Shown here piece after piece: positions 1 through 38,917 of a stretch of DNA of 38,917 nt. Position 1 is the stretch's first letter, and every line of letters begins with the position of its first letter. Position numbers and translations under genes: made by a program. The notes beneath the pieces are model-generated. The model made no database searches and had not been told where the DNA came from. It saw nothing but the letters and a program-made list of their open reading frames with translations. Origin of the DNA: a virus; IMG/VR virus record IMGVR_UViG_3300032282_003198, positions 1 to 38,917 of that record; one strand, 5' to 3'.

Positions 1-31
1 ATGTGAATTTCTTTTTTGTAGTGTCTTGCAT

Positions 32-388
32 TTACTTTGTTTGTTCCATTATAGCGTTGAAGAATCTTTGCATATTGTGTAGATATGATAATCTACCAAC
101 TTCTTTAATACCTTCGTCATCTACTTTATAGAATGTGGAACCCATTAGTTCATTTCCCTTGAATCGTATTTCACAAAGCATAACGGTGCGAAATGCGCTA
201 TTATGATGTTTGGTGAAACGAACAAGTTGATCATCATATTGAAGATATGATTTATTTGTTGTCAAATATACATCATCTCCATATCCAGTCTTGTGGATTT
301 CAATCTTTTTTTCTTTGCACCATTTCTGAAATTCTTCTGGTTCGGCAGGATTAAAGTTTGATGTAATATATCTATTTCTTGTAGCCAT
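32..388 (-). CDS. hypothetical protein, 118 aa
   Basis: I do not recognise this protein. It is a small, soluble, charged protein with no signal peptide or membrane segment. The N-terminal part has several Lys/Glu-rich stretches (for example KWCKEKKIEIHK near residue 22) and the middle is rich in aromatic residues. It is the last complete gene of the minus-strand recombination block, starting 4 bases after the 78-aa gene and downstream of uvsX, so a minor role in DNA metabolism is possible from position only. The start codon is preceded by an AT-rich leader (AATAATATT) without a Shine-Dalgarno sequence, as for most genes here. Close spacing to its neighbour and an intact reading frame support it being real. 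Confidence 0.7.
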   Translation of the reverse strand: MATRNRYITSNFNPAEPEEFQKWCKEKKIEIHKTGYGDDVYLTTNKSYLQYDDQLVRFTKHHNSAFRTVMLCEIRFKGNELMGSTFYKVDDEGIKEVGRLSYLHNMQRFFNAIMEQTK

Positions 389-392
389 AATA

Positions 393-629
393 TTATTCGG
401 ATGCTGGACCCCATATGCCTTCCATCAACTCCTGCTTTGCTTGTTCGATGCATTGTTCCAAAGAATATGTGGGACCACCTTTATCTTGTTCTCTCCAAAG
501 CCAACGCCCATAATCTTTAATGTCAGCCGCATATGTTTTAAACACTTCTTCTTCAGTCATCTTTTCAAAACTCTCATAACTCAATTCTTCGAGAGGAATT
601 TTTTTCTTGTTTTCTTTTTTTGTAGCCAT
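393..629 (-). CDS. hypothetical small acidic protein, 78 aa
   Basis: Function unknown. The protein starts with a Lys-rich stretch (MATKKENKKKIPLEE) and continues with an acidic helical segment (SYESFEKMTEEEVFKTYAADI) and a tryptophan-containing C-terminal half. No known motif is visible. It lies between uvsX and the terminal 118-aa gene, with only 4 bases to the next gene, so the two are probably co-transcribed. A 9-bp stem-loop (648-673) separates it from uvsX. The leader AAATAAAATATT has no Shine-Dalgarno element. Confidence 0.65.
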   Translation of the reverse strand: MATKKENKKKIPLEELSYESFEKMTEEEVFKTYAADIKDYGRWLWREQDKGGPTYSLEQCIEQAKQELMEGIWGPASE

Positions 630-647
630 AATATTTTATTTGAGAAC

Positions 648-673
648 CGTGTGGAGGTATTTCACTCCACACG
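648..673 (-). terminator. stem-loop downstream of uvsX
   Basis: A 9-bp perfect inverted repeat (CGTGTGGAG / CTCCACACG) with an 8-nt loop lies just after the uvsX stop codon. It is not followed by a good U-tract on the minus strand, so it may be a weak terminator or an mRNA-stabilising or processing hairpin rather than a full intrinsic terminator. Confidence 0.45.
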
Positions 674-683
674 ATTAGTTTCT

Positions 684-1916
684 TTAATCTTCCATTCCTT
701 CTGCTTCCGAATCATATGAAATATCATCTGCCATTTCACTATTCGGTGCCTTGTATTTCATTACGAATTGCTCGCAAATCTTAGAATACAAGTATTCTTT
801 ACATTCGGGGCGATCAACAAGCAACTTTGGCAAGTCTCTCTTTTCAAACACAACGGTTTCTGGTTCTTTACCAACAACCTCCATGATGAATTGAAGATTC
901 TTTGCTTTCTTGTCTTCTTCTTTTTCTTCTTCCAATTGCTTCTTGGTTTTTTTCTCACCCGCAACTTTGACCTTCTTGGCGTTGGTAACAACATCCCATT
1001 CAATCAGTTTTTCCAGCCAATTTCCATAGTTGTCAATACCACGGTCAAAATAGATATCAAACTCAACAGAACGCATTGGTGGTCCCATGCGATTTTTTAT
1101 AACCGTGCATTTGGTTTTGATACCAATTGCTTGCTTGTCGTTGTTTTTGATTTGACCAATACTCTTTAGACGCAAACGCAACGAGGCGTGGAAAGCAAGA
1201 GCCTTGCCACCACTGGTTGTGTATGGATCACCCAGTCCAACAAAGCCAACCTTTTGGCGAAGTTGATTGGTGAAAGCCAAACAAATACGCTGTTTGGCAA
1301 TCAGCCCTGTGATCTTTCTCATTGCTTTGCTGATTGCGATGGCTTTACCAGTTGCATAACCATCAGCACCGTGATCGCTTGCCATTTCCTTTTTTGTGGA
1401 AGCAGCAGCAACCGAGTCAACCAGAATTGTAACAAGACGATTCTTGCTGCTCTTGCGAACATAGCCGATGATTTCTTCGATTTTATCAAAAATATCTTCG
1501 ACGGTATCAACATTGATATACAACATTTTTGGTACATCAACTCCAATAGCAGTCAAGAATTCAGTTGAAACGGATGTTTCCGTGTCAATGAAAACTGCCA
1601 TACCTCCCTTGCGTTGTGTTTCTGCAAGCAAGTGGGCACCCATCAAACTCTTTCCGGATGCTTCAAGTCCAGTTAGTTCAGTAATTCGACCAACAGGTAG
1701 ACCTGCGTTTGGGCGATTGGCGATAGCCAAATCAACCAAACTATTTCCGCTAGAAACCCAATCGACTATTTGAGAAGGATCATCTTCTGCGTCAAGAAAG
1801 AAAGCAACTTTACCGTCACTGTTCTTGTTGATGGACTCGGCCAATGCTTCTGCCAGTTCATCTCGACCGGAGGCAATTTCTACTTCTACGGACTTTTTCT
1901 TTTTTTCTTTTTCCAT
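684..1916 (-). CDS. uvsX: UvsX/RecA-like recombinase
   Basis: Strand-exchange recombinase that would form filaments on single-stranded DNA and drive recombination-dependent replication and repair, loading in competition with gp32. The RecA ATPase core is clear: Walker A GLEASGKS at about residues 83-90, an acidic strand FIDTETS soon after, and a Walker B-like LVTILVDSVAAAS in the middle. A loop with a conserved TNQLRQKVG stretch fits the L2 DNA-binding region. The N-terminal tail is Lys-rich. The C-terminal third has a highly charged Lys/Glu linker (AGEKKTKKQLEEEKEEDKK) and then an acidic tail. At 410 aa it is close to T4 UvsX in size. It lies directly downstream of the gp32-type gene, separated by a terminator-like hairpin. 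The family call is strong; assignment as UvsX rather than bacterial RecA rests on the phage context. Confidence 0.93.
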   Translation of the reverse strand: MEKEKKKKSVEVEIASGRDELAEALAESINKNSDGKVAFFLDAEDDPSQIVDWVSSGNSLVDLAIANRPNAGLPVGRITELTGLEASGKSLMGAHLLAETQRKGGMAVFIDTETSVSTEFLTAIGVDVPKMLYINVDTVEDIFDKIEEIIGYVRKSSKNRLVTILVDSVAAASTKKEMASDHGADGYATGKAIAISKAMRKITGLIAKQRICLAFTNQLRQKVGFVGLGDPYTTSGGKALAFHASLRLRLKSIGQIKNNDKQAIGIKTKCTVIKNRMGPPMRSVEFDIYFDRGIDNYGNWLEKLIEWDVVTNAKKVKVAGEKKTKKQLEEEKEEDKKAKNLQFIMEVVGKEPETVVFEKRDLPKLLVDRPECKEYLYSKICEQFVMKYKAPNSEMADDISYDSEAEGMED

Positions 1917-1936
1917 AATTGTTATGTTTGAAAGTT

Positions 1937-1975
1937 AAAAAGGGTGTACCATCGTGTGCAACGGCACACCCTTTT
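1937..1975 (-). terminator. terminator between the gp32-like gene and uvsX
   Basis: On the minus strand an A-rich arm, AAAAGGGTGTGCC, pairs with GGTACACCCTTTT across a 13-nt loop, with one mismatch. A short T-rich stretch (TTTTTAACTTT) follows. Placed right after the SSB stop codon, it probably ends or attenuates the SSB transcript before uvsX. Confidence 0.7.
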
Positions 1976-2006
1976 AGAATTTAGTTTATTGATTGATCAA
2001 CGCTTA

Positions 2007-2825
2007 TTAGGCGTTGTTGAACAAATCATTAAACTCGTCAGCAATTGCCTTTGTGGTGGCAGGAGCCTTGACAGCGGCTTTGACCGTTGAACTTACAACC
2101 GGCTTTGCAGCAGGTTCTTCCGAGGCAGTGTCGGTTGTTTCTGGAGCAGCATCACCGTCTGGATTTGCTTCTGAAGCATTGAGCCAAGTATCCATAACAG
2201 ATGCCAGTTCATCATAAGTCAATTCAGGGAACAAGTCTGTGACGTTCTTCTGATTCTTGACCTTTTCCTTCACTGCACCATCGTTCACATCAAACGCAAC
2301 AGTTGCGTTTGGCTTGACGCGAATTGTGGTTTCTGGAAATGACTTTCCGGTTTCTTCTGCGGTTTTGAATTCCACAGTAATATCGCGACCAGATTTTAGG
2401 TCAGTAATATCACCATAGTCAGGATCAGCAATGATGGCGAGAATTTCTTGATATACTTGCTTACCCATGCCCCAGAATTTCACACCTTCAGATTCTTGAC
2501 CGCGAACAAGAATAGGAACATATGTACGAAGTTTTGGTTCCAATGCACGACCCTGTTTCCATTCTTCTTTGCTGCCAGTCTTCTTGAGCTTGCTGGCAAA
2601 CTCGACGATTGGATCTGGACGACCAAACGAAGATGGAGACAAATATGTCTTACCGTTCATGTTGTAATGAAAAAACAGTTCAATGAACGGATTTTCAGGA
2701 TTGTGTGAGTAAGGAACAATACGGATCGTTTGTTTACCTTGTGGTTTCCACAATGAAGTGGATTTTGTTGTGTTGCTCTTGAGAGAATCAAGACGCGATT
2801 TAATTTTTGATAGGTCCAATGCCAT
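2007..2825 (-). CDS. 32: gp32-like single-stranded DNA-binding protein
   Basis: Single-stranded DNA-binding protein that coats replication and recombination intermediates and cooperates with UvsX and the replisome. The 272-aa protein follows the T4 gp32 plan. It has a basic N-terminal segment (KIKSRLDSLKS). An OB-fold-like core starts near SLWKPQGKQTIRIVP and includes the SEGVKFWGMGKQVYQEI stretch that corresponds to T4 VFKYRFGKKIWDKI. A low-complexity Ala/Thr/Pro linker (about residues 215-258) leads to an acidic-aromatic tail, IADEFNDLFNNA, like the protein-protein interaction tail of phage SSBs. There are no cysteines at all, so the zinc ribbon of T4 gp32 is missing. The 199-nt leader carries a predicted pseudoknot. 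The start codon lacks a Shine-Dalgarno sequence. Confidence 0.88.
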   Translation of the reverse strand: MALDLSKIKSRLDSLKSNTTKSTSLWKPQGKQTIRIVPYSHNPENPFIELFFHYNMNGKTYLSPSSFGRPDPIVEFASKLKKTGSKEEWKQGRALEPKLRTYVPILVRGQESEGVKFWGMGKQVYQEILAIIADPDYGDITDLKSGRDITVEFKTAEETGKSFPETTIRVKPNATVAFDVNDGAVKEKVKNQKNVTDLFPELTYDELASVMDTWLNASEANPDGDAAPETTDTASEEPAAKPVVSSTVKAAVKAPATTKAIADEFNDLFNNA

Positions 2826-2855
2826 AATTTTTTATTTGTTAATGTTTAATCTTGT

Positions 2856-2896
2856 TTGACCAATTTGAAATGCATCAACTAGGTCAAGGTTGATAC
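2856..2896 (-). promoter_or_regulatory. predicted H-type pseudoknot in the gp32 mRNA leader
   Basis: On the minus strand, stem 1 pairs GUAUCAAC (2896-2889) with GUUGAUGC (2879-2872), 8 bp including one G-U. The loop contains UUGACC (2887-2882), which pairs with GGUCAA (2861-2856) as stem 2, 6 bp. Loop 1 is a single C, 2 nt separate the stems, and loop 3 is 10 nt (AUUUCAAAUU). Thirty AU-rich, apparently unstructured nucleotides then lead to the ATG at 2825. This is the layout of the T4 gene 32 autoregulatory operator: a pseudoknot with a one-nucleotide deep-groove loop upstream of an unstructured ribosome-binding region where gp32 binds cooperatively. The pairing is seen directly; the function is inferred. 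Confidence 0.65.
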
Positions 2897-2980
2897 AATG
2901 AATCAATAAATGACAATGGTCAATCTATAATAAGCAATATGCTCATTTTTTAATCGTTAATTAGTCATTGGTTAATTCAA

Positions 2981-2990
2981 ATATAAGTAT
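2981..2990 (-). promoter_or_regulatory. ATACTTATAT element upstream of the gp32-like gene
   Basis: The decamer ATACTTATAT (minus strand) lies about 155 nt upstream of the gp32-type start codon, just before the leader that holds the pseudoknot. The same decamer occurs upstream of the sheath gene and of the 204-aa gene. It may be the -10 part of a phage promoter, but no matching -35 box is convincing here. Confidence 0.3.
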
Positions 2991-3011
2991 AAATTCGCAG
3001 GTTAAATACCT

Positions 3012-3039
3012 AAAAAATTTAGTAATTATATTTTACTAA
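3012..3039 (-). terminator. AT-rich terminator after the 131-aa gene
   Basis: On the minus strand the end of the 131-aa gene forms a 7-bp stem, TTAGTAA / TTACTAA, followed by ATTTTTT. The stem overlaps the stop codon region. The stem is AT-only and therefore weak, but it separates this operon from the gp32-type leader. Confidence 0.5.
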
Positions 3040-3421
3040 TTTTGACCAATTTAGTTGGCGTGATTTTAACTTTTCCGTCACGTGCCGTGATAAAACAATT
3101 ACGATAATTGTCCCAAGATATTTGATGTGAAGATGACATTACTCCATTATTTTCCAGTTTGATCAACTCGTTGAGAGCATTTATGCTATAGATAATGTTG
3201 TATTCTTTTTTACGATGCACACTCATGGTGTGTGGATAAAATGCACTACCATTCTTTACTACATTATAAGTCAAAAATATATCTTCAGTATTGTTACCGC
3301 TTTGTAATACATACACTTTGTTGTCTACAATTTGATAATAACTGCTTAGTGCAGTTATTTCATTTTCATAGGTTTGATATTTCGCAAACGTACACAACAG
3401 TTGTGCATTATATACGGACAT
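3026..3421 (-). CDS. hypothetical protein, 131 aa
   Basis: I do not recognise this protein. It is predicted to be soluble and beta-rich, with many aromatic residues (YQIVDNKVYVLQSG near residue 28, NEYN/IIYSINALNELIKLENN near residues 74-92) and a basic C-terminal end (KVKITPTKLVKISKI). No catalytic signature is visible. It begins 3 bases after the stop of the 286-aa gene, so it is co-transcribed and probably co-translated with it. It is the last gene before a terminator-like hairpin and the gp32-type leader. Confidence 0.65.
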   Translation of the reverse strand: MSVYNAQLLCTFAKYQTYENEITALSSYYQIVDNKVYVLQSGNNTEDIFLTYNVVKNGSAFYPHTMSVHRKKEYNIIYSINALNELIKLENNGVMSSSHQISWDNYRNCFITARDGKVKITPTKLVKISKI

Positions 3422-3424
3422 ACA

Positions 3425-4285
3425 TCATGTTTTATTCTTGTCCGCAAGAAGTTTTAGTTCATCGCGTTCAACACTCTTGACTGGCACAACTTCACCAGAC
3501 AATGCAACTATTGCAGATGTGTTGCCCATAGAATCATGCCACTCACCATATGGTGTTTCTTTCCAACCTTTGTCTGTGGCAAATTTGACAGACACGGATA
3601 CATAATTTGGTGCAGGCACGGCGACAGGTGATGGTTGTGTCGCCATTCTAGGTTCTAACGACGACTGCCCCGTTGCATCTGAATCCGGTTTTTTATTTCC
3701 GTTCTGGGTTGCTGTTTTTGTATCAACCGAAACATCCGTTTGTGTTGTTGATGTATCTGTGCTTTGTTTGTTGGTTGCCCCAGAAATCTTTGCCAGTCTG
3801 GAAGCACGCGACGAAGCATCATTACCGATGCTTGTTGGTGCAGCATTCGCCGGTTTTTGTTCCGGCGTTCTATTAGATTGTTTAGGACTTACTGCGGATT
3901 GTTGTGTTGAGTCGGTTGATGAAACGGCTTGTTGTGTTTGTCTCTTTTGCTTACCACGTTTCTTATAATACAAATGCATTCCACCTTTGCCGTGAGTTGG
4001 ATCGGACCCATAGTGTGTTCCTTTCTTTATTGCACGTTGTTTATATTCAGCCGATGGAAATGTTACAAGCCAACCATCTTTGTTGTACGCCTGACGTTCT
4101 GGGTATTTACCTTCATCCATGAATTTTTCAACAAACTCATTCACCGCTTGTTCATTTCCACAAGCATCATACATTGCCTCGGCAACTACTTGAATATGTT
4201 CTGTGTTTTTCAAGTTTACCATTCCATTTGGAATTCTATAATCCAACGATGCTTCTGTTATTATATTATTTATGAAATTATTCAT
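3425..4285 (-). CDS. unknown protein with T4 capsid-targeting-like N-terminus, 286 aa
   Basis: Function unknown. Residues 1-12 (MNNFINNIITEA) resemble the T4 internal-protein leader MKTYQEFIAEA, with an I-x-E site followed by Ala, the kind of site cut by the T4 prohead protease gp21. After a folded N-terminal part (about 20-110, ending in a basic GKGGMHLYYKKRGKQKR patch) comes a long Ser/Thr/Gln/Pro-rich disordered linker (about 111-220). A small C-terminal domain follows, with KGWKETPYGEWHDSMGN near residue 240. The architecture would fit a packaged or virion-associated protein. It lies 12 bases after the 516-aa gene and 3 bases before the 131-aa gene. The packaging idea is inference only. 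Confidence 0.6.
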   Translation of the reverse strand: MNNFINNIITEASLDYRIPNGMVNLKNTEHIQVVAEAMYDACGNEQAVNEFVEKFMDEGKYPERQAYNKDGWLVTFPSAEYKQRAIKKGTHYGSDPTHGKGGMHLYYKKRGKQKRQTQQAVSSTDSTQQSAVSPKQSNRTPEQKPANAAPTSIGNDASSRASRLAKISGATNKQSTDTSTTQTDVSVDTKTATQNGNKKPDSDATGQSSLEPRMATQPSPVAVPAPNYVSVSVKFATDKGWKETPYGEWHDSMGNTSAIVALSGEVVPVKSVERDELKLLADKNKT

Positions 4286-4297
4286 TGTCTTTATTTT

Positions 4298-5848
4298 TTA
4301 TGAAGTTGGGGTTGGTGTTACAGTTGCACCAACATCTCCCGAAGCCTGTGCCTTGCTCTTGCCCATACCAGGAACATACATGAATAGTTTCCCAAAACCA
4401 AGCGCAATAAATTCCAAAGTTCTTATCTTTGCTTTGTCATAGAGATATGCATTGTTTTGCTTCTTACGTTTGTCGATGATTATCATCTTGGTATACTTCT
4501 TAACGATCAACTCCATAATTTCTTTTTGAACGCGAGCTTGATCCCAATTTTCTCTAAAGAAAGATAACTTCATTGCTCTATCTGCAATCACTTCATCGCC
4601 TTCTTCATCTTTTGGAGATATTGGTACATTCAACGTGGTTTTTTCTCCTTGGGCAGAATCTATTGCCGCATTTAATTCAGGCACTTTATTGTCAGGTACT
4701 TTAAATTCACGATGCTTGTTTCCGATGTCAATCTCTATAGATCCAATTGATTCTTTTCCTTTGTTGTCCGGATTCTCTCTTTGACGTAATATCTTCTCAG
4801 ATATTATAAAAATTGAATCCAATAGAAATTGTGAAACTTCGCCAACTTTCGGGTCTTCAAAAAATGCATTGATTGCGGTTTCATGTTTTTCCAGATTTGG
4901 ATTTGCACCAACGTTGGGATACAATCCTCCGTTACTTACACCAACATCCTTTAAAATCTTGAGCATAAAATCTTTCATCTTTGGTGTCTTGTTCGCCGCC
5001 AATGCAAGTTCATGAATCGCTACATTGAATTTTGAAATCGAGAAATCGTCGAGCGTAGGTGCACTAATTGCAATCGTTCCACCGGAAACTTCCTTGACTT
5101 CTACGCCACCCTCCTTGTCTCCCAATTCGGCAAAGATGATATCCATTTTTCTGTTTCCACCCGACGATGCTCCTTGTAGCAAAAATACAATTGGCATTTC
5201 ACCTCGACCAGCACCCGCAAACTTATTATCGTCTATCTTATTGATCAATTGCTGAAATTCTGGGTATTTTTTTCCTCTGTATATATCAAGTGCTTCTTCA
5301 ATTGTTGGTATCGTGTCATACATTCTGCGGTATTTATTTATCAACGATTTATTTTCAAATGTTTCAAATATTTCCTTCAACTTCCTAACATTTGCCAGTG
5401 ACACTTTTTTAACATTTCTTAATTTCTGGAACACTGGATCTTTTTCCGATGCCGCAATAGCATTGTTGATATTCTGATCGTTTGCTACTCTGTATTGTTC
5501 AGGTTTAAGATCGTGCGGTCCATTGTATTTCTGTGATTTTGGATAATCTGGATATTTTTCTTGATCTGGATGTCCTATTGATATCAACGTCGGTGGCTTA
5601 TCTTTTTTGTTTGGATTGGATACTTTGAATAGATATTCATAGTCTTCGCCAGTATTGACTGTATTTTTTGCCTCGCCAAACATATCGCCCATCGTTCCAT
5701 CAACTTGATTCTGTTCCAATCCATATTCAGACAATATTTCATTTAGTACTATCATGTTTTCTGGTGTGTCATGCCCAGACACCAATCCATCATGTGAACG
5801 CATTGCCCATTCATTCAAAATGTCGTTTATGATCTTTGGATTTTCCAT
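4298..5848 (-). CDS. unknown protein, candidate PD-(D/E)XK nuclease core, 516 aa
   Basis: Not recognised as a named family. About residues 215-255 there is GRGEMPIVFLLQG, then NRKMDIIFAE and GGVEVKEV. The acidic residue D236, followed on the next predicted strand by E250-x-K252, fits the PD-(D/E)XK nuclease core (D...ExK), with E217 a possible motif I residue. The rest is mainly helical and charged, ending in a Pro/Thr tail (TVTPTPTS). The N-terminus (MENPKIINDILNEWA) is a short amphipathic helix ending in L-x-E, like the leaders of several other proteins here. It is followed closely by the 286-aa gene. A TATTTATA element sits 4 nt before the ATG. The nuclease call is a pattern-level hypothesis. 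Confidence 0.5.
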   Translation of the reverse strand: MENPKIINDILNEWAMRSHDGLVSGHDTPENMIVLNEILSEYGLEQNQVDGTMGDMFGEAKNTVNTGEDYEYLFKVSNPNKKDKPPTLISIGHPDQEKYPDYPKSQKYNGPHDLKPEQYRVANDQNINNAIAASEKDPVFQKLRNVKKVSLANVRKLKEIFETFENKSLINKYRRMYDTIPTIEEALDIYRGKKYPEFQQLINKIDDNKFAGAGRGEMPIVFLLQGASSGGNRKMDIIFAELGDKEGGVEVKEVSGGTIAISAPTLDDFSISKFNVAIHELALAANKTPKMKDFMLKILKDVGVSNGGLYPNVGANPNLEKHETAINAFFEDPKVGEVSQFLLDSIFIISEKILRQRENPDNKGKESIGSIEIDIGNKHREFKVPDNKVPELNAAIDSAQGEKTTLNVPISPKDEEGDEVIADRAMKLSFFRENWDQARVQKEIMELIVKKYTKMIIIDKRKKQNNAYLYDKAKIRTLEFIALGFGKLFMYVPGMGKSKAQASGDVGATVTPTPTS

Positions 5849-5898
5849 AATATATAAATATTCATATATACCACAAAACCGTATGTGATATATACAAC

Positions 5899-5914
5899 TA
5901 TATTATAAATATCA
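5899..5914 (-). promoter_or_regulatory. TGATATTTATAATATA element upstream of the 516-aa gene
   Basis: This 16-nt minus-strand sequence is identical to one at 15735-15750 upstream of the tape measure gene. Its first three bases are the stop codon of the polymerase gene. It contains TATTTATA, the reverse complement of the T4 late promoter octamer, which recurs in many intergenic gaps here. It may be a promoter or an mRNA processing element; the role is unknown. Confidence 0.35.
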
Positions 5915-7279
5915 AGCAAGATCAATATGCTTCATATCTTTATAATTTTTACCAATATATACTTTGACCGGAAACTTGTCGCGTTCCATGATGCTTTTTA
6001 ATCTTTTTATAGTATCCATCTTGTCGTCTTTGTGCATATCAAACAATATGCTGTCATATGTATATAGCACAGGCTTGCTTTTTTTGTGTTTTAGGTACTC
6101 TAATAGATCACCTAAAACACCCACCGCCATCTCAGTTTCAAACGCTTGTAATATATAATTAAACAATTTGCTTGGATTGGCGTCTGGAATATGACAAGTC
6201 TTGATTTTTCTTTTATATTTGGGAGTTTCAATATATCCATTCTTGGTATAGAACTTCCATCTATGGTCAATATATTCTTGAATCTTGGCAAAGTATGGTA
6301 TGTGTAGCCATTTCTTGTCAAACCCTCCATAAATCTGTGGAAAGGTGTATGCTTTGGCTACTGCAATATCTTCTTCATTGGCATCTTTCTTGTTAAAATA
6401 ATACTTGGATAGATAAGCATATGGATTTTCATTCTTTTCCATATGAAAGTTGACCAAATGAGCAATAAGACGAGGATGAAAAGCATTATAATCCATCATA
6501 ACAAGCATACCATCGTCGCTATGTCTGCTCACAAAACATGTTCTGCTATTGTCTGTTTTGTTCAAAGCAGCATAATTTACACTTGCAAATCTGTTGCTTG
6601 GTCTGCCTGTTGAAGTTAGTAGGTTATACTGCGTATATACCAGATTATTTTTAACATGCTTGGTTTGTTCGTTGCCAAATTCTTCAGTAAAATCTTCATT
6701 TACACACATACCATTGGCTTCAAGTTCTGCAAAACAGTTTGTGGTGGTATTGTTTACAAACTTAAATCCATCTTCTTTTATAATACTTGTGTCTAGTTCA
6801 TCAATACCTTTTATTTTTTCCATGAACGCACGAGCATGCTTTAGCAATGGCACACACATGTTTACATCTGATACATTTCTGAAATTATTTTCAACAAACT
6901 TGTGTGCGTTTGTGCTATAATCAATATCATCAATTTTACCTTCACTCAAATACTTTATCAAGTTCACATCCACAAAATCATAATCTTCACCCAACAACTG
7001 AACTATATTCTTTTTGTTTATCACAAACTTGTCGCGAATACTTATTTTAAGTGCTTCTTTTATTTTAGACAAACAATGTGACAACATCAAGCCTTCATTG
7101 TGTTTTATTGGCACGCACCAATATGATTTTGATGCAAAAAAGTAAAAGAACAAAATACTAACTTCATTATTTAAGCTGTGCTTTTCTGCGTCCATGCATA
7201 CTGCATCTATCACCATAATATCTGATGTGATATGAGACAACAACAAGTCCAAGTCAAAATCTGTTTCTACAATTTGCAC
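5912..7279 (-). CDS. small divergent family A DNA polymerase
   Basis: Template-directed DNA polymerase of the Pol I (family A) type, 455 aa, roughly half of full Pol I. The palm and fingers motifs can be followed in order: TSTGRPSN (222-229); motif A, DYNAFHPRLIAH, starting at the catalytic D263; motif B, AKAYTFPQIYGG, with K309, F313 and Y317 in the usual spacing; an N..LQAFETEMA helix (374-385); and motif C, YTYDSILF, with D409. Several usual residues differ. The motif A Glu (DYSQIELR) is His, the Arg four residues before the motif B Lys is Ile, and motif C HDE reads YDS. The N-terminal ~120 residues look like a decayed 3'-5' exonuclease (VIDAVCMDAEKHSLN, then FVDVNLIKYLSEG). It precedes the 516-aa gene. 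T4-like phages normally use a family B polymerase, which could be elsewhere in this genome. Confidence 0.8.
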   Translation of the reverse strand: MQIVETDFDLDLLLSHITSDIMVIDAVCMDAEKHSLNNEVSILFFYFFASKSYWCVPIKHNEGLMLSHCLSKIKEALKISIRDKFVINKKNIVQLLGEDYDFVDVNLIKYLSEGKIDDIDYSTNAHKFVENNFRNVSDVNMCVPLLKHARAFMEKIKGIDELDTSIIKEDGFKFVNNTTTNCFAELEANGMCVNEDFTEEFGNEQTKHVKNNLVYTQYNLLTSTGRPSNRFASVNYAALNKTDNSRTCFVSRHSDDGMLVMMDYNAFHPRLIAHLVNFHMEKNENPYAYLSKYYFNKKDANEEDIAVAKAYTFPQIYGGFDKKWLHIPYFAKIQEYIDHRWKFYTKNGYIETPKYKRKIKTCHIPDANPSKLFNYILQAFETEMAVGVLGDLLEYLKHKKSKPVLYTYDSILFDMHKDDKMDTIKRLKSIMERDKFPVKVYIGKNYKDMKHIDLA

Positions 7280-7321
7280 ATATTCACGTTGAATGAAATT
7301 TGTGCTTTTGTCAAATAGATA

Positions 7322-7708
7322 TCAATGACCCTGCCAATATTCCAAAAGGTTATGCAATACTTTTTTTAAATCAATACCAACTTCTTTTTGTACTCGTTCT
7401 ATTTCAAATCTATTCAAGTCAGATACACCCGGATCAATTATGCCGTTTATTTTGCGATTTTCTCTTGGTCCAATAATCACCCAATTTATATACACCACTT
7501 TATACAAATCTTGATTTATTTTGTTTGCTTGTTCACTTTTTATTTCAACAAGAATATCATCGTTTATTTTCTTTGCAAATGCTCTGGTGAAATTTCCTTT
7601 GGTATAATCTCTTACAGAAGGAACCGGTTTTGATGGCGACGGCGATTCGCCCGTGGATATTTCACTAAATTTACCATATTGCGATGTTATGTCGTCATTA
7701 TATTTCAT
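7322..7708 (-). CDS. hypothetical tail-associated protein, 128 aa
   Basis: I do not recognise this protein. It has a Ser/Pro-rich N-terminal segment (about residues 15-33) followed by a compact alpha/beta domain with YKVVYINWVIIGPRE near residue 68 and a helical C-terminus (VQKEVGIDLKKVLHNLLEYW). There is no signal peptide or membrane segment. It begins 3 bases after the stop of the 745-aa structural gene, so it is the distal gene of the tail/baseplate operon and may be a small baseplate component or an assembly factor. This role is from position only. Confidence 0.6.
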   Translation of the reverse strand: MKYNDDITSQYGKFSEISTGESPSPSKPVPSVRDYTKGNFTRAFAKKINDDILVEIKSEQANKINQDLYKVVYINWVIIGPRENRKINGIIDPGVSDLNRFEIERVQKEVGIDLKKVLHNLLEYWQGH

Positions 7709-7711
7709 ATA

Positions 7712-9949
7712 TTATTCAATTGATGTTAGTGGTCTTGCTTGTGCAGTAACAGATGTGGTCCATACTTTATTTTCAACTTTCTGTTTCACATCCGAAACTT
7801 GCCACACACATCTTTCATAATTATATGAACTTGGTACATGGTCAAGTGTAAATTGAGAAAGTGCCGTGATTCCACCAATACCTAATAATTCCATAGTGAA
7901 ATTGGTACCTGGCATCAATCCATTGTTGGTATAAACTGATCGTTTGTCTTTTGTATTCAACAAAACAGACTTCAAGAAACTTGGTCCATTTTCAGCTAAA
8001 ATATGAACTGTTTTTTTGTCCAGTGCTGTATAAACATAAAATTCCTTCTTGTTTTCAGATTTGAACATCCGTTTAAGTTTGGTTTGACTGTTTTCATTGG
8101 TGTTATTTGACGGGGTTGTTTTGTCTGGCGGAATGACTCCTCTATCAAACAATCTGTCTCCGCGAGAGAACTTACTTATTTCCATTGTCTTTGCATCATA
8201 ATTTGCAGTTCCATATCCTTCGGGTAGGTCTTTTCCACTTGCACTCTGCATTACCATTTGATTGGACATTTCTCCGCTCAATTTCACGGAAAATTCTGCG
8301 GTTTTCATGAACGCTGAATTTACCGATCCAATTGATATTGTTAACAAACTTTTGGCATCTTTTACCGTGTTGATTGGGGTAAAATTGGAATCTACAACCG
8401 TGTACACCGTTCCATTTCTTTCAACGGGTCTGCATTGCAATTGGCAAATATTGCACATTGCTTCGGATATATGCTGTAACAATTCTTCTACCAGTTTTAG
8501 TATAGTTTCATTTTTCTTAACAAGTGATTTAAAAAAATCTACAGAAACATATATGTCTTGTAGATATCCCCAATATCCAGAAGTTGGTCCGGTTCCATCT
8601 AAACTTGGATATTTTTCATATATCGGAAAAGAGTTTCCGGATTTATTTATGATGGACTTTATATCATCATATGATTCGTCAAAGTCAAATTTATCTATTA
8701 CATTTTTAATATCCGGAAACAATGTGTAATACTGACCGGATTGTGCAGTCGCAAGACTCTTTCCTTGTTGCGACTTTGTATCTTTAGGCACAAACCTGGG
8801 GGCAATTTGATTTGGAATCAGAATGTTCTTATTGGTAGATTTTAGTGCTGGGTGTGAGCATATTGGAATATTATTTACATCAAACTTTGACGCGCCGACT
8901 TTGGTATCATTTCCGTCTTTATCAAGAAATTTTGTCTCAAAAAACGTGTTTATTATGTCAACAACTAAGTCCATTCTCATCCAAGCGGCTTTTTCATACT
9001 TAAACACTCTACCTTCAGTTTTTATGTTCAATTTTTTGGCAGCATCTGTTTTTTTGTCAGGTTTATCCTGTATAGTCATATTTTGCATATCGCCACTGAA
9101 AGTGAACTCGGTGAAATCTTTTAATTGAATAGTTTTCTTTTTGTCTGTTTGGTCTGTCTGGTAAGATTGTTTATTTTGATATGACTGACCTTCGACCAAA
9201 TAGTTTGCGTTTGTTATTGTCGTGAAACAATCATATCCACCAAATTCATTGATAGAATATCCATAATCTGTTATAAATCCCATAGCCAAATCATAATTTC
9301 CGTTGGAACGTTTGATCCATTCTGATGTGTATTCCTGTGTTCCTTCAAAAATTCCATACAACCATTTCGTGTCTGTCAAGTCAACCAAAGAAATTGTATC
9401 ATAATGGTTCCATCCCCATTCTACCAAACAAGTAATTCGAGGTGTAAGAAAATACGGAGTAAGATATTCAAGTTGCGACAATGAATAACATTTCCATGTT
9501 ATTTTTGTTTTACGACACAATGCATTAAATCCACTGTTTGCTCCACCGGAAAATTCGGTGTCTATTGAAACGATGCTTGGAGGTGGTCGATGTGGAAAGT
9601 CGGAAAAGAATTTGGATCTATCGTTCACAATAGCTTCCCCCGTTGCAGTTCCTATTTGATGTGGTTTTCCATAAGCATCAACTCCGATGGTTATATATCC
9701 GTCCGGTGAAAATCCATAACTCTCGTCAAATCCTTCGGTTCCGCCCATCACAAAACCCTGAAGTCCTTCGTCGGCCATTGAAGATATTCCATTGGAAAAT
9801 ACTCTTGTCCACGCGGTCTTTGGTCCGCTGTATGGAGTTCCTGCTGGATCGGACCCATATTCGCGAGTTCTTCTATCAAGTTCATCTTTGATCCAATTAT
9901 CCAACGGATGCAATCCCCATGGAAATATTTTTTTATTTTCTTCTGCCAT
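7712..9949 (-). CDS. large tail/baseplate structural protein, possible hub, 745 aa
   Basis: Probable baseplate component. The N-terminal half has alternating polar and aromatic beta-rich sequence, including KITWKCYSLSQLEYL and FLTPRITCLVEWGW (about residues 150-180). A Lys/Asp-rich linker follows near residue 270. A helical segment, ETILKLVEELLQHISEAM, precedes NGTVYTVVDSNF, which resembles the segment of phage hub proteins that builds a beta-barrel. The C-terminal part is beta-rich again. It follows the LysM protein, and the order tape measure, LysM protein, hub is seen in P2-like phages, so a hub role (T4 gp27-like) is plausible. I cannot see a diagnostic motif, so the exact subunit is uncertain. 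Confidence 0.65.
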   Translation of the reverse strand: MAEENKKIFPWGLHPLDNWIKDELDRRTREYGSDPAGTPYSGPKTAWTRVFSNGISSMADEGLQGFVMGGTEGFDESYGFSPDGYITIGVDAYGKPHQIGTATGEAIVNDRSKFFSDFPHRPPPSIVSIDTEFSGGANSGFNALCRKTKITWKCYSLSQLEYLTPYFLTPRITCLVEWGWNHYDTISLVDLTDTKWLYGIFEGTQEYTSEWIKRSNGNYDLAMGFITDYGYSINEFGGYDCFTTITNANYLVEGQSYQNKQSYQTDQTDKKKTIQLKDFTEFTFSGDMQNMTIQDKPDKKTDAAKKLNIKTEGRVFKYEKAAWMRMDLVVDIINTFFETKFLDKDGNDTKVGASKFDVNNIPICSHPALKSTNKNILIPNQIAPRFVPKDTKSQQGKSLATAQSGQYYTLFPDIKNVIDKFDFDESYDDIKSIINKSGNSFPIYEKYPSLDGTGPTSGYWGYLQDIYVSVDFFKSLVKKNETILKLVEELLQHISEAMCNICQLQCRPVERNGTVYTVVDSNFTPINTVKDAKSLLTISIGSVNSAFMKTAEFSVKLSGEMSNQMVMQSASGKDLPEGYGTANYDAKTMEISKFSRGDRLFDRGVIPPDKTTPSNNTNENSQTKLKRMFKSENKKEFYVYTALDKKTVHILAENGPSFLKSVLLNTKDKRSVYTNNGLMPGTNFTMELLGIGGITALSQFTLDHVPSSYNYERCVWQVSDVKQKVENKVWTTSVTAQARPLTSIE

Positions 9950-9961
9950 AATGTATAACCT

Positions 9962-10264
9962 TTATATTGAATTCTCTCTTCTAAAATTTGATACAATCGT
10001 GTCTATGTTCTTTGGTATTCTTATTTGAGTTCCTGTTGGTGCTTTGAGTGTTGCCTTTATACCATTAGCTTGTGCAATAATCCACCACAAAGTTGCATCT
10101 CCATAATATTTGCTGGCCATGCTGTCTAAATAATCTGTTTCATTGGCCACCACATAAATATCATTAGTATAATACGGTATTTTTGGATAGCGGGTGGTTC
10201 TATACACTCGTTTTCCGTCATAACGATTAAACACATTGTTATTGTTTGTTATATATCTGTTCAT
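9962..10264 (-). CDS. 53: LysM-domain baseplate protein, gp53-like, 100 aa
   Basis: Small baseplate protein with a LysM-type fold. Residues around 40-85 read DYLDSMASKYYGDATLWWIIAQANGI and end in TGTQIRIPK, the typical LysM pattern found in T4 gp53 and P2 gpX, where it binds tail or baseplate partners rather than peptidoglycan. The N-terminus is Asn/Tyr/Arg-rich. I place the start at 10264, not at the in-frame ATG at 10273, because the ATG then overlaps the TGA of the 692-aa gene as ATGA, the coupling seen elsewhere in this window. It sits between two large tail proteins. The exact subunit name is a family-level inference. Confidence 0.75.
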   Translation of the reverse strand: MNRYITNNNNVFNRYDGKRVYRTTRYPKIPYYTNDIYVVANETDYLDSMASKYYGDATLWWIIAQANGIKATLKAPTGTQIRIPKNIDTIVSNFRRENSI

Positions 10265-12339
10265 ATTAACCACCTTCCGGTTTCTGTTCCATCTGTACTA
10301 TATGATGCATTTCCATAATGAGCATCGCTGCCCAGTGCTTGTCGTTTTTCCATCAGTTTCAGTTGTACGCCAACGTCCACTTTCATTGGCAATTGACGAG
10401 ACTTTACACCATCAATAATTATGGTTTTTGTTGGACTGGCAATGTACGAATAATCTTCTGCTCGCAGTGACTCCCAGTTAGTATCATCCGGTATGGTCAC
10501 ACTCACCGATTGCATGACTGCTGGTTGATCATAAAACAAATCACCCAGTCTAAATGTTATCATTGGAGGATAAATAAAACGACTTTCTTTACCAGATGTA
10601 TCATCGGTTGCTGCGTCATTTGTCACAGTTGCTTTGCCTGTATATTTGCTTGGTTTTGTGAATCCAACTAAATAATTAATTCTGTTCCACATTGGCAGCA
10701 TTTCTAGCGCACTGTTTGCATATACAGTAAATGAAAAGTTTACATCTCGGCTAAATCCTTTGTACAAAAATAATTTATCTGCACGACCAATGTAGTTTAT
10801 GTCTTCCCAATCTGCACTGTGTTGATCGCTCAAAGCTGTGATGGTTGCTCTAAATGGTACATATATCTTGTTGATCAAATCATAAAAATAGAAAAAGATC
10901 AAATCTTTAGATTGATCGTTATCATAAACACTCAAAAGATTGCTTGGTATCTTATCGCGTTCACCGGACGTTAGTTCTATAGAATTGTAAGAATCGGAAC
11001 CATCGCGGTTTCTATAAGATCCTTCACTGTCATATACCGAAATTTTTGAAAATCCTCTCTTGTCCAGAGTAATTGTCTTATTGGACATTTTATTTTCAAA
11101 TGCATTCAAATCTCCATTTTGACTCGGTATATCTTTATATGTTGGATATGATACTCCTTTATTATCTTTAACTTCGCTGTAGCTTTCCGCCGACCTTCTG
11201 AATTGATTTGCCGTTGGGTCTTTGAAAGATTCAATCGACGCAACCATTCTAGTTTGTAAATCTTTCAGATTGTTTCTGTGTCCATCCCCGTCATTTACGC
11301 CCACTTCATCATTTGCAATTTTTACTTTATCTGCATACCATATTCTGGTGCTATTTGCGTCTTGCTTCTGCGGATAATATTTGTGATAATTGCTTGCTAA
11401 AAGTACCGTTGCTTTTCCTGCGGCATTTGCATTTGCATATGTTCCGTCATTGTAAAACAATTGAGATGCGCGTGCATTTACCGTCAAAAATCCTGAATTG
11501 TCCGCTAAAAATGCATAATATGCACCATCGTTCCCAGTCTTGTATTCTGGTCTATACTGCCATGTATCAGATTCTTTTCCACCAAATGCTCCCAATGGAT
11601 TTGTGCTTGGAATCAAAGATTTCAATTTACTCACCAAAGCACTCCCCAGATTCGCTAAAAATCCTCCATTTGTACCACTTTGACTTGGATTTGTTGGCCA
11701 CCTAGATTCAAACATTGAAATTGATGATTTTGCGGTTCCAAGTCTCAACATCCCCGCTCTTGCTCCTCCAAGTGAACCTGCATATCGTGAATATGCAATT
11801 TCATCAACTCCAAGTGCGGTTCCTTTAATTCCTGGCATTTCAGCATCTTTGGTTTCAAATCCGATTGTGCTCAACAAAGCATCTTTGAAGAAATTTAATA
11901 ATCCACCGCTTGTTTCTAAATGGCGTTTTGGATAATCAATCAATCCCAATGAACCTGGTCTTGCTGTGGCTTTTAATAAACTTAATGGATTGTATATTCT
12001 TGTTTCATTGAAAGCATTGGTGTTTTGCAACAGCAATTGTTTACCAAGATACAACAATCCATTTCCAGAAACAGAATATTGACCAATTCTTTGCAAATCT
12101 CTTACTGTCGAACCAACTGGAAATGCTTGACTATCATATTTGGTTAGATTCTTTGAAAATGTAGAATCACTTATTTTTGTATATACAAATGGCTGTGATG
12201 GTCCAATACTATATGTTGTGAATGGAGTATACTTATTATATATAGAATTAGAGTTGGCTTGAAATGTAGCCACTCTTTGATCAGCCGTTGTTCTTTGTAT
12301 TGGGCTAAATCCGTTTGGTATTGGTGTATCTTCTAGCAT
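10261..12339 (-). CDS. tail/baseplate structural protein, 692 aa
   Basis: Probable baseplate or tube-proximal structural protein. Most of the sequence is polar and rich in Ser/Asn/Tyr without known motifs. The C-terminal ~200 residues contain FSRDVNFSFTVYANSAL, LPMWNRINYLVGFTKP, MITFRLGDLFYDQPAVMQ and SVSVTIPDDTNWE, followed by LPMKVDVGVQLKLME. This beta-strand and loop pattern resembles the tube-like domain of tail-tube caps and initiators such as T4 gp48/gp54, but the similarity is impressionistic. The gene directly follows the tape measure gene and overlaps the LysM gene by ATGA. A TATTTATA element lies 7 nt upstream of its ATG, and no Shine-Dalgarno sequence is visible. Confidence 0.65.
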   Translation of the reverse strand: MLEDTPIPNGFSPIQRTTADQRVATFQANSNSIYNKYTPFTTYSIGPSQPFVYTKISDSTFSKNLTKYDSQAFPVGSTVRDLQRIGQYSVSGNGLLYLGKQLLLQNTNAFNETRIYNPLSLLKATARPGSLGLIDYPKRHLETSGGLLNFFKDALLSTIGFETKDAEMPGIKGTALGVDEIAYSRYAGSLGGARAGMLRLGTAKSSISMFESRWPTNPSQSGTNGGFLANLGSALVSKLKSLIPSTNPLGAFGGKESDTWQYRPEYKTGNDGAYYAFLADNSGFLTVNARASQLFYNDGTYANANAAGKATVLLASNYHKYYPQKQDANSTRIWYADKVKIANDEVGVNDGDGHRNNLKDLQTRMVASIESFKDPTANQFRRSAESYSEVKDNKGVSYPTYKDIPSQNGDLNAFENKMSNKTITLDKRGFSKISVYDSEGSYRNRDGSDSYNSIELTSGERDKIPSNLLSVYDNDQSKDLIFFYFYDLINKIYVPFRATITALSDQHSADWEDINYIGRADKLFLYKGFSRDVNFSFTVYANSALEMLPMWNRINYLVGFTKPSKYTGKATVTNDAATDDTSGKESRFIYPPMITFRLGDLFYDQPAVMQSVSVTIPDDTNWESLRAEDYSYIASPTKTIIIDGVKSRQLPMKVDVGVQLKLMEKRQALGSDAHYGNASYSTDGTETGRWLI

Positions 12340-12345
12340 ATTCTA

Positions 12346-12356
12346 TATAAATATCA
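12346..12356 (-). promoter_or_regulatory. TGATATTTATA element before the 692-aa gene
   Basis: Minus-strand TGATATTTATA lies between the tape measure stop and the ATG of the next gene, with the octamer TATTTATA only 7 nt from the ATG. It belongs to a set of eight intergenic copies. It is close enough to the start codon to act as an AU-rich translation element as well as a possible promoter. Confidence 0.35.
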
Positions 12357-15300
12357 TTATCTTCCAGTTGCTGACATGGCTGCACTCACATCACTTCCAT
12401 CCAAATATACTCTTACAGCTCCACCGACCAATAGATTAGTCAATGTGTCAAGTTTGGCTTCTAATGCAGATGTGTCAATTTTTGTTCCGGCTGTTAGTGT
12501 TTCTGTTTTATCAGATTTTCCAAGATTTGCTACAGCATCTGTTAATTGCTGCACAACTTCTCTCAATGCATCTAGATTCTTTACTTCTATGACGCCAGCT
12601 GTTTCCATCGTGGTGCTGTCTATTTGAGGCTTGGATTCGGCAGCGATATCATTTCCACCAAACAATTTTCCAATAAATGGAATGTTTTTAACAAAATCAA
12701 GTGCTTTCTTGAATGGAGATGTAATGAAACCAAATATTTCGGATGCTGCATTTTTAATGCTATCTACAACAAGTGAGAATGCGGATGTTACAAAATCAAA
12801 AGCAGCACCAAATGAGGATTTGATACCATCTACAATAGAAGTTCCAAGGTTTCCGTCTCCACCAAATATACCAGAGATGAAATTAAACGCTGTTCTGAAT
12901 GGCCATGTTAACGAATCAAGTAGCATTCCACCCACCGATGATATCCCTCGTACAATTCCCTCGCCAAGTTCCGACGGAGAATCTCCCAACCAACCGCTTA
13001 TCAATCCCCACGCAGCCGTAAATGGCCAGTATAATGCTTGAGCTATCAATTTTCCAACAGACCACAGTCCTTTCAATATGTTCATTACAATTTCTTTGCC
13101 ATCAAATATGTCGGCAACCGCTTCCCATAATTCATACATGGAGTTGACAAATGGCTGTATCATCATTGTCCCCAACTTCATCATGCCGTCAACCCATTCT
13201 TTGAAAAATTCTCCAACGCTAAAATTTATATTAAAATAATTAAGAACCCAATCTATTGCATCAATGAATGGTTTAACAAGAACATTATACAATGCTTTAG
13301 GAATTGCGGCAAGTGATGCCAATATTTTTTCTCCAATATTCATATCTTCACTTGACCATATGTCCATGAATTGACCTACAAGATCAACTACCACTTGAAC
13401 TGCTGTTATTATTAATCCAATTGGACCCAGAAATTTGGCAAATGTAGAAAATCCTTTCAAAACTGTGCTTATTACTGTGGTGATTGGTTTAAATACAGAA
13501 AATATTCCACTCAAACCGCTGCCAAAAATTTCTACAGCCCTCGCCCCTTTTAAAAACCACGCTGCAATATTTCTGGTTATAGCTGTAAATCTACCAGCAG
13601 ACCCAGATATTCTTTCGATCAATTCAAACATTCCAATCAAAGGTGTGGAAAATGTTCCAATCACCTCTCCAATTTTTTCGGACCAATCATACACAGTCAC
13701 CATAGCAGTTGATACTTTTTCTGCAAAAGCTGCAAATTTTTTTGTATTTTCTGCATTTCCCATCAAAGCCTGTCCAATGTTTAGTATTGGTTTTAACATT
13801 CCACGTATCAATGCTGCCAGAATTTTGAATATTGGAACCAACACCATCGCAGTTACCCTTACAATTGGTTCCAGAATGTCCGCAAGCGAAACCAACAGTG
13901 ATTGGAACGTGTTTGCAAAGTTACTCATCATTCCTTGCATTTTTTGTTGCATCAGTACTTTTTCATTTTGTTTTACCAAGTTGGCATCATCAAGAGATGC
14001 CATATTTTTTAAGTTTTCCAACTCGGCTTCTTGTGCTAATAGTTTATCTTTTGCCGCTTGATCCCCGCCTAGTAATATAGCATCTCTTTGCTTTTCAACT
14101 GCCATCATCTTGGTGAGGTCTTTGAGTTCCATACCTGCCGCCTTAGCGAGTGCCTCGCGTTGATACACACTCATCTTTTCAAAATCGCCAGCACGCTTTA
14201 CAGTTTCAAGAGTTTCTTTTGCCGCTTTTACAGCGTCGCCATCATACGCCAATTGACGAGCCTTTTGGAAAGATATGCTTCTTCCCAACAATGCGCTCGT
14301 TTCCAGTTCGTCATTGATACTGCTGCTATAATCCAATAACTTGCGTTGAGATGCCACAATCTTGTTCATGTCCGTTCCCAATGCTCTTGCTGCAATTGCG
14401 GACTTCATAAGTTTGCTAGGATTTGCACCCAACATTGCGGTGGTTTGTTCAGATGCATTGGCAATATCATTCATCACCAATTTAAATGGAACGCCCGCCT
14501 TTTCGGATATACCGGCACCCACCTTGATCACATTCATTGCGGCTTCTTGAGTGGCTTTACCAAGACCTTGAAAGTTTGCCAATACATTTGCAGAATCTGC
14601 TTCTGCCACGCCAAGGTTTGCCGACAACAATGCTACATTGCCCATTGTTTCTTTTGTCACAAGAGAGGTTCTTCCAAACACATCAGTCAGTGCTTTTGCT
14701 GATGCATATGCCTGTTCAACACCAACTCCCATATCTTGGAATTGTCTATTGACGGATTCTGCGTCAGAACGCAATTGTACCATCTGGTTAATTGAAAATC
14801 CTGTTTCTTTTCTGAAATTTTCAGCAGCCTTGTCCAATGCAACAAAACGTTCATAGCCCAACATCAATAATTTTTCCAAAATAACAAATTCAATCACCGC
14901 AAATTCTAACTTCTCGGCAAAATCTTCAGCCGATTTTATCATTTTTCCAAGACCGCCCAGAGCTTCATATGATGAATCTTTGAGATGCGACATGAATCCC
15001 TGTCCTCTTTTTATTTCTACAGATGCTTTTTTGTTCTGTTCAACTATTTCTTTTTCTTTTTTGATTTGCTCGTCGTAATATGCCAGTCCTTCATCACGTT
15101 CTTTCTTTTTTGTTTTATATTCTTTTTCAGCAATCTTGAACGATTGAATTGCTTCATCTTTTTGTTTTTTTGCGGTGGCCAGAGAATCAATTGCACCAAC
15201 CAGTCTCAATCTGGCCTCTTTTTTTTGGCTTTCCGTTGCCGCTGCTGCCAAATCACTCTCGGCTCTGACTATTCTGGCACTTGCAAGTGCCATGCCAAAT

Positions 15301-15713
15301 TCAGATCGTTTGTTAGTAACAAACAGAGCTTGCTTCTCTCGTTCATATTTCATTTCACTCTCAGCCGCTTCTCTCGCAATGTTTGCTGCATTTTCTGAAT
15401 ATCTTATTTTTTTGAACTGAAGTTGTGTTATTTTTTCTTCAGATTTTTCTACTTCGCTATAAATTTGTTGATCTATTTGTCCGCGAATTTTGGTGTTGCT
15501 CAACACTTGTTTGGACATTTCTGCCATTTTTGTAAAATCGACAGCACTGTCACCAGTCATTCTTGTGGTTACCGATAGTATGTCGGAAAGTCCTTTGAAT
15601 GTTCTCAACATATCTGCCGCCATATCTCTGGAGTCTTTCATCGCCTCCCGATAATCCATCGCAGTCGCCAATGTTCGGGGGTCTAATGATGGTATTGTGG
15701 GAGTCTCAGCCAT
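12357..15713 (-). CDS. tail tape measure protein
   Basis: Sets tail length and occupies the tube lumen until DNA ejection. The 1118-aa protein has the expected composition. It has a long charged coiled-coil N-terminal third (about residues 60-260, many Lys/Glu/Ala heptads). A helical middle includes ANVLANFQGLGKATQEAAMNV and other segments typical of phage tape measures. Several hydrophobic stretches follow between about 600 and 830 (MVLVPIFKILAALIRGML, FLGPIGLIITAVQVVVDLVG). The C-terminal half contains Trp/Phe-rich repeats (WSVGKLIAQALYWPFTAAW, MLLDSLTWPFRTAFNF). At about 1.5 A per helical residue it would give a tail of roughly 170 nm. It sits between the gp26-like proteins and the baseplate genes. 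T4 gp29 is much shorter (590 aa). Confidence 0.92.
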   Translation of the reverse strand: MAETPTIPSLDPRTLATAMDYREAMKDSRDMAADMLRTFKGLSDILSVTTRMTGDSAVDFTKMAEMSKQVLSNTKIRGQIDQQIYSEVEKSEEKITQLQFKKIRYSENAANIAREAAESEMKYEREKQALFVTNKRSEFGMALASARIVRAESDLAAAATESQKKEARLRLVGAIDSLATAKKQKDEAIQSFKIAEKEYKTKKKERDEGLAYYDEQIKKEKEIVEQNKKASVEIKRGQGFMSHLKDSSYEALGGLGKMIKSAEDFAEKLEFAVIEFVILEKLLMLGYERFVALDKAAENFRKETGFSINQMVQLRSDAESVNRQFQDMGVGVEQAYASAKALTDVFGRTSLVTKETMGNVALLSANLGVAEADSANVLANFQGLGKATQEAAMNVIKVGAGISEKAGVPFKLVMNDIANASEQTTAMLGANPSKLMKSAIAARALGTDMNKIVASQRKLLDYSSSINDELETSALLGRSISFQKARQLAYDGDAVKAAKETLETVKRAGDFEKMSVYQREALAKAAGMELKDLTKMMAVEKQRDAILLGGDQAAKDKLLAQEAELENLKNMASLDDANLVKQNEKVLMQQKMQGMMSNFANTFQSLLVSLADILEPIVRVTAMVLVPIFKILAALIRGMLKPILNIGQALMGNAENTKKFAAFAEKVSTAMVTVYDWSEKIGEVIGTFSTPLIGMFELIERISGSAGRFTAITRNIAAWFLKGARAVEIFGSGLSGIFSVFKPITTVISTVLKGFSTFAKFLGPIGLIITAVQVVVDLVGQFMDIWSSEDMNIGEKILASLAAIPKALYNVLVKPFIDAIDWVLNYFNINFSVGEFFKEWVDGMMKLGTMMIQPFVNSMYELWEAVADIFDGKEIVMNILKGLWSVGKLIAQALYWPFTAAWGLISGWLGDSPSELGEGIVRGISSVGGMLLDSLTWPFRTAFNFISGIFGGDGNLGTSIVDGIKSSFGAAFDFVTSAFSLVVDSIKNAASEIFGFITSPFKKALDFVKNIPFIGKLFGGNDIAAESKPQIDSTTMETAGVIEVKNLDALREVVQQLTDAVANLGKSDKTETLTAGTKIDTSALEAKLDTLTNLLVGGAVRVYLDGSDVSAAMSATGR

Positions 15714-15734
15714 TTATTATAAATTCGTTAGTGT

Positions 15735-15750
15735 TATATTATAAATATCA
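15735..15750 (-). promoter_or_regulatory. TGATATTTATAATATA element upstream of the tape measure gene
   Basis: Exact 16-nt copy of the element at 5899-5914, here in the 44-nt gap between the 305-aa gene and the tape measure gene, 22 nt upstream of the tape measure ATG. The TGA is not a stop codon of the neighbouring gene here, which argues that the match is not just a by-product of gene ends. Confidence 0.4.
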
Positions 15751-15757
15751 CTTTTGG

Positions 15758-16675
15758 TTACTTTTTTGCTGTTGGAGGACGTGCTATCTTGCTGGGTTGT
15801 TTGCTTCCTTCACTGGCCGATTTGTTGGCATCTGCTTCTGCTTTCTTGGCATCCACCAGTTTTTTAATATAAAAAGCCCTCAACATTGTTGGCATTTTAT
15901 ATACACCTTCTTGAGTAAATGCACCATTACTATAATAACAAAGATCAAATATCTCACTGTGTATGTTCATTTTGCTTTCTGGCCGTATAGCAAATATATC
16001 TGTATTTATGTCCATTTTACTCTTTCTTACCGCGTTGCATATTGGACAACTTACTGCTATTTCGTTTATATAACCTGGTGTATGTTCTTCATAAAACTTT
16101 CTGAATAGTTTACTGTCTGTTGCACTCAGTTCATATTCATAAAAGTTATTTATATCTATTACATCATCTATTTTTAGAGTTATAACTTTGGCAAAAGCCA
16201 ACCAACCATGTTTTATATATATATCATGTTCATTGCAGGTTGGTAATTTGAAATATACATTCTTTTTGCATTTTTGAAAAGTATAACTCAAACAATTACT
16301 TCCGCGTTCATATTGCAAAAAATCAAACATTCTGCCGCGAAATCCAAACGATATATCATGTTCATATTCAGAATCACATTCTGAACATTGTGTTTTCATT
16401 TTTGTATAAGCACCATAATTGGCAATACGCAGATTCAACAATATTGATTGCTTGTCACAATACAATAATTCACTGGTATCTATACCACCTTCTACAACTG
16501 CATCAAGAAAAGATGTTTCAAGCAATCCGCGTTTTGATAAATTATTATTACACAGCAGTTCTTCATGTTCTGCTGCAATTGGAAATATATTTACTTTACC
16601 GGACGCATAGCGTGAACCGCTTGGATAGAAATATCCTTCTGATGCCAGATCAATGATTTCAGCATGCAGATTCAC
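15758..16675 (-). CDS. T4 gp26-type baseplate protein, zinc-ribbon paralogue 2, 305 aa
   Basis: Member of the T4 baseplate hub/assembly family (gp26-like), paralogous to the preceding 287-aa protein. Both begin with an [IV]DL.S.GYFYP motif, continue with SGKV.I and E/RHE.L..N.NL.KRG/KG, and carry paired Cys-x-x-Cys motifs (here CSEC and CPIC) that should bind zinc. In this copy extra Cys residues appear (LLYCDKQ, SNCLSY, QKCKK). The C-terminal tail is Lys/Ala/Pro-rich. The frame starts with GTG (16675); I chose it because the neighbouring ATG at 16682 is in another frame and the GYFYP motif lies right after this start. It lies between its paralogue and the tape measure gene. Whether it is a virion component or a chaperone is not resolved by sequence. 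Confidence 0.75.
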   Translation of the reverse strand: MNLHAEIIDLASEGYFYPSGSRYASGKVNIFPIAAEHEELLCNNNLSKRGLLETSFLDAVVEGGIDTSELLYCDKQSILLNLRIANYGAYTKMKTQCSECDSEYEHDISFGFRGRMFDFLQYERGSNCLSYTFQKCKKNVYFKLPTCNEHDIYIKHGWLAFAKVITLKIDDVIDINNFYEYELSATDSKLFRKFYEEHTPGYINEIAVSCPICNAVRKSKMDINTDIFAIRPESKMNIHSEIFDLCYYSNGAFTQEGVYKMPTMLRAFYIKKLVDAKKAEADANKSASEGSKQPSKIARPPTAKK

Positions 16676-16683
16676 GCTTCATC

Positions 16684-17547
16684 TTAGTTCTCGGTCAAGT
16701 TTGGCCAGAAGAAGTTTGCTCCCAATGGAACAGTCATCTTTATTTGATGCCCACAAGACGGACAAGTAAAATCAAAATTCATGTCCATGTCTGGTGTGTT
16801 TTCACGCACAAACCTGCGCAGAGCCAAACTGTCTTTGGCTGTTAGTTGAGTATCAACAAAATTCTTGATTTTACCGCGATCAGATTCACCGTCAATTGAC
16901 TTTATGGTATATTTCAAACGAGTGGTGATTTCTGGAGCATTTGTATTGTTGGCTCCGCCAAACTTGGCCAATGCTTTTAGTTCAGCATCAATATCAGTTT
17001 CATCTTTATGAGTCAGCAAACTGACTGTCACAACCTTGCCAGAATTTGGCAATTTGAACGACAGTCTGTTTTCATTTTTTGTTAGACCGTCTGTGTTCAA
17101 TGGCTTGGCTTTTAACACACTCAAGTCAATTTCAACATTGGATTCAACGCCGCATTCTGGGCACTTGATTTTTGTGATATAGCTTTCACCATATGCACTT
17201 TTGCGAGCAGCAATAAACAATGCATTTTTGTCGCCAATAAGCAGGTCTTCTATGCCAACATTTGGTGTAGCAATAAGCGCCTTCAGAAACTCATCCAATA
17301 CTGTGCCTTTCTTGAGCAAATTGGTGTTGCTCAGAATATCTTCATGACGAGCAGTAACTTGGTAGATATCAATCTTGCCATTGCTCAATGGATGATTGGC
17401 TGGATAAAAATAACCTTGAGATGGCAAATCTACTGTTTCTGTTGGTATATTTTGCTTTGGTGCTTCTGCTTGATTTTGAATCAATGCAGTTTTGACTGCG
17501 TTATTGAATGGTAGCGACTTTGATACAGGAATAGTTGTTTCTGACAT
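16684..17547 (-). CDS. T4 gp26-type baseplate protein, zinc-ribbon paralogue 1, 287 aa
   Basis: T4-baseplate-family protein, probably acting in baseplate hub assembly. The core starts at VDLPSQGYFYP (about residue 40) and goes through NGKIDIYQVTARHEDIL and NLLKKGTVLDEFL. Two Cys-x-x-Cys motifs are visible, KCPECG near residue 148 and CPSCG near residue 262. They enclose a beta-rich region and end with TVPLGANFFWP. The first ~35 residues are a polar extension absent from the paralogue. The 305-aa paralogue follows after 8 bases. An AU-rich gap upstream holds a TATTTATA element (17587-17594) and a short inverted repeat. Family membership is well supported by the shared pattern; the specific T4 counterpart is not certain. 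Confidence 0.8.
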   Translation of the reverse strand: MSETTIPVSKSLPFNNAVKTALIQNQAEAPKQNIPTETVDLPSQGYFYPANHPLSNGKIDIYQVTARHEDILSNTNLLKKGTVLDEFLKALIATPNVGIEDLLIGDKNALFIAARKSAYGESYITKIKCPECGVESNVEIDLSVLKAKPLNTDGLTKNENRLSFKLPNSGKVVTVSLLTHKDETDIDAELKALAKFGGANNTNAPEITTRLKYTIKSIDGESDRGKIKNFVDTQLTAKDSLALRRFVRENTPDMDMNFDFTCPSCGHQIKMTVPLGANFFWPNLTEN

Positions 17548-17615
17548 AATATTTGTAACGATTGATTGTTACTCATATATATGGAATATAAATAGTTTTG
17601 CGTATATATAAAAAC

Positions 17616-18578
17616 TTATTCAGTTGGTTTTTTCTTTCCTGACAAGGTACCAACAATCATAGAAACCAACAACAACACACCTGCTGCTGTTCCTATAATC
17701 CACATCGGAACCATCGTGGCACCAATAGCCAACCCAAGAAAGATGACGCCAGAAACAATCAAATTAAGTTTCTTTAACAACACCGCCAAAATAATGAATA
17801 TGATGCCCAACCCACCCAATGAGTAAGTCAACAAATCCATGATCAATCTGACACGTTCTTGTTTGGCCACTTCTTGTGCAATACGCACTTGGTCAATTGC
17901 ATCTGCTTTTAGTTTTTCTACTTCAACCTTGCGCTCAGATTCTATCTTTTCAATTGCCAAACGATTGGCTTCTTTGATTTGAGCCTTTTCTTTTTCCTTT
18001 TGTATAATCAATGCTTCAGCATCATCCAGTTGAGCCTTTTGATTTACAGCCAAATCAATGGTTTGTTTATATTTGATATACAATTGATCAATTGTCTTTG
18101 ATTTTTCATCTGCAACTTCTTTTTGTATTTCAACCTTTTCAGCATCAGTCAATCTGTCTGTGCGCATCATTACTTCTTTACTACGCAAATGAGCAATGGT
18201 GGTGTTGATATCAATCTTTTTCTTTTCTTGTGTAACATAGTATATACCATAATTCAACTCGCCAATATGATCAAAATTGTCTTGGTCTTTTTTCTTTAGA
18301 TCTTCATACGCCTTGGCCATTTCTACTTTCATTTTGGCATATTCATCTTCCATCTTCTTTTTATCTTCTGCTGCTTTTTGTTCAACGGCAGTTGCTCTGT
18401 CCATTGCTTCTTTGGCGGCTTGACCAGCAACAATTGCCGCTACATTAACTTCGGGGGCTACAACTTCGGCGGGGGTGACTTTCTTGCTGCCAAAACTTGG
18501 CATGCTTGGCATCTTTGGAACGATGCTGCAACCCGAGACGAACACAACCATCAGAAATAATATAGCGAATTTTTTCAT
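17616..18578 (-). CDS. lipoprotein with coiled coil and C-terminal membrane segments, candidate spanin-like
   Basis: Predicted lipoprotein of 320 aa. Residues 1-17 form a signal peptide with lipobox VSGC (Cys17) followed by Ser, which by the usual Asp+2 rule suggests outer-membrane sorting. After a Pro/Ser-rich linker comes a long charged coiled coil (about 50-243), then three hydrophobic segments (about 250-268, 271-288, 292-312) and a Lys-rich end. A lipid anchor at one end, a periplasmic coiled coil and a membrane anchor at the other is the plan of unimolecular spanins, which fuse inner and outer membranes in lysis. It is longer than known u-spanins and has three membrane segments rather than one. 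It ends a coupled cluster with three leader-bearing proteins. A superinfection-exclusion or adsorption role is an alternative. Confidence 0.65.
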   Translation of the reverse strand: MKKFAILFLMVVFVSGCSIVPKMPSMPSFGSKKVTPAEVVAPEVNVAAIVAGQAAKEAMDRATAVEQKAAEDKKKMEDEYAKMKVEMAKAYEDLKKKDQDNFDHIGELNYGIYYVTQEKKKIDINTTIAHLRSKEVMMRTDRLTDAEKVEIQKEVADEKSKTIDQLYIKYKQTIDLAVNQKAQLDDAEALIIQKEKEKAQIKEANRLAIEKIESERKVEVEKLKADAIDQVRIAQEVAKQERVRLIMDLLTYSLGGLGIIFIILAVLLKKLNLIVSGVIFLGLAIGATMVPMWIIGTAAGVLLLVSMIVGTLSGKKKPTE

Positions 18579-18581
18579 ATG

Positions 18582-19370
18582 TTATTTAATTCCACGTTTT
18601 GCTTGTAGTTTCTTGATCCACGCTGCTCTTTGTGCTGCTTTTCTTTTCTCATCATTGGATGCCATCGCTTTGAGTTCGCTTTCTGGAGCGTCTTCTGGTT
18701 GAGTGTCTTTGTCAGCAGAAAGTTCTTTTCTCAGTTCATCCGCTGTTTTCTTAACAAACGTTGGATCAAGATTCAAAGACTCTTCTTCACCTGCACTTGA
18801 AGACAATTGTTGAATGATATCGTTGTCTGTTGTTTCAGGTGCGGCGGTCAGGATATTTTCAATTGCAACGCGGGTGGCTTCATCCGAACCTGCTTCTCCA
18901 GTTGATACCGGATCAACTTTCCTTGGACGACCCATGCCAGCAATACCCTTTGGAACATACGGTCCCTTTGGTGCGTCGGTTGGTGTGCCATCCGGAATGG
19001 TCTTGTGTCCTTTGACCGACCAACCAGTTGGAGAACTTGAATCTTGAACCTTGAACTTGCTGCCCACGGCACCAGCAACACGTGCCATTTCTTCAATGGA
19101 TTCGCGGATCATAGCCATGATTTCTTCTTTGATACCAATTTTTGGAGTAGCTGGCTTTTTGACAACAGGAAGTTTCTTACCTTCTTGTTTTTCTACTGGT
19201 CCCTTGCCTGTGAGATCTTTTGATGAAGCAACATTTTCTGTGTGATCAGTTGAATCTTTGGATTTTTTGAATCCAGACAATCCTTTGGTTTCGTCAATTC
19301 GTTTTTGCTTTGCGGCAACAACTTCTTGAATAATAACTTTTAGTAATGATTTCAGTTCGGATTTTTTCAT
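18582..19370 (-). CDS. unknown protein with MKKSELK leader and AT-hook-like motif, 262 aa
   Basis: Function unknown. It begins with MKKSELKSLLKVIIQE, an amphipathic helix nearly identical at its start to the next upstream gene (MKKSELKSLINEIVQ), ending in I-x-E. A Lys/Pro-rich disordered stretch follows. A second similar helix (GIKEEIMAMIRESIEEMARV, about residues 78-97) precedes a small domain with GWSVKGHKTIPDGTP and a GMGRPRKV stretch (about residue 146) that resembles an AT-hook. The C-terminal part is acidic, then basic (KAAQRAAWIKKLQAKRGIK). This composition suggests a DNA- or nucleic-acid-associated, possibly packaged protein, which is inference. It is 3 bases from both neighbours, in the cluster 20488-17616. 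Confidence 0.6.
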   Translation of the reverse strand: MKKSELKSLLKVIIQEVVAAKQKRIDETKGLSGFKKSKDSTDHTENVASSKDLTGKGPVEKQEGKKLPVVKKPATPKIGIKEEIMAMIRESIEEMARVAGAVGSKFKVQDSSSPTGWSVKGHKTIPDGTPTDAPKGPYVPKGIAGMGRPRKVDPVSTGEAGSDEATRVAIENILTAAPETTDNDIIQQLSSSAGEEESLNLDPTFVKKTADELRKELSADKDTQPEDAPESELKAMASNDEKRKAAQRAAWIKKLQAKRGIK

Positions 19371-19373
19371 AAA

Positions 19374-19877
19374 TTATTGTTTATCTTTGATTGAATTGAT
19401 TCTGTCGATAACTTGACCTTGCTTCTTTGATAGACTTGCTTTTTTACGTTCAAGTCCTTCTATTTTTCTTTGAACTGGTGCATGCAGTTTGACTATATCA
19501 GCGTCAATTTTGCGAATGTCATTTGTGATTTTATCCAAAGCAGCTTGATATGTCGCCAATGATTTTTTATCTGAGTCAGTCATACCAGATTCTGGAGCAG
19601 ATATTCCAAATTCAGATGCACCAACTTCACCAATTTCTTGAATAGTTTCATTTTGTTCAACTGGATCTGCATTTACACCAAAATACAACACGCCGTTATT
19701 TTCATAAACTTCCACGACTTCCAAATCATGCGAACCATAGTGAGTCAGTATCTTCACATCTTTTATTTCACCTTCGCTGGCAATTTTGTTCACGGCGTCA
19801 GCAATCTGACTACGGGCCTCATTCAGCTTACGCTGAACAATTTCATTGATAAGACTTTTTAGTTCAGATTTTTTCAT
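19374..19877 (-). CDS. unknown protein with MKKSELK leader, 167 aa
   Basis: Function unknown. The N-terminus MKKSELKSLINEIVQRKLNEARS is the same leader type as in the 262-aa protein and ends in L-x-E followed by Ala-Arg, similar to a T4 prohead-protease site. The middle holds a small beta-rich segment (DVKILTHYGSHDLEVVEVYENNG, about residues 38-61). The C-terminal half is a long charged coiled coil (about 105-167). Its ATG overlaps the stop codon of the upstream 204-aa gene as ATGA (19874-19877), and the 262-aa gene follows after 3 bases, so the three are translationally coupled. Confidence 0.6.
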   Translation of the reverse strand: MKKSELKSLINEIVQRKLNEARSQIADAVNKIASEGEIKDVKILTHYGSHDLEVVEVYENNGVLYFGVNADPVEQNETIQEIGEVGASEFGISAPESGMTDSDKKSLATYQAALDKITNDIRKIDADIVKLHAPVQRKIEGLERKKASLSKKQGQVIDRINSIKDKQ

Positions 19878-20488
19878 TTGCCGTGCATTTTTAATATTTC
19901 ATCAGCAGCAGCCTTTGCTTTCTTGGCCAATTCAACTTCACGCTTTTCTTCTGGATTGCTCATGTCTGTTTCATCATGTTCTTCCAGATTGGAGTCTTGA
20001 AATCGAACACCATCTTCTTCTGATAGCTCACTTACCAAAGCATCAACTTGACCAGATGGACCCGTCAATGTAAATGAATAATTACGCAGTGTTTCTGTAC
20101 CAAATGCAGCATCTCCAAGGAACTTTATTTGCACTCCATATTTTTTAACAACAGCTTCAATTTCGTCAGAAGTTATTGGATATACATTATTTTCTACAGT
20201 GGCTTTTACTGATACGTTTCCACCAGCAGCTTCATTCATTCCTTTATTTTCCCAGGCAGCCCACATTTCACAAACACGCTGATTACCTTCATTCTTGGCA
20301 TTGTGAATCTTCCACATTGTAGCATAAGCTTTTTGTGGATTATCTTTATATCTACTCAACAACTTCTTTTCAAGAGCAGCTGGAAAATTTGGTGGAGCAG
20401 ATTCTTGTAGATTGGTTTCAGCAACTCCCAATCCAATTGCTTCTTTTACCACTTGTCTTACTAGTTGTTTTAGTTGAGCTTTATTCAT
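19874..20488 (-). CDS. unknown protein with MNKAQLK leader, 204 aa
   Basis: Function unknown. The N-terminus MNKAQLKQLVRQVVKEAIG is again an amphipathic leader ending in V-x-E followed by Ala. Residues about 28-95 form a helical segment with FPAALEKKLLSRYKDNPQKAYATMWKIHN. A beta-rich domain (about 100-165) includes SDEIEAVVKKYGVQIKFLGDA and YSFTLTGPSGQVDALVSEL. The end is acidic and then Lys/Ala-rich. It is the first gene of a coupled cluster with the 167-aa, 262-aa and lipoprotein genes. Upstream lie a TATTTATA element and an ATACTTATAT decamer shared with the gp32 and sheath leaders. Confidence 0.6.
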   Translation of the reverse strand: MNKAQLKQLVRQVVKEAIGLGVAETNLQESAPPNFPAALEKKLLSRYKDNPQKAYATMWKIHNAKNEGNQRVCEMWAAWENKGMNEAAGGNVSVKATVENNVYPITSDEIEAVVKKYGVQIKFLGDAAFGTETLRNYSFTLTGPSGQVDALVSELSEEDGVRFQDSNLEEHDETDMSNPEEKREVELAKKAKAAADEILKMHGK

Positions 20489-20516
20489 AGATTTTCTATT
20501 CTTATTGTTAAGTATA

Positions 20517-20534
20517 TATAAATATAAGTATGTT
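20517..20534 (-). promoter_or_regulatory. ATACTTATAT and TATTTATA elements upstream of the 204-aa cluster
   Basis: The minus strand reads AACATACTTATAT followed by TTATA, combining the 13-mer AACATACTTATAT shared with the sheath leader (33100-33112) and the TATTTATA octamer of other gaps. It lies 29 nt upstream of the first ATG and just after the terminator at 20541-20564, so it is a reasonable place for a promoter of this cluster. Confidence 0.35.
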
Positions 20535-20540
20535 TATAAA

Positions 20541-20564
20541 AAAACTGTGTTTTAGTTGCACAGT
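20541..20564 (-). terminator. terminator after the first Vsr-like endonuclease gene
   Basis: Minus-strand stem ACTGTG / CACAGT with a 9-nt loop, followed by TTTTTTTAT. The stem is short (6 bp) but the U-tract is good. It separates the endonuclease gene from the 204-aa cluster. The rest of the 171-nt gap shows no gene. Confidence 0.55.
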
Positions 20565-20659
20565 GTTTGTATCTACTGTGTGACTTGTGTGGCTCAGAAG
20601 CAAGATTGTATAGTCAGATATGAACACAGGTCAAGATCAAAATGCTCAATGATATGTTC

Positions 20660-22366
20660 TTATAACAGATTCATCTCGTATTTGAGATTACCACAGTCCC
20701 AAATACGATTATATCCATTATTTTGCATGTTCTGCCATTCTGTTAAAATAGCATCAAATTTGGGCAATTTTGATTTTAATACTTGTTTTCTGAACCCAAA
20801 TCTGTGGTATTTGTTATAATAACCATTTTTAAAATACCAATAATTTGGCGGAGATATATGTGATAGTTTCATTCCTATTGAACTGTATATATTTTTGTGT
20901 ATATATGTGAATCTACGATCTGCATAACTTATTATTTTTTTGGGGTTATGTTCGGATATAAACACTTTTAAAAACTTTGAAACAATTCCAACTATAGAAA
21001 CGGAGGTTGCAAATCTAACCAATTCGTATGTATCTTTGTTAGGGTTTTTGATTCCAAGCGCAGCTCGTTCTTTTCCAAATGTAATAACTGCCACCAATTC
21101 TTTGTTATAAAATGCACCATATCGCACGGACGATATATCTTTTCCTTGTATATGATATGCATCAAGAAATTTATCTTTTTCAACATTTGATATTTTTGAT
21201 ATTATCAATTCTCGCGCACCTATTCTTTTTTCGGATATAAAATGAGAACGCAATTTTTGTTTTACTATTTCTTTTTTGTTCTTCCACTCGTCTTCAAATA
21301 TATGAATTAGATGTATATCATTTGACTCGCACTCTTCAGTTTTTAGCAAATGATATTTTTTTGATTTTCCCGCCATCTCTGAATGCCAATATAATCCGTT
21401 AAATTCAATAGCGATTTTCTTTGATGGAATGTATATATCAAGCTCCAATCCAGATGGTAAAATATCTTTACTGTTTTCAATTATAGATTCGTTGGTGATA
21501 GATTTTATATACTCTACTATTTCTTTTTCTGCAATAGATGTTTTTTCATATTCTATCGGATTGCACTTTAAGCAGCGAGGAAGATGTCCACCGTCTATAT
21601 GATCTGAAAATATATCATTGCACAACTTGCATTGAAATTTGTATAAATTAATTCTGTCTGTGTTGATATATTCTTCTTTTGTAAATAAAGGAATATACCC
21701 AGCATTTAATTTGTGTTCATTCAGCAGTATATCGTAAAAAGCGTCAATAAATTTTTTACGCTTTGCTTCTTTGACGTGCAACATTTTACTTGGATGTTCT
21801 GCACCATATTTATCAAGATTTGTTTGCTTTATTTTTTTTCTGATATCAGATGATTGAAATGGATTTTCTACACCATTATTAAGCAAGCAAGTTTTTTTCT
21901 TTTTATCTTTTACATCACTTCGTTGAGATACATGTTCCACTCCATACAATTTAATATTATGCAATTTTGTTTTTTCTATCACATCATCTGACTGAAATGC
22001 CCAATTTACACCAAACTTTTTTTGATTTGTTTCTTGTATCGTTTTTAATACTTGTTCACTTTTTGCTGCATTATCTACTCCATATCTACTTAAACAAGTA
22101 AGTTTGGCTTTTTCCGAATTTACATATGTTTCGCTACCATACTTTTCCAACTTTGTCTTTTTAATCTTGGAAATTCTTGCTGGATTTCTTGCTACATATA
22201 TGCCACTGCATTTAGCAGAACAAGTTTTTTGATCACGCTTTATCAGTGACCAGAAAGACATATTGCAAATTTTGCAATTTGTTTCTTGCCAAAATTTTAA
22301 ATTTTTTTGCACACATACAGTGTGGTCATTTTTGCTATCATTGTCAATTTCTATATTTTTGTTCAT
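20660..22366 (-). CDS. Vsr-like (EDxHD-type) homing endonuclease with GNAT/Mom-like domain, copy 1, 568 aa
   Basis: Probable free-standing homing endonuclease. The order of parts is: an N-terminal zinc motif (CKIC..TCSAKC, about 31-53); five to six repeats of about 35 residues with the pattern KYGxExxxxSxxxxxKxxxT (about 65-200), probably for DNA binding; a second zinc motif (CKLC...CLKC, about 246-268); a nuclease core of the very-short-patch-repair type (LELDIYIPSKKIAIEFNG, YWHSE, KYHLLKT, IHIFEDEW, about 307-361, with D310, E321, H328 as likely active-site residues); and a C-terminal GNAT-like domain (about 380-520: AYHIQG, VAVITFGKE, YELVRFA, IISYADRRF, NYWYFK), reminiscent of Mom-type acyltransferases. 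It starts next to the tube terminator, inside whose stem the GAGA ribosome-binding candidate lies. Related copies are at 23055 and 27981. Confidence 0.82.
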   Translation of the reverse strand: MNKNIEIDNDSKNDHTVCVQKNLKFWQETNCKICNMSFWSLIKRDQKTCSAKCSGIYVARNPARISKIKKTKLEKYGSETYVNSEKAKLTCLSRYGVDNAAKSEQVLKTIQETNQKKFGVNWAFQSDDVIEKTKLHNIKLYGVEHVSQRSDVKDKKKKTCLLNNGVENPFQSSDIRKKIKQTNLDKYGAEHPSKMLHVKEAKRKKFIDAFYDILLNEHKLNAGYIPLFTKEEYINTDRINLYKFQCKLCNDIFSDHIDGGHLPRCLKCNPIEYEKTSIAEKEIVEYIKSITNESIIENSKDILPSGLELDIYIPSKKIAIEFNGLYWHSEMAGKSKKYHLLKTEECESNDIHLIHIFEDEWKNKKEIVKQKLRSHFISEKRIGARELIISKISNVEKDKFLDAYHIQGKDISSVRYGAFYNKELVAVITFGKERAALGIKNPNKDTYELVRFATSVSIVGIVSKFLKVFISEHNPKKIISYADRRFTYIHKNIYSSIGMKLSHISPPNYWYFKNGYYNKYHRFGFRKQVLKSKLPKFDAILTEWQNMQNNGYNRIWDCGNLKYEMNLL

Positions 22367-22402
22367 AAAAAATCTCTATGCATATAAATAGCATAGAGAT
22401 TT
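22364..22402 (-). terminator. strong intrinsic terminator after the tail tube gene
   Basis: Perfect 12-bp stem (AAATCTCTATGC / GCATAGAGATTT) with a 9-nt loop, followed on the minus strand by a run of T into the endonuclease start codon. It ends the tube transcript. The T-run runs directly into the ATG at 22366, so the endonuclease gene begins exactly at the terminator. Confidence 0.85.
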
Positions 22403-22431
22403 GCGAAAGCGTGACCGCTTGAGATGTTATA

Positions 22432-22926
22432 TCAATATTGTAAGATACAATAATCCATAGTCAGCGTCATGTTGATGGTCAATGCTTCGTTTGCACTCCA
22501 ATCCAAACCAGCACCATTGAAATCAACGGTGGATGGAAAGCACCCCTTCAGTTGCCATTGTTCAACTTTGTCACCAACTGGTCCAAGAACGTCGATGTTA
22601 ACATCTTTCTTGTAAAAATCAGCATAGCCGTTACGACCGGTTACTGACTCATGCGCCAAACGAACCCACTCCATACATGCTTGAGCAGCAGATGGAACGA
22701 TTGGGTCATACAGAGTGATTTGAATGTCTTGCCATTCACTCTTGCCCTTTAGTTTGCGATATGTGTTAATGTGGTCAAGTTTGATTGTACCATTTACGAT
22801 ACTTGGACGAGCAGCAGCCTTGATAAGATATGCTGGAATTCCGTCGATGTTCATGATGAAACGGTTTTGAACTTTTGGTTCATAAGCCGTAAAGAATATT
22901 TGATTTGCGTCTAATAGGTCTGCCAT
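22432..22926 (-). CDS. 19: tail tube protein (gp19-like)
   Basis: Major tail tube subunit, forming the hexameric inner tube around the tape measure. The 164-aa size matches T4 gp19 (163 aa). The features fit the family: an N-terminal FEPKVQNRF-like strand (YEPKVQNRFIMNIDG), the YLIKAAARPS and WQDIQITLYDPI segments, SAAQACMEWVRL, and a C-terminal beta-strand, EALTINMTLTMDYCILQ. It has a good Shine-Dalgarno GGAG 10 nt before the ATG, one of only a few in the window, which fits high expression. It is followed by a strong terminator and lies on the opposite strand to the plus-strand endonuclease gene upstream. Confidence 0.93.
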   Translation of the reverse strand: MADLLDANQIFFTAYEPKVQNRFIMNIDGIPAYLIKAAARPSIVNGTIKLDHINTYRKLKGKSEWQDIQITLYDPIVPSAAQACMEWVRLAHESVTGRNGYADFYKKDVNIDVLGPVGDKVEQWQLKGCFPSTVDFNGAGLDWSANEALTINMTLTMDYCILQY

Positions 22927-22936
22927 AATTATGTTT

Positions 22937-22940
22937 CTCC
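22937..22940 (-). promoter_or_regulatory. strong Shine-Dalgarno of the tail tube gene
   Basis: GGAG, minus strand, 10 nt from the ATG. The sheath gene has AGGAG at the same 10-nt distance (33071-33075). Most other genes here have no such element. Confidence 0.7.
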
Positions 22941-23003
22941 GATTGATTGTTTACTGTGAGTTTTCACTAATAATAAATAAATAGATGTCAACAAAATTTT
23001 TTC

Positions 23004-23032
23004 TTTACATATAAGATATATAATCCTATACT
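23004..23032 (+). promoter_or_regulatory. sigma-70-like promoter of the plus-strand cassette
   Basis: TTTACA (23004-23009) and TATACT (23027-23032), each one mismatch from consensus, are separated by exactly 17 bp and lie 22 nt upstream of the endonuclease ATG at 23055. This is the best host-type promoter I see and explains independent expression of this strand. Confidence 0.6.
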
Positions 23033-23054
23033 GCATACGAACTCAAATACATTT

Positions 23055-24578
23055 ATGGCAAGACCCAAGAAAAATCCTGAATATACAAACATGCTTTGCA
23101 AGACATGCCAAAAGGATTTTCAAGTAAAATGGGTCAAGCGAAATATACAAAAATATTGCTGTAAGTCATGTGCCAACAAAGACCCAGAAGTGCTGCTAAA
23201 AATGATAGAATCTCAAAAGCAAACTTCGTTGTTGAAATATGGTGTAGAATATCCTATGCAGAAAGAAAGTGTTGTAGAGAATTACAAGATCAGCATGAAA
23301 GCAAAGTATGGCAAAGAGTTTGCTCAACAAGTAAAATCTATCAACGACAAATCCAAGCGAACCAACATGCAAAACTATGGAGTTGAAAATGTACTACAAA
23401 AAAACAGTCCATTGCGAGAAAAGATCATAGATGGTTGGATGGAAAAATATGGAGTAGATAATCCGGGCAAATCTCGTGAAGTAATAGATCGCAGAAGTAA
23501 AGTAAAACAAGAAAATCATTATGAAAAGCTTTGTGCATATTTCAATGATCAACAAATAGAATGGTTAATAAAACCAGAAGAATATGATGGTTATCATTTT
23601 TCTAAGAAATACAACTTTAAGTGCAACAAATGCAATGGCGGATTTGACTCAACTGTATATGTTCCCACGGATGTATTTTGTGAGTTGTGTCATCCTGAAC
23701 GAAAAATCACAGCCGAAACATCATTGCACGAGTTTTTGGTGTCTGAACTGAATGGAAAAACCGTATCAAGGCACAATCGAACTATATTAGAAGGTAAAGA
23801 ACTTGATTTTTATATACCAGAATTAAACTTTGCTATTGAATATAATGGCTTATATTGGCACAGAGAAGGTCAAGCAAGAATGAGTAAAAACTATCATTTG
23901 GATAAAACAACAAAATGTGCGGAGAAAAATATACGATTGATTCATATCTTTGAGAATGAATGGAAGCACAAAACAAACATTGTTAAATCCATCATTCGCC
24001 AAAGTTTGGGCGGCTCAATGGTCAAAATATATGGCAGAGAATGTGAAATCAAAAAAGTTGATAAAAACAGAAAGCGAGATTTCTTGAACAATTGTCATAT
24101 ACAAGGTGATGACCGTTGTAGTGTGGCGTATGGATTATACTATAAAGATTCTCTTGTGAGTATTATGACATTTTGCAAGAGTAGATTTGATAAGAAAATA
24201 GAATGGGAAATATCAAGATTTTGTAATTCACTCAATACACGAATACTTGGTGGTGCCAGTAAATTATTCAGTGTATTTTTGGAAGATTATAAACCAAAAA
24301 GCGTGGTAAGTTATTCTGACAGACGATTTTTTACAGGAGATATATATAATAAACTGGGTATGGAGTTTGCAGGAAATACTGCACAAGGATATCATTATGT
24401 ATCGCCGGATTTTAGCACATTATTCAACCGCCAAATGTTCCAAAAATCCAAATTGAAAAATAAACTACAAAAATTTGACCCGTCGCTATCAGAATGGGAA
24501 AATATGAAAGCCAATGGATTTGATAGAATATGGGATTGTGGACATACCAAATGGATTTATAAACCCAAAATTTCTTGA
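23055..24578 (+). CDS. Vsr-like (EDxHD-type) homing endonuclease with GNAT/Mom-like domain, copy 2, 507 aa
   Basis: Same architecture as the copies at 20660 and 27981, but on the plus strand. Zinc motif CKTC..CCKSC (about 15-39); repeats containing KYGVE, YGVEN and KYGVDN (about 60-145); second zinc motif CNKC...CELC (190-212); Vsr-like core with KELDFYIPELNFAIEYNG and YWHRE (248-271; D251, E262, H269), then YHLDKT and IHIFENEW (to 303); GNAT-like C-terminal domain (about 335-450: CHIQGDDRCSVAYG, VSIMTFCK, ISRFCNS, VVSYSDRRF). It is shorter because it has fewer repeats. It has its own sigma-70-like promoter and lies back to back with the tail tube gene. Likely a mobile gene; target unknown. 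Confidence 0.82.
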   Translation: MARPKKNPEYTNMLCKTCQKDFQVKWVKRNIQKYCCKSCANKDPEVLLKMIESQKQTSLLKYGVEYPMQKESVVENYKISMKAKYGKEFAQQVKSINDKSKRTNMQNYGVENVLQKNSPLREKIIDGWMEKYGVDNPGKSREVIDRRSKVKQENHYEKLCAYFNDQQIEWLIKPEEYDGYHFSKKYNFKCNKCNGGFDSTVYVPTDVFCELCHPERKITAETSLHEFLVSELNGKTVSRHNRTILEGKELDFYIPELNFAIEYNGLYWHREGQARMSKNYHLDKTTKCAEKNIRLIHIFENEWKHKTNIVKSIIRQSLGGSMVKIYGRECEIKKVDKNRKRDFLNNCHIQGDDRCSVAYGLYYKDSLVSIMTFCKSRFDKKIEWEISRFCNSLNTRILGGASKLFSVFLEDYKPKSVVSYSDRRFFTGDIYNKLGMEFAGNTAQGYHYVSPDFSTLFNRQMFQKSKLKNKLQKFDPSLSEWENMKANGFDRIWDCGHTKWIYKPKIS

Positions 24579-24608
24579 CATTTCTTACATTATGAATAAC
24601 TTGTCGAT

Positions 24609-25043
24609 ATGACTATATTCAATATAGAAAAATCTTTCACAGAAAAAGCCAAGCGTCGTTGGCAGAAAATCTTTATCGCTGTTGACGTTCATGATGTTAT
24701 TTTAGAAGCTAAATATAATCTAAATAATGATGGTGCTGGTTATATGCCAAACTGCATAAAGGTCTTGCAGCAGTGGAGTAAGCGCGAAGATGTATCTCTC
24801 ATTCTTTGGACAAGCAGTCATATCGGTCCAACTAGCAAAGTGTTAGACAATCTAGAAAAGCAGGGAGTGAGTTTCAAACATGTGAACAGCAACCCCGAAT
24901 GCCCAAATGATGCACTTTGCGATTTCAGCAAAAAGTTTTACTTCAATATTCTACTTGATGATAAGGCTGGAATGGACGCGGCTGGCGGGGATTGGTTCCT
25001 CATTGAAAAAGAATTAAAGCGTATCGGAGAATGGAAAGAATAA
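24609..25043 (+). CDS. HAD-superfamily-like protein, 144 aa
   Basis: Small HAD-like hydrolase candidate. The first strand reads KIFIAVDVHDVILEA (about residues 20-34). It corresponds to HAD motif I, but the usual DxD is DVHD, with D26 kept and the general acid position occupied by His28 (or shifted to D29). Motif II is likely LILWTSS (about 64-70) and motif IV is FNILLDDKAGMD with D117-D118. The substrate is unknown; the altered motif I may mean changed or lost phosphatase activity. It follows the plus-strand endonuclease by 30 nt and is probably on the same transcript. There is no Shine-Dalgarno sequence. It is not a close relative of the HAD protein at 27406. Confidence 0.65.
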   Translation: MTIFNIEKSFTEKAKRRWQKIFIAVDVHDVILEAKYNLNNDGAGYMPNCIKVLQQWSKREDVSLILWTSSHIGPTSKVLDNLEKQGVSFKHVNSNPECPNDALCDFSKKFYFNILLDDKAGMDAAGGDWFLIEKELKRIGEWKE

Positions 25044-25064
25044 TATTGTTAATGTAATGTAAAG

Positions 25065-25113
25065 TTGATTGACTGTGTACAATAGTGTGATATGTATAGA
25101 TATAGTCAATCAA
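25065..25113 (+). promoter_or_regulatory. inverted repeat / operator-like element upstream of the EF-hand gene
   Basis: TTGATTGACT (25065-25074) and its exact reverse complement AGTCAATCAA (25104-25113) flank 29 nt, and a third TTGACT follows at 25120-25125. TTGACT at 25069 could be a -35 box with TATGTA 16 nt downstream. The arrangement would suit repressor control of the EF-hand gene. The repeat is seen directly; the function is inferred. Confidence 0.4.
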
Positions 25114-25144
25114 TTACGGTTGACTGAAACAAAGGAAAGTCAGC

Positions 25145-25360
25145 ATGAAGAAGTATATCGTATTAGCACTGGCATCGGTACTGACAGTTGTTGCAGCGGA
25201 AAAGAAGGAACGTCCAGTCCTCACCGACGAGCAAAAGGCAATCATCGCCAAGTATGACACAAACAAGGATGGTAAGTTGGACAAGGAAGAACGAGCAAAG
25301 ATTACCCCAGAAGATGCAGCAAAGTTGCCGCCTCCTCCCGCTGGTAAAAAGAAGCAATAA
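25145..25360 (+). CDS. small secreted EF-hand protein, 71 aa
   Basis: Predicted exported calcium-binding protein. Residues 1-18 are a signal peptide (MKKYIVLALASVLTVVAA) with a plausible cleavage site after VAA. A canonical 12-residue EF-hand loop, DTNKDGKLDKEE, spans residues 38-49, with Asp/Asn/Asp/Lys/Asp/Glu at positions 1, 3, 5, 7, 9 and 12. A Pro/Lys-rich tail follows. Small secreted proteins of this pattern (KYDTNKDGKLDKEERAKI) are frequent in Verrucomicrobia and Planctomycetes, so this looks like a host-derived gene. Its sequence is visibly richer in G+C than its neighbours. It has a good Shine-Dalgarno (AAAGGAAAG), an upstream inverted repeat and a strong downstream terminator, so it is a compact moron-like unit. 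Its role in infection is unknown. Confidence 0.8.
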   Translation: MKKYIVLALASVLTVVAAEKKERPVLTDEQKAIIAKYDTNKDGKLDKEERAKITPEDAAKLPPPPAGKKKQ

Positions 25361-25390
25361 GTTCGTGAAGAAATAATTCACTTAAAAAAG

Positions 25391-25416
25391 AAGCCCCGAG
25401 AAATCGGGGCTTTTTT
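25391..25416. terminator. bidirectional intrinsic terminator between convergent genes
   Basis: A 9-bp perfect stem, AAGCCCCGA / TCGGGGCTT, with a GAAA tetraloop, T-rich on both sides (TTTTTT on the plus strand, CTTTTTT on the minus strand). It would terminate the EF-hand transcript and the opposing nucleotidyltransferase operon. Confidence 0.92.
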
Positions 25417-25421
25417 ATTTC

Positions 25422-27167
25422 TTACTTTGAAAGTTTAGAAGCTATTCTTGCTATATCGCTATACACAGCATCATCATCTTTTTTGTATCTCGATGATATA
25501 TCTTCAATATAAGGGTTTATGTCTGGATATATACCAAACTCAATTGCATACGATAATATTTGTTTTGCCGCGTTTTCAATTTCTCGTTCATACCCATCGT
25601 TGTTCATGGCAATTTCTTTTACAGCCTTTGGAACGGTTGCATATCTACCAAATAAGAAAATATAAGTCAGAACATCGGAAGGACCAAACCCACTAACTGC
25701 TCTATATGCATCCTTTAATGTGGCACCGGCTTCCAAAGTATCGTCAATCAGCAATACATTTGCTCCTTTTATTTTCTTGATCAAGTCAATAGAGTACCCT
25801 TCCGCAACAGTGTAAAACATGCTATAATACATTCTATTGGTAGCACCGACTTTTTTGATTTCAAATTCTTCTTCTCCGTGATTTTTTTTCTTAGACTCTA
25901 AATCTCGAATGACATATTCAAAATATGACAGATCTTTTTTTAGGCTCTTGGCTCGTTTGTACTGATGCCAAAATACGGGTGACAATTGTACGTTTTTCCA
26001 TTTGTCTTTTTTCAAAAATCCTTCCAATACCACTGCATTTGGAACATATCGTTTAACTTCATTTGCAACGACGTAATTTAATTTGCTTTTTGATCCAAAA
26101 GGAATGATTACACTTATCTTTGATGCATCATACACTTCGGAGTTGAACAATCTTTCGACGGATATTTTAACCAAATTTCTTACAATCGATTTGCTGCCAG
26201 CACCGTGCTCTGGGTGCTTGACTGCATGGCGCAAATTTACAAGAGCAGTTTCCATATAATCATCGTCGCCGGCGTCTTTCATCGCCTGCACTGCTTTTGG
26301 CATGACCCTGAATGCAGCGTAAACTTTCATTCCATGTACTGTAAAAAATTTACGTGCATCATCGTCGTCGGTAGGAACCAATCCAAATTCACCCTCATCT
26401 TCGTCGGCCATCCAAGTCACAGATTTTCCATCCGGCGAAGATATACCGTCGTCAATTTTCTCTAATTCATTCACGCTCATTTTCTTGTCGTATATCTGAG
26501 CAATACTGTCTTTTATCTTATCAAGATATCCATGTGCACGAATAATCTTGAATACTATATTTTCTTCACTCAATTCGCCGCCACTATCCAAACCAGACTG
26601 ACGATACTTATAAAGCTTGTCCAACAGACTCTTTAGAGCAGTTTCATCATGTTTTGATAATAGTGTTGTTATTTTCTTTTTGTATTCTTTATACTTCTTT
26701 TTTATAAGTTCTTTATTGAAAGTTGGACTTTCTTTAACAGGCTCTTGTATCCAATCATTTTTATATACACTATATGAACTGGCTGAAGTAGGTACATGTG
26801 CTGTGTCTTGAACATATATTTCAACATCATGACCTTTCATGGTTATGTTGTGCTTGTTGTTCCAACCCACTTTTATAGCATCAAATAATGTTTGAGCATC
26901 ATCTGCTGTCATATCCAAATCTTTATAATCTGTGACAACATGTAAATCAATGTCACTATAATCTGTCCAGTTATAATTGGTGATGCTACCAATGATAACA
27001 ATATCATGTATCTTTATATGTATGTTGTTTTCTTTCTTAAGATTGGCCACAAAATCTTGCGCGATTTTTAACAATCCTTTGCGAACTGCATCATCAAGTT
27101 TGACACCATCTTCATTGATGTTCCAAAGTTTTGGACAAAGAGTATTGCGATATAAAGGATATTTCAT
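25422..27167 (-). CDS. nucleotidyltransferase-phosphoribosyltransferase fusion, 581 aa
   Basis: Two enzyme-like domains in one chain. N-terminal (about 20-125): a DNA-polymerase-beta-type nucleotidyltransferase, with IIGSITNYNWTDYSDIDLHV giving G60-S61 and D72-x-D74, and DVEIYV giving a third carboxylate, E116. It would transfer a nucleoside monophosphate to an unknown acceptor. C-terminal (about 345-560): a type I phosphoribosyltransferase-like domain, with VIIPFGSKSKLNYVVANEV and the PRPP-loop-like VLLIDDTLEAGATL (471-484). The acidic pair D475-D476 and the G-A-T are kept, but the usual TT before G is EA. A helical and acidic middle part links them. It overlaps the upstream 81-aa gene as ATGA. 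I know of no named phage system with exactly this pair. Substrates are unknown. Confidence 0.75.
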   Translation of the reverse strand: MKYPLYRNTLCPKLWNINEDGVKLDDAVRKGLLKIAQDFVANLKKENNIHIKIHDIVIIGSITNYNWTDYSDIDLHVVTDYKDLDMTADDAQTLFDAIKVGWNNKHNITMKGHDVEIYVQDTAHVPTSASSYSVYKNDWIQEPVKESPTFNKELIKKKYKEYKKKITTLLSKHDETALKSLLDKLYKYRQSGLDSGGELSEENIVFKIIRAHGYLDKIKDSIAQIYDKKMSVNELEKIDDGISSPDGKSVTWMADEDEGEFGLVPTDDDDARKFFTVHGMKVYAAFRVMPKAVQAMKDAGDDDYMETALVNLRHAVKHPEHGAGSKSIVRNLVKISVERLFNSEVYDASKISVIIPFGSKSKLNYVVANEVKRYVPNAVVLEGFLKKDKWKNVQLSPVFWHQYKRAKSLKKDLSYFEYVIRDLESKKKNHGEEEFEIKKVGATNRMYYSMFYTVAEGYSIDLIKKIKGANVLLIDDTLEAGATLKDAYRAVSGFGPSDVLTYIFLFGRYATVPKAVKEIAMNNDGYEREIENAAKQILSYAIEFGIYPDINPYIEDISSRYKKDDDAVYSDIARIASKLSK

Positions 27168-27409
27168 CTTCCACCTCGTGCATTAACCATGTTTTTCCAT
27201 TTTATAACTTCATTGCGAATAACCTCAGCGATATCTTCTGTATATTCACCCGCAGCCACGTCAGATGATGTCAAATCTTTGTGTATACTACCAATAACAC
27301 CATCTTGCACCAATTTTTTAGCAAATGCTTTGCATTCATTTTCTAATTTTAAAACATTGGTAATCTCAATATTTTCTGACAAAAGTGATGATAATTTTAT
27401 GTGACTCAT
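27164..27409 (-). CDS. small protein of the coupled operon, 81 aa
   Basis: Function unknown. I chose the start at 27409 because its ATG overlaps the stop of the HAD gene as ATGA (27406-27409); the longer frame runs into the HAD gene. The N-terminus MSHIKLSSLLSENIEI is an amphipathic helix ending in L-x-E, like other leaders in this window. The rest is helical and charged (LENECKAFAKKLVQDGV, EDIAEVIRNEVIKWKNM). Its stop overlaps the ATG of the nucleotidyltransferase fusion (27164-27167), so it is coupled on both sides and may be a partner or regulator of the two enzymes. Confidence 0.6.
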   Translation of the reverse strand: MSHIKLSSLLSENIEITNVLKLENECKAFAKKLVQDGVIGSIHKDLTSSDVAAGEYTEDIAEVIRNEVIKWKNMVNARGGR

Positions 27410-27966
27410 TCGATCACAAATGGTTGTAATTTTTTGATACTGCTGGCGGAGTCGGTGTGCAATATAGCAATACGATGCAATGCAACATTGTCCCAAACAT
27501 CTATATTCTTTTGAGTATCATCCAATAAAACATGCGTAACACGACCTGTTGTTTTTAGAACATATTCTGGCTTTTTTGAACCAGCGGAAGCAATAATAAC
27601 TTTCACAGTTGGATCAATATGTTTGCGAATCCATGCAGTTTTTTGTTGAACAATGCTGCTGCCTTGACCCGCACTTAAAATAACCGGAGGTGGGTTCGTG
27701 AAGTTCTCTTTGATAAAATCCCATAGAATTTTAGCATCTGGCATCGGTTTCAAATCAATCCAAAAATTTGGCTTGCTTGCAATTAATTTCCAAAATGAAC
27801 TCTTTCCATTTTTTTCTTCATATTCTCTTGGAGCCAATCCATCTGAAAGTTCCATAAATCCAGCGTCCATGTCAACCAAAACTCCATCCATATCTAAATA
27901 GATTTGTACCTTCAGTGGACTCTTTTCTTCTTCTTCCTTCAATAGATCTTTTAACAATATATGCAT
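27406..27966 (-). CDS. HAD-superfamily hydrolase, 5'-nucleotidase-like, 186 aa
   Basis: Probable phosphatase of the HAD superfamily. Motif I is VQIYLDMDGVLVDMDAGF with D25 (nucleophile) and D27. Motif II is likely PVILSAG, a lysine for motif III lies in the following KKPEYVLK region, and motif IV is HVLLDDTQKNID. The DMDGVLVD pattern with a following aromatic cap segment resembles deoxy-5'(3')-nucleotidases, but the substrate cannot be read. The N-terminus (MHILLKDLLKEEEEK) is a short amphipathic leader. It is the first gene of a three-gene coupled operon with the 81-aa protein and the nucleotidyltransferase-phosphoribosyltransferase fusion. A TATTTATA element lies 4 nt upstream of the ATG. 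Confidence 0.78.
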   Translation of the reverse strand: MHILLKDLLKEEEEKSPLKVQIYLDMDGVLVDMDAGFMELSDGLAPREYEEKNGKSSFWKLIASKPNFWIDLKPMPDAKILWDFIKENFTNPPPVILSAGQGSSIVQQKTAWIRKHIDPTVKVIIASAGSKKPEYVLKTTGRVTHVLLDDTQKNIDVWDNVALHRIAILHTDSASSIKKLQPFVIE

Positions 27967-27970
27967 ATAC

Positions 27971-27983
27971 TATAAATATATCA
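27971..27983 (-). promoter_or_regulatory. TGATATATTTATA element before the HAD operon
   Basis: Minus-strand TGATATATTTATA, whose TGA is the stop codon of the endonuclease gene. The TATTTATA octamer ends 4 nt from the ATG of the HAD gene. It belongs to the recurrent set at gene starts; the role is unknown. Confidence 0.3.
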
Positions 27984-29969
27984 TACCTTGGGATTGATCC
28001 ATATATATTTCAAATTTCCGCAGTCCCAAATACGATCAAACCCATTATTTTTCATATTCTCCCATTCTGTTATAGATGCGTCAAATATAGGCAATTTCTT
28101 GTGCAATACACCTTTTTGAAAACCAAATCTATGAATTAATTTATATGGGTCGGACATGTTAAAATACCAATAGTTTGGTGGAGTGACACCTTGAAATGAA
28201 AATCCAATTTTTTCATAAAATGCCCGCATCCCAGAATATCTTATATCAGCAAACGTCGTTATTTTCTCGGGTTTATAATTTTCTATAAAATAAGTCAACA
28301 ATTTTCCACCAATGCCAATGACGGGTATTTCACCCACCGCAAAACGATACATTTCATATTCATTTTGTTTTGAATGCTTTGTGCCCAATGCCACTCTACC
28401 TTTTCCAAAAGTCATCACAGCAACCAGCGTATTTTCAAAAAATGCACCCAATTTTACTGTTGAACGATCTGCTCCTTGTATATGATATGTTTGCAAAAAC
28501 TTTGAACAAACATCAGATTTTATTTCTGAAATTTTACATTTTCTGGCAAAAATGGATTTAGTGGTTATACTGGTTGTCTCACTTATTATTTTATTGCATC
28601 CAATCAAATTGAGTATTTTACGTTTTACAATATTTTTTGATAATACCCACTCGTTCTCAAATATATGAATTAGTTTTACACCTTTATCTGCGGCCATTTT
28701 TGTTTTATATATATGATATTTTTTTTCTTTTTCACCAAAAAATTCACTGTGCCACACGATTCCATCAAATTCAATAGCCACATTTTTACTGGGAATGTAA
28801 AAATCTAATTCAAGCGGAGATATAAGTTGACGATCATTTTGTTTAATCTCACATTCGGCGGTCAAATTTTCTTTTAAAAATTCCAATATTTCTAATTCTG
28901 GCTGAGACCTTGCCGACGGATTGCATTTTTGACATCTTGGGATTTTTCCGTCTTCAATCACCGCGTCAAACTGGTTGTCACATATAATACATTTAAATTT
29001 ATAAAATATCTGTTCATCGTTTTTACCTCGTGTACCCATATATTCTTCTCTTGTAAATAACGGCGCTACGTGCTCGCCCAATCTGCTTCCAGATACAATC
29101 GAATTATAAAACTTATCCATGTTCGTGCATGAAATTTGAGAAGCAACTTCTTTGTTTTGGGTGATATGCTCCACTCCATATTTTTTTAAAATTGTTTGTT
29201 TTGCCGATACGGATTGATATCCCAATGTTCCATTTTGTAATCTTTCCATCAGTCCATTTAAAGCAAAATCGCTTATCATTTGAGGACCAAAGTTAGCAAA
29301 TTTAGTTTCGTTTGATTTTTTTACAAATTCTTCCAATTTGGAAATATTTTCCACACCATACTTTTCTAACAACGTGGATTTGAGTTTTGATAAGTTATTA
29401 TAATTTTTATTACCATATCTTTCCAACCTTGTTTGAGCGGCTTTTATTGGATTTACGAAATTTTCATCTCCATACTTCGCTTTCTTTGTTGCTTTAGATT
29501 TTGAAACAAAGTCTGGAATTTGACTTGCATGAAGAACTCCATACTTTTGTTTCAAAGTTTTCTTCAAACTGGATTGTACTTTAGATTTAAATTCAGGTAG
29601 ATTTGTATACTCAGTCTGACATGCAGTTGAACATGTAACTCTGTTGTGTTGTTTATCTGTTTCAAACAAGTCGTGGCACACTGGGCATGTTTTAATAATA
29701 GGTGCAACAATTTTCTTTGAATTCATACATTTGTATGAGCAAGTTTTTCTGTATCCTTTATAATAACTGTCAAATTTTGTTGGAGAATTACAAACGTCGC
29801 ATAGTTTAGCATCTACCCCATGCATATGTTTATACATTTTTTCACCAAACGTGTTACCCTGATATTTCGAGGATACCTCGTTGTATACAGCGCGATGCAA
29901 TCGTTTTAATTGAATTCCAAAATTTTCTCGGTTGGTTTCTATAAAATGTAACAATTGTTCTTTGTTCAT
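27981..29969 (-). CDS. Vsr-like (EDxHD-type) homing endonuclease with GNAT/Mom-like domain, copy 3, 662 aa
   Basis: Longest of the three related genes. I chose the start at 29969 (MNKEQLLHFIE); the frame stays open upstream but would run through the sheath terminator and into the sheath gene. It has two N-terminal zinc motifs (CDVC..CSYKC and CPVC..CSTAC, about 57-117), repeats with KYGVL, KYGDEN, RYGNKN, KYGVEN and KYGVEH (about 142-270), a third zinc motif (CIIC...CQKC, 327-349), and a Vsr-like core with LELDFYIPSKNVAIEFDG and VWHSE (386-409; D389, E400, H407), then KYHIYKT and IHIFENEW (to 441). A GNAT-like C-terminal domain follows (YHIQGADRSTVKLGA, VAVMTFGKG, YEMYRFA, ITTFADIRY, NYWYFN). 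It sits directly after the sheath terminator. Confidence 0.82.
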   Translation of the reverse strand: MNKEQLLHFIETNRENFGIQLKRLHRAVYNEVSSKYQGNTFGEKMYKHMHGVDAKLCDVCNSPTKFDSYYKGYRKTCSYKCMNSKKIVAPIIKTCPVCHDLFETDKQHNRVTCSTACQTEYTNLPEFKSKVQSSLKKTLKQKYGVLHASQIPDFVSKSKATKKAKYGDENFVNPIKAAQTRLERYGNKNYNNLSKLKSTLLEKYGVENISKLEEFVKKSNETKFANFGPQMISDFALNGLMERLQNGTLGYQSVSAKQTILKKYGVEHITQNKEVASQISCTNMDKFYNSIVSGSRLGEHVAPLFTREEYMGTRGKNDEQIFYKFKCIICDNQFDAVIEDGKIPRCQKCNPSARSQPELEILEFLKENLTAECEIKQNDRQLISPLELDFYIPSKNVAIEFDGIVWHSEFFGEKEKKYHIYKTKMAADKGVKLIHIFENEWVLSKNIVKRKILNLIGCNKIISETTSITTKSIFARKCKISEIKSDVCSKFLQTYHIQGADRSTVKLGAFFENTLVAVMTFGKGRVALGTKHSKQNEYEMYRFAVGEIPVIGIGGKLLTYFIENYKPEKITTFADIRYSGMRAFYEKIGFSFQGVTPPNYWYFNMSDPYKLIHRFGFQKGVLHKKLPIFDASITEWENMKNNGFDRIWDCGNLKYIWINPKV

Positions 29970-30025
29970 ATGGATAAATATATGAGAACCCAACAAAAAC
30001 GCAAGATATTTTTTGTTGCGGGTAC

Positions 30026-30060
30026 AAAAAAAAGAACCCACCAAGAAATTGGTGGGTTCT
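30026..30060 (-). terminator. strong intrinsic terminator after the tail sheath gene
   Basis: Perfect 10-bp stem, AGAACCCACC / GGTGGGTTCT, with an 8-nt loop, followed on the minus strand by eight T. It lies 21 nt after the sheath stop codon and 57 nt upstream of the endonuclease start. Confidence 0.93.
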
Positions 30061-30081
30061 GTATAGGAGAATATCGGTATT

Positions 30082-33060
30082 TTATGCTCCAGGGAACGTG
30101 GCCCCGGTTGGTAACACATTAAAATCGAGTACGATAAATTCTGCTGTACGTGTTGGTTGAATATAGATTTGTCCGTATAGGATATTTCTATCAACCAAAT
30201 CAGGAGTGTTGTTGCTGTCATCCATGATTACCTTGAAGGCATAGATACCAGAACGTTGTTGCACACTCTCCAAGTATGGATTGACGATGTTCAAGAAACG
30301 TTGACGAGTTGTTGATACATTCTGCTCAAACACTAAGTAGCGAGAAGAAGATGCAATGAACTTCTTCAATGCAATCAACAGACGACGAACGTTGATACGA
30401 TCCAGTGCGGAAGGATTGCGTTGAAGTGTCTTTTGACCCCATGCTACCACACCTTGACCTGGAAATGCTGCGATTGGGTTTACGTGACCTTCATATAGAG
30501 TGTCGCGTTCGGTGTGTGTCAAACGGTCAGCAACTTGTACCGCTTGTGGAATACCACCACGGTTTAGACCAGCCGGAGCAAACCATTCAGCAGCCACCTT
30601 GTCATTGGCGGCAAATACGCTCATCATAACAACAGATGGTGGAACTGCCATGATCTTGTTGCTGTTGGTATCAACAATCTTTACCCAAGGATAGTAGGTA
30701 CCTGCATAATTTGTATCAAACTGAGACGCCAAGTCTACTACTGTTTGGATAGAAGCTTCTCCAGCCATCTGGTTGTGCGAAATGTCCATGATATAGAATG
30801 CATCGCCACGGTTTTCGCAAGTTTCAATAACCAGCGAAGCGACATATGGATGATCTTGATATTCAATACCAGGAACTGTGATAAGATTGAAATCAAACTC
30901 ATCGGCGTTACCAAGTGCAGCCAAACATTGTTTGTATGCATAAGAACCGTTGCTCTTGTTTGTCGAGCAGTCCAAACCTTGCTGATTTGTTGGTAGAATT
31001 TCATTTCCAACCAGAACCGGAACAGATGGCGATTGACCGTCAAATCCACCTTGGAACCCAAGGATGAAACGACGTTTCTTGACGTTGGAGGTTTCTTCGC
31101 TGGCAACATACAATGGAGTGATACCGCAGTTTGTTTCCAAGTCAAATGCAAAGTTTGCACCAGTTGAAGAACCAAGTGGGATCGGCGCAAAATATTGCTT
31201 GTTGTCAAGTTCTGGACCAACCGAACTACCGTTTGGATACAAAGCCAACAGATCGTCGTCGGCTTGAGACGGTGCTGGTTGGAATACAATACCAGAGCAG
31301 TAACGACCTGGTTGTAGCAAATATGCAGAAGCTGAACAATATTGCATTGCTGGCAACTTTCCAAGGCGTGCATAATCCCCACCAATTGGCGCAGCATATG
31401 GACCAAAACCAAATGGGATTGCATCAATTGGCCACGGAGATGTTGCCATCTCAACACGGACCAACTTACTCTTGTTGGCATAATCACCAAATTCAACAAT
31501 CTTACCGTTGAAGTCAATATAGTTCCAAACATCACCAATACGACGAGCAACATAGTTGCTGCTGTTAACATCCAAGTTTAGATTGTCATAGCGTTCTAGA
31601 TAAACGGGTTTTGCATCGGTGTCGGAATACTCTCTGATTGCAAGTGTAAACGAGCCATATTTTGTACCTGGAATTGAACCAGCAGACTTGACGTGACTGA
31701 TTTCCACTTTGTATAGAGTGTTGGCCGAAGTACCATCACTCAAAGTATGAACCTTGAACAAGTCATAAGCCAGCGAAGCTGATGTATTGAAACCAGCAAC
31801 TTTTTGTGAGCTAATGAATGGAGTATAAGCATTGGTCAAGTCATAAACAGATGTTCCCACGTCTGGTGTAATACCATCTGTGAAAGCCATGTTGTCGCGA
31901 GAAGAAATTTGGATCTTCCAGCTACCAGATGCCAACATTTCATTGATAACTTCTTTTGTTTTGTTCTTGAAGTTTTTGTAGGTGTAAGCGGCTTCGATCT
32001 TTTGGCCAGCAGCGACTGGATAATAACCAGCCTTTGGATCAGTACCAAACACGTTGGTTAGATAAGCAGAAGATTCTGTATCCAACGATACGGTGTATGT
32101 TCCATAAGAACTGCTGACGTATTTGTTTGTGTCTGTATCAAGGTGAACATCATTTAGTTCCAAACTATAATCTGCACCAATGACGGCGGCATTGCTTGGA
32201 GTTAGAATTGAACCACTGAAACCGAATAGATTTTGTCCGCGATCATATGCAGTATTAGCCAGAACAGCCAACACAACTTCATCGCGACCAGCAACCACTG
32301 ATGAGCTTCCGCAAGCATCTTCTTCAGATATTGCATCAGGTGTCCAGTCATTGACATCCAGAGCACCATATGATCCGCTCAAAATACCGGTAATAGACAA
32401 TTCACTGTTGCAATCATTGATTGGAGTTAATGTGATCACAGCATTGTAAACATCGGCTGGACCAGTTAGGTTTGATGAATATATAGTCAACAAATCAACC
32501 GATGATGAATAGAATGAACTTATAGAAGAACTGGTATTTCCGGCGGCGGTGACAAAAGCAATATCACCAACAACAACCGTGGAACCAGAGTAGATACCAG
32601 ATGAGAATTCCAAGCTCAATGAGCCTGAAATAATAAATTCACCAGCTACATTTGTATATGTGTAAGAAGAGTTCAACAATGCACCGCTGAATGAACCGGA
32701 CTCAACAAAGCGTCCGTATTGACCGGGAATTGCACTGATGACCAAAGCATCTTTTTGTTCATAGCCGCCCAATCCACCAACGCGGCAGACTGTGACTTGA
32801 CCTTGCTGACGCAAGTATTGTTGTGCGGTAATTGGACCATACAGTGTACCATCAGGTTCACCGAAGATGCTGTTTAGATCACCCTCGCTGGTTATTACCG
32901 TTGGAGAAAATCCTGGTCCCTTGTTAAAGGGAGCAACGACTACTCCTCCGATTGCTGCTACACCCTGTGCCAGAAACGATTGGTCAATTTCACGGGTGAA
33001 TACACCTGGTGAAACGATACGTTCTGAAGGGCTATAATTTCCATTTTGTTCTATTGCCAT
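30082..33060 (-). CDS. 18: tail sheath protein (gp18-like)
   Basis: Contractile sheath subunit. The N-terminus has the family signature SPGVFTREIDQS (about residues 17-28) and GGVVVAPFNKGPG. The C-terminal region is the typical conserved part: PSALDRINVRRLLIALKKF, SSRYLVFEQNVSTTRQRF and GQIYIQPTRTAEFIVLDF, which provides the strand exchanged with neighbouring subunits. The middle (about 100-600) holds large beta-rich, Ser/Thr/Tyr-rich insertions, so at 992 aa it is far longer than T4 gp18 (659 aa). It has an AGGAG Shine-Dalgarno 10 nt from the ATG. Terminators lie on both sides, so it is probably transcribed alone. Confidence 0.95.
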   Translation of the reverse strand: MAIEQNGNYSPSERIVSPGVFTREIDQSFLAQGVAAIGGVVVAPFNKGPGFSPTVITSEGDLNSIFGEPDGTLYGPITAQQYLRQQGQVTVCRVGGLGGYEQKDALVISAIPGQYGRFVESGSFSGALLNSSYTYTNVAGEFIISGSLSLEFSSGIYSGSTVVVGDIAFVTAAGNTSSSISSFYSSSVDLLTIYSSNLTGPADVYNAVITLTPINDCNSELSITGILSGSYGALDVNDWTPDAISEEDACGSSSVVAGRDEVVLAVLANTAYDRGQNLFGFSGSILTPSNAAVIGADYSLELNDVHLDTDTNKYVSSSYGTYTVSLDTESSAYLTNVFGTDPKAGYYPVAAGQKIEAAYTYKNFKNKTKEVINEMLASGSWKIQISSRDNMAFTDGITPDVGTSVYDLTNAYTPFISSQKVAGFNTSASLAYDLFKVHTLSDGTSANTLYKVEISHVKSAGSIPGTKYGSFTLAIREYSDTDAKPVYLERYDNLNLDVNSSNYVARRIGDVWNYIDFNGKIVEFGDYANKSKLVRVEMATSPWPIDAIPFGFGPYAAPIGGDYARLGKLPAMQYCSASAYLLQPGRYCSGIVFQPAPSQADDDLLALYPNGSSVGPELDNKQYFAPIPLGSSTGANFAFDLETNCGITPLYVASEETSNVKKRRFILGFQGGFDGQSPSVPVLVGNEILPTNQQGLDCSTNKSNGSYAYKQCLAALGNADEFDFNLITVPGIEYQDHPYVASLVIETCENRGDAFYIMDISHNQMAGEASIQTVVDLASQFDTNYAGTYYPWVKIVDTNSNKIMAVPPSVVMMSVFAANDKVAAEWFAPAGLNRGGIPQAVQVADRLTHTERDTLYEGHVNPIAAFPGQGVVAWGQKTLQRNPSALDRINVRRLLIALKKFIASSSRYLVFEQNVSTTRQRFLNIVNPYLESVQQRSGIYAFKVIMDDSNNTPDLVDRNILYGQIYIQPTRTAEFIVLDFNVLPTGATFPGA

Positions 33061-33070
33061 ATGTTATTTT

Positions 33071-33075
33071 CTCCT
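33071..33075 (-). promoter_or_regulatory. strong Shine-Dalgarno of the sheath gene
   Basis: AGGAG, minus strand, 10 nt upstream of the sheath ATG, the best ribosome-binding site among the minus-strand genes. Confidence 0.75.
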
Positions 33076-33096
33076 GTTAAATTTGGATAAAAAGTC

Positions 33097-33124
33097 TATA
33101 TATAAGTATGTTAGAAAAACTCAA
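33097..33124 (-). promoter_or_regulatory. candidate promoter of the sheath gene
   Basis: On the minus strand TTGAGT (33124-33119) is followed after 16 nt by TATATA (33102-33097), and the spacer contains AACATACTTATAT, shared with the 204-aa gene leader. TTGAGT is also the 3' arm of the terminator hairpin just upstream. Plausible, not proven. Confidence 0.4.
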
Positions 33125-33143
33125 AACATAAAAAATTTGAGTT
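33113..33143 (-). terminator. terminator after the 92-aa gene
   Basis: Minus-strand stem AACTCAAA / TTTGAGTT (8 bp) with a 10-nt loop and a following short T-run (TTTCT). It separates the tail-fibre operon from the sheath gene. Confidence 0.65.
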
Positions 33144-33162
33144 CTGATATACAAAAACTTTA

Positions 33163-33441
33163 TTAGGCTTTTTTAGGAGAAAAAATACCGGTGTTGATAT
33201 CAAACGTACCTTCACCATATTTGGCTACGATTTTGTCCAAAAATACCTTCTCTTGATTTTCAATAGCAACAAGACGCTCGTTTATGCGAGTTTCATTCTT
33301 TTTGACTTCGCGCTTTTGTAGTTCCAATTGACCAAGCGCAAGAGTAGTTTCTTCATATCCTTGACGAATAGTAGCCAATTCATTGATTTCATCTTGGCTG
33401 AATTTGGTTGGGGCATTGGCCGTAGGTTGATTTAGTTCCAT
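33163..33441 (-). CDS. small coiled-coil protein, 92 aa
   Basis: Function unknown. A polar N-terminus is followed by a long helical coiled coil (about residues 17-75: DEINELATIRQGYEETTLAL, KKNETRINERLVAIENQEKVF), and the protein ends in KYGEGTFDINTGIFSPKKA. The pattern resembles small helical phage proteins of unknown function located near tail genes. It is the last gene before the terminator upstream of the sheath gene. It has no Shine-Dalgarno sequence. A 7-bp hairpin (33461-33483) lies in the gap upstream. Confidence 0.65.
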   Translation of the reverse strand: MELNQPTANAPTKFSQDEINELATIRQGYEETTLALGQLELQKREVKKNETRINERLVAIENQEKVFLDKIVAKYGEGTFDINTGIFSPKKA

Positions 33442-33501
33442 ATAGTTTATAACGTTTATTGTTTCATTGTATATATATGAAACTCAAAATCTAAAACATT
33501 A

Positions 33502-34212
33502 TTATAATTTGGTGTATCCAAACAATTCAAAGTCATTTTTATAAAACTGATATACGGCGTCTTTGGCTTCATTATTCAAGTAATCTACTGTTTTGTTATA
33601 TAATCCTTCTCTCGCTTTAATATTTGCAACATCTATATCGGCACGCCTTTTTGCCATATTCATAACATCCTCCATATCCGTTTCAAACTTGTATATTTTT
33701 ATTGCTTTCTTTCCAAAAATATCTTCCAGAGAAGTGTCTAATAAATAATCACATTGAGTTTCAAGATGCCCGTCGTATTTTGATATTCTTTCGAATTTTG
33801 GCAATGAAAGTCCGTAAAGAACAAAATCGGATACGGTTGGAAATTGTTGTGTAAAAGGTTTTAATTCGGGTATTCTTGTCACCAAGCCAGCCAAATAAAA
33901 ATATTCAGAAACTATTCTGGTATATGGATTTCTGACAATTGAGAATATATAATAATCTGTGGTGAATACTTCGACTGGCAACAACTTTTTTAACTCTCTG
34001 TATGTACAATGCTGTAAATTTTTTTCTTCAACTTCCGCTCGCTCTTCTAAAGTAAATTTTGAAAAATCCAATTTGGAAAAAATAGAAGATGCTTTCTTTT
34101 TGTAGGTGTAGAAATTATTATCATAAGACATATCCAACAATTTCTCCACAGAAGTTCCTCCACATTTTGGTATATGTACAAACAATGTTTTTGATTCATG
34201 ATTTATAGGCAT
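33502..34212 (-). CDS. carbohydrate sulfotransferase-like protein, 236 aa
   Basis: Probable PAPS-dependent sulfotransferase of the carbohydrate (heparan-sulfate 2-O / sulfotransferase family 2) type. The 5'-phosphosulfate loop is TLFVHIPKCGGTSVEK (residues 9-24, with K16 and the GGTS turn). The 3'-phosphate binding motif is FSIVRNPYTRIVSEYFY (90-106, with R94 and S102). A CTYRELKKLL segment near residue 69 corresponds to the acceptor side in this family. The size suits a cytoplasmic enzyme without a membrane anchor. Its ATG lies inside the end of the glycosyltransferase gene (10-nt overlap), which strongly suggests they act on the same glycan. Acceptor unknown. Confidence 0.85.
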   Translation of the reverse strand: MPINHESKTLFVHIPKCGGTSVEKLLDMSYDNNFYTYKKKASSIFSKLDFSKFTLEERAEVEEKNLQHCTYRELKKLLPVEVFTTDYYIFSIVRNPYTRIVSEYFYLAGLVTRIPELKPFTQQFPTVSDFVLYGLSLPKFERISKYDGHLETQCDYLLDTSLEDIFGKKAIKIYKFETDMEDVMNMAKRRADIDVANIKAREGLYNKTVDYLNNEAKDAVYQFYKNDFELFGYTKL

Positions 34213-35237
34213 ATGTTTTTTAATTCTAAAAACTTTTTAGCAAACTCAAGTTTTTTGGTTCCGTCCAATGTCATACCAATGAAATGAATAAGATGATAAT
34301 TTTCTATTTTGTACTCTTCAAAGAAGCTTGATCCATACACCGTATTTAATTTTTCTCTCACTTGTAATATTTTTTTGCCATTTACTTCTACAAATTTTCT
34401 ATCATACACGGACCCCACGCCCCGTGCCTCTGTGAAAGTTCCAACGGAGATAAGAGATGCGCGTGGACTAAGTACATCTTTTTTTGTTAGACCGTGTAAT
34501 CCAAAATAAAAGTTCATAAACGATTGTTCAAAAAAATATGGTCCGGGCCATACGCTCATTAGCCATATTATGTTTTCAAAATGTGCACGCATTCTTTCAG
34601 TATTATAAAACATAAACTGTCCGGCGTTGAATGGTGTGACTTGGCTGGTTTCAATGTATTTTTTGTGCTCTGGTTTTAAATATCCCAATCCAAAGAAAAC
34701 AACGTTTGTATCCCATGCATCCAATTTAACCGTGGGATTTGATGCTACTTGAATATATTTGGGATCAAACTCTATGTTAAACAATTCACAAATCGGCTTC
34801 ACACAAACAATGTCGCAATCTATGTATAGAATCTTTTTGTATTCATTGATATTTTTATATTTGAATATCTGAATCTTTTGGGCAGACGCAGCGATACCGT
34901 CTTCTGGTGATTCCACGATATGGTAATACGCAAGAAAATTCGATAAACATGATATTGCGCGGATTTTATCTACAAAATTTTCTTGCGTAATGAACAGTAT
35001 ATCAAAATTGATATCTGGAGTAAACTTAATGATGCTCTTTAAGCACATTTCCAACAAGCAAATGTAGGAATCGTCGCCCGATACTGTAAAATATACCAAG
35101 TTTTTTTGCCCAACAACACTATCGGATACAAGATCAACGAGTGACAATCTCTTGCGTAAATGTTCGTATACAATATCTTTATCTTCTAAAGTATTGGAAT
35201 ATATCGTGCTATTATTATACTTTAAAAACTTGCTCAT
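34203..35237 (-). CDS. GT8-type glycosyltransferase, 344 aa
   Basis: Probable nucleotide-sugar-dependent glycosyltransferase of the glycogenin/LgtC type (GT8). After a short N-terminal part comes NLVYFTVSGDDSYICLLEMCLKS (about 46-68), then a lysine-containing helix, ASAQKIQIFKYKNI (117-130), and KKILYIDCDIVCVKPI (134-149) with the metal-binding D140-x-D142. Later TPFNAGQFMFYN and a C-terminal NYHLIHFIG fit the acceptor and metal-binding region of this family. I chose the start MSKFLKYN at 35237 because it overlaps the upstream stop as ATGA; the frame is open 28 codons further. It is coupled to the adhesin operon upstream and the sulfotransferase downstream. Sugar donor and acceptor are unknown. 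Confidence 0.85.
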   Translation of the reverse strand: MSKFLKYNNSTIYSNTLEDKDIVYEHLRKRLSLVDLVSDSVVGQKNLVYFTVSGDDSYICLLEMCLKSIIKFTPDINFDILFITQENFVDKIRAISCLSNFLAYYHIVESPEDGIAASAQKIQIFKYKNINEYKKILYIDCDIVCVKPICELFNIEFDPKYIQVASNPTVKLDAWDTNVVFFGLGYLKPEHKKYIETSQVTPFNAGQFMFYNTERMRAHFENIIWLMSVWPGPYFFEQSFMNFYFGLHGLTKKDVLSPRASLISVGTFTEARGVGSVYDRKFVEVNGKKILQVREKLNTVYGSSFFEEYKIENYHLIHFIGMTLDGTKKLEFAKKFLELKNICL

Positions 35238-35599
35238 CCTAATATCCAATTTTGGATAGATTCGTCCCAAATATAAGTTTTGCCATCCGTTGGATATGGC
35301 ACAGGAGGATCCCAACAGCATGATGTTTCATTAAGTGTCCACGATGGATATGGTTGTGGTGGTATGAATGCATCTCTAACTGGATCATATGTATATCCAA
35401 TCCCAGCAAAATTTTTTCGAAACGGGGTTCCGCCGTTAATATGAATTCCACCTCGTGTATTGTAACTTGTCTGTAGCCAAGTACCACCAAGCCCAATGTC
35501 ATCGGCCAAAAATTCTTGGCCGCGATCCTGTTGTGAATCAGCAACCACAGCTACCTGTGTAACAATATTGTTTGTATCTATTTTTGCAAAGTGTGCCAT
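35234..35599 (-). CDS. small tail-fibre-associated protein (PYPSWTLNE family), 121 aa
   Basis: Small protein of a type common in marine myoviruses next to fibre genes. It starts MAHFAKIDTNNIVTQVAVV, has IGYTYDPVRDAFIPPQPYPSWTLNE in the middle, and ends with PYPTDGKTYIWDESIQNW. It is related to the 103-aa protein at 36479, which has the same start (MARYAKLNSNNVVTNVIV), PPPYPSWTLNE and FIWDEETKTW. The pattern of repeated small beta-strands suggests a fibre-tip or assembly component, but no function is established. It begins 3 bases after the glycine-rich adhesin gene and overlaps the glycosyltransferase gene by ATGA. Confidence 0.7.
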   Translation of the reverse strand: MAHFAKIDTNNIVTQVAVVADSQQDRGQEFLADDIGLGGTWLQTSYNTRGGIHINGGTPFRKNFAGIGYTYDPVRDAFIPPQPYPSWTLNETSCCWDPPVPYPTDGKTYIWDESIQNWILG

Positions 35600-35602
35600 A
35601 AA

Positions 35603-36475
35603 TTATTGAGCTGGATACCAAATTATAACTACTCCGGATCCTCCCGCACCACCGTAGCCGCTATATCCACCACCTCCACCGCCTCCACCCCCAGTGTTCG
35701 CAGTGCCAGATGGAGCATACCAACCACTACAGTGTTCGGTTCCATCGCTTTGACCGCCATTTGCTCCACCATAAGCGGTAGCACCGTTGCTGAATGTGGC
35801 AGTACCACAGCCAGCAGTATATCCACCAATACCACCACCGCCGCCACCTCCACCGCCTTTAGCGTGAGTAGTTACTGTGGTGTTGATTGTAACTCCAGTA
35901 CCTCCATATGAAAGACCAGAACTTGGGCCACTCGATGACGCTCCATTTCCACCACATCCACCTCCACCACCAGCAGCACCCAAACTTCCGGCACCATTGC
36001 CGCCTTGAGTACCAATTCCACTATTACCACCACCACTACCAGCGCCACCAGCACCACCACCGCAACCACCACCACTGCCAGCACCGCCTGCATAATTTCC
36101 TCCTTTTCCGCCGCCAGTTGCGGTAACACCTAATGCAGAAGAATCATTACCAGAATTTGAAGTACTTGAAGACACAGTTCCTCCAGCACCGATTACTATG
36201 CTATAAGTTCCGGCTGTTACTGTGTATGTACCGGTTCTATATCCACCCGCACCACCACCTCCACCGTTGTTGAAACCGCCGGCCCCTCCACCGGCAAAAA
36301 TAGCATAATTTACTGTTCCTCCACGGTTTGTTATAAATGAATCTGTGAATGTAAATACGTGTTGAGTATATCCGTTTGCTGTGGTTACGGTTCCGCCACT
36401 TGCGGAAAATCTTCCGAGCAAATCGCACACGGTAGTCAATTGTTGTTGAGATAAAAGATATTTTTTTAGTTGCAT
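35603..36475 (-). CDS. glycine-rich adhesin-like tail protein, 290 aa
   Basis: Probable receptor-binding or tail-fibre-tip protein. Residues 1-60 are a structured part (MQLKKYLLSQQQLTTVCDLL, then ASGGTVTTANGYTQHVFTF). It is followed by about 200 residues of glycine-rich low-complexity sequence (GGGGGAGGYRTGTYTVTAG and further Gly-Ala-Ser-Asn stretches). The protein ends in a hydrophobic GGSGVVIIWYP, a pattern common at the end of phage glycine-rich domain proteins. It shares the SGGTVT..GY..H.FT strand and the VIIG.GG core with the FN3-containing protein at 36793. Polyglycine-II sheets form the receptor-binding tip in phage adhesins such as gp38 of T4-like phages; extension to this protein is inference. 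Confidence 0.75.
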   Translation of the reverse strand: MQLKKYLLSQQQLTTVCDLLGRFSASGGTVTTANGYTQHVFTFTDSFITNRGGTVNYAIFAGGGAGGFNNGGGGGAGGYRTGTYTVTAGTYSIVIGAGGTVSSSTSNSGNDSSALGVTATGGGKGGNYAGGAGSGGGCGGGAGGAGSGGGNSGIGTQGGNGAGSLGAAGGGGGCGGNGASSSGPSSGLSYGGTGVTINTTVTTHAKGGGGGGGGGIGGYTAGCGTATFSNGATAYGGANGGQSDGTEHCSGWYAPSGTANTGGGGGGGGGYSGYGGAGGSGVVIIWYPAQ

Positions 36476-36478
36476 AAC

Positions 36479-36790
36479 TTATGCGTTCTTCCACGTTTTC
36501 GTTTCTTCGTCCCAAATAAAATCGCCCGCAGTTGATGGATATGCCACAGGAGGTGTCCATTCAAACTTTTCATTTAACGTCCAAGATGGATATGGTGGTG
36601 GAGAAAAAACAAACACGTTAGGTGATGGTACATACACCATTCCTATATTTGCGATAGGTTTATTACTACCACTTTCAAACGAACCAAGAATATATGATGC
36701 ACTATCTGGTAGCGTATCAATGATGTTTTTTTCTGCCACGATAACATTGGTAACAACATTATTAGAATTTAATTTTGCGTATCTTGCCAT
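36479..36790 (-). CDS. small tail-fibre-associated protein (PYPSWTLNE family), 103 aa
   Basis: Paralogue of the 121-aa protein at 35234: MARYAKLNSNNVVTNVIVAEK at the start, a middle with NIGMVYVPSPNVFVFSPPPYPSWTLNE, then PPVAYPSTAGDFIWDEETKTW. It lies between the two glycine-rich genes, with gaps of only 3 and 2 bases, so each glycine-rich gene is followed by one member of this family. The arrangement suggests that the pairs work together, for instance protein and chaperone, but this is inferred from order only. Confidence 0.7.
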   Translation of the reverse strand: MARYAKLNSNNVVTNVIVAEKNIIDTLPDSASYILGSFESGSNKPIANIGMVYVPSPNVFVFSPPPYPSWTLNEKFEWTPPVAYPSTAGDFIWDEETKTWKNA

Positions 36791-36792
36791 AA

Positions 36793-37857
36793 TTAATGTT
36801 TATATCTAAATTTTATAATACCAGAGCCGCCATTGCCGGAATCCATATATGTTCCACCACCGCCGGAATAACTATACACATCGCCGCCTCCACCACCATT
36901 GCCTGTATTTGCAGCACCATTTCCACTGGTTGGTCCACCAGAGCCGCCTGCGCCATATGCAGTTCCCCAAACCGAACGACCACTTCCGCCTGAACCATCG
37001 GCAACGCTAGATGCATATCCACCACCACCGCCGCCACCACCGCCACCGCCCGCAAATGCATCGTAATGAGTACCTCCTGAATATGTATTATTGCCTGAAT
37101 TTCCACCGTCGCCACCTACATCCGACACATATATATCATTTCCACTACCACCCTTGCCACCATATCCGCCGGCAGCGGATGGTGCACCGCCCAATCCGTA
37201 AATATAACTGCTACCACCGTTGTTTCCATCTGGCGCATTTCCACCGTCTATGGTATTTGTGGTCACATGGGTACCACCATCACCAATCTCAACATACCAA
37301 TTGTATGCAGGAACTTTCAGCGTATATGCAAGAACTTCTCCACCACCACCGCCACCACCCTGTCCTCCTACTTTTCCACCACCGCTACCTCCTCCGGCCA
37401 CAACCAAACATTCAATGGTGCCTGCGCCCAGAACAAGAAAATTACCGCTTGTTGTGAATGAGTGAGTTCTATAACCATCACCATCAGTTACAGTTCCTCC
37501 GCTCGCTGTAACGTATGCTTCTGTTGAAGCACTTGCTACACTAGAAGTATTCGATGTGTAAGTAAACCCATCAGTTTTATATGGCGCAACAGAATAATAG
37601 TATAATGTTTGAGGACTAAGACCAGAACTTGTATATGAAGTAACACTTGCACCAAGGGTTGCTATATTTGTGAATACAGATCCGTTATATTTATTTACAT
37701 AATAACCAGTCTCTATATTCGAATTGTCCGTCCAAGTTAAATATATATTTGATTCGTCTATTGATACAGCAGCAAGATTTGAAGCCGTGGCTGGATACCA
37801 ACTACCAGTTGTTCCAAAGATTCTTGAACTTTCAATTCTTTGTGTTAGCCTAGCCAT
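36793..37857 (-). CDS. tail adhesin with fibronectin type III and glycine-rich domains, 354 aa
   Basis: Probable receptor-binding tail protein. Residues about 25-115 form a fibronectin type III-like domain (TASNLAAVSIDESNIYLTWTD, ETGYYVNKYNG, TSYTSSGLSPQTLYYYSVAPY). Then SGGTVTDGDGYRTHSFTTSGNF leads into IECLVVAGGGSGGGKVGG, a polyglycine stretch, VPAYNWYVEIGDGG, and a long Gly/Ser/Asn/Tyr-rich tail ending in GNGGSGIIKFRYKH. The order and shared SGGTVT..GY..H.FT strand make it a paralogue of the 290-aa adhesin with an added FN3 domain. It lies at the head of a tight operon. The receptor is unknown. Confidence 0.78.
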   Translation of the reverse strand: MARLTQRIESSRIFGTTGSWYPATASNLAAVSIDESNIYLTWTDNSNIETGYYVNKYNGSVFTNIATLGASVTSYTSSGLSPQTLYYYSVAPYKTDGFTYTSNTSSVASASTEAYVTASGGTVTDGDGYRTHSFTTSGNFLVLGAGTIECLVVAGGGSGGGKVGGQGGGGGGGEVLAYTLKVPAYNWYVEIGDGGTHVTTNTIDGGNAPDGNNGGSSYIYGLGGAPSAAGGYGGKGGSGNDIYVSDVGGDGGNSGNNTYSGGTHYDAFAGGGGGGGGGGGYASSVADGSGGSGRSVWGTAYGAGGSGGPTSGNGAANTGNGGGGGDVYSYSGGGGTYMDSGNGGSGIIKFRYKH

Positions 37858-37875
37858 AAATAACCATTTAAATCT

Positions 37876-38205
37876 TTATGTGATTTCCGAACCAAATGCG
37901 TTGAAGGATACATCTGTTGTACTACCAGAAACTACAAGAACTGCACTTCCCGATATTGCTATTCCCAACGTCATTATAATGGAATCGTTTGCGGGAACTG
38001 TTGTATCATATGATAGACAGTGTTGGGTTGTTGCTGCTGTACCCGCCGTTGGTTTAACATATAATCTAAAAGTTTTTGCAGTTGAATTTGTGTTTGTTAC
38101 TATTAGTGTAGATACAACAGCACTTCCAGCTGCGGGAACTGTATAAAGAACCGCTCCAGTAGTTCCCGGCGCTGATTGACCTAAAATTTTGTATGTTGTT
38201 GCCAT
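37876..38205 (-). CDS. small tail-fibre-associated beta-protein, 109 aa
   Basis: Small Ser/Thr/Ala/Val-rich protein predicted to be all beta: MATTYKILGQSAPGTTGAVLY, VVSTLIVTNTNSTAKTFRLYV, NDSIIMTLGIAISGSAVL, DVSFNAFGSEI. Proteins of this pattern are frequent in tail regions of marine phages and are thought to be structural, but I cannot assign a position in the virion. It lies between the fibre gene at 38245 and the FN3 adhesin gene, on the same strand with short gaps. A stretch of TATATATA lies before the ATG, without a clear Shine-Dalgarno sequence. Confidence 0.65.
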   Translation of the reverse strand: MATTYKILGQSAPGTTGAVLYTVPAAGSAVVSTLIVTNTNSTAKTFRLYVKPTAGTAATTQHCLSYDTTVPANDSIIMTLGIAISGSAVLVVSGSTTDVSFNAFGSEIT

Positions 38206-38244
38206 GATTTATATCCTATATATATGAGTAAGTTGTTATAATAA

Positions 38245-38917
38245 TTATGCGCCCATCAATAAAAATATCGGCGTAAAATCAGTGGTTGTGGTAGATGATG
38301 CTGAATTTAGTGCATATGACGCAGTTGTTGAATATGATGATGAACCAAACAACGATCCAGTAATTCCAAGAGAGACATTCAATGAACCTGTAACAATTGT
38401 ATTTCCATTTACATCTATGCGAACTTTTTCTGTTTGAGTTCCATTTCCAGTATAAAAGCGTATTCCACCACCGTTCATAGACTCAATTAAAGCATAATCG
38501 GTTGGGCCTGAGGTAGAACCAAAGGCAATTCCAGCATTGCCAGCATCTTTATATGCCGCGATAGTATTTCCGGATGAGTTGTGAATTTGCAATCTTCCAG
38601 TTGGACTCGTCGTCCCAATACCTAAATTTGTTCCATCATCATACAAGAAGTTGCTTGATGAGATTGCGTTTGCGCCCGAGATCTTGACCAGGCGATTGGT
38701 TCCAGAGATGGTGAACGCTGCACCACTTGTTCCACTTGAACCTGTTGAACCACTGGTGCCGCTGCTGCCGCCTGTGCCACTTGAACCGGTTGAACCACTG
38801 CTGCCAGTTGATCCACTGGTGCCGCTGGAACCTGTTGATCCACTGGTGCCGCTGCTGCCGCCTGTGCCACTTGAACCGGTTGAACCACTGCTGCCAGTTG
38901 ATCCACTGGTGCCGCTG
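38245..38917 (-). CDS. collagen-like tail fibre protein, partial (5' end outside window)
   Basis: C-terminal part of a fibre. The frame is open from the right edge of the window. About 65 residues of Gly-x-y repeats (SGTSGSTGSSGSTGSSG...) come first, then AAFTISGTNRLVKISG, NFLYDDGTNLGIGTTSPTG, YALIESMNGGGIRFYTGNG, KVRIDVNGNTIVTGSLNV and a Ser/Thr-rich end. The NLGIGTTSP.GRL segment is typical of phage tail fibres before the tip. I see no S74 peptidase/chaperone domain at the end. An apparent start at 38646 is only an internal TTG; the reading continues upstream without a stop. The repeat part has a 90-bp DNA period. Confidence 0.85.
   Translation of the reverse strand, partial: SGTSGSTGSSGSTGSSGTGGSSGTSGSTGSSGTSGSTGSSGSTGSSGTGGSSGTSGSTGSSGTSGAAFTISGTNRLVKISGANAISSSNFLYDDGTNLGIGTTSPTGRLQIHNSSGNTIAAYKDAGNAGIAFGSTSGPTDYALIESMNGGGIRFYTGNGTQTEKVRIDVNGNTIVTGSLNVSLGITGSLFGSSSYSTTASYALNSASSTTTTDFTPIFLLMGA
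38731..38917 (-). repeat. 90-bp tandem repeat encoding collagen-like Gly-x-y
   Basis: The sequence starting at 38761 recurs at 38851 with almost no change over the visible 67 bases, and the flanking CACTGGTGCC is repeated at the same 90-bp spacing. It encodes about 30 residues of Gly-Ser-Thr triplets per unit and runs off the window, so the number of copies is unknown. Such a repeat can change copy number by slippage and alter fibre length. Confidence 0.8.

Follow-up and report, generated by a model that had tools for sequence, protein, structure and literature searches.

A conserved glycosyltransferase-sulfotransferase gene pair encoded with phage tail fibers and its possible role in sulfated glycosylation of the fibers

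The virions of mycobacteriophages are glycosylated by phage-encoded glycosyltransferases (Freeman et al. 2023, cited in PMC12619734), and the N-glycan on the VP4 spike of HRPV-1 contains sulfated glucuronic acid (Kandiba et al. 2012, described in PMC6137143). Sulfotransferase genes of phages (phrog_3347) have been classed among auxiliary metabolic genes (PMC8290583; PMC10580990); those in PMC10580990 are of the Sulfotransfer_3 type, and it is stated there that the function of phage sulfotransferases “remains unclear.” We found no published report of a link between a GT8 glycosyltransferase, a sulfotransferase, an APS kinase and fiber genes. Here, we describe a glycosyltransferase (GT) and sulfotransferase (ST) pair from an uncultured phage, in a stretch of 38,917 nucleotides (the window) in which all cassette, fiber, and sheath genes lie on the minus strand.

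The ST gene (33502 to 34212) encodes a 236-aa protein of the Sulfotransfer_2 type, which scored above the curated cutoff of PF03567 (56.6 bits against 22; E value, 5.5e-15) and matched phrog_3347, “galactose-3-O-sulfotransferase” (1.1e-15); in the sequence-profile search, carbohydrate sulfotransferases were the best matches. As in other members of this family, both PAPS-binding motifs, the 5′-PSB (HIPKCGGTS) and the 3′-PB (VRNPYTRIVSEY), are present together with an active-site histidine. In an alignment of 24 homologues, H13, K16, R94, P96, S102, and H68 were invariant, and H68 aligned with the histidine of the heparan sulfate 2-O- and 6-O-sulfotransferases (HS2ST/HS6ST). The AlphaFold model (pLDDT, 89.9) best matched heparan sulfate 6-O-sulfotransferase and SULTs, with a Z score of about 9.4; the Foldseek E values were weak (best, 0.084), and the best 23 matches were sulfotransferases or relatives of their fold.

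The GT gene (34203 to 35237) encodes a 344-aa protein that likewise exceeded the curated cutoff of its family, PF01501 Glyco_transf_8 (37 bits against 24.3; E value, 3.6e-9). The model and the alignment reveal the features of CAZy family GT8, namely, a GT-A fold with a DxD metal site (D140-D142) and a C-terminal histidine, and the protein also carries the motifs FNAGQF and YFFEQSF. D140, D142, and H318 were invariant among 32 homologues, and the predicted structure (pLDDT, 88.6) retrieved LgtC, glycogenin, and UGGT in Foldseek at E values of about 1e-9 to 1e-8 (LgtC 1g9r, 2.9e-9; glycogenin, 7.3e-9). A transmembrane-like stretch was absent from the sequences of both window enzymes. The chemistry of the two enzymes is well supported; it is their acceptor that we infer.

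The two coding regions overlap by exactly 10 nt (34203 to 34212; ATGCCTATAA), within which GT ends (NICL-stop) and ST begins (MPI). This bore out the original prediction of a GT8-type enzyme coupled by such an overlap to a carbohydrate-type sulfotransferase, both profile matches being above the curated cutoffs. An ATGA overlap of GT with an adhesin-associated gene had also been proposed. The overlap (35234 to 35237) is present when GT starts at ATG 35237, the start we adopted because homologues support it over the longest-ORF ATG at 35321, but the gene whose stop codon it contains encodes a short phrog_7759 protein and not the adhesin itself. This fiber-associated protein (35234 to 35599; 121 aa; phrog_7759, 1.7e-40) follows a Gly-rich fiber or adhesin protein (35603 to 36475; 290 aa; PF21722, 8.8e-9; phrog_2295, 8.3e-32), and the arrangement is repeated upstream, where a second phrog_7759 protein (36479 to 36790; 103 aa; 7.2e-17) follows a Gly-rich fiber or adhesin with an fn3 domain (36793 to 37857; 354 aa; PF21722, 5.9e-9; PF00041, 7.4e-6). 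Beyond these lie a 109-aa phrog_1276 protein that accompanies the fiber block (37876 to 38205; 2.9e-8; homologue in relative L003) and a collagen-like Ser/Thr/Gly-rich fiber truncated by the window end (38245 to 38916; PF01391, 3.1e-7; tail fiber phrog_5073, 6.3e-9), which is a plausible candidate for an O-glycan acceptor. The pair therefore does follow adhesins and a collagen-like fiber in the order predicted, except that the latter lies outside the region 33502 to 37857 to which it had been assigned. On the other side, a conserved 92-aa gene (33163 to 33441) separates the pair from the contractile tail sheath gene (30082 to 33060; PF04984, 2.9e-14; phrog_23). We also considered TATAAATA as a late-promoter motif; the window is rich in this motif relative to expectation, yet nearly every copy lies on the strand opposite to the virion genes and thus lends no support to late expression.

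The GT8-ST pair is a conserved cassette. The adjacency of the two genes is not due to chance, because, of the 34 distinct viral loci that carry this GT8 subfamily, 27 show GT followed downstream by a sulfotransferase-type gene, a count that comprises 25 profile-supported sulfotransferases (L054 is included in the 27) and 2 recognized on motif only, and that becomes 26/33 if the near-identical loci L014 and L048 are merged. Elsewhere in those loci, such a gene occurred only once among 446 genes. The gene after GT8 usually belongs to one of three ST subtypes, sometimes with a methyltransferase next; in a minority of loci, it is another glycosyltransferase. Subtype STc (L020, L064) was assigned on motif only, with L020's own protein as the search model; the L020 protein had no match in Pfam, and those STb proteins that were tested scored under the Pfam cutoff. 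GT and ST divergences were correlated (Mantel r = 0.79, P = 1e-4 for STa pairs; r = 0.88, P = 3e-4 for STb pairs), and the GT tree shows different ST subtypes combined with related GT8s. Across phages, GT8 is the constant part, a core enzyme with a variable cap. The GT/ST overlap is 10 nt in each of L001, L002, L003, L006, L029, and L067. Detecting these loci required the GT query and profiles, since single-sequence peptide patterns for ST alone gave no match in viral contigs. A tblastn search of 50,697 phage records with four GTs and three STs, the window enzymes among them, yielded as its sole match a distant ST in the jumbo phage LR756508.1, and inspection of that locus revealed no GT8 beside it. 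In the bacterial and archaeal genomes scanned, the matches listed included distant generic GT8s only.

As in a phage-encoded virion glycosylation system, the GT is encoded with virion genes. In most of the loci that could be classified, fiber, baseplate, or Gly-rich genes lie next to the pair; several large proteins adjoining it in relatives matched no family. The original prediction had named the lack of a link to fiber genes in relatives as grounds for its rejection; the link was found. Homology between the window and L001 to L003 is confined to the fiber genes, phrog_7759, GT, and ST, which keep the order fiber-phrog_7759-GT-ST with the 10-nt overlap, and the tape measure of L003 is of another type than that of the window. 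The pairs of L006 and L067 run in the opposite orientation to the fibers and so do not share a transcript with them; in L050 and L052, a GT-ST-methyltransferase-APS kinase cassette has no recognized fiber gene within about 8 kb. Among phages with the same sheath, the slot contains GT-ST, GT-ST-GT, an inverted pair, an additional GT2-like gene, or no cassette. A homologue of the 92-aa gene precedes the sheath wherever upstream sequence is available for a same-sheath locus (L200 to L218), and this gene delimits the variable slot on its far side. The nearest named backbones are those of Microcystis phage Mel-JY01 and the Flavobacterium immuto phages. L202, L211, and L215 possess Gly-rich and collagen-like fibers and lack the cassette, indicating that such fibers do not need it.

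APS kinase produces PAPS, the sulfate donor. Its gene adjoins the pair in four relatives (L001, L029, L050, and L052), including the closest relative of the window, L001, in which it is overlapped by an antisense ORF and was detected by profile. Together with the PAPS motifs kept in ST, this agrees with the predicted sulfation chemistry.

Because the pair recurs beside fibers in many unrelated phages, and because a PAPS-making enzyme sometimes accompanies it, these phages probably coat their adhesion fibers with a sulfated sugar. We propose, with a probability of roughly one-half, that the pair is a cytoplasmic two-step sulfoglycosylation cassette, encoded with fiber genes, whose most likely target is the fibers of the phage itself. 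Judging by family and motifs, which support this step well, the soluble, DxD-containing GT would use a nucleotide sugar, presumably supplied by the host, as the donor for sugar transfer. The PAPS-dependent ST would then place a sulfate on that sugar, a step that is also well supported, using PAPS from the host and, in some relatives, additionally from the adjoining phage APS kinase. The acceptor would be the phage's own Ser/Thr/Gly-rich tail fibers or adhesins, products of the same gene block made in the same cytoplasm as the enzymes. The resulting negatively charged, glycosylated fibers could modulate adsorption, serve to mimic or bind a surface, or protect the fiber. This proposal, as originally put forward, is supported in part: the two-enzyme coupling, the sulfation chemistry, and the fiber-gene linkage in relatives speak for it, while the L050 and L052 cassettes and the variable slot do not. 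Somewhat more tentatively, it may represent a widespread, undescribed phage system that modifies the phage's own receptor-binding fibers with sulfated glycans, which in some phages may be methylated as well, and that is encoded as an exchangeable block of fiber, GT8, and ST (with or without APS kinase) moving between phages with unrelated tails.

The strongest competing explanation, which we nevertheless consider unlikely, is that the pair attaches its sulfated sugar to a glycan of the host cell surface, such as lipopolysaccharide (LPS), capsule, or exopolysaccharide, and so masks the receptor from superinfecting phages. The GT fold is close to LPS and O-antigen enzymes (WbbM, LgtC) among others, the L050 and L052 cassettes lie away from fibers, and a larger polysaccharide-type cluster in LR756508.1 includes three or more sulfotransferases. 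Against this, both window enzymes appear to be soluble, the pair was not seen with a flippase, polymerase, or membrane-anchored partner, and cassette and fiber genes form a common block, usually side by side, across otherwise unrelated loci. The apparent solubility and the lack of a partner for lipid-linked glycan are tempered by the existence of peripheral GTs and by the fact that the window is a genome fragment. Less probable still is that the pair is a passenger, inserted at a hot spot between fibers and sheath, with a target unrelated to fibers; the differing contents of the slot among same-sheath phages would fit this, but loci with other structural backbones likewise have the cassette beside fibers, and gene order and overlap are preserved in L001 to L003. 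It is very improbable that the product is a small molecule or hypermodified phage DNA base bearing a sulfated sugar: DNA glycosylation by phage GTs is known (as cited in PMC12619734) and the sulfotransferase fold includes small-molecule SULTs, but the pair was not seen with any base-modifying gene, it is located at fibers, and its ST best matches carbohydrate sulfotransferase profiles. Equally hard to credit is that either enzyme is an inactive relic or the second no true sulfotransferase, for despite the distant identity to characterized enzymes and the poor Pfam scores of STb and STc, the frames are intact, the catalytic motifs are invariant across highly divergent homologues, and APS kinases are neighbors.

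Sulfated glycosylation of adhesion fibers would give a concrete, testable role to sulfotransferases, which are recurrent in environmental phages; the GT8 pairing, APS kinase partners, and fiber location all suggest it. If true, a charged posttranslational modification joins phage receptor binding, with a bearing on host range, aggregation, and particle stability, and a gene class now filed under auxiliary metabolism would be accounted for.

Compared with known enzymes, the window GT shares the GT-A fold, DxD motif, and C-terminal histidine with glycogenin and the LPS galactosyltransferase LgtC but is only 11 to 17% identical to them in structure matches; its FNAGQF and YFFEQSF motifs are phage specific, and its acceptor is a putative one. 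ST resembles the heparan sulfate 2-O- and 6-O-sulfotransferases in its PAPS motifs, aligned active-site histidine, and structure (Z score, 8.6 to 9.4), with 15 to 18% identity over the structural alignment, and, like the enzymes of PMC8290583 and PMC10580990, it is a sulfotransferase in a phage genome. HRPV-1 presents a sulfated sugar on the spike of a prokaryotic virus, comparable to the modification proposed here; as described in PMC6137143, however, HRPV-1 is an archaeal pleomorphic virus without a virus-encoded GT-ST pair, and its host carries the same glycan on the S-layer, i.e., the glycan is host made. The mycobacteriophage system shares phage GTs with the window and carries, on capsid and tail tube C termini, a glycan on virion proteins such as is proposed here; it operates in other hosts, and where PMC12619734 cites it, no ST or APS kinase is mentioned, whereas the genes of the window cassette sit at the fibers.

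The window, a linear virus record of 38.9 kb, belongs to a contractile-tailed, T4-like phage, judging from its predicted genes for sheath, tube, tape measure, baseplate hub and a UvsX-like recombinase. Its nearest named backbones are those of Microcystis phage Mel-JY01 (41.8% for the sheath, 46.2% for RecA) and of Flavobacterium phages. On the minus strand, towards lower coordinates, a collagen-like fibre gene (38245-38916, cut by the window end) is followed by genes for a 109-aa phrog_1276 protein, an fn3 and Gly-rich protein, a phrog_7759 protein, a Gly-rich protein and a second phrog_7759 protein, and then by the GT8 glycosyltransferase (GT; 34203-35237), the sulfotransferase (ST; 33502-34212), a 92-aa gene and the sheath gene. 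The original observation that both enzyme genes overlap their upstream neighbours was borne out: the GT start at 35237 overlaps the preceding stop as ATGA, and GT and ST share ATGCCTATAA.

The GT matches PF01501, and its predicted GT-A fold closely resembles the catalytic domains of LgtC, glycogenin and UGGT; residues D140, D142 and H318 are invariant among 32 homologues. The ST matches the PF03567 and phrog_3347 profiles and has a confident predicted fold (pLDDT 89.9), with heparan sulfate 6-O-sulfotransferase and SULTs as best structural matches, many of them tied (Z 9.4, rmsd 4.6, 180 residues). Its motifs for the sulfate donor PAPS are invariant among homologues, and so is a His that lines up with one in the heparan sulfate 2-O/6-O-sulfotransferases. 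Neither protein contains a hydrophobic stretch of the membrane-segment type.

Scans of viral contigs by profile and by single sequence identified this GT8 subfamily at 34 distinct loci. A sulfotransferase-type gene lay directly after GT8, or one gene further, in 27 of them, although the loci share descent and a binomial figure for this count makes them look more independent than they are; elsewhere in the 34 loci, sulfotransferases accounted for 1 of 446 genes. Three subtypes were represented: STa, that of the window (18 loci), STb (7) and STc (2, assigned by motif only). In L001, L002, L003, L006, L029 and L067, GT and ST likewise overlap by exactly 10 nt. GT and ST divergence are correlated across pairs. 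The subtypes cluster on the GT tree, yet are not separated by single splits, and thus related GTs have been combined with different STs.

APS kinase (PF01583), which makes PAPS, adjoins the pair in L029, L050, L052 and the closest relative of the window, L001 (GT 46%, ST 60% identity); L068 has an APS kinase near GT and no recognised ST there. None was found in the window, a 38.9-kb genome fragment. A methyltransferase follows ST in L012, L016, L050 and L052, and another GT replaces ST as the next gene in L017, L057 and L065. A constant GT8 with variable decorating enzymes looks like glycan building.

The predicted link to fibre genes also held in relatives: in many loci, the pair has neighbours recognised as fibre, baseplate, Gly-rich or virion proteins. 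Such neighbours are directly beside it in the window, L002, L003, L006, L009, L013, L014/L048, L016, L020, L038, L058, L064, L066 and L067, and are a few genes off in L004 and L031. L001 contains a 45% Gly fragment; the pair has large unclassified neighbours in L010, L018, L041 and L056, and a head-tail adaptor beside it in L029; no recognised structural gene was found near it in L050 or L052.

Wherever homology to the window was detected in L001-L003, it fell within GT, ST or genes of the collagen-like, phrog_1276-like and phrog_7759-like types, and the L003 tape measure is of another kind; transfer of a fibre-GT-ST block between backbones is the simplest reading of this. On the GT tree, the window GT groups with L001-L003 and L029, apart from L004, L006, L031 and L067, which have its type of sheath. 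Among such same-sheath phages, only some carry the cassette between the fibres and the 92-aa gene; it is absent there from L200, L202, L203, L204, L211, L215 and L216, and inverted in two lineages. In same-sheath L031, L004 and L218, a GT2-like gene lies directly ahead of the cassette, and L031 has the order GT8-ST-GT8.

The families and motifs of the two enzymes, together with the APS kinases found next to the pair, indicate that the soluble GT8 adds a sugar, which the coupled ST then sulfates using PAPS. Gene linkage and co-transfer make a fibre from the same block the likeliest acceptor, which would yield sulfated, glycosylated fibres. In the main rival explanation, the pair would instead modify the host surface.

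Several other window features were recorded. TATTTATA lies on the coding strand 5-40 nt ahead of several minus-strand start codons (5848, 12339, 15713, 20488, 22366 and 27966) and is present above chance (9 sites versus 3 expected); Shine-Dalgarno-like sites occur at few genes. Three large ORFs between tail genes (20660-22366, 23055-24578 and 27981-30221), with repeated KYGVE-type units and a common C-terminal part, resemble homing-endonuclease-like genes. The last, of 746 aa, overlaps the sheath gene (30082-33060) by 140 nt as listed, and probably has its real start at a more downstream position.

Sulfotransferase genes in phages are known (PMC8290583), with unclear function (PMC10580990). 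Viral contigs L130, L145, L154, L157, L167 and L172 each have between four and seven sulfotransferase-type genes arrayed within about 12 kb, and L157 has an APS kinase-like gene as well; in L137, L140, L141, L186, L188, L190 and L192, too, an APS kinase-like gene is found close to an ST. These arrays and neighbours point to a broader sulfation phenomenon in phages. In a jumbo phage (L118; LR756508.1, 304825-321439, a record without annotation), at least three sulfotransferases lie together with sugar-nucleotide-like enzymes in a cluster of the polysaccharide type. Our literature search, in which subscription journals were mostly outside coverage and absence is no proof, returned no account of a fibre-linked phage GT-sulfotransferase pair. 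Virion glycosylation is already known in mycobacteriophages (cited in PMC12619734), and the HRPV-1 spike bears a host-type sulfated glycan (PMC6137143). The fibre-linked pair would be a new form of phage virion glycosylation.
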